From Acidobacteriota bacterium (lineage in GTDB: Bacteria; Acidobacteriota; Terriglobia; UBA7540), in contig CADDZE010000030.1 of assembly GCA_902812465.1 (NCBI GenBank), forward strand, positions 1-45,370: DNA of 45,370 bases. Direction: 5' to 3'. Shown here piece after piece: positions 1-45,370 of this stretch (position 1 is its first letter; every line of letters starts with the position of its first letter). The position numbers and the translations under genes are program-made. Under the pieces are notes generated by a model. It ran no database searches. It saw only the letters and a program-made list of their open reading frames with translations, and was not told the DNA's origin.

Positions 1-208
1 AGGCCAGCTTCCCCCCAGTGTAGCTGAGCCGAATGTCGTGCTCTTCCCCCAGCTTCTCGTGAAAGTGACGCACGTTGAAGTCCGCATATTGCTCCCGGTA
101 GAGTCGCAGCACTTCTTCGGCCAACTCTATCGGCACCCGCTTCGGACTCGGCCTTTGTTGCCGCCGGTCGAACAGCCCGTCGTAACCGTGCTCCTCATAC
201 CGCCGCCT
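1..208 (-). pseudogene. ISNCY-like transposase fragment (decayed)
   Basis: Read on the minus strand from 208 to the window edge, one open frame gives a peptide containing YEEHGYDGLFDRR, then SPKRVP, then LRLYREQY and FNVRHFHEKL. I recognise this run from the N-terminal helix-turn-helix and linker part of ISNCY-group transposases. The frame is closed by a stop at 209-211. A start codon at 236-234 lies in another frame and ends after 13 codons, so the true N-terminus has been lost to a deletion or frameshift. A family-typical Tyr-Thr-Trp-Val stretch reads Tyr-Thr-Gly-Gly near the window edge, another sign of decay. The rest of the element lies outside the window. The family name rests on recalled motif similarity, not on a search. 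Confidence 0.6.
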
Positions 209-282
209 TCAGCCGACAGATCACGTGCTCATTCATCCGGACATTTAATGTGCTAATACACCCAGATAATGCAAAGTTGACA
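209..282 (-). mobile_element. Possible left end of the IS remnant
   Basis: This AT-richer stretch lies upstream (minus strand) of the transposase fragment, between the broken reading frame and the strong promoter. Read on the minus strand it begins TGTCAACTTTGCATTATC, which looks like an insertion-sequence terminus followed by a short leader. The other inverted repeat and any target duplication lie outside the window, so the boundary at 282 is an inference. Confidence 0.3.
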
Positions 283-304
283 GGCTGCGCTGAGGTGGTA
301 TACT
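277..304 (+). promoter_or_regulatory. Sigma-70-type promoter for the ACIII/oxidase operon
   Basis: A perfect -35 box TTGACA (277-282) and a -10 box TATACT (299-304, five of six consensus) are separated by 16 bp. The predicted start is near 311, which leaves a leader of about 250 nt before actA. This is the best promoter-like sequence I found in the window. It points at the whole respiratory operon. The -35 box overlaps the presumed end of the IS remnant. Confidence 0.6.
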
Positions 305-310
305 GCGAAC

Positions 311-561
311 TCAGTAGTGTCCTTCAGTTTGAACTTCAATGGGATGGTTCGGCAGCACATCCTGCGCTGCCGCGGGGTCTAGACACGTTCAGTAGGCGAG
401 CCGCTAAGCACTTGGCATAACGAAGTGAAGCAAACAGCTGGAGACTGGGAACGCTTTGTCCCCGATCCTTTTCGTACTCTGGTAATCACAAGTCAGCCTA
501 GACCGTTGGTCGGAGCTGTCGTCGAAGCTCGCCGGACGTTTTAGGTGCCTGTCGCAAGCTC
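311..561 (+). other. Long, structured 5' leader of actA
   Basis: There is no convincing gene in this 251-bp stretch. Several inverted repeats could fold in the RNA. GGCAGC at about 350 pairs with GCTGCC at about 365. CACTT pairs with AAGTG around 410-428. GGTCTAG (376-382) is the exact complement of CTAGACC (498-504), which would close a domain of about 115 nt. I tried to match it to cobalamin and c-di-GMP riboswitch cores and could not. It may be a regulatory leader or simply spacer. Confidence 0.35.
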
Positions 562-1221
562 ATGGCTCAGATCTTCCACCCCAGCACCAACACAATCTCC
601 CGCGTAAGCATTTATGGTGCCGTCTTTATCATCGCGTTGGGTGGATACGTAGCCTACCGGGTCAACCAAGCTTCCTACTTTACGGACATCAACGAAGCGC
701 GGCAACAGCCGGTGCCGTTCAGCCACAAGCATCACGCCGCCGAGTTAGGTATCGATTGTCGCTACTGCCATACGTCAGTTGAGACGTCATCGTTTGCCGG
801 AATTCCGCCCACCCACACTTGCATGAGCTGCCATTCGCAGATCTGGGTGAAGAGCGAAATGCTGGAGCCGGTGCGCGAGAGCTATGCCACGGACAAGTCC
901 ATTGAGTGGGTCCGGGTCAATGCCGTACCGGATTTCGTCTATTTCGACCACAGTATCCACGTGAATAAAGGCATCGGCTGCACAACTTGCCATGGCCCGA
1001 TCGGCGAAATGCCGATCACCTGGCGGGCGCACACGCTCTACATGCGGTGGTGCATCGATTGTCACAAGCATCCCGAGCGCTATGTGCGCCGGCGGGAAGA
1101 CGTGTTTAAGGCCAGCTATGCGCCCCCGTCGGACCAGCTCGCCCTGGGACGCAAGCTGGTGAAGGAGTACCACATCAAGAGTCCCCGAGAGATCACGGAC
1201 TGCTACACGTGCCATCGCTAA
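562..1221 (+). CDS. actA: Alternative complex III subunit ActA, pentaheme cytochrome c
   Basis: ActA is the multiheme cytochrome c of alternative complex III, the membrane quinol oxidoreductase that replaces cytochrome bc1 in many bacteria. It passes electrons from the iron-sulfur subunit toward the monoheme cytochrome and the oxidase. The 219-residue product has one N-terminal membrane segment (about 15-35) and five CxxCH heme motifs at residues 66, 87, 140, 164 and 214, which is the expected number for ActA. Histidine-rich stretches between them (such as SHKHH at 54-58) can supply distal ligands. It is the first gene of a tightly packed operon. Its last heme motif is almost at the C-terminus and its end overlaps the start of actB by 13 bp. 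The ATG at 562 has only a weak ribosome-binding site. Confidence 0.93.
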   Translation: MAQIFHPSTNTISRVSIYGAVFIIALGGYVAYRVNQASYFTDINEARQQPVPFSHKHHAAELGIDCRYCHTSVETSSFAGIPPTHTCMSCHSQIWVKSEMLEPVRESYATDKSIEWVRVNAVPDFVYFDHSIHVNKGIGCTTCHGPIGEMPITWRAHTLYMRWCIDCHKHPERYVRRREDVFKASYAPPSDQLALGRKLVKEYHIKSPREITDCYTCHR

Positions 1222-4200
1222 GGTCCAACAATTCGCCCAAGGCTTCCCGACTGCCGCAGCGGCCGCTGGACCTCGCCGCCGCACGCCAAGGCAATCAAAC
1301 CGAGGCCGGCCGGCATTTCTGGCGCAGTCTTGAACAGCTTGCTGCGGAGGCAAACGCCAGCAACCTGCTGTCAAATGAGCCAAGCCACAGCTCGGCAAGC
1401 GAATCTGGCGTCAGCCGGCGCGACCTGCTGCGGCTGATGGGCGCTTCGGCCGCCTTCGCCGGCCTGACAGCCTGCACCAAGCTGCCGAGAGAAAAAATCG
1501 TTCCCTATGTCAACGCCCCGGAGGACCTCGTTCCGGGCCAGCCGCTCTTTTACGCCACGGCCATGACGCTGGGCGGATACGCCACCGGTTTGCTGGTGGA
1601 AAGCCACATGGGGCGCCCCACCAAGGTGGAAGGTAATCCGGACCATCCCGCCAGCCTCGGCGCTACCGACCTCTTCGCACAGGCATCGGTTCTCACGCTC
1701 TACGATCCGGACCGCTCGAAGGTGGTGATCTACGATGGGCGGATTGGTGCCTGGAGCTCGTTCCTAACGGCCATGACCAGCGCGCGGGCCGCGCAGGCCG
1801 CGAGCCGGGGGGTAGGGTTGCGCATCCTGACGCCCACCGTCACCTCGCCGACGCTGGCCGATCAACTACAGCGGCTTTTAGCTCAGTATCCCGAAGCGCG
1901 ATGGCATCAGTACGAACCCTGCGGTCGCGATAACGCGCGGGAAGGAGCCCGGCTCGCCTTCGGCGAGTACGTGAACACTATCTACCGCTTCGACCGCGCT
2001 GCCGTGGTGCTGTCGCTCGATGCCGATTTTCTCTGCCAGGGCCCCGGCAGCGTTCGCTACGCGCGGGACTTTGCGGATCGGCGTGCGGTGACCGGCCCGC
2101 AGTCAGAAATGAACCGGCTATACGTCGTCGAGTGTGCGCTCTCGAGCACCGGCGTCGTGGCCGATCATCGCCTGCCGGTGAGGGCCGGAGAGGTGGTCCA
2201 GATCGCGCAGGACGTCGCTTCCCGGCTGGGAGTGAAGCTCGGAGAAGGCCGGAGTGAGTCTAGCAACGCCAGCCGGTGGATTCAGGCGCTGGTGCGCGAT
2301 CTGCAACAGCATCGCGGGTCAAGCCTGGTCTTGGCGGGCGAGCAGCAACCGCCGCTTGTCCACGCGCTGGCCCACGCGATGAATCATGTCTTGGGGAACG
2401 TGGGCAGTACGGTGATCTATACGTATCCAGTCGAGGCCCATCCGGTCAACCAGCTGCAGTCTTTGAAGGAGCTGGTCGCGGACATTCAATCTGGCCGCGT
2501 CGAGATGATTGTGATTCTAGGCGGCAATCCTGTCTACGACGCCCCGGTGGACCTGAACTTCGGCCAGACCCTATTGAAGGTACCGCTGCGAGTGCACCTC
2601 GGCCTCTACGAGGACGAGACTGCGGAACTCTGCCACTGGCACGTGCCCCAGGCTCACTACCTCGAGTCGTGGAGCGATGCTCGCGCCTACGACGGAACTA
2701 TCAGCATCATCCAGCCCCTTATTTCCCCACTCTATGAGGGCAAGACCGCGCATGAACTGCTCGCGGTGTTGATGGGCCAGGAGGGTGCCACCCCGCACGA
2801 CATTGTTCACGATTACTGGAAGGAGCGGACGCGCAGTGAAAATTTCGACGCTACTTGGGAGACGTGGCTGAACAACGGGTTCATCCCCAATAGCGCTCTG
2901 CCAGCAAAGGCCGTGACGCTTCAAGCGGGTTTCGCTGCCCGCCTTCAGGTATCACCTCCACAGGCCGGCGGGGGCAGCGAAGAGCTCGAAATCGTCTTCC
3001 GCCCGGATCCCACGGTGTGGGACGGAAGCTTCGCCAACAACGGCTGGCTCCAGGAAGTCCCGAAGCCAATCACCAAGCTGACTTGGGACAATGCTGCCCT
3101 GATAAGCATCGCCACGGCCGAGCGGCTCGGCGTCACCAACCAAGACGTCGTGCGCTTGACCTGGCGGGGTCGGCAGGTGCAGGCGCCGGTGTGGATTATG
3201 CCCGGCCACGCCGACGGTTCCGTCACCGTTCACCTGGGCTACGGGCGGCGGCGGGCTGGCAGTTTGGGAACGGGCCTCGGGTTCAACGCCTACCTGCTGC
3301 GCCCTTCGGACCAGCTCTGGTCAGGGCTGGGACTGCAAGTCGAGAAGACCGGCGAGTCCTACCTGCTGGCTAACACGCAAAGCCAATTCATCATCAATGC
3401 CCACGGCCGGCACGAGGAGCTCGAGAGCATCGTTGCCGCTCGCCGCGACCTGGTGCGCGTGGCCACGCTCGCCGAGTTCCGGAAAAATCCCAACTTCGCC
3501 CTGGACCCGCCCGAGCAGACGACTCGCGCGCCGTCGCTCTATCCCAACTTCCAGTACGAGGGCTATTCCTGGGGCATGCTCATTGACCTGAACCGCTGCG
3601 TGGGTTGCAATGCCTGCGTGGTGGCGTGCCAGGCAGAGAACAACGTGGCGGTGGTAGGCAAGGACCAGGTATCGCGCGGCCGCATCATGCACTGGATCCG
3701 CATCGACACGTATTTCGACGGCGACGTCAGCCAGCCCCTGGCCCACAATCAGCCGCTCCTCTGCATGCAGTGCGAAAACGCCCCCTGCGAGGAAGTCTGC
3801 CCCGTCGGGGCCACCGTTCACAGCCCGGAAGGGCTTAACGAGATGATTTACAACCGCTGCGTGGGCACGCGCTACTGCTCGAACAACTGCCCCTATAAGG
3901 TACGGCGCTTCAACTTCTATCTCTACTCGGACTGGACCACCGCCAGCTTCTTCGGGCTGCGCAACCCCGACGTCACGGTGCGCAGCCGCGGCGTGATGGA
4001 GAAGTGCACCTACTGCGTCCAGCGCATCAACCGGGTGAAAATCCAGGCAGAAGAACAGAACCGCACGATTCGCGATGGCGAGATCTTGACCGCTTGCCAG
4101 CAGGCCTGCCCCTCGCAGGCCATCGTCTTCGGCAACATCAATGATCCCGGCAGCCGCGTAGCGCAGTTGAAGGCCCTCTCGCGCAATTACGGCTTGTTGA

Positions 4201-4274
4201 CCGACTTGAATACGCGTCCCCGCACCACTTACTTGGCGCGGGTACGCAATCCAAATCCGGAGATCGAGACTTAA
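1209..4274 (+). CDS. actB: Alternative complex III subunit ActB, molybdopterin-like/iron-sulfur protein
   Basis: ActB is the large periplasm-facing subunit of ACIII. It is a fusion of a molybdopterin-oxidoreductase-like domain (about residues 85-780) and a ferredoxin-type domain (about 785-1010). The known ACIII enzymes carry no molybdenum cofactor in the first domain, so the electron path is the Fe-S chain. A twin-arginine signal (SRRDLLRLMG, near residue 70) is followed by a lipoprotein-like cysteine (LTAC). The C-terminal part shows four cysteine clusters: from residue 797 (CVGCNAC), 852 (CMQCENAPC), 884 (CVGTRYCSNNC) and 933/963 (CTYC and CQQAC). This fits three [4Fe-4S] and one [3Fe-4S] centre as in characterised ACIII. 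The RPLDL...FWRSLEQL segment before the Tat signal is typical and supports the ATG at 1209. The size of 1021 aa is normal for the family. Confidence 0.93.
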   Translation: MPSLRSNNSPKASRLPQRPLDLAAARQGNQTEAGRHFWRSLEQLAAEANASNLLSNEPSHSSASESGVSRRDLLRLMGASAAFAGLTACTKLPREKIVPYVNAPEDLVPGQPLFYATAMTLGGYATGLLVESHMGRPTKVEGNPDHPASLGATDLFAQASVLTLYDPDRSKVVIYDGRIGAWSSFLTAMTSARAAQAASRGVGLRILTPTVTSPTLADQLQRLLAQYPEARWHQYEPCGRDNAREGARLAFGEYVNTIYRFDRAAVVLSLDADFLCQGPGSVRYARDFADRRAVTGPQSEMNRLYVVECALSSTGVVADHRLPVRAGEVVQIAQDVASRLGVKLGEGRSESSNASRWIQALVRDLQQHRGSSLVLAGEQQPPLVHALAHAMNHVLGNVGSTVIYTYPVEAHPVNQLQSLKELVADIQSGRVEMIVILGGNPVYDAPVDLNFGQTLLKVPLRVHLGLYEDETAELCHWHVPQAHYLESWSDARAYDGTISIIQPLISPLYEGKTAHELLAVLMGQEGATPHDIVHDYWKERTRSENFDATWETWLNNGFIPNSALPAKAVTLQAGFAARLQVSPPQAGGGSEELEIVFRPDPTVWDGSFANNGWLQEVPKPITKLTWDNAALISIATAERLGVTNQDVVRLTWRGRQVQAPVWIMPGHADGSVTVHLGYGRRRAGSLGTGLGFNAYLLRPSDQLWSGLGLQVEKTGESYLLANTQSQFIINAHGRHEELESIVAARRDLVRVATLAEFRKNPNFALDPPEQTTRAPSLYPNFQYEGYSWGMLIDLNRCVGCNACVVACQAENNVAVVGKDQVSRGRIMHWIRIDTYFDGDVSQPLAHNQPLLCMQCENAPCEEVCPVGATVHSPEGLNEMIYNRCVGTRYCSNNCPYKVRRFNFYLYSDWTTASFFGLRNPDVTVRSRGVMEKCTYCVQRINRVKIQAEEQNRTIRDGEILTACQQACPSQAIVFGNINDPGSRVAQLKALSRNYGLLTDLNTRPRTTYLARVRNPNPEIET

Positions 4275-4275
4275 C

Positions 4276-5664
4276 ATGGCTTCGCCGGGGAAGGAAAAGC
4301 CCGAAGTGGTCTTCGACCACGGCGTTCCGGTGCTCGCGCCGGGCCATAGCTACGGCTCGGTGACGGATAAGATCAGCGCCATTGTCCTTACTCGTGGCAC
4401 CCGGCGCGGTTGGTGGATCGGTCTGGCCATTTCCCTCTTTTTCCTGATGCTCTTTAACCTCTCCGCTGGCTACCTGTTGGCCAAAGGGGTCGGCATATGG
4501 GGCATCAAGATTCCGGTCGCTTGGGGCTTCGCCATCGTCAACTTCGTCTGGTGGATCGGGATCGGTCATGCGGGCACCCTCATCTCGGCGTTTCTGCTGC
4601 TGATGCGCCAGCGCTGGCGGACCAGCATCAACCGCTTTGCCGAAGCCATGACGATCTTTGCCGTGATCTGCGCCGCTCAGTTTCCCCTCTTCCACATGGG
4701 CCGGCCTTGGCTCTTCTACTGGCTGATTCCCTATCCCGATACGATGGGGACCTGGCCGCAGTTCCGCAGCCCTCTGGTGTGGGATGTCTTCGCGGTCTCA
4801 ACTTATGCCACCGTCTCCGTCCTCTTCTGGTTCGTTGGGCTCATCCCGGACTTGGCAACCCTGCGCGATCGTGCGCGTCACTGGTTTGCCAAGCGCGCTT
4901 ACGGTGTTTTAGCGATGGGCTGGCGCGGCTCGGCCATGCATTGGAAGCGTTACGAGATGGCCTCGCTGCTCTTGGCCGGCCTGGCCACGCCCCTGGTGGT
5001 CTCCGTACACACGGTAGTGAGCTTTGACTTCACGATTGCTATCGTTCCTGGCTGGCACAGCACCATCTTTCCGCCTTACTTTGTGGCCGGCGCCATCTAT
5101 TCCGGCTTCGCCATGGTGCTGACGCTGGCCATTCCGCTTCGCCACTATTACCACCTGGAAGACTTCGTCACCTCGCGCCACCTGGACAATATGGCCAAGA
5201 TGCTGCTGGCCACTGGCCTCATCGTGGCCTACGGCTACATGATGGAAACCTTTATGGCGTTCTACGGCGGCAACCAGTACGACAAATTCATGATGCTCAA
5301 CCGCATGACCGGCCCCTACGCGCCGGTCTACTGGGCGCTGATCGCCTGTAACATCGCCATTCCCCTGACGCTGCTGTGGTCGGCGCGTATTCGCCGGAAC
5401 GTAAAGGCGCTTTTCGTCCTGTCTTTGATCGTCCAGACCGGCATGTGGCTGGAACGCTTTATCATCGTCGTCACCAGCCTGCACCGCGATTTTGTTCCCT
5501 CGGCGTGGGGAATGTACTACCCCACTAAGTGGGATTTGGCCTTCTTTACCGGGACGATCGGATTATTCTTTACCCTGTTCTACCTCTTCATCCGTTACCT
5601 GCCCATGATCTCCATCTTCGAGATGCGGGAGCTGGTGCATAAGACAGAAGAGGCAACGGTGTAG
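4276..5664 (+). CDS. actC: Alternative complex III subunit ActC, NrfD-like quinol-binding membrane protein
   Basis: ActC is the main integral-membrane subunit of ACIII. It belongs to the NrfD/PsrC family and holds the quinol oxidation site next to the [3Fe-4S] cluster of ActB. The 462-residue product has a soluble N-terminus and about ten hydrophobic helices. The first (about 46-68) is followed by the family-typical [15 protein letters not shown] segment near residue 98. The start codon lies one base after the actB stop, so the two are translationally coupled. Paired with ActF it forms the two-fold NrfD-like arrangement seen in ACIII. Homology is clear from sequence; activity is inferred from the intact operon. 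Confidence 0.93.
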
Positions 5665-5689
5665 GCAAGTAGGCGCTGCCTGGGGCTCG

Positions 5690-6226
5690 ATGAAGCAGCA
5701 ACCGCTTTACGGCCTGTTGGCTGAGTACGACACTACGGAGCATCTGCTCGAAGCGGCGCGGCGTGCCCATGAAGCCGGTTACACGCGCCTGGATGCGTTC
5801 ACGCCCTTCCCGGTGGAGGGTTTGGCCGAGGCTATCGGCTTCGAGCGCACGCGCGTGCCTGTGATCACTTTTATCGGGGGACTGATCGGCTGCCTGGGCG
5901 GATTCTATCTTCAGGTCTATCCCAACGTGTTTGGCTATCCTTTGAACATTGGCGGGCGTCCCTATTACAGCTGGCCGGCTTTTATTCCTATCACCTTTGA
6001 GCTGACGATTCTTTGCGCGGCGCTGGCTACGGTCTTCGGCATGCTGGCGCTGAACGGCCTGCCGACGCCCTACCATCCCGTGTTCAACGTGCCGCGCTTT
6101 GCCCTGGCGTCCCGCGACCGCTTCTTTCTCTGCATCAAGGCGCGCGACCCCAAGTTTGACCTGGTGGCCACCCGGGCCTTCCTCATGGAGACGCATCCGA
6201 AGGACGTGGCGGAGGTGCGGGTGTGA
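5690..6226 (+). CDS. actD: Alternative complex III subunit ActD (DUF3341)
   Basis: ActD is a membrane subunit of ACIII of the DUF3341 family, with no cofactor and a structural role. The 178-residue product begins with a small cytoplasmic alpha/beta domain ([25 protein letters not shown]) and ends with two membrane helices (about 60-82 and 100-124). A conserved proline-rich stretch ([11 protein letters not shown]) follows. The gene starts 25 bp after actC. Its stop overlaps a GTG of the actE frame in a GTGA arrangement at 6223-6226. Confidence 0.9.
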
Positions 6227-6981
6227 GAACGGCGGCCAAGATCCGCCCCGCCGCTGCGTCGCCCCGGCGACGGGCGAGGGGAGTCAAGGTCGCCCACGAC
6301 CTGCCTGGGAAGGGAAAGGGCTGGGCAGGGACGGCGGGGAAGTTTGTGCGCCATTCGCCGCTGGCCGCCGCTTTTCTGGTCAGTTGCCAATTGTCGCTGA
6401 TGGCTTTGGTGGGCTGCCGCCAAGACATGCACATTCAGCCGAAATACAAGGGCCTGCGGCCCAGCACTTTCTTCGAGGACGGGCGCTCGGCGCGCCCTGT
6501 GGTTCCAGGTACCGTCGCGCGCGGCCACCTGAAGACGGACGAGCTGCTTTACACTGGGAAGGTGAACGGCCGGGAGGCGGATGAATTTCCTTTCCCCATC
6601 ACCCGGCAGGACCTCGAGCGTGGCCGCGAGCGCTTCAACATCTACTGCACGCCCTGCCACGACTATACCGGCAGCGGCCACGGAATGATCGTCCAGCGAG
6701 GCTTTCCGCCGCCTCCTTCCTATCACGAGGAGCGGTTGATGAAAGCGCCTGTGGGCCACTTCTTTGACGTCATGACCAACGGCTACGGCACCATGTATAG
6801 CTATGCGGACCGGGTTTCGGTTGAGGATCGCTGGCGCATCGCCGCCTATATTCGCGCTTTACAACTGAGCCAGCATGCCACCCTCGACGACGTGCCGGCA
6901 CAAACGCGCCAGAGGCTGGAGAGCCAGCCGCCGGAGCCCGCAGCCGGGCAAACGGGCACAACCCCTGAGTATGAACGGTAA
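6223..6981 (+). CDS. actE: Alternative complex III subunit ActE, monoheme cytochrome c lipoprotein
   Basis: ActE is the monoheme cytochrome c of ACIII. Together with ActA it delivers electrons to the oxidase. A single CTPCH motif lies about 144 residues into the longest frame, followed by a cytochrome c fold ending in [16 protein letters not shown] lipoprotein signal is visible: a hydrophobic run, then L-V-G-C. The frame can start at GTG 6223, which overlaps the actD stop, but that leaves a 40-residue basic N-terminus before the signal. An internal GTG at 6346, preceded by GGGGAAG, would give [13 protein letters not shown] as a normal signal peptide and is the more likely start (211 aa). The C-terminus overlaps actF by 11 bp. 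Confidence 0.88.
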
Positions 6982-8119
6982 CGATTCCGAATTCGGACGC
7001 ATCCAGCAGCGGTTCGCCATCGCTGGCGCTGCGGCTCTGCTCTTGTGCCTGGCAGGCGCGTTCTTTCAGCCGGCCCAGTTCTTCCGCTCCTACCTGCTGA
7101 GCTTCGTCTTCTGGACCGGCATCGGTATCGGCTGCATGGCCATTCTGATGCTCCATCACCTGGTGGGTGGAAACTGGGGGTTCGGCATCCGCCGCTGCCT
7201 CGAGGCCGCCGCCGGCAACTTCCCGCTCATGGCAGTGCTCTTCCTGCCCGTGTTGATCGGGCTGCTCAAATTTGACCTCTATAGCTGGTCGGATTGGAAG
7301 GCGGCCGATCATCCCTACCTGAACAAGCCTTTCTTCATCGTGCGCTCGGCGATCTATTTCGCTGCCTGGATCACCCTGGCTCATTTCCTGGAAAAGTGGT
7401 CGGTGGAGCAGGACCGCACCGCCGACCCGGCGCTCACCTCGCGCCTGCAGAACCTGAGTGGCCCCGGACTGCTGATCTACGGCCTGACAGTGACCTACAT
7501 GTCCGTGGACTGGGTGATGTCGCTTGAGCCGGAGTGGTTCTCGACCATTTACGGCATGATCTTCATGGTCACCGAAGCGGTCGCCGCCATGGCTTTCGTG
7601 ACGGTGATGGTGATGCTCCTGGCGGATCGTCCGCCGCTGGCCGGCTTCGTGACGCCCCTGCTGTTGAACGACTACGGCAACCTGCTGTTTACCTTCACCA
7701 TGCTGTGGGCTTATCTCTCGTTCTCACAGTACCTCATCATCTGGTCCGGCAACCTGCAGGATGAGATACCCTGGTACATGGTGCGCGCCAACGGTGGCTG
7801 GGCGTGGGTGGCGCTCTTTTTGCTCATCTTCCACTTTTTCGTTCCTTTTCTCTTGCTGCTGTCGCGCTTCATGAAGCGCAAGATCCGCGTGCTGGGCGCG
7901 ATCGCGCTGGGGCTAGTTTTGGTCAGCTTCGTCGACCTGTTCTGGCTGCTGACGCCCGCCTTTGAGAAGGCGGGGCCGCAGTTTCATTGGATGGACTGGG
8001 TGGCAGCCCTCGGAATCGGCTGCCTCTGGCTGGCAGGCTTCGTGTCACGCTTAAAGAGCCGGCCGCTTATGCCTCTGCACGATCCTCGTTGCGAAGTGGT
8101 GCTCGAACATGGAGCCTGA
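6971..8119 (+). CDS. actF: Alternative complex III subunit ActF, second NrfD-like membrane protein
   Basis: ActF is the second large membrane subunit of ACIII, a distant NrfD-like paralogue of ActC with about ten helices. It shows LSFVFWTGIGIGCMAILMLHHL near residue 40, WVMSLEPEWFSTIYG in the middle, and the charged GNLQDEIPWY loop, all typical of the family. I place the start at ATG 6971 (382 aa), inside the end of actE. The frame is open farther upstream (to 6875), but that part is only the actE sequence read in another frame. It overlaps the next gene by 11 bp. Quinone binding at this subunit is less certain than at ActC. Confidence 0.9.
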   Translation: MNGNDSEFGRIQQRFAIAGAAALLLCLAGAFFQPAQFFRSYLLSFVFWTGIGIGCMAILMLHHLVGGNWGFGIRRCLEAAAGNFPLMAVLFLPVLIGLLKFDLYSWSDWKAADHPYLNKPFFIVRSAIYFAAWITLAHFLEKWSVEQDRTADPALTSRLQNLSGPGLLIYGLTVTYMSVDWVMSLEPEWFSTIYGMIFMVTEAVAAMAFVTVMVMLLADRPPLAGFVTPLLLNDYGNLLFTFTMLWAYLSFSQYLIIWSGNLQDEIPWYMVRANGGWAWVALFLLIFHFFVPFLLLLSRFMKRKIRVLGAIALGLVLVSFVDLFWLLTPAFEKAGPQFHWMDWVAALGIGCLWLAGFVSRLKSRPLMPLHDPRCEVVLEHGA

Positions 8120-8570
8120 GGCGCACAAGGAAACTCCCCGGCACGAGCTGAGTGACGCGAACGTTCGCCGGCTGGTGCAGTTCGGCATCGGCACGGCCAT
8201 CCTGCTCCTGGCTGGCTACATTTTGAGCGCCCTCGTGTTTAGCTACTTCGTGCATCACCAGTCGCTCGGCAAGCCAGCTTCCCCCTTTGAGAATGTGCGC
8301 ACCCTGCCGCCGGAGCCACGCCTGCAGGTAACGCCCCTCCAGGATCTGGCGAGCTATCGGGCGCAGCAGGAGCAGACACTCCACTCCTACGGGTGGGTTG
8401 ACCGCAAAAACGGCGTGGTCCGCATCCCCATCGAACGAGCCATGGATCTGCTTATCCAGCGGGGATTGCCGGCCCGGCCGCCGGGCCAGGCGCCTCTGGC
8501 TGGTGTGCCAGGCCGCCGCGAGCGGGGCGATTTTGCTCCGCCGGCACAGGGCGAGCCACCGGGAAGGTAG
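8109..8570 (+). CDS. Single-TM protein of the ACIII operon, function unknown
   Basis: This 153-residue protein has a charged N-terminus, one membrane helix (about 27-49, IGTAILLLAGYILSALVFSYF) and a soluble part. The soluble part contains LQDLASYRAQQEQTLHSYGW and then DRKNGVVRIPIERAMDLL, and ends in a Pro/Gly/Arg-rich tail. I recall similar single-helix proteins between ACIII and cytochrome oxidase genes in other bacteria, where they are unnamed. The gene overlaps actF and precedes sco, so a role as an accessory or linking subunit of ACIII or the oxidase is plausible. It could correspond to the small extra subunits reported in some ACIII complexes, but I cannot show that from sequence. Confidence 0.8.
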   Translation: MEPEAHKETPRHELSDANVRRLVQFGIGTAILLLAGYILSALVFSYFVHHQSLGKPASPFENVRTLPPEPRLQVTPLQDLASYRAQQEQTLHSYGWVDRKNGVVRIPIERAMDLLIQRGLPARPPGQAPLAGVPGRRERGDFAPPAQGEPPGR

Positions 8571-8698
8571 GGCGAGAAAGGGCCACACAGAAATTTTTTC
8601 AAACAAAGCCGTAATGTGCCATGGAATCAACGAGTTGTAAATTTTACACGATTTTGCAACGCTTGCTCGGCGACTGGCGGAGAGGCGTCAACTGGGAA
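8571..8698 (+). promoter_or_regulatory. AT-rich leader between the small TM gene and sco
   Basis: This spacer is the only clear break in the respiratory operon before sco and is AT-rich compared with its surroundings. It contains a repeat copy (8599-8653, described separately) and a perfect 13-bp palindrome TGTAAATTTTACA (8635-8647), which could be an operator. An in-frame ATG at 8621 exists, but the ATG at 8699 gives a better signal peptide, so I treat this stretch as untranslated. I could not find a convincing -35/-10 pair. Confidence 0.35.
8599..8653 (+). repeat. Dispersed repeat, copy 1 (sco leader)
   Basis: The 19 bases TCAAACAAAGCCGTAATGT recur exactly, in inverted orientation, at the 3' end of dxr (27212-27230). 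Similarity continues weakly beyond the exact core: GAATCAA, then AG, then ATTTTA can be aligned over about 55 bp. A 19-bp exact match is unlikely by chance in a window of this size. I do not recognise the element. Confidence 0.5.
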
Positions 8699-9547
8699 AT
8701 GAAATGTAAACAAACTAGACGGAGGCTCCCTGCGACGGCAAAGGTCATGGCCAGCAGCGGCGTGCTTGCGTTGTTACTGGTAGCACCCCTCTCCGGGGAC
8801 ACGCCAGCAAAGGCCGTGCCTCCCATCCTCCGCGATGTGGGCATTGACCAGAAGCTTAACCAGCATGTGCCCTTGGACCTTGCCTTTCACGACGAGCAGG
8901 GGAACACGGTCCACCTGGGTGACTATTTCCAAGACGGCAAGCCGGTAATCCTGTCCCTGGTCTACTACCAGTGTCCGATGTTGTGCACGATGGTACTGAA
9001 CGGGCTGCTCGACAGCCTGAAGCAGCTTAAGTTCAGCGTCGGCAAGGAATTCAACGTGGTCACGGTGAGCTTCGACCCCAATGAGAAGCCGGAACTCGCG
9101 CGCGGTAAAAAGAGCGTGTACGTTGGCCTCTACGGCCGCCGGGGAGCCGAGCAGGGCTGGCATTTCCTGACCGGCGACGAGCCCTCGATCCGACGCCTGG
9201 CTCAGGCGGTCGGCTTCCATTACCACTACGACCCCAAGACGCGGCAGTTTGCGCACGCCACCGGTATCATGGTACTGACACCGCAGGGAAGGCTCTCCCG
9301 CTACTTCTACGGCATCCGTTACCCGGCCGGCGATTTGCGGCTGGGGCTCGTGGAGGCGTCGGCGGGAAAGATCGGCTCGCCCGTTGACACCCTGATCCTT
9401 TACTGCTGCGAGTACAACCCGACAACGGGTAAGTACGGCCTGATCGTCGCCCGCGCCCTCCAGATTGGCGGGCTGGTGACGGTTCTTTCACTGGGGACGC
9501 TGATTCTCATCATGGCCCGCGCGGGAAGAAAGACGGCGGTTGGTTAG
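8699..9547 (+). CDS. sco: SCO1/SenC-family copper chaperone for cytochrome oxidase
   Basis: Sco proteins are membrane-anchored thioredoxin-fold proteins that deliver copper to, or reduce the cysteines of, the CuA site of oxidase subunit II. The product shows the copper-binding CPMLC motif (Cys92 and Cys96) and the partner histidine (His186, in FAHATG). The fold also has the family DxxG-type strand YFQDGKPVILSLVYY. I chose ATG 8699 (282 aa) because it gives a basic n-region (MKCKQTRRR) and a hydrophobic signal segment; an ATG at 8621 would add 26 residues. Unusually, there is a second hydrophobic helix at the C-terminus (about 255-275), so the protein may be anchored at both ends. Its place directly before the CuA subunit gene fits its role. 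Confidence 0.92.
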   Translation: MKCKQTRRRLPATAKVMASSGVLALLLVAPLSGDTPAKAVPPILRDVGIDQKLNQHVPLDLAFHDEQGNTVHLGDYFQDGKPVILSLVYYQCPMLCTMVLNGLLDSLKQLKFSVGKEFNVVTVSFDPNEKPELARGKKSVYVGLYGRRGAEQGWHFLTGDEPSIRRLAQAVGFHYHYDPKTRQFAHATGIMVLTPQGRLSRYFYGIRYPAGDLRLGLVEASAGKIGSPVDTLILYCCEYNPTTGKYGLIVARALQIGGLVTVLSLGTLILIMARAGRKTAVG

Positions 9548-9579
9548 TGGCTTGAGGTCAGACTCCTAGCTCCTCATTT

Positions 9580-10515
9580 ATGTGGCACGGTTTCCCATTA
9601 CGGCCTGATCAGATCTCGACCATCGCCCAAGGGGTCGATCACCTCTACTACTTCCTGACGGCGGTCGACCTCTTCTTCACCGCGGGCATCTTCCTCACCA
9701 TTTTCTATTTCGCCATCCGCTACCGCCGCCGCTCCGAGGACGAGCAGCCGCCGCGCATCGAGGGTAACCTGGCGCTCGAGATTACCTGGTCCGTCGTTCC
9801 CGCCCTGCTTTGTGGCGTCATGTTTGTCTGGGGCTCGAGCCTCTACATCCGCAATTCGCGGCCCCCCGAGGCGGCGACGGAGATCTTCGTGATTGGCAAG
9901 CAATGGATGTGGCACCTGCAGCACCCCGAGGGACCGCGCGAGATCAACGAGCTACACGTGCCGGTGGGCCGGCCTATCAAGCTCACCATGACTTCCGAGG
10001 ACGTCATCCACGATTTCTTCGTACCAGCCTTCCGCGTAAAGAAGGACGTGGTGCCTGGGCGTTACTCCACCATCTGGTTCCAGGCTACCAAGACAGGCCG
10101 CTACCGTTTCTTCTGCGCCCAGTACTGCGGCACGTTCCATTCTCATATGACGGGGTGGGTGGAGGTCATGACGCCGGAGGAATACGAGCACTGGCTGAGC
10201 GGCGGCGTGAAGACGGAATCGATGGCGGCCGCCGGCGCGGCCCTCTATCAGCAGTTCGGCTGCGTCACCTGCCATGGCACCGGCAAAGGACCGCCGTTTA
10301 CCAACCTGTATGGGAACCCCGTAAAACTCGACAACGGCCAGACAGTGGTGGCGGATGACGCCTACCTGCGCGAGTCGATTCTCGACCCGTCGGCGAAGAT
10401 TGTGGCGGGCTATTCGCCCATCATGCCCACTTTCCGCGGGCAAATTTCGGAGGAGCAGATTTTGCAGATTATCGCCTACATCAAGTCGCTCTCGACGGCA
10501 GAAGGGAAGAAGTAA
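9580..10515 (+). CDS. coxB: Cytochrome c oxidase subunit II with fused heme c domain
   Basis: Subunit II accepts electrons at its binuclear CuA centre. The product (311 aa) has two N-terminal membrane helices (about 22-45 and 66-88) and a cupredoxin domain. CuA ligands are visible: His144 (DVIHDFF), Cys179 and Cys183 ([14 protein letters not shown]) with the following His and Met. A C-terminal cytochrome c domain carries CVTCH (228-232) and a likely axial Met in YSPIMPTF. This makes the enzyme a caa3-type oxidase that can take electrons directly through its own heme c. The start region has no typical lipoprotein signal. The stop overlaps the coxA start as TAATG. Confidence 0.95.
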
Positions 10516-12125
10516 TGGCCACGGCAGCGCTCGAACCGCAAGTCGAATTTCGCACCCATTATTTGAATCACGCCTACGGCATCAAGTCGTGGCTGCTGAC
10601 CACTGACCACAAGCGTATCGCCCTGCTCTATCTGGCCTCGGTCACCTTCTTCTTCTTTGTGGGAGGCGCTGCCGCGGTGTTAATGCGCCTTAACCTGCTC
10701 GAGCCGACGGGCTCGCTGCTCGAGCCGGCTACCTACAACAAGCTTTTCAGCATGCACGGCATCGTCATGATCTTCTTCTTTTTGGCCCCAGCGGTGCCCG
10801 CCGTGCTCGGCAATTTTCTTATCCCGCTGATGATTGGGGCGCGTGACGTGGCTTTCCCCCGCCTCAACCTGCTGAGCTGGTACATCTTCATGCTGGGCGG
10901 TGCGATTCTGATGTATGCGGTGATTGCCGGCGGCGTGGATACGGGCTGGACGTTCTACACGCCGCTCAGTACCTCCTACGCCACGGGCAACGTGGTGGCG
11001 GCGGCCATGGGGGTGTTCGTCTCCGGGTTCTCCTCCATCCTGACGGGGCTCAACTTCATCGTCACCATCCACAAAATGCGGGCTCCGGGGCTGACCTGGT
11101 TCCGGCTGCCCCTCTTCATCTGGTCGATGTACGCCACCAGCTGCATCTTCATCCTGGCTATGCCGGTGATCGCCATTACCATGGTGCTGCTTGCCCTCGA
11201 ACGCCTCTTCCACGTCGGCATCTTTGATCCTTCGCTGGGCGGCGACCCCATCCTGTTTCAGCACCTGTTCTGGTTCTTCGGCCACCCGGAAGTTTACGTG
11301 CTCATCCTGCCTTCGATGGGCGTTATCAGCGAGCTGGTGCCGTGCTTCTCCAAGAAGCGCATCTTCGGTTACAGCTTCGTCGCTTTCTCCAGCGTCGCGA
11401 TCGCTGCCATCTCGTTCCTGGTGTGGGGCCACCACATGTTCGTCAGCGGGCAATCGGTCTATGCCGGCCTGGTGTTCTCGGCCTTGAGCTTCGCGGTAGC
11501 CATTCCCTCGGCCATCAAGGTGTTCAACTGGACGGCCACCATGTACAAGGGTTCGGTTTCCTACAGCGCGCCGATGCTTTACGCCATCGGCTTCATCGGC
11601 CTGTTCACCATGGGCGGCCTCACCGGGCTATTCCTGGCGTCGCTGGCTACGGACGTGCACCTGCACGACACCTATTTCGTCATCGCCCACTTCCACTACA
11701 TCATGGTGGGCGGCGCGGTGATGGGATACCTGGGCGGCATCCACTTCTGGTGGCCGAAGATGACCGGGCGGCTCTACCCCGACGGCTGGGCGCGCTTCGC
11801 GGCGGGGGTGATCTTTGTCGGTTTCAACCTGACGTTCTTCCCCCAGTATGTGCTGGGATATTTGGGGATGCCGCGCCGCTACCCGGTGTACCCGCCGGAG
11901 TTTCAGGTGCTCAACGTGATGTCTACCGCGGGCGCATCGATTTTGGGGATCGGCTACTTGATCCCGCTGGTCTATCTGATCTGGTCCATGCGCTACGGAC
12001 CGCCGGCGGGCCAGAATCCTTGGGGAGCCAAGGGGCTGGAATGGGAGAAGGCCTTATCACCGCCGCCCCCCGAAAACTTTGAGGAAACGCCGGTGGTGAC
12101 GGAAGAGGCCTACAACTACGGCTAG
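10515..12125 (+). CDS. coxA: Cytochrome c oxidase subunit I (aa3-type, A1 class)
   Basis: This is the catalytic heme-copper subunit that reduces O2 and pumps protons. The 536-residue, about 12-helix protein has the heme a ligands His81 (SMHG) and His394 (HFHY), the heme a3 ligand His392, and CuB ligands His257 (in GHPEVY), His306 and His307 (HHMF). The Tyr of HPEVY (261) is the cross-linked tyrosine. The Glu of the same motif marks it as A1 type with a D-channel, and the channel-entry Asp is present in GARDVAFPR. The C-terminal tail is short and acidic. It sits directly after coxB with a one-base overlap. Confidence 0.96.
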
Positions 12126-12266
12126 AAAAGCGCAGCCGTGGGCACCAGGAGCCGCGGGATTGGCAGAAGAAGGCTTTCCGCGCGCGGGCCGACGAGCGTG
12201 CTCCGGCAAGCCGAGTGGCAGCATACATGATGCGAGCCCCGCTGGCCGCATCCACGGAGACGGAAC

Positions 12267-12947
12267 GTGTCTAATCATGCTGCAGCGGTAGCCCACCAGT
12301 TCGACGACGCCTTCCAGCAGCACGACGCGGCGACGCTGGGCATGTGGGTATTCCTGACCACCGAGGTGTTGTTCTTCGGCGGTCTCTTTACCGGCTATAC
12401 CATCTACCGCCACCTCTATTTGCCTGCCTTCGAAGCTGGCAGCCACCTGCTGGACGTGCGCTTCGGCGCGGCCAACACGCTCATCCTGATTTGCAGCAGC
12501 CTCACCATGGCGCTGGCTGTCCACGCGGCGCAACTCGGCCACCGCAAGAGCTTGATGACCTTCCTGGCCTTCACCTTGATCCTCGGACTCCTCTTCATCT
12601 TTATCAAATTGGCCTTCGAGTGGCGCCATGACTACATCGAGCACCTGGTGCCCGGCATCAACTTCGCTCCCGAAGGCGAGACGCTGGCGGCCATTCAGGC
12701 GCGGCACGCGCCCGTCAATTACGTGGAACTCTTTATGATTTTCTATTTCATCATGACGGGCATCCATGCCCTGCACATGGTGGTCGGCGTCGGCATTTTA
12801 ACCACGCTGCTGATCATGGCTTACCGGGGCCGCTTTTCGCCCGAGCGCTGCAACCCCATCGAGATGGCGGGGCTTTACTGGCACTTCGTCGATATTGTGT
12901 GGATTTTCCTCTTCCCTCTGCTGTACCTGATTGGAGGGCGGTATTGA
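12267..12947 (+). CDS. coxC: Cytochrome c oxidase subunit III
   Basis: Subunit III stabilises the oxidase core and its oxygen supply. The 226-residue product has five membrane helices, the short bacterial form without the first two helices. It shows the conserved Glu in [11 protein letters not shown] and the C-terminal [18 protein letters not shown] signature. The start is GTG at 12267, supported by GGAG eight bases upstream. A 141-bp spacer separates it from coxA and contains no gene I can recognise. Confidence 0.94.
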
Positions 12948-13138
12948 AGACGAACCCGCGTCGTGTTGGCTTTGCGGTGGCCGGTACGGCCAGCCGCAGG
13001 CCATCCGCCCAAGGCGGATGAGCGGACTGGTTGCAAATAGGGTTGCCCTGACCGTCGCGCTCCGGGCGGGCTGGTTGGAGCTGGTTGGAGAAGCCACCGC
13101 GTGGCGGAACGGCGCGCCCTCAGCGAAGGTTGAGACTG
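12948..13138 (+). other. Spacer between oxidase subunits III and IV with hairpin and tandem decamer
   Basis: This 191-bp spacer is longer than the others in the operon. It contains a perfect 7-bp stem ATCCGCC/GGCGGAT with a CAA loop at 13003-13019, and a 10-bp tandem repeat CTGGTTGGAG x2 at 13071-13090. Neither is followed by a T-run, so I do not call a terminator. No credible coding frame is present. The hairpin could adjust the level of subunit IV, but that is a guess. Confidence 0.35.
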
Positions 13139-13480
13139 ATGGCTGGACACATTGTTCCTGCTAGGACGTACTTCCTGGTTTTCGCCGCCCTGGTGGTTCT
13201 GACCGCCGTCACCACCGCCGTGGCTTTCGTGGACCTCGGCCCGCTGAATACCGTGGTCGCCCTGGCAATTGCCGTCTGCAAGGCGTGCCTGGTGGTGCTG
13301 TTCTTCATGCACGTTAAGTACGCTCCGGGCCTCACGCGGGTGGTGGTGGTCACCGGCTTTCTCTGGCTGGCCTTGCTGATCGGTATTAGCCTCAGTGACG
13401 TGGTGACGCGCCCTTGGACGCCCATCCCACAAGGCTGGCAGACCTCGTCCGCCTCCCCCTCACCAGCCAACCAGCCCTGA
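13139..13480 (+). CDS. Cytochrome c oxidase subunit IV family protein
   Basis: This small membrane protein completes the oxidase. The 113-residue product (from ATG 13139) has three hydrophobic helices and the family core VVALAIAVCKACLVVLFFMH followed by VKYAPGLTRVV, as in prokaryotic subunit IV (CyoD/CtaF-like) proteins. The frame is open upstream to 13085, but the extra residues are Arg-rich and unlike the family, and GAAGGTTGAG stands just before 13139. It is the last clear member of the respiratory operon. Confidence 0.88.
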   Translation: MAGHIVPARTYFLVFAALVVLTAVTTAVAFVDLGPLNTVVALAIAVCKACLVVLFFMHVKYAPGLTRVVVVTGFLWLALLIGISLSDVVTRPWTPIPQGWQTSSASPSPANQP

Positions 13481-13601
13481 TCCACTGCTTTTGCGCCGCC
13501 CTGTCTGCGGCCACAACTAATCACCCTGCACCAGATTCTCGCGTAGAATCGAAAGCGCGCCGCCTCGTCAGAGATTCGGAGGCCGCCTCGCTCACGCCGC
13601 T

Positions 13602-14885
13602 ATGCCACACCAACGCTGGCTGCGCATTATCCCGGTCGCCTTCGTCATGTACACCATCGCGTTCATCGACCGCACCAACATCTCCCTCGCGATCCCCTCC
13701 ATCCGCCGCGACCTAGGCATGGACTCTGCTCAGGCGGGCGCGGCGGCCGGCATCTTCTTCTGGGGATACCTCCTCCTGCAAGTGCCGGGAGGCTACCTGG
13801 CCAGCCGCTGGAGTGCCAAGCGATTCGTGAGTCTGCTGCTGGTCGGGTGGGGGCTGTGCGCCGTGGGATGCGGACTAGTGCACACTTGGCGGGAACTCTG
13901 GCTGATGCGCTTTCTGCTCGGCGTGGCCGAAGGCGGAGTGTGGCCGGCCACGCTCGTCCTGCTCTCCCGCTGGTTTCCGCGGGCGGAGCGCGCCCGAGCC
14001 AACGCCTTCTGGATGCTCTGCCTGCCAGCGGCGGTGGTTGTTTCTTCCCCGGTTTCGGGGTGGATTCTGGAGCGCTGGAACTGGCGTACCCTTCTGGTGG
14101 CTGAAGGAGCTGTGCCCTTCCTCTGGCTGCTGGTTTGGGCCACCCAGATTGATGATTATCCGCGGCAGGCGCGCTGGATCAGCGCCGCCGAGCGGGATTT
14201 TTTGGAAGCCACTCTCCAACAGGAGTCCTTTGAACTCGAGCACAACAGTTCACTGAACCTTGCCGCTTACTGGCGAGCGCTGCTGGCCCCCCAAGTATGG
14301 ATCCTCACTGCCGTCTACTTCCTGCTGACCGGCGGTAACTATGGTTATCTCTTCTGGCTGCCCAGCGCAGTCGCGAAGGCGCAGAGCCTCAGCAGCGGCA
14401 CACTCGGCTGGCTTTTCGCCCTACCGTATGTCATGACGGGCATCGGGATGGTGTTGGTATCGCGCCATTCGGATCGCGTGCGGGAGCGAAGGGGTCACGT
14501 GGCGGCATCGCTGGCTTTGGCCGGGGTTGCTCTTCTAGCCGGAGTGGTGCTGAGCGCCCGCTCCCCGTTGCTGGCGTTTCTCATCCTCTGCCTGGCTGGT
14601 GCAGGATCGTACGGCGCGCTGGGACCGTTCTGGTCCATTCCCACCGAGACGCTTCCTTCGCGAGTGGCGGGTCCGGCAATGGGATTGGTCAACGCGCTGG
14701 GAAACCTTGGCGGGTACTTTGGTCCCTTGGTTGTCGGCTACCTGAACCAGCGCACCGGGACCTTCGCTTCCGCCTTCTCGCTGCTCGCCGCGGGGTGGCT
14801 GGCCGGCGGAGTGCTGGCCCTGGCCTTGAAGCGGAGCACTGCACTAGCGGCACGAGGCGCCGGAGTTGGCTCAGCCGCAACTTGA
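13602..14885 (+). CDS. MFS transporter, anion:cation symporter (phthalate/galactonate permease) type
   Basis: A 12-helix major facilitator (427 aa) of the anion:cation symporter branch, which imports organic anions such as sugar acids, glucarate or phthalate. Family marks are the N-terminal AFIDRTNISLAIPSI with its Asp-Arg pair, the GYLLLQVPGGYLASRWSAKR loop between helices 2 and 3, and LGVAEGGVWPATLVLLSRWFP. A long central loop (about 195-220) divides the two halves. The substrate cannot be read from the sequence. The gene is 121 bp after the oxidase genes and may have its own promoter; I see only a weak TAGAAT at 13544. Confidence 0.88.
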   Translation: MPHQRWLRIIPVAFVMYTIAFIDRTNISLAIPSIRRDLGMDSAQAGAAAGIFFWGYLLLQVPGGYLASRWSAKRFVSLLLVGWGLCAVGCGLVHTWRELWLMRFLLGVAEGGVWPATLVLLSRWFPRAERARANAFWMLCLPAAVVVSSPVSGWILERWNWRTLLVAEGAVPFLWLLVWATQIDDYPRQARWISAAERDFLEATLQQESFELEHNSSLNLAAYWRALLAPQVWILTAVYFLLTGGNYGYLFWLPSAVAKAQSLSSGTLGWLFALPYVMTGIGMVLVSRHSDRVRERRGHVAASLALAGVALLAGVVLSARSPLLAFLILCLAGAGSYGALGPFWSIPTETLPSRVAGPAMGLVNALGNLGGYFGPLVVGYLNQRTGTFASAFSLLAAGWLAGGVLALALKRSTALAARGAGVGSAAT

Positions 14886-14996
14886 CGCTGTTCGCCAGCG
14901 GTCTATACACTGAGTCTGTAGCGCTGCTCTGTAAGCCGCCCTAAGGGTTCTTTCACAGGCAGCCGCGTTGCCGGTGGGAAGAAGGCATAGCGTAGA

Positions 14997-15611
14997 GTGA
15001 AGCAGACCATCATCACGGCCCTGGTCTTTGCCAGCGTGGGGTTCCTTGCCGGATATAGCTACCACGCACACCGGACCGGCACATCCGCAGCACACCTGGA
15101 TGCTGCGGCGGCCGCCGAGGCCGCACCTGGCCCAGCCACCGCAGAGCCCGCAGCGGCGCAGGGTCTCCCGCCCGGACATCCACCCGTGGACAGCGCTTCC
15201 GTAGTCCGCCTCTTCGAGGATGAAGCGGTGCGGAATCCTCAAAATCCCGAGCCCCGCTTAAAGCTGGCCAATTTCTACTACGATCAGCGCCAGTGGGAGC
15301 AGGCCGTTTTCTGGTACCAAAAGGCACTGGAGCTTGATCCGCAGAACGCCGACGCCCGCACCGACCTCGGCACTTGCTACTTCAATCTCGGCCAAGCCCA
15401 GCAGGCCTTGCGAGAGTTTGATAAGGCGTTAGCCGCCAACCCGAAACATGCCGCGACGCTCTACAACATGGTGGTGGTCCATTTGCACGGCACCCATAAC
15501 CTGGCGGCGGCGCAGCAGGCGCTTGACCGGCTGAACGCCATCGATCCCCACTATCCCAACCTCGAGGTACTCAAGCGCGATATCGAAACCGCTCGCGCGA
15601 CCTTGCCCTAA
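14997..15611 (+). CDS. Membrane-anchored TPR-repeat protein
   Basis: The 204-residue product starts at GTG 14997. It has an N-terminal signal anchor (about 5-22), an Ala/Pro-rich linker (about 30-60) and three tetratricopeptide repeats (about 75-185), such as PEPRLKLANFYYDQRQWEQA. The arrangement resembles the C-terminal TPR half of CcmH/NrfG-type cytochrome c maturation proteins, and the respiratory genes lie nearby. However, no CcmH cysteine motif (CxxC) is present, so I leave it as a periplasmic scaffold of unknown partner. It is followed within 8 bp by the YHS gene and the two are probably co-transcribed. Confidence 0.85.
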   Translation: MKQTIITALVFASVGFLAGYSYHAHRTGTSAAHLDAAAAAEAAPGPATAEPAAAQGLPPGHPPVDSASVVRLFEDEAVRNPQNPEPRLKLANFYYDQRQWEQAVFWYQKALELDPQNADARTDLGTCYFNLGQAQQALREFDKALAANPKHAATLYNMVVVHLHGTHNLAAAQQALDRLNAIDPHYPNLEVLKRDIETARATLP

Positions 15612-15618
15612 CCGACCG

Positions 15619-15900
15619 ATGACTCGCCTGTTGGCCTACATTCTCGACTTGGTCTTCGCCCTGATCATCGGCCGCCTGATCAGCCAACTCTTCCATCCCG
15701 GCATCCATCGTGCCCGCCGCAATGCCGGACCCGGTCCTGAACGGCCAGCTGGAACCATTCACACCATGCGTGATCCGGTCTGCGGTACTTTCGTTTCAAC
15801 CGAGCTCTCGCGCCGGTTGAAGTGGGAGGGGAAAGTACTCCACTTCTGCTCTCAGGAGTGCCTGGAAAAGTTCCAAAGCCACCCGATACATCCCGGTTAG
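15619..15900 (+). CDS. Small membrane protein with YHS metal-binding domain
   Basis: A 93-residue protein with one N-terminal membrane helix (about 4-24) and a C-terminal YHS/TRASH-like domain. The domain is visible as DPVCGTFVS near residue 52 and HFCSQECLEKF near 75. In this family the cysteines bind transition metals such as copper. YHS domains occur in copper-handling proteins, and the nearby Sco and cytochrome oxidase genes make a metal-trafficking role reasonable, though unproven. It lies 8 bp after the TPR gene, an operon-like spacing. Confidence 0.85.
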   Translation: MTRLLAYILDLVFALIIGRLISQLFHPGIHRARRNAGPGPERPAGTIHTMRDPVCGTFVSTELSRRLKWEGKVLHFCSQECLEKFQSHPIHPG

Positions 15901-16102
15901 CGGAGAGCCCCCCTGGCCGTTTTTCAGGGCCTCTGGCTTACATGGGCGGCTCGTCTAAGGACGCCTCGTCGGACCACTGGGCCCGATGGTCTTGGCCCCG
16001 TGTTGGGCGTCTGCTTTGTCAGCAAAGTTTGCTTCGTAACAGGTGGCAGCGTTTGTTTCACCACGCGGTCATCCGAGCGCTGCTGGTGGCGCCAAAGAAG
16101 TG

Positions 16103-16138
16103 ATTTGACGAAACGAACGGATATGTTGTTGAAAATAA
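16103..16138 (+). repeat. Dispersed 36-bp element, copy 1 (RBS and first codons of a small ORF)
   Basis: The sequence runs ATTTGACGAAACGAACGG then ATATGTTGTTGAAAATAA. A 37-bp copy with one extra base and a few substitutions is inverted at 44323-44359. In both copies the element ends in ATG TTG TTG AAA, the start of a small open frame, with a purine-rich stretch about 8 bp before the ATG. The shared TTGACG could also be a -35 box. Confidence 0.55.
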
Positions 16139-16269
16139 AGGATCGCTTTGGTCTCAAAGCTCCGGCGGGGTTGAATTTGCCGGGACAACTCTTGGGCGCG
16201 CCGGGCACGGGAGGACGGGGCAAGGTGGCTCTTCGCGTTGTTTTCAAGGCGGCTAATGTGTTAATTTAG
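16123..16269 (+). CDS. Candidate 48-aa small protein
   Basis: An open frame of 48 codons begins MLLKIKDRFGLKAPAGLNLP and ends KAANVLI with TAA/TAG-type termination before 16270. The product would be basic, with a Gly/Pro-rich centre. No homologue comes to mind. The only support is that the start region is repeated at 44323-44359 in front of another small frame with the same first four codons (Met-Leu-Leu-Lys). A 6-bp stem (GCTTTG/CAAAGC, 16145-16160) lies inside it. It may be a real small protein, a leader peptide, or chance. Confidence 0.3.
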   Translation: MLLKIKDRFGLKAPAGLNLPGQLLGAPGTGGRGKVALRVVFKAANVLI

Positions 16270-16390
16270 CGGTGGTTGGGCTTCGTTGCGGGCATAGTCG
16301 AGCGCCAGCCATGCGCCGCTGGGGGGCAACAGGATGGAACCGGCGGCCCGCACAGCGTGACAAGACGCGTTCGGGCAGGCAGCCACAGAA

Positions 16391-18295
16391 ATGGAAGTCC
16401 GCTTTCCGGAAGATGAGCGCTTCCCCGCGTGGAAAATTGTAGTTCTGCAATACGTTGTTGCCGCAACCTTCCTGGTGATTCTCGGGGGCTACTGGCGCCT
16501 CCAGATTGGGCAGCACCGGCAATTCCTCGAGCAAGCCGAACGCAACCGCACCCGTAACCTGCCGATCATCGCTCCGCGCGGCCGGATACTGGACCGCGAA
16601 GGGCGCGTGATGGTTGACAATTTCCCGGCCTTCAGCGTCCTCCTCCTGCGGGAAAGCACCACGCGTCTGACGCCGGCGCAGATTGATGGAATTGCCCGAG
16701 GCTTGCGGCTCGACCGCGCGGAGCTTGAGGGCCTGCTCGAGCGGGCAGAGCGACTACCGCCATTTCAACCCATTGTGCTGAAGCAGGCGGCGACCTTCGA
16801 GGACCTTGCCTTTGTGGAGTCGCACCGCATGGAATATCCGCAACTGGATCTACTCCAGGTGCAACAGCGCTTCTATCCTAAGCACACCGTGGCGGCAGCC
16901 CTGCTCGGATATGTGGGCGAAGTTTCAGAGGACATGCTAGCCAAGCCCGGAACGCGCTATCGCGCCGGCGACATCGTGGGCAAGTCGGGCATCGAGCGGG
17001 AATACGATCAACTGCTGGCCGGGCGCGATGGGATGCGCCGTGTGGTCGTGAACAGCCGGGGCCAGGAAGTGGGCTCGATGACCGCTATCGACGCCCGGCC
17101 CGGCCATGACCTGCGCTTGACCATCGATCTCGACCTCCAAATGGCTGCCGAGGCCGCTCTGGGTGACCGGCCTGGAGCCGTGGTAGCGCTCGATCCGCGC
17201 ACCGGTGAAATACTCGCCATGGTCAGCCATCCCAGCTTCGATCCGAACGACTTTGCCCGCCGCATCAGCCGCGATGAGTGGACCCGGCTGACTTCCGACC
17301 CACAGAAACCGTTGCTGAACAAAGCGATTCAAGCTCACTTGGCTCCGGGTTCAGTGTTCAAGATTGTCACTGCCACCGCCGCGCTCGAGACCAGCACCAT
17401 CAAGCCCAGCTTTACCATTCACTGCCCTGGACTGATCACCATTTATGGCCATACCTTCCACGACTGGGTTTGGACCAAGCATAAGGGACACGGGGCGGTG
17501 GACCTGCACCGTGCCATCGTCCAGTCCTGCGACGTCTACTTCTACACGCTGGGCAAGATGCTGGGCATCGAGCGCCTTGCCTACTTTGCGAAAAGACTTG
17601 GTTTGGGCGCGCGGACGGGTATCGACCTCCCCGGTGAGGATCCTGGCTTGATCCCTTCCCCTGAATGGGTCCAGCGCGTGTTCCAGCGCAAGTGGTGGGC
17701 AGGCGAAACCATCTCGGTGGCGATCGGGCAGGGAGCCGTTGCCGTGACGCCCCTCCAACTTTGCTACATGATTGGCGGCGTAGCGATGGGAGGCGAGTTC
17801 CATCAACCCCACTTGGTCGCTCACGACCAGTTGCTTGCACGGGGAATTGACCCTCCTGCCCTGAAGGAAGTGCGCTTCCCTCTGGGGGAAGAGACTGTCT
17901 CAACCGTGACGCGCGCCATGTGGGGTGTGGTCAATGAAGGGGGCACAGGCGCTTCAGCCCGGCAGCCCGGGCTGGATATTGCGGGCAAGACCGGCACCGC
18001 GCAGGTGGTCAGCGTGTCCTTGCAGCAGTCGGAGCACCGGGCGGCATTCAAGAATAACGCCTGGTTTGTCGGTTACTCGCCCTCTACGAATCCGGAAATT
18101 GTCGTGGCGGTCCTGGTGATGCAAGGTGAACACTCGACCGTGGCCGCACCGGTGGCGGGCGAGGTGATCAAGGCTTATTACGAAAAGCGATTTCCAAAGC
18201 CGACTGGCCGGCCTGAAACACAAACGCACGCCGTGGATCTGGCCACACCACGGCTGGGCCTCGCGGCTGCTGGTACGCTTGCTGCTCGCCGTTAG
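16391..18295 (+). CDS. mrdA: Penicillin-binding protein 2 (peptidoglycan transpeptidase)
   Basis: PBP2 cross-links peptidoglycan during cell elongation, working with the glycosyltransferase RodA. The 634-residue protein has one N-terminal membrane helix (about 15-36), a pedestal dimerisation domain (about 55-230) and the transpeptidase domain. The active-site serine motif is SVFK (Ser321-Lys324), the second motif is SCD (379-381), and the third is KTGT (533-536). These are the expected forms for the PBP2 branch. It is followed after 80 bp by rodA, its functional partner. The ATG at 16391 has no strong ribosome-binding site. Confidence 0.93.
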   Translation: MEVRFPEDERFPAWKIVVLQYVVAATFLVILGGYWRLQIGQHRQFLEQAERNRTRNLPIIAPRGRILDREGRVMVDNFPAFSVLLLRESTTRLTPAQIDGIARGLRLDRAELEGLLERAERLPPFQPIVLKQAATFEDLAFVESHRMEYPQLDLLQVQQRFYPKHTVAAALLGYVGEVSEDMLAKPGTRYRAGDIVGKSGIEREYDQLLAGRDGMRRVVVNSRGQEVGSMTAIDARPGHDLRLTIDLDLQMAAEAALGDRPGAVVALDPRTGEILAMVSHPSFDPNDFARRISRDEWTRLTSDPQKPLLNKAIQAHLAPGSVFKIVTATAALETSTIKPSFTIHCPGLITIYGHTFHDWVWTKHKGHGAVDLHRAIVQSCDVYFYTLGKMLGIERLAYFAKRLGLGARTGIDLPGEDPGLIPSPEWVQRVFQRKWWAGETISVAIGQGAVAVTPLQLCYMIGGVAMGGEFHQPHLVAHDQLLARGIDPPALKEVRFPLGEETVSTVTRAMWGVVNEGGTGASARQPGLDIAGKTGTAQVVSVSLQQSEHRAAFKNNAWFVGYSPSTNPEIVVAVLVMQGEHSTVAAPVAGEVIKAYYEKRFPKPTGRPETQTHAVDLATPRLGLAAAGTLAARR

Positions 18296-18375
18296 CGCTC
18301 CGGACGGTGGCCGAGCGGGCCTTGAGATAGACAAACTGTACGCGCCGCCGGAGGAAGGTTCCCCCGAGCATCCCG

Positions 18376-19470
18376 ATGAAAAGACGTAGGTTTCACGATA
18401 TCGACTGGTGGCTGTTAGGGCTTGCTCTGACGCTCTGCGCCCTCGGCGTGCTCGAAATCTACAGCACCACTGGCCAAATACCAGACACCCCGCTCGCTTC
18501 GGAGTACAAGCGGCAGATTCACTGGGTCCTTATCGGGTGCGCTGCCTCCCTGCTGGTCAGCCAAGTGGACTACCACCGCGTCGTGGATCGCGCCCTGTGG
18601 TTTTATGTGCTGACCATCGTCTGCCTGGTGGCGGTGCTGGTGGCGAATCATCGGATTGCCGGGGCCAGGCGCTGGCTGCACCTGGGGGCTGTAACGTTCC
18701 AGGTGTCCGAGATGGCGAAATTGGTTATAATTGTGTGTGTTGCAGCGTACCTGGGGGAGCGGCGCGGGGGACATATCGGCTGGCTAGATCTGGTGAAGCT
18801 GGCTACCCTGGCTGGTATACCCGCAGTTCTGGTCGCCGTGGAGCCCGATCTTGGTACGGCGCTCACTTTTATCCCGGTTGTGGCGGTGGGTGCCTGGATG
18901 GCGGGCATTAGGTTTCGTCAGGCGGCAGCGCTCCTCTTACTGGGTGTCGTGATGCTGCCGGTGGGGTGGCATTGGATGAAGCCCTACCAGCGCGAGCGGA
19001 TTCTGAGCTTTACCCATCCCTCGCAGGATGTGCAGGGTTCCGGCTACCAAGTGACCCAGTCCAAGATTGCTATCGGGGCGGGGGGATTTTGGGGCCGCGG
19101 GCTCGGGAAGGGAACTCAGAGCCGCCTAGGATTTGTTCCGGTTTCGCACGCGGATTTCATCTTCGCGGCGTTTGCGGAAGAACAGGGCTTTTTGGGCACA
19201 TTGCTGGTCTTCTTGCTGTATTTCATCCTGCTGTTGCGCCTTCTGGAAAGTGCGCAGCTAGCGGGAGACCGGTCGGGAGCGTTTCTGATTGTAGGGCTGG
19301 CCGCAGTATTGTTTTTCCAGGTCGCGGTCAATACCGGAATGATGATCGGCTTTCTGCCGACCACCGGTATTCCGCTGCCCTTGATGACCCAAGGCGGATC
19401 ATCAGTGCTTTTTACCTTTTTGGGCCTGGGACTGGCTATGGCAGTCAGAGTACAGCGGTTCGTGAATTGA
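18376..19470 (+). CDS. rodA: Rod shape-determining peptidoglycan glycosyltransferase RodA
   Basis: RodA is a SEDS-family membrane glycosyltransferase that polymerises lipid II during elongation. The product (364 aa) has about ten helices. It shows the conserved VEPDLGTALTFIP motif, in which the Asp is catalytic in SEDS proteins, plus FVPVSHADFIFAAFAEEQGF and the C-terminal GIPLPLMTQGGSSVL signature. Immediate linkage to mrdA is the standard pairing. Family length is 360-400 residues, so the gene is intact. Confidence 0.94.
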   Translation: MKRRRFHDIDWWLLGLALTLCALGVLEIYSTTGQIPDTPLASEYKRQIHWVLIGCAASLLVSQVDYHRVVDRALWFYVLTIVCLVAVLVANHRIAGARRWLHLGAVTFQVSEMAKLVIIVCVAAYLGERRGGHIGWLDLVKLATLAGIPAVLVAVEPDLGTALTFIPVVAVGAWMAGIRFRQAAALLLLGVVMLPVGWHWMKPYQRERILSFTHPSQDVQGSGYQVTQSKIAIGAGGFWGRGLGKGTQSRLGFVPVSHADFIFAAFAEEQGFLGTLLVFLLYFILLLRLLESAQLAGDRSGAFLIVGLAAVLFFQVAVNTGMMIGFLPTTGIPLPLMTQGGSSVLFTFLGLGLAMAVRVQRFVN

Positions 19471-19803
19471 CGACGGGCTTCGGGCGAGATTTAGGAAGCC
19501 AGCAAATGGGGATTCCGATGACCCGCAGACCTTGTGCAGCCCGGCAAGGAGCGATGTCCCAGCCTGGATGGGGCAGGGTTGCCGTGGGTGGCAACTTTGG
19601 CTGCTACATTTCCGGGTCTTCGGAGCGCGTCGTGGCTCGGTCTGCGGGGCTGGCTGATGCCGCGAGAATCGATTGGAATCGTTCGGTCCGCGCCAGCTGA
19701 AGCGTAACGCCCTATTGAACAGCGCGGACCGCGACGGAGGCCGGGCAGTTGATCTTCGCGATGGCGAATTGATCCTGCCGGGGCGTCCGGAAAAGGAGCT
19801 TCC
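19471..19803. other. Intergenic stretch between rodA and rng
   Basis: A 333-bp interval with only short, unsupported open frames. I see no tRNA, clear promoter or terminator. The final part carries AAGGAG (about 19793-19798), the ribosome-binding site of the next gene. Confidence 0.4.
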
Positions 19804-22362
19804 ATGACAAAGGAGTTGTTTATCTCCTCGTCGCCGCACGAGACGAAGGTGGCGGTGTTAGAGGATGATCAGCTAGTCGAAGTGTATTATCAGCGTGACA
19901 CGGATGTAGGCCTAGTGGGGAGCATCTATAAAGGCCGCGTGACCCGCGTGCTTCCCGGCATGCAGTCGGCCTTCGTGAACATCGGCTTGGAGCGTGACGC
20001 GTTCCTTTATGTCTCAGATGTCTTCGAAGACTCCGAAGAGTACGACCGCGTCATGGGCGAGGCCGAGACGCGGGTTTCGCGTTATGCGGTAGAAGAGCAG
20101 CCAGCCCAGGCTGCTGCCGCGCCTGCCTCCCGCACCGGGTCGCCTGCGGAACAGGCTTCCATAGCGGCTGCCACCGGCGATCAACCGGGCACCGAAGAGC
20201 CAGCTGGAGCGTCTCCCGCTCAGCCTGTGGAGGCCGCGGCCTTTCCTGAGACGGGAAGTGCGACTGTAGCGCCTGCCCCGGGAGACGCACTATCCCACAC
20301 CAACGCGATGGCGGCTCCGCAACCGGTCAGGAACGGCGAGGAAGGGCACCGGCATCGCCGGCATGGGCATCGTGGCCGAAGACGCCGCCGCCGGGGCCGG
20401 GCCTTCGACAAGGGCGGGCTCCGGGCCGAACGCCCTGCCTCCGGCGCGGCTTCTCCCGGCGGTCCCGCTACCTTTGAGGTCCTCCCGGGGGAATCGCTGG
20501 CCAAGTATGCCCACGTATCTGGGGCAGAATCAGTTGCGGAAGCTTCAGGAGTCGAGGTCGGAGAAACTGCCGCATCGAGTTCAGCGCAGGAGCCAGTGTC
20601 AGGGAGCGTGGAAGCCGCGCCGCCGGTGCACGAGCCAGCTCCGGATGCCCATTTGCCGGAGCCGTCGCAGGAAGCCCTCAGCAGCAAATTGGCGGAGGAG
20701 GCGGCTCCAGAGCCAAGTCTTACGGCCGAGGTGCCTCTTCCCGTCCCAGAAAGTTCCCAGGTGGAGCAGGCCCTGGAAGATAGCATCGAGACGGGTCCTG
20801 TGGTGACCGGCCCCGGAGACGCGGTGGAAGTTGCCGCTGACCACCTGACTCCGGATGCGCCGCTCTCAACTACCGAGGGCTCGTCCCAGCAGGAAGAGGG
20901 TTCGCCTCCATCGCCAGACGCAAACGAATCTGCTCCCTCAGGCGAGGAACCTTCGGCACCGCACGCGGCTTCGCCCGCGGAGGAACACGCAACCGCCGCC
21001 GCTGAATCCGGCGATGAGCGCAGCTATACGCTGCGTGAGTCCGGGCGGCGTCCGCGGTTCGCACCGCGGCGCAGCCGGCGTCACCGCTTCGGTTATCGGG
21101 GCGCGCGCCTGGAGCCGGCGCAGGCTGCCCGAGGTGAGCCCCGCGGGGGTAACTTTCAGCCAGTACAGATTAACGAGCTGCTGAAAGAGGGCCAGGAGAT
21201 CTTAGTCCAGATTGCGAAGGAGCCGCTCGGCACCAAGGGTGCCCGGATTACGTCGCACATCGCTTTGCCAGGACGCTACTTGGTGTACATGCCGACCATC
21301 GACCACATCGGCGTTTCACGCAAGATCGCCTCGGAAGAAGAACGGCTGCGCCTGCGCAACATTATCCTCGAACACCGGGGTTCGCTGGCCGGCGGCTTCA
21401 TCGTGCGGACGGCCGGCGCGGGGCGCTCTGAAGAAGAACTGAAGGCGGATATCGAGTTCCTCTCCCGATTGTGGGCGGACATCCGAGCCCGCGCTGAGCG
21501 TGTGAAGGCCCCGGCGCTGGTTCACCGCGACCTCACCCTGGTGCAGCGCATCCTTCGCGACCTGCTTTCGCCAGATTTCAAGACAATCCGCGTGGACAAC
21601 GAGACCGAATATGAGCACGTGGTTGAGTTTGTCAGCCGCTGCCAGCCCTCGCTCATCGGACACGTCAAGCTGTATACGCGCGAGACGCCGATGTTCGAAG
21701 AGTTCGGCATCCAGGCGGAGATCGACAAGGCGCTGAAGCCCAAGGTGTGGCTGAAGTCCGGCGGCTACATCGTGATCAATCAGACGGAGGCCCTGGTGGC
21801 CATCGACGTCAATACCGGCAAGTACGTGGGCCGGACCAACCGCCTCGAGGACACCATTGTCAAGACGAACATCGATGCGGTCAACGAGATCGTGCGGCAA
21901 ATCCGCCTGCGCGACCTCGGCGGGATCATTGTCATCGACTTCATCGACATGGACGATCGTCGCAACCGTCACAAAGTAGTGCAAGCCCTCGAGGAGGCAC
22001 TCCGCGCTGACCGCGCGCCCACCAAGATTCTCTCCTTTAACGAATTCGGCCTCGTGGCCCTCACTCGCAAGCGGGTGAAGCAGTCCCTCGAGCGGACGCT
22101 CTGCGAACCCTGCCCCTACTGCTCCGGCGCCGGCTGGGTGAAGTCCGTTACCACGGTCTGCTTGGAGGTGGTGGCCGAGGCGCGCAAAATGGCCTCGCAG
22201 ATCGAAGGCGACGTCCTCACCCTCCGCCTGAGTCCGGCCGTGGCACGCGCCCTGAAATCTAGCCAAAGCGTGCTCATCTCCGAACTCGAGTCGGCTATCA
22301 AGAAGGAGGTGGTGATCAAGAGCGATCCGGCTGTTCACCAGGAGCAATTCGAAATTTTCTAG
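19804..22362 (+). CDS. rng: Ribonuclease G/E family endoribonuclease with a large insertion in the S1 domain
   Basis: RNase G/E cuts single-stranded RNA in rRNA maturation and mRNA decay. The 852-residue protein opens with the first half of the S1 RNA-binding domain (about 38-80, IYKGRVTRVLPGMQSAFVNI). A low-complexity Ala/Glu/Pro/Ser-rich insertion (about 81-449) follows. The second half (INELLKEGQEILVQIAKEPLGTKGAR) and the catalytic domain then come. Catalytic metal ligands are Asp668 (AIDVNTG) and Asp712 (VIDFIDM), and the Zn-link cysteines CPYC start at 770. The end (QEQFEIF) matches RNase G rather than RNase E, and there is no long C-terminal scaffold tail. The insertion carries Arg-rich patches near 181-200 and 413-435 that could bind RNA. 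The start is supported by AAGGAG. It follows rodA as in many genomes. Confidence 0.92.
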   Translation: MTKELFISSSPHETKVAVLEDDQLVEVYYQRDTDVGLVGSIYKGRVTRVLPGMQSAFVNIGLERDAFLYVSDVFEDSEEYDRVMGEAETRVSRYAVEEQPAQAAAAPASRTGSPAEQASIAAATGDQPGTEEPAGASPAQPVEAAAFPETGSATVAPAPGDALSHTNAMAAPQPVRNGEEGHRHRRHGHRGRRRRRRGRAFDKGGLRAERPASGAASPGGPATFEVLPGESLAKYAHVSGAESVAEASGVEVGETAASSSAQEPVSGSVEAAPPVHEPAPDAHLPEPSQEALSSKLAEEAAPEPSLTAEVPLPVPESSQVEQALEDSIETGPVVTGPGDAVEVAADHLTPDAPLSTTEGSSQQEEGSPPSPDANESAPSGEEPSAPHAASPAEEHATAAAESGDERSYTLRESGRRPRFAPRRSRRHRFGYRGARLEPAQAARGEPRGGNFQPVQINELLKEGQEILVQIAKEPLGTKGARITSHIALPGRYLVYMPTIDHIGVSRKIASEEERLRLRNIILEHRGSLAGGFIVRTAGAGRSEEELKADIEFLSRLWADIRARAERVKAPALVHRDLTLVQRILRDLLSPDFKTIRVDNETEYEHVVEFVSRCQPSLIGHVKLYTRETPMFEEFGIQAEIDKALKPKVWLKSGGYIVINQTEALVAIDVNTGKYVGRTNRLEDTIVKTNIDAVNEIVRQIRLRDLGGIIVIDFIDMDDRRNRHKVVQALEEALRADRAPTKILSFNEFGLVALTRKRVKQSLERTLCEPCPYCSGAGWVKSVTTVCLEVVAEARKMASQIEGDVLTLRLSPAVARALKSSQSVLISELESAIKKEVVIKSDPAVHQEQFEIF

Positions 22363-22517
22363 TTCAGGGCGGGAGTTTCTGGAGTCTGACCGGTGAGCGC
22401 TTCCCCTACCGGCCGGTGCAGGGCAGCGCGTTCAAGCGGCCCTTCCCTAAAGCCTTCTGTTGCCTCAAGCCGTGAGTGTGCTTGCCGGCCGCCAATAGCC
22501 TCCTATAGTCTTGGCTA

Positions 22518-23270
22518 GTGCCCCAGCCCTTTCTGAGCATTGTCATCCCAGCGTATAACGAGGCGTCCCGACTGGGGCGAACGCTCGACCTCATCCGGCG
22601 TTATGCCAGCGGCAAGCCGTTCCCGGTAGAAGTGGTGGTGGTTGACGACGGCTCGTCCGATGCCACACCTAGCCTGGTACGCGAGCGAGCCCCGGAGTGG
22701 CCAGCCTTGCGCTTGGTCGTCAACGAGCGGAACCGCGGCAAGGGTTTCAGCGTCCGGCGCGGTGTGCTCGAAGCTCAGGGGGAACTGGTGTTGTTTACGG
22801 ACGCGGACCTGTCCGCGCCGATCGAGGAAGCCGACAAGCTGCTCGCCGCTCTGCAGTCGAGCCGCGCCGTCGCTGCTATTGGCTCGCGCGCCCTCGACCG
22901 CTCCCTCATTCGAATCCGGCAGCCAAAATGGCGCGAGTACGCCGGGCGCGCCTTCAATTTGCTGGTTCGCCTCATCACGGGTCTTCCCCTTCGCGATACG
23001 CAGTGCGGCCTGAAACTCTTCCGCCGAGCGGCAGTGCTTCCAGCCTTCCGGGCGCAGCGGGTGACGGGGTTCGGTTTTGATCCGGAAGTGCTCTTCCTGA
23101 TTCGCCGGTGGGGCGGAGAGGTGGTTGAGGTGCCGGTGCGCTGGGACAATGACCCCGCCACCAAGGTACGGTTCTTTCGTGATTCCCTGCGCATGCTGGT
23201 GGAGCTGGGGCTGCTCCGCTGGAGGGCTTGGACGGGACAGTATGATCGCGAGCAGGCCCGGCGTAGCTGA
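22518..23270 (+). CDS. GT2 glycosyltransferase, dolichyl/undecaprenyl-phosphate glucosyltransferase type
   Basis: A 250-residue family 2 glycosyltransferase without membrane segments at its start. It resembles ALG5/DPM1-type enzymes that move a sugar from a nucleotide to a polyprenyl phosphate. Motifs are SIVIPAYNEASRLGRTL, VVDDGSSDA (Asp43-Asp44) and the metal-binding TDAD (94-97). The GLPLRDTQCGLKLFRRAA segment is typical of the dolichyl-phosphate glucosyltransferase branch. The start is GTG 22518. It is the last plus-strand gene before the strand switch and has no obvious partner; the sugar is unknown. Confidence 0.88.
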   Translation: MPQPFLSIVIPAYNEASRLGRTLDLIRRYASGKPFPVEVVVVDDGSSDATPSLVRERAPEWPALRLVVNERNRGKGFSVRRGVLEAQGELVLFTDADLSAPIEEADKLLAALQSSRAVAAIGSRALDRSLIRIRQPKWREYAGRAFNLLVRLITGLPLRDTQCGLKLFRRAAVLPAFRAQRVTGFGFDPEVLFLIRRWGGEVVEVPVRWDNDPATKVRFFRDSLRMLVELGLLRWRAWTGQYDREQARRS

Positions 23271-23347
23271 GCAAGCTGCGGCGGGATTCCGGACCGATCA
23301 TGTTTGTTTTGGTGCTAGAGTACCCTGGGTGCGGGGCGCGGGGTTTT

Positions 23348-23387
23348 CGCGATTTCCCCCGCTTGCCCGCCGCGAAGGAGAATCGCG
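23348..23387. other. Inverted repeat between convergent genes
   Basis: CGCGATT (23348-23354) is the exact complement of AATCGCG (23381-23387), and pairing continues with mismatches inward. It lies in the 157-bp gap where the plus-strand and minus-strand gene blocks meet, so a bidirectional stop is possible. No T-run follows on either strand, which argues against a classical rho-independent terminator. Confidence 0.25.
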
Positions 23388-23427
23388 TCAACGGCGGGAC
23401 CTGCACCCGGGCGCTGCATCGCTGAGC

Positions 23428-24387
23428 TCAGGCTCCAATGTTGGCTCCCGCCGTTTCACTCAGCAAGAATCGCGACCAGTGGTACTTTGTCTGCGGCTGT
23501 TCACTGCTGAGCGCCTTCTTCACGGCTAGCTCCGCCACCGCTTCGACGATCCACTTGAAGTTCTCCGCGCCCACCGAATAGTAGTCTGCATCCGGCGCCG
23601 GATTGAGGAAGTCAATGGCATAGGGGACGCCGTCCTGGACCGCAAACTCGACGGTATTGAGATCGTATCCGAGTGCCCGGCAGAGTTTCAGCGCGTCGGC
23701 TACGAGGCGGCCATGAAGCGAAGGCTCGATGGGAGATGGGTCCCTCACGTAGCGCTCGTGGTGGGGACGCCGGGGATCGTAGGGCATCACGTGCACTTTC
23801 TCTTGTCCTACCACGTAGCACCGGAAGTACTCCTGGAAGTCGATCGCTTGCTGCAAGATCATGCACAGATCACCGGTCTGGTCATAGCAGGCGAAGAACT
23901 CCTGCGGCGAGCTCACCCGGTACACGTTCTTCCAGCCGCCGCCGCTGAAGGGCTTGAGAAATGCGGGAAACCCAACGTAGGCGAAAATCTCGTCCCAATT
24001 CAGGGGATAAACCAGATTGCGCATAGAGCGCTCAGAGGTGCCCGGCGGATGCTGCTTGTGGGGCAGGATGACCGTGCGCGGTACGGCCACGCCGATCTTC
24101 GAGGCCAGCGAATAGTTGAAGAATTTGTCGTCGGCGCTCCACCAGAACGGGTTGTTGATCACCAGCGTGCCACCCAGCACAGCGTTCTTCAAATATGCGC
24201 GGTAGAAGGGGATGTCGTGCGAGATGCGGTCGATGATCAGGCGGTAGCCGCTTGGCTCTGCCATGCGGATACCGCCTACCTTCAGGAACTCGGCGCGGAC
24301 GTCCTCGGCCTTGAGGTCATTGATCCTGGCGACGACGGCTCCCGGGAAGGTGTCCTCCATCCCGAACACGATCCCAATTTTTCGCAT
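23428..24387 (-). CDS. ATP-grasp family protein of unknown function
   Basis: ATP-grasp enzymes use ATP to join a carboxylate to an amine or thiol through an acyl-phosphate. The product (319 aa from ATG 24387) begins MRKIGIVFGMEDTFPGA, a pre-ATP-grasp alpha/beta domain. The nucleotide-binding part follows: FLKPFSGGGWKNVY, then metal-binding residues in NTVEFAVQDGVPYAIDFLNP, where the Glu and Asn pattern is typical. I recall this exact family as a conserved hypothetical in Acidobacteria and Myxobacteria; its substrate is unknown. I prefer 24387 to the longer frame (24468) because GGGAG stands six bases upstream. It is the last gene after ispG, with a 108-bp gap. Confidence 0.85.
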   Translation of the reverse strand: MRKIGIVFGMEDTFPGAVVARINDLKAEDVRAEFLKVGGIRMAEPSGYRLIIDRISHDIPFYRAYLKNAVLGGTLVINNPFWWSADDKFFNYSLASKIGVAVPRTVILPHKQHPPGTSERSMRNLVYPLNWDEIFAYVGFPAFLKPFSGGGWKNVYRVSSPQEFFACYDQTGDLCMILQQAIDFQEYFRCYVVGQEKVHVMPYDPRRPHHERYVRDPSPIEPSLHGRLVADALKLCRALGYDLNTVEFAVQDGVPYAIDFLNPAPDADYYSVGAENFKWIVEAVAELAVKKALSSEQPQTKYHWSRFLLSETAGANIGA

Positions 24388-24495
24388 ACCGTCTCCCTGA
24401 GTTTGGGGAACGCTTTGGGATCGAGTATCCGTGCGTGCAGCCAGGCGAAGCGGGAGGGCGCCCGCCACTGACTGGGCGAAACTCGACCGCCGGCC

Positions 24496-25668
24496 CTAAC
24501 GCAGGACGACCAGCGGACCCTCGGGAGCCGCGGTGGCTTCAGCGTTCACTATTGGGGCGGTGAAGGGCACACCCGCCGTCTTATCGGCGATGAACCGCTC
24601 GATCTCCTCCAGCAGGGCTGGAATGATCTCGCTTTCCTGCACGCGGCGAATGGCTTTGCCCTGGCGGTAGATCATGCCGTTGGCGCGGCCAGCGGCCACA
24701 CCCAAGTCAGCCGAACGCGCCTCGCCCGGACCGTTCACTGCACACCCCATCACCGCCACGGTAATCGGCATCTGGATGTGGCGCGTCGCCGCCTCGATCT
24801 CGGCGGCAATTTTAAAGAGGTCGACCTCGAGCCGCCCACAGGTAGGGCAGGCGATCACCACTGGGCCACGGCTTCGCAGCTCGAGCGACTTCAGCAGCTC
24901 GTAGGCCACTCGCACTTCCTCCACCGGATCAGTGGCCAGCGAGACGCGGATGGTATCACCGATACCCTCCGCGAGCAGAATCCCCATGCCCACGCAGGAC
25001 TTCACCGTCCCTGAAAATTGTGTTCCCGCTTCGGTGATGCCAAGGTGGAACGGGTAGTCCACCTGTGGTGCGAGCAAGCGGTAAGCCGCCACCGTCATCT
25101 TCACATTGGAAGATTTGAGGGAAACGATGGTATCCGTGAAGCCGAGGTCCTCGAGAATTCGGATATGGTAGAGCGCGCTTTCGACCATGGCCTGCGGCGT
25201 GGGATAACCGTACTTCTCAAGCAGCCGCCGCTCCAGCGAGCCGGCGTTGACGCCAATACGGATGGGCACGCGCTGCTCCTGGGCACGCCGCACGACGGCG
25301 CGCACTTTCTCCGCATCGCCGATGTTGCCAGGGTTGATGCGCAGCTTATCGATGCCGGCGTCGAGCGCCATGAGCGCAAACTTGTACTGAAAGTGGATGT
25401 CCGACACCAGGATGGAGTTCGGACAGCGCTGGCGAATCGCTGACAGCGCCCTCGCTGCCTCGATATCCGGAACGGCGAGGCGGACAATCTCACAGCCTGC
25501 CGCTTCCAACTGCTGGATCTGCTCGACAGTGCGATCGACATCGCGGGTGTCCGTCTTGGTCATCGACTGGACGGAGATGGGGGCGTCACCCCCGATCGTT
25601 AGCCGTCCAACCTTTACCGGCCGCGTTTTGCGGCGGGGCGGAAAGTATTCCTGGTCGCTGAAGTTCAT
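24496..25668 (-). CDS. ispG: 4-hydroxy-3-methylbut-2-en-1-yl diphosphate synthase
   Basis: IspG (GcpE) carries out the penultimate step of the MEP isoprenoid pathway, the reductive opening of MEcPP to HMBPP with a [4Fe-4S] cluster. The 390-residue protein starts with a TIM-barrel part (SVQSMTKTDTRDV, RINPGNIGD, IRIGVNAGSLE). It ends with the Fe-S domain, whose cysteines are visible in ACPTCGR and MGCAVNGPGEA, followed by the conserved Glu of that motif. The length is normal for the single-domain bacterial form. It follows rseP in the same direction and completes a cluster that also holds dxr and uppS. Confidence 0.95.
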   Translation of the reverse strand: MNFSDQEYFPPRRKTRPVKVGRLTIGGDAPISVQSMTKTDTRDVDRTVEQIQQLEAAGCEIVRLAVPDIEAARALSAIRQRCPNSILVSDIHFQYKFALMALDAGIDKLRINPGNIGDAEKVRAVVRRAQEQRVPIRIGVNAGSLERRLLEKYGYPTPQAMVESALYHIRILEDLGFTDTIVSLKSSNVKMTVAAYRLLAPQVDYPFHLGITEAGTQFSGTVKSCVGMGILLAEGIGDTIRVSLATDPVEEVRVAYELLKSLELRSRGPVVIACPTCGRLEVDLFKIAAEIEAATRHIQMPITVAVMGCAVNGPGEARSADLGVAAGRANGMIYRQGKAIRRVQESEIIPALLEEIERFIADKTAGVPFTAPIVNAEATAAPEGPLVVLR

Positions 25669-25786
25669 GCCTTAGTTCCGTTCCTGGTCCTCAAAGTTTG
25701 ATTCTTGGCGGGCCAAGGAAGCTTCTGAAAGTGCAGCCGGCACCATCCCTCAGAATCCCAGAAAGGGAGAGCCAAAGCGAGCTCCG

Positions 25787-27118
25787 TTAGTACGCGCGAA
25801 ACGTTTTAGCCAAGTCGTTGTAGATCACGAACACGGCCAGCAGCAGCAAGAAGGCCATGCCAATCTGCAGCACCCGCTCCTTGACGCGTAGGCTGAGGTC
25901 GCGCCGCATCACCGCTTCAATCGCCAGCAGCAGAATCACCCCGCCATCCAGTATGGGAATCGGCAGCAGGTTAAAGATGGCGAGCTGTAGACTAACCACG
26001 GCCACCACCATCACCAGCTGGGACCAGCCGGCGCGGTACGCCTCACCGGAGAGCTGGGCGATGCCGATGGGGCCGGTCAGGGAGCGTGCGGACATATGAC
26101 GGGTCAGAATTTTGCCCAGGATGTCAAAAGTCAGCAGCGCATTCTTCACACTGAAGTCGAGTGCGGAGGATAGGGCGTCGGGCCAAGCAAGCCGGCGCAC
26201 CACCACGTCGTTGCGGAATCCTACCCCGATGTACCATCGCTTCTCGCCGGCCAGTTCACCGTAAACTGGCTGGACGCGCAGGTGCAGATCCTCGCCGCCT
26301 CGCTGAATCGTGAAGTCGACTGCACGCCCTCCGAGCGCTTGCAGCATGTGTGCTACCTCCGCCGGATCATAGACTGGCTTGCCGTCAACAGCCATAATAC
26401 GGTCGCCAGGCTTAATCCCGGCTTTCGCCGCTGGCTGCCCGGGCTCCACCGTGCCAACAACCGGAGGGATGTAGGGGAGCACTCCGATGTTCCCCACGCG
26501 GTCGGGCCCTTCCGCCTTCGGAACGACGCTGAACTGGAGCCTTCGGCCGGCTCGCAAGACCTCTACGGGCAGGTTTTCCCCAACCGACGTTTGAATCTTC
26601 AGCTCCACCTCCTCCCAGCGCGGATCAACCAGGCTACCCAAGCGGACAATCACGTCGCCGGGGCGGATTCCAGCGCGCTCGGCGGGCGAGTTCGGCACCA
26701 CGGCTCCCACCTTGGCTGGCTGCTCTCGGTAGGCGGGCGCGGGGAAGTGGTAGTGGTAAAGCCCGGTGAGCAGGATTAGCGCCAGTGCCACATTCATGGC
26801 GGGCCCCATCAGGGCTATCACAAAGCGATGAGATCGAGGCTGCGACAGAAATTCTGCCGGATCGCCCCTGCGGGCCTCTGTGGGATCCTCGCCCGCCATC
26901 TTCACGTAACCGCCGAGTGGCAGGATGCTGACGCAGTAGACCGTGTCGCCGCGCTTGATGCTAAATAGCCGCTTACCAAACCCCAGGGAAAAGGTCAAGA
27001 CGCGGACGCCATACCACTTGGCGGCTAAGAAGTGGCCCAGCTCGTGAACGAAAACCATCAGGCCCAGAGCGATGGCCACCACGATGGCGTCGGTCATAAA
27101 GTCGTTAACAATGTTCAC
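25787..27118 (-). CDS. rseP: RIP metalloprotease RseP (site-2 protease)
   Basis: RseP cuts membrane-embedded substrates, classically the anti-sigma factor RseA, to release an envelope-stress sigma factor. It can also remove leftover signal peptides. The zinc motif HELGH (His25-His29) lies in the first membrane helix. Two PDZ domains follow (about 128-205 and 210-290), and a later helix has NLLPIPILDGG, which holds the third zinc ligand. The size of 443 aa is typical. The start is GTG 27118, with GGAG five bases upstream. No rseA-like anti-sigma gene is in the window, so the substrate is unknown here. Confidence 0.94.
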   Translation of the reverse strand: MNIVNDFMTDAIVVAIALGLMVFVHELGHFLAAKWYGVRVLTFSLGFGKRLFSIKRGDTVYCVSILPLGGYVKMAGEDPTEARRGDPAEFLSQPRSHRFVIALMGPAMNVALALILLTGLYHYHFPAPAYREQPAKVGAVVPNSPAERAGIRPGDVIVRLGSLVDPRWEEVELKIQTSVGENLPVEVLRAGRRLQFSVVPKAEGPDRVGNIGVLPYIPPVVGTVEPGQPAAKAGIKPGDRIMAVDGKPVYDPAEVAHMLQALGGRAVDFTIQRGGEDLHLRVQPVYGELAGEKRWYIGVGFRNDVVVRRLAWPDALSSALDFSVKNALLTFDILGKILTRHMSARSLTGPIGIAQLSGEAYRAGWSQLVMVVAVVSLQLAIFNLLPIPILDGGVILLLAIEAVMRRDLSLRVKERVLQIGMAFLLLLAVFVIYNDLAKTFRAY

Positions 27119-27175
27119 GAATGCTCCATTCGTCTCAATCAGCTACCAACAGGGTCGTGGGGCTTACACCGTCGG

Positions 27176-27230
27176 CGATCTACATAAAATTGTATCTTAT
27201 TGATTCCCAGGAACATTACGGCTTTGTTTG
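27176..27230 (-). repeat. Dispersed repeat, copy 2 (3' end of dxr)
   Basis: On the minus strand the exact core TCAAACAAAGCCGTAATGT covers 27230-27212, inside the last codons of dxr. The weaker similarity to the sco leader runs past the dxr stop codon (27199-27197) into the spacer, where a TACA...TGTA inverted repeat surrounds an ATTTTA core. The orientation is opposite to that of copy 1 at 8599. Confidence 0.5.
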
Positions 27231-28399
27231 ATTTTTTTTATCCATTCCTTCGCCCTTTGCCGACTTTCTCGATCGCATTCGACCACCTCAGCCAGTGAAC
27301 CAGGGTGACCCGGAGGAGCATCCTGCATGGCCGCTTCGATGACCTTGGGAATATCCATGAACCCAATCTCTCTTGCCAGAAAGGCTTCCACCGCGACCTC
27401 GTCGGCCGCGTTCACCACGCAGGGCAAAAGCCCTCCTGTTTCCAACGCCTTGCGGCCGAGCTCGAGGCACGGAAAGCGCTTCGTGTCGGGCTTGGCGAAA
27501 TGCAGGCGCCGCAATGCGGCAAGGTCCATGCCCACAAGATTTCCGTTAGTGGCGAGCCGCTCTGGATAGGTAAGGGCATATTGGATGGGGATGCGCATGT
27601 CAGCCACCCCCAACTGCGCCACCACTGCCCCATCCCGGAATTCTACCATGGAATGAATCACTGACTCAGGGTGGATCAGCACCTCGATCTGTTGCGGGGC
27701 CAGGCCAAACAGCCAGTGCGCCTCGATGATCTCGAGCCCCTTGTTCATCAGGGTGGCCGAGTCGATGGTAATACGCCCTCCCATCTTCCATATCGGATGT
27801 TGCAGCGCCCGTTCCGGAGTGATGGCAGGGAAATCTTTCCAGGGAGTTTTTAGGAAGGGACCGCCAGAGCCGGTCAGGATGAGGCGCCGAATCTCGTGGC
27901 GTTCGCCGGCTCGCAAGCATTGGTGGACCGCGCTGTGCTCGCTATCGATTGGAATAATCGCTGCCCCGTGTTCTCGCGCAGCCTGCATCACCAGCTCGCC
28001 CGCCACCACCAGGGTCTCTTTGTTGGCCAGGCCGACTTGTTTACCCGCCCGAACCGCCTCGAAGGTGGCGCGAAGTGCGGTGACGCCGTGGCAGGCCGAA
28101 ACAACCATGTCCACGTCCGGAAGAGTGGCAGCCTCCACTAGGCCGGCTTCTCCGGCGCACAGCCTCACCGGCTGGCGATAGCCGAGCGCCTGAAGCTGCT
28201 GGCGAAGGGAATCGAGGAATCGCTCCTCACCCATGGCCACAAGCTCCGGCCCGAACTCCGCCACCTGTTCGGCCAGCAACGGCACGTTCTTTCCCGCGCC
28301 CAGCGCCACTACCTGGAAGCGACCTGGCAGGCTGCGGACCACCCGCAGGCAGTTCTGCCCCACGGAGCCCGTCGAACCGAGGATGCAGAGGCGTTTCAT
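27197..28399 (-). CDS. dxr: 1-deoxy-D-xylulose 5-phosphate reductoisomerase
   Basis: Dxr commits carbon to the MEP isoprenoid pathway by turning DXP into MEP with NADPH. The 400-residue protein shows the NADPH-binding GSTGSVG near the start, NKETLVVAGELV (about 125), the metal/substrate stretch PIDSEHSAVHQCL with its Asp and Glu, and GSGGPF near 180. The C-terminal end (from IKQSRNVPGN) is encoded by a sequence repeated in inverted form in the sco leader, so the last residues may be recent or variable. It stands between cdsA and rseP, the usual bacterial order. Confidence 0.95.
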   Translation of the reverse strand: MKRLCILGSTGSVGQNCLRVVRSLPGRFQVVALGAGKNVPLLAEQVAEFGPELVAMGEERFLDSLRQQLQALGYRQPVRLCAGEAGLVEAATLPDVDMVVSACHGVTALRATFEAVRAGKQVGLANKETLVVAGELVMQAAREHGAAIIPIDSEHSAVHQCLRAGERHEIRRLILTGSGGPFLKTPWKDFPAITPERALQHPIWKMGGRITIDSATLMNKGLEIIEAHWLFGLAPQQIEVLIHPESVIHSMVEFRDGAVVAQLGVADMRIPIQYALTYPERLATNGNLVGMDLAALRRLHFAKPDTKRFPCLELGRKALETGGLLPCVVNAADEVAVEAFLAREIGFMDIPKVIEAAMQDAPPGHPGSLAEVVECDRESRQRAKEWIKKIKQSRNVPGNQ

Positions 28400-28536
28400 A
28401 GGTTAACCGTCAGGCGTCGGGGGATGGCGTTCGAAGGCGAGCGCATCTTCACTGTCTTCCGTGCCCCGTGCTGACTTCTTCTTCCGGCGAGCGGGCGGGC
28501 CCATCCCGTTCGGCCCGCCGTTTCTGGTCCGGCATG

Positions 28537-29421
28537 CTACCCCCACGCTGACAGCAACTGTACAGCCAGCCAAAGAGCTGGTGCCCCGAACAGAAGACTA
28601 TCCACCCGGTCCAGCATGCCGCCGTGGCCCGGCAGGATATGACCAGAATCCTTGAGGTTCGCGCCGCGCTTCAGTGCCGATTCGGCAAGATCGCCTGCCT
28701 GGCCGGCCACGGCCACCATTCCGACTAAGAGCATAGCGGTTATGAGACTGGTTGTCCGCCAAAACCAATGCGCAAAACCGGCCCCAACGGCCAGACTTCC
28801 CATTAATCCTCCGATGGCTCCCTCCAGCGTCTTGTTCGGGGAGATGTGTTGAAAGAAGGGCCGCCGGCCGATGCATTTGCCCGTGGCGTAGGCGAAAATG
28901 TCTCCCGCCCAGACCACCAGAAATAGAAACAGGAGCAACTGGCGACCCGTGGCGGGAAAACGAGGATCATCGGTGAAGCGAAGCGGGACAAGAAACGACA
29001 GGGTCAAACCTGCGTAGAGAATCCCTGAGAGCGTCGTGGCCACTGACGAAAGAAAGCACCGATCTAGCGCTCCCGGTGCGAGCCCGGAAGTGAGCGCAGC
29101 CAGCACGGCACCCGCAAGGGACAACGGCAGCCACTCACCGCCTCCGCGCAGGTCGGCCACCTGTGCCAGACAGATTCCCGCACAAAACACGTGTCCCACG
29201 GTGGGCAGTGTCCTCAGGCCTGCGTGCTGCGCCAGCGCAAAGTATTCGTGCAGGCTTAACTCGGCCACGATGACAATGGCAGCGACAAGTAGCCAGAGCG
29301 GTGCCCAACCGATCAGGTAGATGACGGGTGGGATCAAAACCACGGCGGTGAGGATGCGCTTCGCCATCAGCGAGCTGGAAAGGTGGGCTGGCCTCTCCAG
29401 GTGATTGGCCTGCTGAGCCAT
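28537..29421 (-). CDS. cdsA: Phosphatidate cytidylyltransferase
   Basis: CdsA makes CDP-diacylglycerol, the precursor of the bacterial phospholipids. The product has seven to eight membrane helices and the family signature in full: SALKRGANLKDSGHILPGHG followed by GMLDRVD near residue 260. Another conserved stretch is GRRPFFQHISPNKTLEGAIG. The first 18 residues (MAQQANHLERPAHLSSSL) look unlike the family, and the true start may be ATG 29367, giving MAKRILTAVVLIPPV. Neither ATG has a clear ribosome-binding site. It lies between uppS and dxr in the common uppS-cdsA-dxr-rseP order. Confidence 0.94.
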   Translation of the reverse strand: MAQQANHLERPAHLSSSLMAKRILTAVVLIPPVIYLIGWAPLWLLVAAIVIVAELSLHEYFALAQHAGLRTLPTVGHVFCAGICLAQVADLRGGGEWLPLSLAGAVLAALTSGLAPGALDRCFLSSVATTLSGILYAGLTLSFLVPLRFTDDPRFPATGRQLLLFLFLVVWAGDIFAYATGKCIGRRPFFQHISPNKTLEGAIGGLMGSLAVGAGFAHWFWRTTSLITAMLLVGMVAVAGQAGDLAESALKRGANLKDSGHILPGHGGMLDRVDSLLFGAPALWLAVQLLSAWG

Positions 29422-29558
29422 CAGGCTGGGTCACCCGATTGCTTGGCCTCCCCCCAAGCGAGGGATCGGGGCCGACGAGCCGGGGACCGATCGCCTGCCT
29501 GGCTGCCCGAGAAGCGCGCCGCGCAGGGTCTCTGGCTACTTTGCCGCGATTCCTGACG

Positions 29559-30338
29559 TCAGCTTCGAGCCATTCCCAGGCCGCCGTACCGCCGCTCGCG
29601 CTTCTGGTAATCAAGGATCGCCTGGAACAGGTCGCATTGGGTGAAGTCCGGCCACAAGGTATTGGTGATCCACAACTCGGCGTAGGCGGCCTGCCAAAGC
29701 AGGAAGTTGCTGAGGCGCATCTCCCCGCTGGTGCGAACTACGAGGTCGGGGTCCGGCAGGTCGCGCGTGTAGAGGTGCTGGCGGAACGTTTCCTCGTCCA
29801 AAGGCAAGCTGCCGTTGCCAGCCCGCTCTTCCAGCAAAGAGCGGACGGCGTCCAGCAGTTCGGCGCGCGAGCCATAGTTGAGGGCCAGCGTGAGCCGGAG
29901 CCCAGTGTTGCGCCGCGTCTTCTCAAGCGCCGTTTGCAGGTCGCGCTGCACGGGCAGGGGCAACTCGCCAATGCGCCCGATTACGCCCAGCCGGATGCGC
30001 TGCCTGTTCAGCTCGGCAATTTCTTTCTTCAGGTACTCGCGCAGCAAACCCATCAGGAGTTCGACTTCTGCGTGTGGACGCTTCCAGTTCTCAACCGAGA
30101 AGGCGTAGAGGGTGAGATAAGGTACTCCCAAGCGGGCGCACGCCTCGATTGCCTGGCGCACGGCGCGAATGCCGGCCCGGTGACCGGCAATGCGGGGCAG
30201 GTGCCGCCTCCGCGCCCAGCGTCCGTTTCCATCCATGATGATGGCAATGTGCTGGGGCAGCGCCGCGAGGTCAATGTGGGCCAGCAGTTGTTCTTCGGAA
30301 AGCTGGGATTTCACGGTAAGCCTGGGCGAGACGGGCAT
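29559..30338 (-). CDS. uppS: Undecaprenyl diphosphate synthase (cis-prenyltransferase)
   Basis: UppS makes the C55 lipid carrier used for peptidoglycan and other cell-wall polymers. The 259-residue protein shows the catalytic Asp motif IAIIMDGNGRWARRR near residue 32, AFSVENWKRP, and the C-terminal signature RTSGEMRLSNFLLWQAAYAE. Length and motifs are normal. It is the first gene of the minus-strand envelope/isoprenoid cluster. A 15-bp palindrome (30425-30439) lies about 87 bp upstream. Confidence 0.94.
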   Translation of the reverse strand: MPVSPRLTVKSQLSEEQLLAHIDLAALPQHIAIIMDGNGRWARRRHLPRIAGHRAGIRAVRQAIEACARLGVPYLTLYAFSVENWKRPHAEVELLMGLLREYLKKEIAELNRQRIRLGVIGRIGELPLPVQRDLQTALEKTRRNTGLRLTLALNYGSRAELLDAVRSLLEERAGNGSLPLDEETFRQHLYTRDLPDPDLVVRTSGEMRLSNFLLWQAAYAELWITNTLWPDFTQCDLFQAILDYQKRERRYGGLGMARS

Positions 30339-30822
30339 TCCAACGCCACCAAGCTACCACAGGCGCGCGCTGGATCGCAAGGCGTCTGGTACAGCCTCCG
30401 AACATCGTATCCCCCCTGTGGGGTAAAATGTCTCATTTTGGGAGAAGAAGGGAAGTGGGAGGCCCTGCTTCTGTCTTTCGCCCCCGGCGCCCTGGAACGC
30501 CTCTGGCACGCTCCGGCCTGATCCAAAAAGTATCAGCGCCAGCAGGACTTGGCCGCCCTCTCACCCCTTGGCGGTCTTTCAGCCAATCTCGGCCGACACC
30601 CAGGACCTCGACGCTATTCCCCACTACTGGCCTCAGGCCCAGCGTGCCAGATACCGCCCGTAAGGTCCGCAGCGCCTGCTTCGCCGCCCGTATTCAGTCT
30701 CATCTGGCCCGTGACGGCGTCCAACTCCGCCACCTCGCTGGGCAGGACCAGGGGGGATACGATCTGCCTAGGCACCCCTGGTTCGCAAGGCGTCCGGCTT
30801 TTAGGTGAAAAGCCTTTGGGCC
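30339..30822. other. Intergenic stretch upstream of uppS
   Basis: A 484-bp interval with no gene I can support; the open frames here show no recognisable motif. It should hold the promoter of the uppS cluster, but no good -35/-10 pair is visible. The one distinct element is the perfect palindrome AAAATG-TCT-CATTTT at 30425-30439. A CCCC-TGT-GGGG mini-hairpin stands next to it. Confidence 0.35.
30425..30439. promoter_or_regulatory. 15-bp palindrome upstream of uppS
   Basis: AAAATG, a TCT spacer and CATTTT form a perfect 6-bp inverted repeat in an otherwise GC-rich region. It is placed where an operator for the uppS-cdsA-dxr-rseP-ispG cluster could be. It is a single copy, so the evidence is weak. 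Confidence 0.25.
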
Positions 30823-31821
30823 TCAGTGGACAGTGAAGGGTCTAGGCGTGAAAGAAAGGATAAGAACGACTGCGGCCAAGGCAGCAAGGCACTTCCTCCC
30901 GCGGTCGAGCGGGGGTGAGGCGGCTGCAAAACTGGGATGGCGCAAGCCGATGATCAAGAGCACGACACTCCATACTATCCAGCCGGCCCAGCAGAAGATC
31001 CCAAGGGGAAGCAGAGCGGCGAAGGCGCTGCGGGAGATGGCCCGGTGGCGGTCGCCCCAGCAGGCATAGAGGATATGGCCGCCATCGAGCTGGCCCATGG
31101 GAAGGAGGTTCAAAGCAGTGGCGAACAGCCCGACCCAGGCGGCGCAGCCGACGGGGCTGAGCAGAACTTCTCGGCCTTGAAGGTCGGGGCGCAGCCAGCG
31201 CGTGATCAAGGTCAAGGCTAGCGGGCGGCCGAGGGTGATCGTGTTGGCGGGGATTCCCACTGCGGCAGCGCGCGAACCGAGCGTGCCCCACACCAGGGCG
31301 GGCAGAGCGGCGGCGAAACCGGCAAGGGGTCCAGCCACCCCGACGTCGAACAGTTGGCGGCGCGAAGTCAGCGGCGAGCGGATGCGAATAAAGGCACCCA
31401 GCGTCCCGATCAAGGTAGGAGCAGGCAGAAAGTAGGGGTAGGTGGCGCGGATGCCATAGTGCCGGCAAGCCATGTAGTGGCCGAGCTCGTGGGCCAGCAG
31501 AATCGCGAGCAGGGTAAGGGAGAACGGCAGCCCCGCCAGACCTGCTTTCAACAGCAAGGCCGGATGGCGTAGCCAGTCCGCGGGCCAGGAGAGAGTCAGC
31601 GCGAGGTCAAATAGCGGTCGCTGGCGGGCGTAGTTGGCGGCAATTTGTGCGCCGACAAGCGTCGTTGTGCATGCCGTCAGCAGGAGGAGCAGGAGGTGAA
31701 AAGGCAGGGGGCGAGTCCAGGCAGGCCAGCACACCTGGCGGCGCCGCCGTTCACTTTGGCCGGACGGTCGCTCGGCGCCGGCCTCGGAGGATGCGGCCGC
31801 GGCGCCCGGATTCGGCACCAT
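30823..31821 (-). CDS. Site-2 protease family (M50) membrane protein
   Basis: This 332-residue protein is a second, simpler M50 metalloprotease. Unlike RseP it has no PDZ domain. The zinc motif HELGHY (111-116) lies in a membrane helix and the third ligand is in NLLPMGQLDGGHILYA. A segment ATYPYFLPAPTLIGTLGAF, typical of the M50 group related to plant EGY proteases, follows HELGH. I chose ATG 31821 because GAGAGGAG lies about five bases upstream; the frame is open to 31875. The N-terminal 40 residues are Ala/Ser/Arg-rich and probably disordered. The substrate is unknown. Confidence 0.88.
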   Translation of the reverse strand: MVPNPGAAAASSEAGAERPSGQSERRRRQVCWPAWTRPLPFHLLLLLLTACTTTLVGAQIAANYARQRPLFDLALTLSWPADWLRHPALLLKAGLAGLPFSLTLLAILLAHELGHYMACRHYGIRATYPYFLPAPTLIGTLGAFIRIRSPLTSRRQLFDVGVAGPLAGFAAALPALVWGTLGSRAAAVGIPANTITLGRPLALTLITRWLRPDLQGREVLLSPVGCAAWVGLFATALNLLPMGQLDGGHILYACWGDRHRAISRSAFAALLPLGIFCWAGWIVWSVVLLIIGLRHPSFAAASPPLDRGRKCLAALAAVVLILSFTPRPFTVH

Positions 31822-32017
31822 AGTGCTCCTCTCACCCAGGGCGTTTCCCCAACGAAGGTAACTGCCGTCCGCCATCGTTTCTCGTCGGCCGCTTGCAAAA
31901 GGCTACCCTCATTCTCGCCGTTTTAGGCCTTGTTTGTGAATCCCTTTTCGATAAAGCGAAAGTGACGAGCGCAAGCCACGGCCGCCGCGGAGAGTCACGG
32001 CGCGCCTTCCCCGTCGT

Positions 32018-33208
32018 TCAAGTCCGTGCATCTAAACGAAGAATCGCCTTGGCAATCGTCTGCAGCTGCATGAACGACGTGCCCTCGTAAATCTTGCCGA
32101 TCTTCGAATCGCGCAGGTATTTCTCGACGGGATAGTCCTTTGTGAAACCGTAGCCGCCAAAGACCTCCACCGCTTCCGAGGCCACGCGCTCGGCCACCTG
32201 GGAGGAAAAGTATTTCGCCATCGCTGCCTCTTTGAGGAAGGGCCGGCCGGCGTCCTTGAGGCGCGCAGCGTTGTAAACCATCAGGCGTGCGGCCTCGACG
32301 TCCGTGGCCAGCTGCGCCAGTTGAAACTGGATGGCTTGGAACTCGGCAATGGGTCTGCCGAACTGGCGGCGCTCCTGAGCATAGCGGACGGCGTGTTCGA
32401 GCGCCCCGCGCGCCACCCCGAGCATCTGCGCGCCGATGCCGATGCGCCCTTCATTCAGGGTTTCGATGGCCACCTTGTAGCCCTTGCCCACTTCCCCAAG
32501 AACGTTTGCTTTAGGCACCCGGCAATCTTCGAGGATCAGCTCGCAGGTCGAGGAGGCGCGGATGCCCAGCTTGTCTTCCTTCTTGCCCACGCTGAATCCC
32601 GGCGTCTCGCGCTCAATGATGAAGGCGGTGATGCCCTTATAGCCTAGCTCGCGGTTGATCGTGGCAAACAGGATGAAGAGCCCGGCCTCCTGGGCATTGG
32701 TGATCCACAGCTTGCGCCCATTGAGGACAAAGTGGTCGCCCTCCTCACTCGCGCGGGTTTCCAGTGCGAAAGCGTCGCTGCCCGAGGCGGGCTCGGAGAG
32801 CGCGTAGGCGCCGACCGTGTCGCGGCAGAGGCGCGGCAGAAAAGCCTTCTTCTGCGCCTCCGTTCCCCAGCGCATCAGGGCGTTGGACACCAATGTGTTT
32901 TGGACGTCGATCACCACTCCCGCCGAAGCGTCAACACGCGAGAACTCCTCAACCGCCAGCACGGCCATAAAGAACGTCCCGCCACTGCCGCCATAGGCTT
33001 CGGGAACTTCGATGCCCATGTACCCTTGGGCGAAAAATTTGCGGATAAGCTCCTGATCAAAGATGCCCGCACGGTCCATTTCCTCGACGTGCGGCCCGAT
33101 TTCCTTGGTGGCAAACTCACGCGCGGCGGCTTGAAACATCTGCTCTTCTTCGCTCAGCACGGTCAGCGGCCGCGCAGGAGCACTTTCGCCAGTGGCTGAT
33201 GCACTCAT
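32018..33208 (-). CDS. Acyl-CoA dehydrogenase
   Basis: An FAD flavoenzyme that makes the alpha-beta double bond of acyl-CoA and hands electrons to ETF. The 396-residue product shows the FAD/substrate motif YALSEPASGSDAFAL, the WITNAQEAGLFILFA strand, and RRQFGRPIAEFQAIQFQLA. The catalytic Glu is placed in KIYEGTS (Glu375), the position used by short-chain and short/branched-chain enzymes. The IYEGTSFMQLQTIAK ending resembles the short/branched-chain type, but chain length cannot be fixed. A clear GGAGAG ribosome-binding site precedes ATG 33208. No beta-oxidation partners are adjacent. Confidence 0.92.
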   Translation of the reverse strand: MSASATGESAPARPLTVLSEEEQMFQAAAREFATKEIGPHVEEMDRAGIFDQELIRKFFAQGYMGIEVPEAYGGSGGTFFMAVLAVEEFSRVDASAGVVIDVQNTLVSNALMRWGTEAQKKAFLPRLCRDTVGAYALSEPASGSDAFALETRASEEGDHFVLNGRKLWITNAQEAGLFILFATINRELGYKGITAFIIERETPGFSVGKKEDKLGIRASSTCELILEDCRVPKANVLGEVGKGYKVAIETLNEGRIGIGAQMLGVARGALEHAVRYAQERRQFGRPIAEFQAIQFQLAQLATDVEAARLMVYNAARLKDAGRPFLKEAAMAKYFSSQVAERVASEAVEVFGGYGFTKDYPVEKYLRDSKIGKIYEGTSFMQLQTIAKAILRLDART

Positions 33209-33241
33209 CGGAGCTCTCCTAGGCTTGGAGATAGGGCGGCG

Positions 33242-34222
33242 CTACCGGGGCACGCGGCGCAAAGCCATCAACGTAAGGTCGTCACTGCGGCGCGCTCCGG
33301 CCAGGAATTGTTCCAGCTCGCCGAGGCAGGCCCGCACCAGCTCCGCCGGCGGAAGGTCCCGATACCGCCTGACACAATCAGCCAGGCGGCGTTCGCCGAA
33401 TTCCTCGTCTGCGCCAGACCGCGCCTCGGACGCCCCGTCGGTGTAGATAAACAGCGTGTCGCCCGGCATCAGCTTTGCGCGGCGCATCGCGTAGCTGCCC
33501 TCGCAGAACATCCCTACCGGCACACCGGTAGGCTCCAGCCGGGCCACTTGCCCTTCCTGCACGAGGAGGGGCGGACAGTGGCCCGCGTTGCAGAACTCGA
33601 TGCTGCCGTCGCCCAGGACGCGAAGGCAGACCAGCGTGGCGAAGTACGTGGAGAGCGTGCTCTCACAGAACAGGCGGCTGGCGCGCTCGACCAGCTGGTC
33701 AACGGGCAGGCCAACGGCAATCAGCGTGCGAAAGATCGCGTGCAAGTGTGACATCAGCATCGACGCGGTGATGCCCTTGCCCGCCGCGTCCCCGACGATG
33801 AGGAAGGCTTCATCGCCGCGCACCACCACGTCACAGTAATCGCCGCTGACGGCGCCCAGGGGAGCGTAATGGTAGGCCGCTTCCCAGCCGTCGAAGCGCC
33901 ATTGCGGTGGAGGTAGCAGATCGCGCTGCATGCGCGCCGCTGTCTCCAGATCCTGCTCGAGGGCGCTGCGCTCGGCTGGCGTCAGGTGGTCGAGGCAGTA
34001 GCGCACCAGCGGATCGCTGGCCAGCCGCTCGGCCTCAATCGATTCGTGGCAGGCCTCGCAAAGGCCGTAGGTCCCACGGTCCATCCGCTCGAGCGCCGAG
34101 TCGATCTCTTTCAGGAGCCGGCGGAGCCCAGGGTCTTCTGGAGACACACCGACCACCGAATCGAGCCGCCGCTTTCGCTCGACTAACTGGCGGCGAACAA
34201 AGCCGTCCGTCAGCATCTCCAT
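33242..34222 (-). CDS. SpoIIE-type PP2C phosphatase with N-terminal DksA/TraR-like zinc finger
   Basis: This 326-residue protein joins two domains. Residues about 1-85 resemble the DksA/TraR family: a coiled-coil-like segment, then GTYGLCEACHESIEAERL and, 17 residues later, CLDH. The predicted zinc ligands are Cys55, Cys58, Cys76 and His79 (C-x2-C-x17-C-x2-H). Residues about 95-326 are a SpoIIE/RsbU PP2C phosphatase with SGDYCDVV, GDAAGKGITASMLMSHL, NAGHCPPLL and TDGASEARS, which hold the metal-binding aspartates. Such phosphatases usually dephosphorylate anti-anti-sigma factors in partner-switching. No STAS or RsbW-like gene lies within this window, so the target is unknown. It is followed by the acyl-CoA dehydrogenase after 33 bp. 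Confidence 0.88.
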   Translation of the reverse strand: MEMLTDGFVRRQLVERKRRLDSVVGVSPEDPGLRRLLKEIDSALERMDRGTYGLCEACHESIEAERLASDPLVRYCLDHLTPAERSALEQDLETAARMQRDLLPPPQWRFDGWEAAYHYAPLGAVSGDYCDVVVRGDEAFLIVGDAAGKGITASMLMSHLHAIFRTLIAVGLPVDQLVERASRLFCESTLSTYFATLVCLRVLGDGSIEFCNAGHCPPLLVQEGQVARLEPTGVPVGMFCEGSYAMRRAKLMPGDTLFIYTDGASEARSGADEEFGERRLADCVRRYRDLPPAELVRACLGELEQFLAGARRSDDLTLMALRRVPR

Positions 34223-34336
34223 GTCCCTAGCTCCGGCGTGAATTCTGCCAGGTTAGCGAAAAAAGGGGCAAAGGCTATCCGCTTTTGGGCACCAAACCCG
34301 CGATACGACGTCCGGGCCGCAGAGCGGGACGCCCGC

Positions 34337-35620
34337 TCAATCGCCACTGAACCTGACCACAAGCTGCTTCCGCCCTACTTTAAACGCCACTACGGAGACT
34401 TTCCCAGCGTCGCCATCGTGATCGGGTTCGACCACAAACGCCGGGTCGCGGACCCGTTGCCACTGTGGGTACCTCAAGTCGCCCCGTGCCATGTAGACCG
34501 CACCCGCCTTGATCTGCCGCTGCGCTTCACTCTTGGAGCGGCACAGGTTCAAACGGACCAGCCAGTCGTCCAGTCGCCTGCCCGGCTGCAGACGACAGGT
34601 GTGCACCGGCGCATTGGGGTCTAATCCCCTGTCCTGAAACTTGACCTCCCAAGCCCGCTGCGCCTGGGCCGCCGCGCTCTCGCCATGAAAGTCGGCCACG
34701 ATGCGCCTGGCCAGGGCCTTCTTGGCCTCGAGCGGGTGGATCCTGTCAGCGGCGACCGCTCGCTTCAGTTCCTCAACTTGGAGGGCTGTCATGTCCGTGA
34801 GGAGCAGATAGTAACGCCACATCAGCTCGTCGGAGATCGACAGGATCTTGCCGAAGATCTCGTCCGGCGGCTCAGTGATGCCCACATAGTTACCGAGCGA
34901 CTTGGACATTTTCTGAACGCCGTCCAAACCCTCGAGCAGGGGCATGGTCATGATGACCTGCGGCTCCTGGCCGTATTCCTGTTGTAGGGTGCGGCCGACC
35001 AGGAGGTTGAACTTCTGGTCCGTGCCACCCAGCTCGACATCGGCCTGGAGCGCCACCGAGTCGTAGCCCATGACCAGGGGATAGATGAATTCGTGCAAGG
35101 CCAAGGGCTGGCGGTCCTTCATGCGCTTGGCGAAGTCGTCACGCTCGAGCAGGCGGGCGACGGTGTACTTGGAGCAGAGCGTCACCCAGTCGCGGCTGGT
35201 GAGCTGGTCGAGCCAGCGGCTGTTGAAGTCGACGACCGTCTTCTCCGGGTCGAGGATCTTGAAGACCTGGGTCTTGTAGGTCTCGGCGTTGGCAGCCACC
35301 TCTTCCGGCGTCATGGCCGGGCGGGTGGTGTTGCGGCCGGAGGGATCGCCAATCAGGCCGGTGAAGTCACCGATGAGGAAGATCACCGTGTGGCCAAGGT
35401 CTTGAAAATGCTTCAGCTTCCGGATTAGCACGGTGTGGCCCAGGTGCAGGTCCGGAGCCGTCGGATCGAATCCCGCCTTCACGCGGAGCGGCCGGCCAGT
35501 GCGGACGGAGCGTTCGAGCTTAGCGCGCAACTCCTCGGGGCGGATCACTTCCTCCGCGCCCTTGGTCAGGTAGGCGAGCTGCTCGTCAAGCGTCATGGCG
35601 AGGCCGGAGAGAGGGGTCAT
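34337..35620 (-). CDS. tyrS: Tyrosine--tRNA ligase (type 2)
   Basis: TyrS charges tRNA-Tyr. The 427-residue class I synthetase has HLGH (59-62) as the HIGH motif, in the context [13 protein letters not shown] that marks the type 2 enzyme. Its KMSKS loop (237-241) is perfect, and an S4 RNA-binding domain follows at the C-terminus (about 360-420). A second in-frame ATG at 35596 would remove eight residues; neither start has a clear ribosome-binding site. All motifs are intact. Confidence 0.95.
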
Positions 35621-35697
35621 GAGACTGGGGCCGAACTAGGAGTTTAGCATTGCCAGTGGGAGTGGAAAACTCACGCTTCGCCCACGCCAACGAGGCC

Positions 35698-35952
35698 TTA
35701 GCGGCTCCCCGCAGGCAGCAGCACGTTGGCCAAGGGAAAGGCCAGGCCGTACGCGGGCGGTGCCAGTGGGCGCTGAAAAACCGCCTGGCTAGCCTCATCG
35801 CGCACCGTGAAAGGGCGAGCCTCCGAGACCACCATTGCCAGCTTGGGCCCCTGGGGATACCCAACCTGGTCTACCTTGATCTCTGCCGCCGGCGGACTGC
35901 TCCGAGCGGAGAGTAACGCCAAGCAAAGCGAAATGACGAATGGATAGCCCAT
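35698..35952 (-). pseudogene. Truncated N-terminus of a GH9 cellulase-like glycosidase
   Basis: An 84-codon frame starts with a signal peptide (MGYPFVISLCLALLSARS) and continues with AEIKVDQVGYPQGPKLAMVV. That phrase is characteristic of the N-terminal immunoglobulin-like domain (CelD_N) that precedes the catalytic domain in family 9 glycoside hydrolases. The frame stops after LLPAGSR. No GH9 catalytic sequence follows in any frame before tyrS, so the gene appears to be cut to about a tenth of its normal length. It is probably a remnant of a deletion. An active short secreted protein is possible but less likely. Confidence 0.55.
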
Positions 35953-35998
35953 GGACCGTGCTGGTATTCTGGCGCTTCCGTTCCAAGGCCTGCGGGTT

Positions 35999-36775
35999 TT
36001 AGAGCAGCTTATATCCGAGAAAGAGCAGGGTACTAGCGAGAATGGGACGCAGCGCGCGTTCGGGAAATACCGCACTCATGCGACTTCCCAGCCAGACTCC
36101 GGGTACCGAACCCAGGAGCAGTGCAGCGAGCAGGCGAAAGTCAATACTGCCGAGGCCGAGGTGTCCTAAAGCGGAAACACCGACCAGGAGCAGCGCATTG
36201 ACAATATCTGATCCCACGATGCGTCGCAGCGGCACTGCCGGGTAAATGAGTACCAGGCAGGCTACGATCAGGCTTCCACTCCCCACCGACGTGAGGCTTA
36301 CCAGGAAACCGACGACGGCCGCCACGGCGGTAGTCAACCAGGCAGGCGGGGCAAAATTACGCGGCGATCCGCCTGTCGAGGTCCCCCGGCGCTCCGCCAG
36401 CACGGACCGCAGGAACAAAACGAGGGCGACCATGATCAGTGCCACGCCCAGGATGCGCACCACCATATGGTCCATGGCGGCCAGGCCTAGCCGGCGCAGG
36501 TGGGCGAGCAACGCGATACCGGCCAGTGCCCCGGGAATGCTTCCTGTGGCCAAACGCTTGACGATCGCCGGATCTACGGTCTTCTGCCGATAGTGAACGA
36601 GGGCTCCGACACTCTTGGTCAGCGCGCCCCATACCAGGTCGGTGCCCACCGCAACGGTGGGCCGGGCCCAGCCTAGAAGAATCAGCAGCGGCGTCATGAT
36701 CGCGCCGCCACCCATGCTGGTGAGCCCCACTAGAAGGCCCACGACCAAGCCGGCGATGGACACCTTCAGGTCCAT
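35999..36775 (-). CDS. TauE/SafE family sulfite/anion permease
   Basis: A membrane permease of the TauE/SafE (DUF81) family, members of which export sulfite, sulfoacetate or other small organic anions. The 258-residue protein has about eight helices in two similar halves. The first opens with GLLVGLTSMGGGAIMTPLLIL and the second with VGFLVSLTSVGSGSLIVACLV, the repeated Ser-x-Gly-x-Gly signature of the family. I place the start at ATG 36775; the frame continues upstream to a TTG at 36802, which overlaps a likely promoter. It lies 71 bp after the porin gene in the same direction. Confidence 0.9.
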   Translation of the reverse strand: MDLKVSIAGLVVGLLVGLTSMGGGAIMTPLLILLGWARPTVAVGTDLVWGALTKSVGALVHYRQKTVDPAIVKRLATGSIPGALAGIALLAHLRRLGLAAMDHMVVRILGVALIMVALVLFLRSVLAERRGTSTGGSPRNFAPPAWLTTAVAAVVGFLVSLTSVGSGSLIVACLVLIYPAVPLRRIVGSDIVNALLLVGVSALGHLGLGSIDFRLLAALLLGSVPGVWLGSRMSAVFPERALRPILASTLLFLGYKLL

Positions 36776-36784
36776 AAACGGGAA

Positions 36785-36823
36785 ATTATAAGATATTCTC
36801 AATCAACTTGATATACTTTTCAA
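36785..36823 (-). promoter_or_regulatory. Possible promoter of the TauE/SafE gene
   Basis: In an AT-rich patch upstream of the permease, TTGAAA (36823-36818) and GAGAAT (36800-36795) are 17 bp apart. A consensus TATAAT also stands at 36790-36785, ten bases before the ATG. If the TATAAT is the real -10, the transcript would begin almost at the start codon and be leaderless. Either reading suggests the permease can be transcribed independently of the porin. Confidence 0.4.
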
Positions 36824-36846
36824 GGAAGCCTGGCCTTCGGCAGCTT

Positions 36847-38241
36847 TCAGAATGAATAGCTAAAGAAGGCGTAAGGATAACTGTAGGGGTGGCCTGGTGT
36901 AGTCTTCTTGAGAAAAGTCCCTGGAAGGAGATAGCCAAATCCAGAACCCGCGCTCGCCCGGTAGGAGAAGGTGTAAACTGTCTGGACATCGACCTCCTGA
37001 CCCAGGTATCGACCCGCCGAGCCGTTAACAGCTCGGGCCACCAGCACTCCAGCGGCGTTGTAGAAACCATCGTGGGTGTCGGCCAGCCAGAAGGATTGAT
37101 AGCTGAACGCTGCCAGCCACTTGGAGGTGGGCCGCAGCTCGAGGCGGGAGCGAACGTGGTTCAAATTCTTCCAGCCTACCTGATCCGTGAGCCCATACTT
37201 GTCGTGGTTGGTGGGGTAGAGCTGATCGAAAGTGCCGCGGCGTTTGTCGGTCGGATTGCGATCGCCGGAAGCATGATTGAACTCAGTGACGATTCTCGGC
37301 TTGGCCCGGGCACGGGCCAGGGTGTAAGCCGCCAGCCAATGACCTGCCCAGGCGCGGATGGTATCGCTGCCCAGTGATCCTGCCTGCAGGGCCATTTCCG
37401 TGGCGTAATCGAAGTGGGCGGGGAGCGTGCCGACCCAGCGCAGTCCCGCCGTAGCGAAATCCAGCTGGCCATAGGTCTTGCTCTCCGTCAGCATATGGGG
37501 AGCGCGCCGCCAGAACAAATAAGGTTGCAGGTTTGCTGAAGGAATGAGCCGTTCAAGGGTGCCGTAAAGGCCATAGAGGTTGTTTCCGGCGGTGCTTTGG
37601 TCAAACTGGCGGTTGCGCTGGATCACTACGGAGGCGGCGAACGCGTCCAGCCGGTATCCCGGCCGGTGCAAAGTGGCGCGGACGGCGTCGAAGCTGCGCG
37701 CCGTGTTCAGCCAGTCCGCGCTGCCTACCAGGCGCTGCTCGCCGAAATTCAGTTCCTGTCGGCCCAGGCGAATGGCCAGCGTCCTCTTTTCGGTGTCCCC
37801 CACTTCGAGATAACCCAGGCGCAAGTCCATCACGTCTTCGTAGGGCGGCGCAGCCGGGGACTGATTCTTGCCCCATGCGCGCGCGTCCTGCGCCTGGACC
37901 ACGACCTTCAGCCACTCCCGGGGCTGGAGGTTCACATTCATGCGGATTCGATTTAGGAAGTAGGCGTCGTTGTTGCCCAGCTTCAACCCTCCACCCGTGA
38001 AGCCTTCCGGACGAGCGCGGTACTCGCCGCTGAATTGCAGCCAGCGCGGCAGGTGCTTGTTCAACTGGTCCAGCGGAGAAGGGGCTGCCTGCGGTGCCGG
38101 GTCCTGTACGGTGCTGGCGTCGGCGGGTTGCGGCGCGCGGCTAGCTGCTAGGGAAACGGCCTGCTGGGCTTTCACCGCGCCGTTGACGGAAAGGAGACCT
38201 ACGGCGACAGCCAGCGCCGATGGAAGAGTTCCGCGATTCAA
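36847..38241 (-). CDS. Alginate-export-type outer-membrane beta-barrel (porin)
   Basis: The 464-residue product has a signal peptide (about 1-25, ending AVKA-Q), an Ala/Pro-rich linker, and then a beta-barrel of alternating aromatic strands ending in Phe, typical of an outer-membrane protein. Segments such as WLQFSGEYRARPEGFTGGG, LAIRLGRQELNFGEQRLVG and LFDFNHASGD-like turns (EFNHASGDRNP) match the alginate_exp family of anion-conducting porins. The start is TTG at 38241-38239, preceded by GGAGGGAG; the frame is open much farther upstream but that part overlaps the FNT gene. It probably provides outer-membrane passage for the substrate of the neighbouring FNT channel. Confidence 0.85.
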   Translation of the reverse strand: MNRGTLPSALAVAVGLLSVNGAVKAQQAVSLAASRAPQPADASTVQDPAPQAAPSPLDQLNKHLPRWLQFSGEYRARPEGFTGGGLKLGNNDAYFLNRIRMNVNLQPREWLKVVVQAQDARAWGKNQSPAAPPYEDVMDLRLGYLEVGDTEKRTLAIRLGRQELNFGEQRLVGSADWLNTARSFDAVRATLHRPGYRLDAFAASVVIQRNRQFDQSTAGNNLYGLYGTLERLIPSANLQPYLFWRRAPHMLTESKTYGQLDFATAGLRWVGTLPAHFDYATEMALQAGSLGSDTIRAWAGHWLAAYTLARARAKPRIVTEFNHASGDRNPTDKRRGTFDQLYPTNHDKYGLTDQVGWKNLNHVRSRLELRPTSKWLAAFSYQSFWLADTHDGFYNAAGVLVARAVNGSAGRYLGQEVDVQTVYTFSYRASAGSGFGYLLPGTFLKKTTPGHPYSYPYAFFSYSF

Positions 38242-38300
38242 AATCCGCTCCCTCCTATCGTGGCCGAACGTTGCGAATGGGTTCGCCCAGGCCTGCCGTC

Positions 38301-39152
38301 TCAATCCGAGGGGGTCACCATAACGGCGGGCGCCTTCGGTGCTGCTCCAGCGGATTCTGCCGGCTCGCGCTCGGCCGCGTACGTGGCGTACAGAGCTATT
38401 CCCGTGAACAACGCTCCCGAGATCACATTGCCCAGAGTCACCGGAACCTGGTTCCACCACCACCAGGCTTTCAGCGAAACGGACGCACCCAGCAGCATGC
38501 CGGCGGGAATGGCGAACATGTTGACGATCGAGTGCTCGTAGCCGTGGGCGAAGAAAGTCATGATGGGCAGCCACATGGCTGCGATCTTGCCGATGGCCGA
38601 GCGCGAAACCAAGGCCAGCATGGTGGCGATCGTCACCATCCAGTTGCACAGCACACCCTTGATGGCTGCAGTGGACCATCCGCCTAGACCGGCTGCGGCG
38701 TAGGCCAGCGTCTTGCGCTGCGCGACCAGGCGGAGTTGGTCGCCGAGCGGACCTCCGTTCGAAGTGCCACACGAGGTGATGGCCAGGTAAAACAGGACAG
38801 CGTAGAACAAGCTTCCCAGCAAGTTACCCGCGTACACCCAAGCCCAATTGCGCAGCAAGGAAGCGACGCGCACCTCACCGGCGACCAGGCCCGCAGGCAG
38901 CAAGGCGAAGTTCCCGGTGGCCAGTTCGAAACCGAGCAGGACGAGCATCACGAATCCCACAGGAAACAAGGCCGCCGCGAGCACGGGAGGCAGCCCTTGC
39001 GCGAGGATGACCATCGCCAAGGAGGTGGCATAACCGAGCAAGACGCCAGCGAGAGCTCCGCGCAGCACGAGGTCGCGCGCTGGCAGCGAAGCCTTTCTTC
39101 TGGCTGCTGCGATCGCCTCGCTGACCACCTCGCGTGGATTCACATAGTCCAT
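38301..39152 (-). CDS. Formate/nitrite transporter (FNT) family channel
   Basis: FNT proteins are aquaporin-like pentameric channels for small monovalent anions such as formate, nitrite or hydrosulfide. The 283-residue product (ATG 39152) has six helices and the family motifs GFELATGNFALLP, VLCNWMVTIATML and GYEHSIVNMFAIP, including the central His of the pore. The frame is open to a GTG at 39197, which lacks a ribosome-binding site; GAGGAGG lies before 39152, though with a long spacing. No formate dehydrogenase, nitrite reductase or pyruvate formate-lyase gene is nearby, so the anion is unknown. The porin follows after 59 bp. Confidence 0.92.
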   Translation of the reverse strand: MDYVNPREVVSEAIAAARRKASLPARDLVLRGALAGVLLGYATSLAMVILAQGLPPVLAAALFPVGFVMLVLLGFELATGNFALLPAGLVAGEVRVASLLRNWAWVYAGNLLGSLFYAVLFYLAITSCGTSNGGPLGDQLRLVAQRKTLAYAAAGLGGWSTAAIKGVLCNWMVTIATMLALVSRSAIGKIAAMWLPIMTFFAHGYEHSIVNMFAIPAGMLLGASVSLKAWWWWNQVPVTLGNVISGALFTGIALYATYAAEREPAESAGAAPKAPAVMVTPSD

Positions 39153-39356
39153 GGCAGTGTGCAGCCTCCTCGCAGCGATCCTTGCCTGCGCGTCCACTCG
39201 GGCTAGCCTGGGCGCATGCCAGCATCAGGCTATGCCCCTCTGCGCATCGAGTCAAAATGAAAAGGTCTATGGCCGCTAGACGGTTTTTTTATTCCCTGCG
39301 GAGCTCGGGTGGCTGGCAACGATAAGCGATAAGCTCGCCGGGCTCTTCCCGCCTCA

Positions 39357-42300
39357 TCATCCGGAGCGGGGGAGGTTGATGGAACCTTCGGGTTCGTTGG
39401 CCGGGGAAGAATCAAGGACACTGGGACGCGCATACTCGCGGATCATCTGCGCGAGCTCCTCGGCGCGGATGGGTTTCGAGAGGTAATTATCCATTCCTGC
39501 CGCCAGGCAGAGCTCGCGATCGCCTTTCATGGCGTGGGCCGTCATGGCGATGATGGGTACGTGGCCGCCCTGCTGCTTTTCTCGCTGTCGGATAGCGGCG
39601 GTCGCTTCGAACCCGTCCATCTCGGGCATCTGGACATCCATCAGTACCAAGTCGAAGGGCTCGCGGTCGAGCGCGGCCAGCGCCTCGCGTCCGTTGGCCG
39701 CTACCGTTACGCTGTGTCCCTGCTTCTCGATCAGGCGGACGGCCAGCTTCTGATTCACCGGATTGTCCTCGGCCAGAAGAATGCGCAGGGTGCGGCGCGT
39801 TTCGCGAAGCAAGTGGCGGGTCACAAGCGAGGCACGCGCGGCTTCCGGTTGCGCACCGAGTACGCGCAGGATAGCCTCGAGGAGCTCGGATTGGGCCACG
39901 GGTTTGATGAGGTAAGCGGCAACGCCCAGCTCGCGGCAGCGCGCGGCGTCACCTCGCTGCCCCGAGGAAGTAAGCAGCATGATGGTGGCGGCGGCCAGCT
40001 GCGGCCGCGCCTTGATACGCTCCGCCAGGCCAAAGCCGTCCAGGCCGGGCATGCGGGCGTCGGCGATGATCAGCGGGAAGGGCTCGCCCGCGGCCAGGGC
40101 TTGCTCGAGAACTTCGAGTGCTTCCTGGCCGTCCCTTGTGAGGGTCACCCGCATTCCCCAGGGTGAGAGCATCAGTTCGAGCGCTTGGCAATTGGTCGGA
40201 TTATCGTCCACCACCAGGACGCGCAGACCTTGAAGGCGAGTAGTGTCCATGGGCGCATCCGGCAGTGCCGCCGACCGCCCGGGCTTGGCGGTGATGGTGA
40301 AGTGGAACGTGCTTCCCTTGCCAGGTTCGCTCTCCAGCCACATACGGCCGCCCATCATACTCACCAAGCGCGTGCTGATGGAAAGGCCCAGGCCGGTACC
40401 GCCGTAGCGCCGCGCCGTCGAGGCATCCGCCTGGGCGAACGGATCAAAGATCAGCGCCTGCTTCTCCTTGGGAATGCCGATGCCCGTATCGGAGACGGCA
40501 AAATGAAGCTGCAGCGCGTTGCCGTTGGACGGCTGACACGCCACTCTGACAGTAACCTCGCCGCGCTCGGTGAACTTGACGGCGTTGCCCACCAGGTTGA
40601 TAAGAACCTGCCGCAGGCGCGCGGGATCGCCCTCCACCCACTGCGGCACGCCACGGTCAATCTCGCAGTTCAGCTCCAGGTTCTTTTCGTGTGCCCGCAG
40701 CGCCAGGCTCTTCACCGCCTGGCTCACCGCGTCATGCAGGTTGAACTCAATGGACTCTAGGTCCAGCTTGCCGGCTTCGATCTTGGAGAAGTCGAGGACA
40801 TCGTTGATGATGGCTAACAAGGAATCGGCCGAAGTTTTGACCATCGTCAAGTAGTCGCGCTGCTCCGGCGTAAGCTCCGTATCCAGCGCCAGCTCCGTCA
40901 TGCCCAGGATGCCATTCATCGGTGTGCGAATCTCGTGGCTCATATTGGCCAGAAATTCGCTCTTGGCGCGGCTCGCCGCCTCCGCGGCCTCCTTGGCCGC
41001 CTCGAGCATGGCCTGCGCCCGTTTGGATTCGCGGATGTCTCGCGCCGCGCAGGCCAAGCAAAGCGGCTCTTGAGTTTTCGGCCGCCGAATGAGGAAAGTG
41101 TTGACCGCCACATCGATGAGCTCGCCGCTGTGGAAGTGGCGCAAGCGCATTTCGCCCTCCCAGCGGCCGGCCTGCAGCACCGCCGGCAGGATCTGATGGC
41201 GGAAGTTCAGAAGATCTTCGGGCGCCAAGTAATCGGGTATGCTGGTGCGCCTTGCGTGTGGGAGGTCGTCCACTCCCACCAGGTGCCGGCCAGCGGGGTT
41301 GAGGTAAAGGACGTGGCCGTCCAGCGTCGCCATGCCAACAAAGTCAGCGGAGTTCTCCACCAATTCGACGAACTTTTGCTGCTCCTCCTCACTGGCACGC
41401 AGCGCTCGCTCAATGCTCTCACGCCGCTCGATATCCTGCCGCAGCTCCCGGGTGCGTTCGGCGACAACGGCCATCAACTCCTGCTCCCGCTTCTGCAGCC
41501 GCCGCACGCGAACGCGGTGGCCGCTGGCCACGCCCAGCGCCAGCCCTACCAGGCAAAGACCGTAGAAAGGGTACGTCTGGTAGAAGTGGGGTCGCAGCGT
41601 GAAACCCCACGACGCTGGCTGAGGATTCCACACCCCTTCGGCATTCGCCGCCGTCACCTCGAAGCGGTAGCGGCCCGGAGGAATGTTGGTGAAGTAGGCG
41701 GTACGGCGTGGCCCGGCGTCTATCCAGTCCGGGTCGAAGCCGCGCAGACGGTAACGGAAGCGCAAGGCGCGAGGAGCCAGGCTGTCAAACGCGGTGTAGT
41801 GAAATTCGAGGTCCACCCGGCCGGGCCCAATACGCATCGGGACCTCCGTCCTGATGGGGAGGCCATTGACCCGAACCTCCTCGAGGACTATCGCGGGCGG
41901 TGTGCGGTCTGGCTGGATGCGCGCCGGATCGACCCGGACCACGCCCGCTAGGTTTGAGAACAGCAGGCAGCCGTTGCGCATCTTCCACGCGGCCGGCTGG
42001 GCTCCGCCGTTGAATTCGTTGTTCTTCAGGCCGTCTTCCACGGTGTAGTGGACGCAATTTAGGCTGCGGACTTGGCCAGCAGCGAACGCATTGAGTTCCT
42101 CACGACTGACTCGAAAGAGGCCCTTGTTGCAGCTCATCCAGAGGCGCCCCTCGGCATCCTCGAGGATTGCCCAGATGACATCGTTGAACAGGCCGTCCCA
42201 GGTGGTATAGCGGGTGAACAGACCGTCCTCGAGTCGCAGGAGGCCCTCGCCGTACGTACCGAACCAGAGGATGCCGTCTGCGTCTTCGTAGATTGCAGTG

Positions 42301-43841
42301 ATGCCCGCTTGGCCGGCGGAAGTGGGGACGGCGGTGAAGCGGCCATTTTGCAATACGCCCAGACCATTGTCTGTTCCTACCCACACGTCACCCTGACGAT
42401 CCTCGTGGAGAGACCAAACGGCCGCGCTGGGCACCCCATCCTGGACGTCATAGCGGATGAAGTGCCCACCCTCGAACCGATCCAAACCACGCTGGGTGCC
42501 GATCCACAATCGCCGCTCGTGATCTTCGTAGATGGTCCGGATCGAGTCGCTGGAGAGCCCGTCCCGAATGGTGTAGACGGTGGTCTTGCCCTGCTGCCGA
42601 CGCACCAAGCCGCCGTCGGTGCCGACCCACAGAGTGCCAGTGCTATCCTGCCACACTGAAAGGATGACGTTGCTGGGCAGGCCGTCGCGGGTCGTGTAGG
42701 AGGTGAGCGTGCCGCCAGCTAGCCGGTGGAGGCCATCGTCGGCGCCCGCCCACACCGCGCCCGTGCGGTCTTCAAGCACTGACCTCACTATGGGAATGTC
42801 GTAAGTTTCGAAGGCCGTGGTTTTAAGCTGCGTTAGTCCCCCGCCATCCGTGCCCACCCATAAGATTCCCCGGCGATCTCCCGTAATGCACCAGATGATG
42901 TTGCTCGAAAGCCCGGGCTTGCTCGAATAGGCCTGAAGCAGGCCGTGGCGCAATCGGTACAAACCAGCTCCGCGCGTGCCGAGCCACAAAGCACCCTCGT
43001 TGTCCTTAAAGATCGCGGTCACCGGCGCATGGGGCAGTCTTTCGCGCGCGCCAAATATTGCGATCTGGCCGTGGTCCAGATGTACAAGCTCGCCGTTGGT
43101 GCCTAGCCATAAGCCTCCCTGGCAATCTGTGTAGACGGTTTGCACCATCGAAGAAGCCAGGGAATGAGGGAGCGGGTAGGCGCTGATCTTGCCAGCGCGG
43201 TAAAAGGCCAGCCCTCGGTCCGTACCGATCCACAAAGTTCCGTCGCGGTCCTCGGCCAGCGAGGTTACCGAATTAGTGGGTAGGCCGTCCTTGCTGGTGT
43301 AAGTCGTGAACCGACGTTCATGGAACAGGCTCAACCCGGAGGGCGTGCCCGCCCACAAGCGGCCTTGCGAGTCGACCACCAACGCGCCGACGGTGTTGTC
43401 CGCCAGGCCGTCGGCCGTGGTGTAGGTGGTAGCCTGGCCATGATCGAAGCGCGCTAGACCCCCGCCCATGGTCCCGAGCCAGAGCGCTCCGTCCTTGTCC
43501 TCGGCGAGAGCCCGCACATCATTGTGCTTCAGCCCCGCAGTATTGCTCCGGTCAAAGACCGTGAACTTGACCCCGTCGAAGCGCACCAACCCTTCCTGGG
43601 TACCCAACCACAGGTAGCCATCGCGTGCTTGAACGATGGCCCCGACAGAGTTCTGCGGCAGGCCCTCTTGGGCGGTCCAGGTCTGTTGCACAAAGCCGGT
43701 GATAACGGTTGAGTCGTTGCCGCAAGCGGGGATGGCCAGCAACATGGCAGCGGCCACGAAGCCCCGCCCCGTGCTTACACCTCCACCGGCCGGCCTTCGG
43801 CGGAAGGCCGCGAAAGAGCGCCTTGCTAGCGTAGGATTCAT
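39357..43841 (-). CDS. Hybrid two-component sensor kinase with Reg_prop beta-propellers and two receivers
   Basis: A 1494-residue one-protein signalling system. An N-terminal signal or lipoprotein-like segment (Cys40) is followed by about 13 Reg_prop repeats (about 50-620), enough for two seven-bladed propellers. A Y_Y_Y domain, a membrane helix (about 755-775) and a PAS domain (about 812-925) come next. The histidine kinase has [12 protein letters not shown] (His969) and an ATP-binding domain with DTGIGIP and [10 protein letters not shown]. Two receivers follow, with phospho-acceptors Asp1261 and Asp1402. The periplasmic propellers sense an unknown ligand. No DNA-binding output domain or separate response regulator is present, so phosphate must go to a partner elsewhere. 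No histidine phosphotransfer domain is visible. Confidence 0.93.
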
Positions 43842-43883
43842 TGAGTAGAGGGATGAAGCTCGATCAGCACGGTCTTATTAAAC

Positions 43884-43908
43884 GCCAGGCGGTTAGCCTT
43901 CGCCTGGC
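43884..43908. other. Hairpin upstream of the sensor kinase gene
   Basis: GCCAGGCG (43884-43891) is the perfect complement of CGCCTGGC (43901-43908), with a 9-nt loop, in the 5' leader of the sensor gene. On the minus strand it is followed by GTTTAATAAG, only a weak T-rich tract, so it could be a weak terminator or attenuator-like structure. Confidence 0.35.
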
Positions 43909-44236
43909 CCGTTGCCCTTTCAAGGCGTTGTAAAGAAACCTCTCCCGATGTTTAACCAACCCACTCATTTTAAATGACGTAGACATTTAGACTTCAATCC
44001 ATATCGACCGGACCGCTTATCCAGCCACTCCGCTACGTGCGTTACGCATTGACTTACGGAGCGAATCGAGAGCTTCCCTTTCAGTCGAGGCGAGGAACCG
44101 GTGGAGCCTGACGGCCGTTTGGAACGGCGGGGAGCCTCCCCTGCGGGGTCTTGCGGGAAGCACGAGCTGGACTAGCCTGGACATCGAAGTTCGGGCGGTC
44201 GTTTACTTCGAAGTATAGACCCTATTAAATAAATCG

Positions 44237-44338
44237 TCAAATCTCCTTCCGCGTCGCAGTTCCGTGGTCGCACGAAGGGCAGGTGGCAGCCTGTTTTGCC
44301 GCCGCCTTCCAACCCGCACCCTGATTTTTCAACAACAT
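44237..44338 (-). CDS. Candidate 33-aa small protein
   Basis: From ATG 44338-44336 a 33-codon frame begins MLLKNQGAGWKAAAKQAA and ends with a CPSC motif and TATRKEI. It is preceded by AAAGGAA about eight bases upstream. The first codons and ribosome-binding region belong to the repeat shared with 16103-16138. The CPSC pair is the only notable motif. No homologue is recalled. It may be a small protein, leader peptide or chance frame. Confidence 0.3.
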   Translation of the reverse strand: MLLKNQGAGWKAAAKQAATCPSCDHGTATRKEI

Positions 44339-44359
44339 ATCCGGTTCCTTTCGTCAAAT
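44323..44359 (-). repeat. Dispersed 37-bp element, copy 2
   Basis: On the minus strand the sequence runs ATTTGACGAAAGGAACCGG then ATATGTTGTTGAAAAATC. It differs from the copy at 16103-16138 by a C/G change, one inserted C and the last few bases. Conservation stops right after the fourth codon of the small frame, so the shared part is a translation-start or promoter module, not a gene duplication. Confidence 0.55.
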
Positions 44360-44659
44360 AAACATTTGCCGGCGTCGGACAGCCGGCTTGCGCGAGGTCC
44401 TGTCGGGAAGGTTCGCGATCTTGTAAGTGGCTCGCCAACCATACAAGGGTGCGGCGGGAGAGGAAGGCTTACAATCCCCACATTGTTGACGGGCAGCGCG
44501 GCCGCTGGGTACCCGTAGTCGCTGCGGTGCCGCCGTGAGCAGAGAGGCGAGAGTGCCGCCGACCGCCAGCGCCGGGAGGCTGAGGACTCAAGGCGCACGA
44601 GCCTGGCTAACCTGGGGGCAAGGTAAGCGTGTGGTGTCCGCGCCGGCGGCTGCGGGGGA

Positions 44660-45370
44660 TTATCGGCTGGGCAGTTGTGGGCGTCCGGCGTTCAGCCAGG
44701 CCGTATACCAGTAGGAACCCGTGTCGCGGGCTGCCTTGCTAATAAGGCGGGCGGCCTGCGATCCAATCTGGTTATAGAAGCGGTCAAAGTAGTCATCGTT
44801 GTATCCCGCCAGACCTTCGCGGGCGCGGCGGTCCGCCAGGATGACTTGGTCGACCCAGCTGTTGGACTCGAGGACGATGCGGAAGGCGTACTCCGTGGGG
44901 TCATCAATCTTCACGGCATCGTCGGGCCGGGACATGAAGAAGTGGGCGTAGCGGTCCACCAGAACGGTGCCATAGCGTTCCGCCAAGCCTTTCTGTTCGG
45001 TGAGCTGGCCATCAAAGTTCTCCGTGGTATGCAGAGGGTCGTTGGCGTCGGCGACGTAGTAGCCGAGCGCGGCGGCGTCCAGCTTAGTCTGCTCCCAATT
45101 CCCTTCGCGCAGGGCCAACGTAAGCCGGTAGCTGAACTCGCCAATCTGCCAGGGCAGTGTGCCGTTGTGGCTGACGCGCCCCGAACCAAACTTTTCGTTG
45201 GCCGCCTTGTAGGCGTGAGGCAGGTTGAGGTAGGGAAAGCGGCCGTACTTGTCCAGGAAGATGTAGTGCCGCATGCGTTCGTAGCGGTCTTTCTTCATCC
45301 ATTCGTCGGGATCGTTGGCGTGTTCGACCAGGAACTGGCGGTTGGCTTCGAAGAAAGGGCGGATCTCGGG
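44660..45370 (-). CDS. Zinc-dependent phospholipase C/S1-P1 nuclease-like protein (5' end outside window)
   Basis: The frame enters from the right edge without a start codon and ends at 44660, so the N-terminus is missing. The first visible residues are PEIRPFFEANRQFLVEHAND. The alpha-helical sequence contains ALGYYVADANDPLHTTENFD, the Asp/His pattern that binds zinc in the phospholipase C and S1-P1 nuclease fold, and RYAHFFMSRP and WYTAWLNAGRP later. I recall related acidobacterial proteins annotated as hypothetical or zinc-dependent phospholipase. The substrate (phospholipid or nucleic acid) cannot be decided. An internal ATG at 45298 exists, but the open frame and similarity continue upstream of it. 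Confidence 0.82.
   Translation of the reverse strand, partial: PEIRPFFEANRQFLVEHANDPDEWMKKDRYERMRHYIFLDKYGRFPYLNLPHAYKAANEKFGSGRVSHNGTLPWQIGEFSYRLTLALREGNWEQTKLDAAALGYYVADANDPLHTTENFDGQLTEQKGLAERYGTVLVDRYAHFFMSRPDDAVKIDDPTEYAFRIVLESNSWVDQVILADRRAREGLAGYNDDYFDRFYNQIGSQAARLISKAARDTGSYWYTAWLNAGRPQLPSR

Follow-up and report, generated by a model that had tools for sequence, protein, structure and literature searches.

A DksA-type zinc hairpin joined to a SpoIIE/PPM phosphatase in Acidobacteriota

We find that the window (the whole 45,370-nucleotide stretch of acidobacterial DNA that was analysed) encodes a protein in which a DksA-type zinc finger is fused to a SpoIIE/PPM phosphatase, and that this fusion is real, old and conserved. 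From the sequence and predicted structure, a zinc site in the fused protein is almost certain and the active site of the phosphatase is intact. Both halves, and the probable class of mechanism, are already known; searches of the open-access literature turned up no description of the combination, in line with the preliminary description, to which no system of this type was known, although architecture databases may list it. We lean slightly towards the explanation that the DksA-type part is an exchangeable input or dimerisation domain, sensing zinc, redox state or a partner, on an RsbU-like phosphatase whose STAS substrates are encoded elsewhere.

Architecture and conservation of the fusion

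The protein is read from an open reading frame that starts with ATG on the minus strand, and its features are as follows.

33242..34222, minus strand: whole gene, DksA-type zinc hairpin plus SpoIIE/PPM phosphatase, 326 residues (open reading frame and translation; PF01258 and PF07228)
34076..34213, minus strand: two-helix hairpin, a shortened DksA coiled coil, residues 4-49, with a variable tip at residues 22-35 (AlphaFold2; length comparison)
33983..34075, minus strand: DksA/TraR zinc finger, residues 50-80 (Pfam PF01258; ligand conservation)
34058-34060, 34049-34051, 33995-33997 and 33986-33988, minus strand: finger ligands C55, C58, C76 and H79, respectively (conservation)
33911..33979, minus strand: linker helix from finger to phosphatase, residues 82-104, with L88, L92, A95, Q99 and L102, then LLP (AlphaFold2 helix 82-102; column conservation)
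33254..33904, minus strand: SpoIIE/PPM phosphatase domain, residues 107-323, with metal-site residues D128, D145, D262 and D314/D315 (Pfam PF07228; PDB fold matches; residue invariance)

The preliminary description had read a C-x2-C-x17-C-x2-H finger behind a short helical hairpin, joined to a PP2C/SpoIIE phosphatase. The translation places all four ligands at the positions listed, AlphaFold2 predicts the hairpin before them, and both domains score above the curated Pfam cut-offs: zf-dskA_traR (PF01258) matches residues 50-78 with 30.2 bits against a cut-off of 24.9 (E 4.5e-7), and SpoIIE (PF07228) matches residues 137-323 with 151 bits against a cut-off of 25 (E 4.8e-44). The NCBIfam model DksA_like additionally aligns to residues 35-80 (3.2e-12), under its whole-protein cut-off. 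In a sequence comparison with solved structures, the phosphatase comes closest to Rv1364c, P. aeruginosa RssB and SiaA, and the finger to DksA proteins.

Structure prediction leads to the same assignment. AlphaFold2 with the family alignment models the whole protein at a mean pLDDT of 89.6, and residues 1-105 alone at 85.6, with a predicted layout of helix 4-26, helix 31-49, the finger, and a helix 82-102 that runs into the phosphatase. A Foldseek search with the N-terminal domain alone returns DksA proteins in its first eight rows (Chlamydia, P. aeruginosa, E. coli, Agrobacterium), and a second structural aligner gives DksA for all of its top six PDB matches (Z 8.4-10.9), the next, an unrelated chain, scoring 6.1. 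In these searches no protein other than DksA matches this domain strongly in structure; it is DksA-like as had been proposed, and the refuting outcome named in the preliminary description, an N-terminal domain unlike DksA, did not come about. In a PDB fold search the whole model matches PPM phosphatases, and the closest solved phosphatase domains are those of Rv1364c (3ke6), P. aeruginosa RssB (RssB-PP2C, 3f79) and SiaA (6k4e).

Conservation was measured in an alignment of 81 full-length rows, from about 80 full-length homologues in Acidobacteriota. C55, C58 and C76 are invariant (81/81), and position 79 is His in 55 rows, Cys in 18, Asp in 6, Glu in 1 and Arg in 1, giving a His or Cys fourth ligand in 73 of the 81; judged from the sequence, the swap between His and Cys is an exchange that a zinc ligand permits. 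The metal-site aspartates of the phosphatase are equally constant, with D128 and D145 in 81/81 rows and D262, D314 and D315 in all 79 rows that have letters there. A chance finger pattern is ruled out by the profile scores together with this conservation, and because about 80 genomes share the same full-length gene, an artefact of assembly or annotation is ruled out as well.

Homologue sampling covered the class and the phylum within Acidobacteriota, plus one scan of named genomes. The class-level sample of 151 genomes holds 30 full-length homologues and 1 with its match split in two pieces; among 396 genomes sampled across the phylum there were 73 matches, 53 of them spanning both domains by our own count of the table and coming from many families; and the scan of named genomes gave a single full-length relative, in an Acidobacteria MAG (L005). 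Carriage on plasmids was considered and rejected: the three Actinomycetota plasmid matches that cover most of the query or reach into the finger region have no finger once translated.

In a quick maximum-likelihood tree of phosphatase domains, all fused phosphatases except a rare second lineage group in a single clade (SH-aLRT 99), and the other SpoIIE phosphatases of the window's genome lie outside it. The second lineage (L125:678-1670 and L127:774-1781) is a divergent type of DksA-type finger plus SpoIIE with a different hairpin, and sits on its own supported branch apart from the main clade. When L127 was searched against 297 genomes, a both-domain match of the same type was found only in the genome of L125; this second type is rare, since only two sampled genomes have such proteins.

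Linker helix, finger ligands and possible control of the phosphatase

Like the PPM phosphatases RsbU, RsbP, RssB and Rv1364c, the fusion has a SpoIIE/PPM domain with an intact metal site and a preceding linker helix. It differs from them in that a DksA-type zinc hairpin takes the place of the PAS, GAF, receiver or HAMP domain or the RsbU helical bundle. In RsbU and related proteins, the phosphatase is brought into dimers and switched on by a coiled-coil linker, to which exchangeable N-terminal domains pass their input; polar residues within the core of this linker modulate the phosphatase, and control of PPM phosphatases by diverse input domains has recently been explained through this shared linker mechanism (PMC12143880). 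In the fusion, a predicted helical linker with a heptad pattern directly precedes the PPM fold; its heptad-spaced L88, L92, A95, Q99 and L102 are kept in 74-80 of the 81 rows, and D91 is invariant. Other SpoIIE phosphatases, L040 being one, show this pattern too (A..IQ..LLP), and so it identifies the type of machine rather than the signal and does not prove control by the finger.

We propose that the protein is a cytosolic RsbU-like serine/threonine phosphatase with a shortened DksA-type zinc hairpin as its N-terminal input. Two copies would pair through the hairpin, the linker or both. A change at the finger, in its zinc, by oxidation of its thiols or through binding of a partner, would alter the packing of the linker helices. 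This repacking would in turn order the PPM switch helices and thereby turn dephosphorylation of a STAS-type anti-sigma antagonist on or off, and the DksA fold would have been taken over for sensing or dimerisation rather than for plugging the polymerase. Sensing through thiols has been described for a DksA protein before, in Salmonella (PMC4815678). Zinc or redox sensing through the finger would be more compatible with the anatomy of the protein than entry into the secondary channel. Against a sensor, the finger could be structural only; the fourth ligand is neither His nor Cys in 8 of the 81 rows, and one sublineage (L120, L121) apparently has no finger yet keeps its phosphatase.

A special case of the input-domain explanation is a strict thiol/zinc redox switch, in which oxidation would expel the zinc, unfold the hairpin and change phosphatase activity. 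We consider this version unlikely: the three invariant cysteines agree with it, but a purely structural zinc equally predicts a conserved three-Cys/His site, and none of the neighbouring genes inspected is a conserved redox gene.

The shortened hairpin and RNA polymerase

The fusion resembles DksA/TraR proteins (PF01258) in having a hairpin, then a C-x2-C-x17-C-x2-(C/H) finger and then a C-terminal helix, but this last helix continues into the phosphatase and the hairpin is much shorter. Counted from the conserved aromatic residue that opens helix 1 up to the first Cys of the finger, there are 47 residues in the fusion, 74 in E. coli DksA and 73 and 75 in L001 and L002, both standalone DksA-like proteins encoded in the same genome. 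The fusion is thus shorter than these by 26-28 residues and does not have the long coiled coil with which DksA reaches the active centre; each arm is missing about 13-14 residues, or roughly 20 angstroms of helix (at 1.5 angstroms per residue). In the E. coli DksA sequence used here, the finger Cys and D71, D74, A76, R91, K98, R129 and K139 match the published numbering. The length of the hairpin hardly varies in the family: L13 to C55 spans 42 residues in 59 rows of the 81-row alignment and 39-45 over all of them. The standalone proteins share with the fusion the finger type and the helix-2 sequence (e.g. IDHALERVAKGDYGVCESC) and differ in their full-length hairpins, four Cys and lack of a phosphatase.

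Within the N-terminal domain, variability peaks at the tip (mean column entropy 3.0 bits versus 1.3-1.9 elsewhere). The DxxDxA tip motif is absent from the window protein, and the 81 rows contain one loose match to it, located in helix 1; the tip of L002, unlike that of the fusion, reads DIADKA, so a standalone protein with a full-length hairpin and this tip is already present in the same genome. These observations argue against entry of the N-terminal domain into the secondary channel of RNA polymerase, and the shortening of the hairpin suggests that the fold has been reused as a switch and is no longer a polymerase plug.

The preliminary description had raised the idea that the phosphatase may be brought to RNA polymerase. 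Docking at the rim of the secondary channel, which would do this without action at the active centre, agrees with several features: the fold is that of DksA by both structural searches, and the parts that are kept, the finger and both helix bases, lie near the rim in DksA complexes. Additionally, the distance from tip to first Cys in the fusion (about 27 residues) is near that of TraR, which exceeds it by only a few residues. Given the 26-28 missing residues, the variable tip and the absent DxxDxA motif, whereas DksA cannot act without D74 at its tip and is helped in its function by R91 close to the rim (PMC6488371), we regard docking at the rim as distinctly improbable. The ppGpp site-2 positions, named for DksA in PMC7676912, do not help here: R91, K98, R129 and K139 correspond to G32, E39, D70 and L80 in the fusion, but because the genome's standalone DksA-like proteins also lack those residues, this argument against polymerase binding was dropped as non-discriminating. 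It is very doubtful that the hairpin docks on polymerase and lets the condition of the enzyme or of its secondary channel directly set the release of an alternative sigma factor through the phosphatase placed there.

Apparent finger loss, gene context and candidate partners

The fused clade also takes in seven rows that have no full-length finger match (L104, L120-L124 and L006). In L104 and L124 the N-terminal domain or finger region is recognisable but disrupted by stops or frame changes, L124 being broken by stops, and these are either pseudogenes or assembly errors; L122 matches a fused protein almost exactly and is probably disrupted too. L006, from the distant Verrucomicrobiota, is a long branch whose placement is unsafe. 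L120 and L121 (genomes G457 and G449, of the same class, family f9) are open frames of 287-289 residues in which the N-terminal finger is absent. These two seem to be true losses of the finger with the phosphatase kept, and offer a natural comparison for what the finger does.

Such a loss would also fit an N-terminal domain that senses nothing and acts as a passive cap for structure or dimerisation, with activity set by expression or by the supply of substrate, as would the strong conservation of the fold core beside a variable tip surface. For PPM phosphatases that have a helical linker, control through the N-terminal domain is the usual case (PMC12143880), and we think a passive cap most improbable.

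The fused gene has no constant neighbour across the sublineages compared, and the partner of the phosphatase is therefore probably unlinked; the search for an operon partner by guilt-by-association was dropped, the context varying between sublineages. Upstream in the window's own family is tyrS, a MrfA/MrfB-like helicase and nuclease accompany the gene in one other sublineage, and an aconitase and an RND pump in another. In the first of these, a single family (L081, L084-L088 and L094), genes for an MrfA-like helicase (DEAD plus MrfA zinc-binding domain) and an MrfB-like protein (RNase H-like nuclease) immediately precede the fused gene in the same orientation. Elsewhere in the window's genome, on contig C49 (L140:1465-2296), a STAS protein with a DSSG motif adjoins an RsbW-like ATPase/kinase, the two making up an RsbV/RsbW-like pair, and the genome encodes other STAS proteins that have a DSxG motif. 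Going by their sequences, the C49 genes are a candidate partner-switching pair and the STAS proteins are candidate substrates of the phosphatase.

PPM phosphatases start general stress responses. If a DksA-type zinc hairpin does serve as an input domain, it would extend the toolkit of PPM inputs and would be a case in which signalling has taken over the fold of a transcription factor. Based on this analysis, we propose the fused protein as a candidate for feeding zinc or redox signals into the control of sigma factors in Acidobacteriota, a phylum in which such pathways have been little studied.
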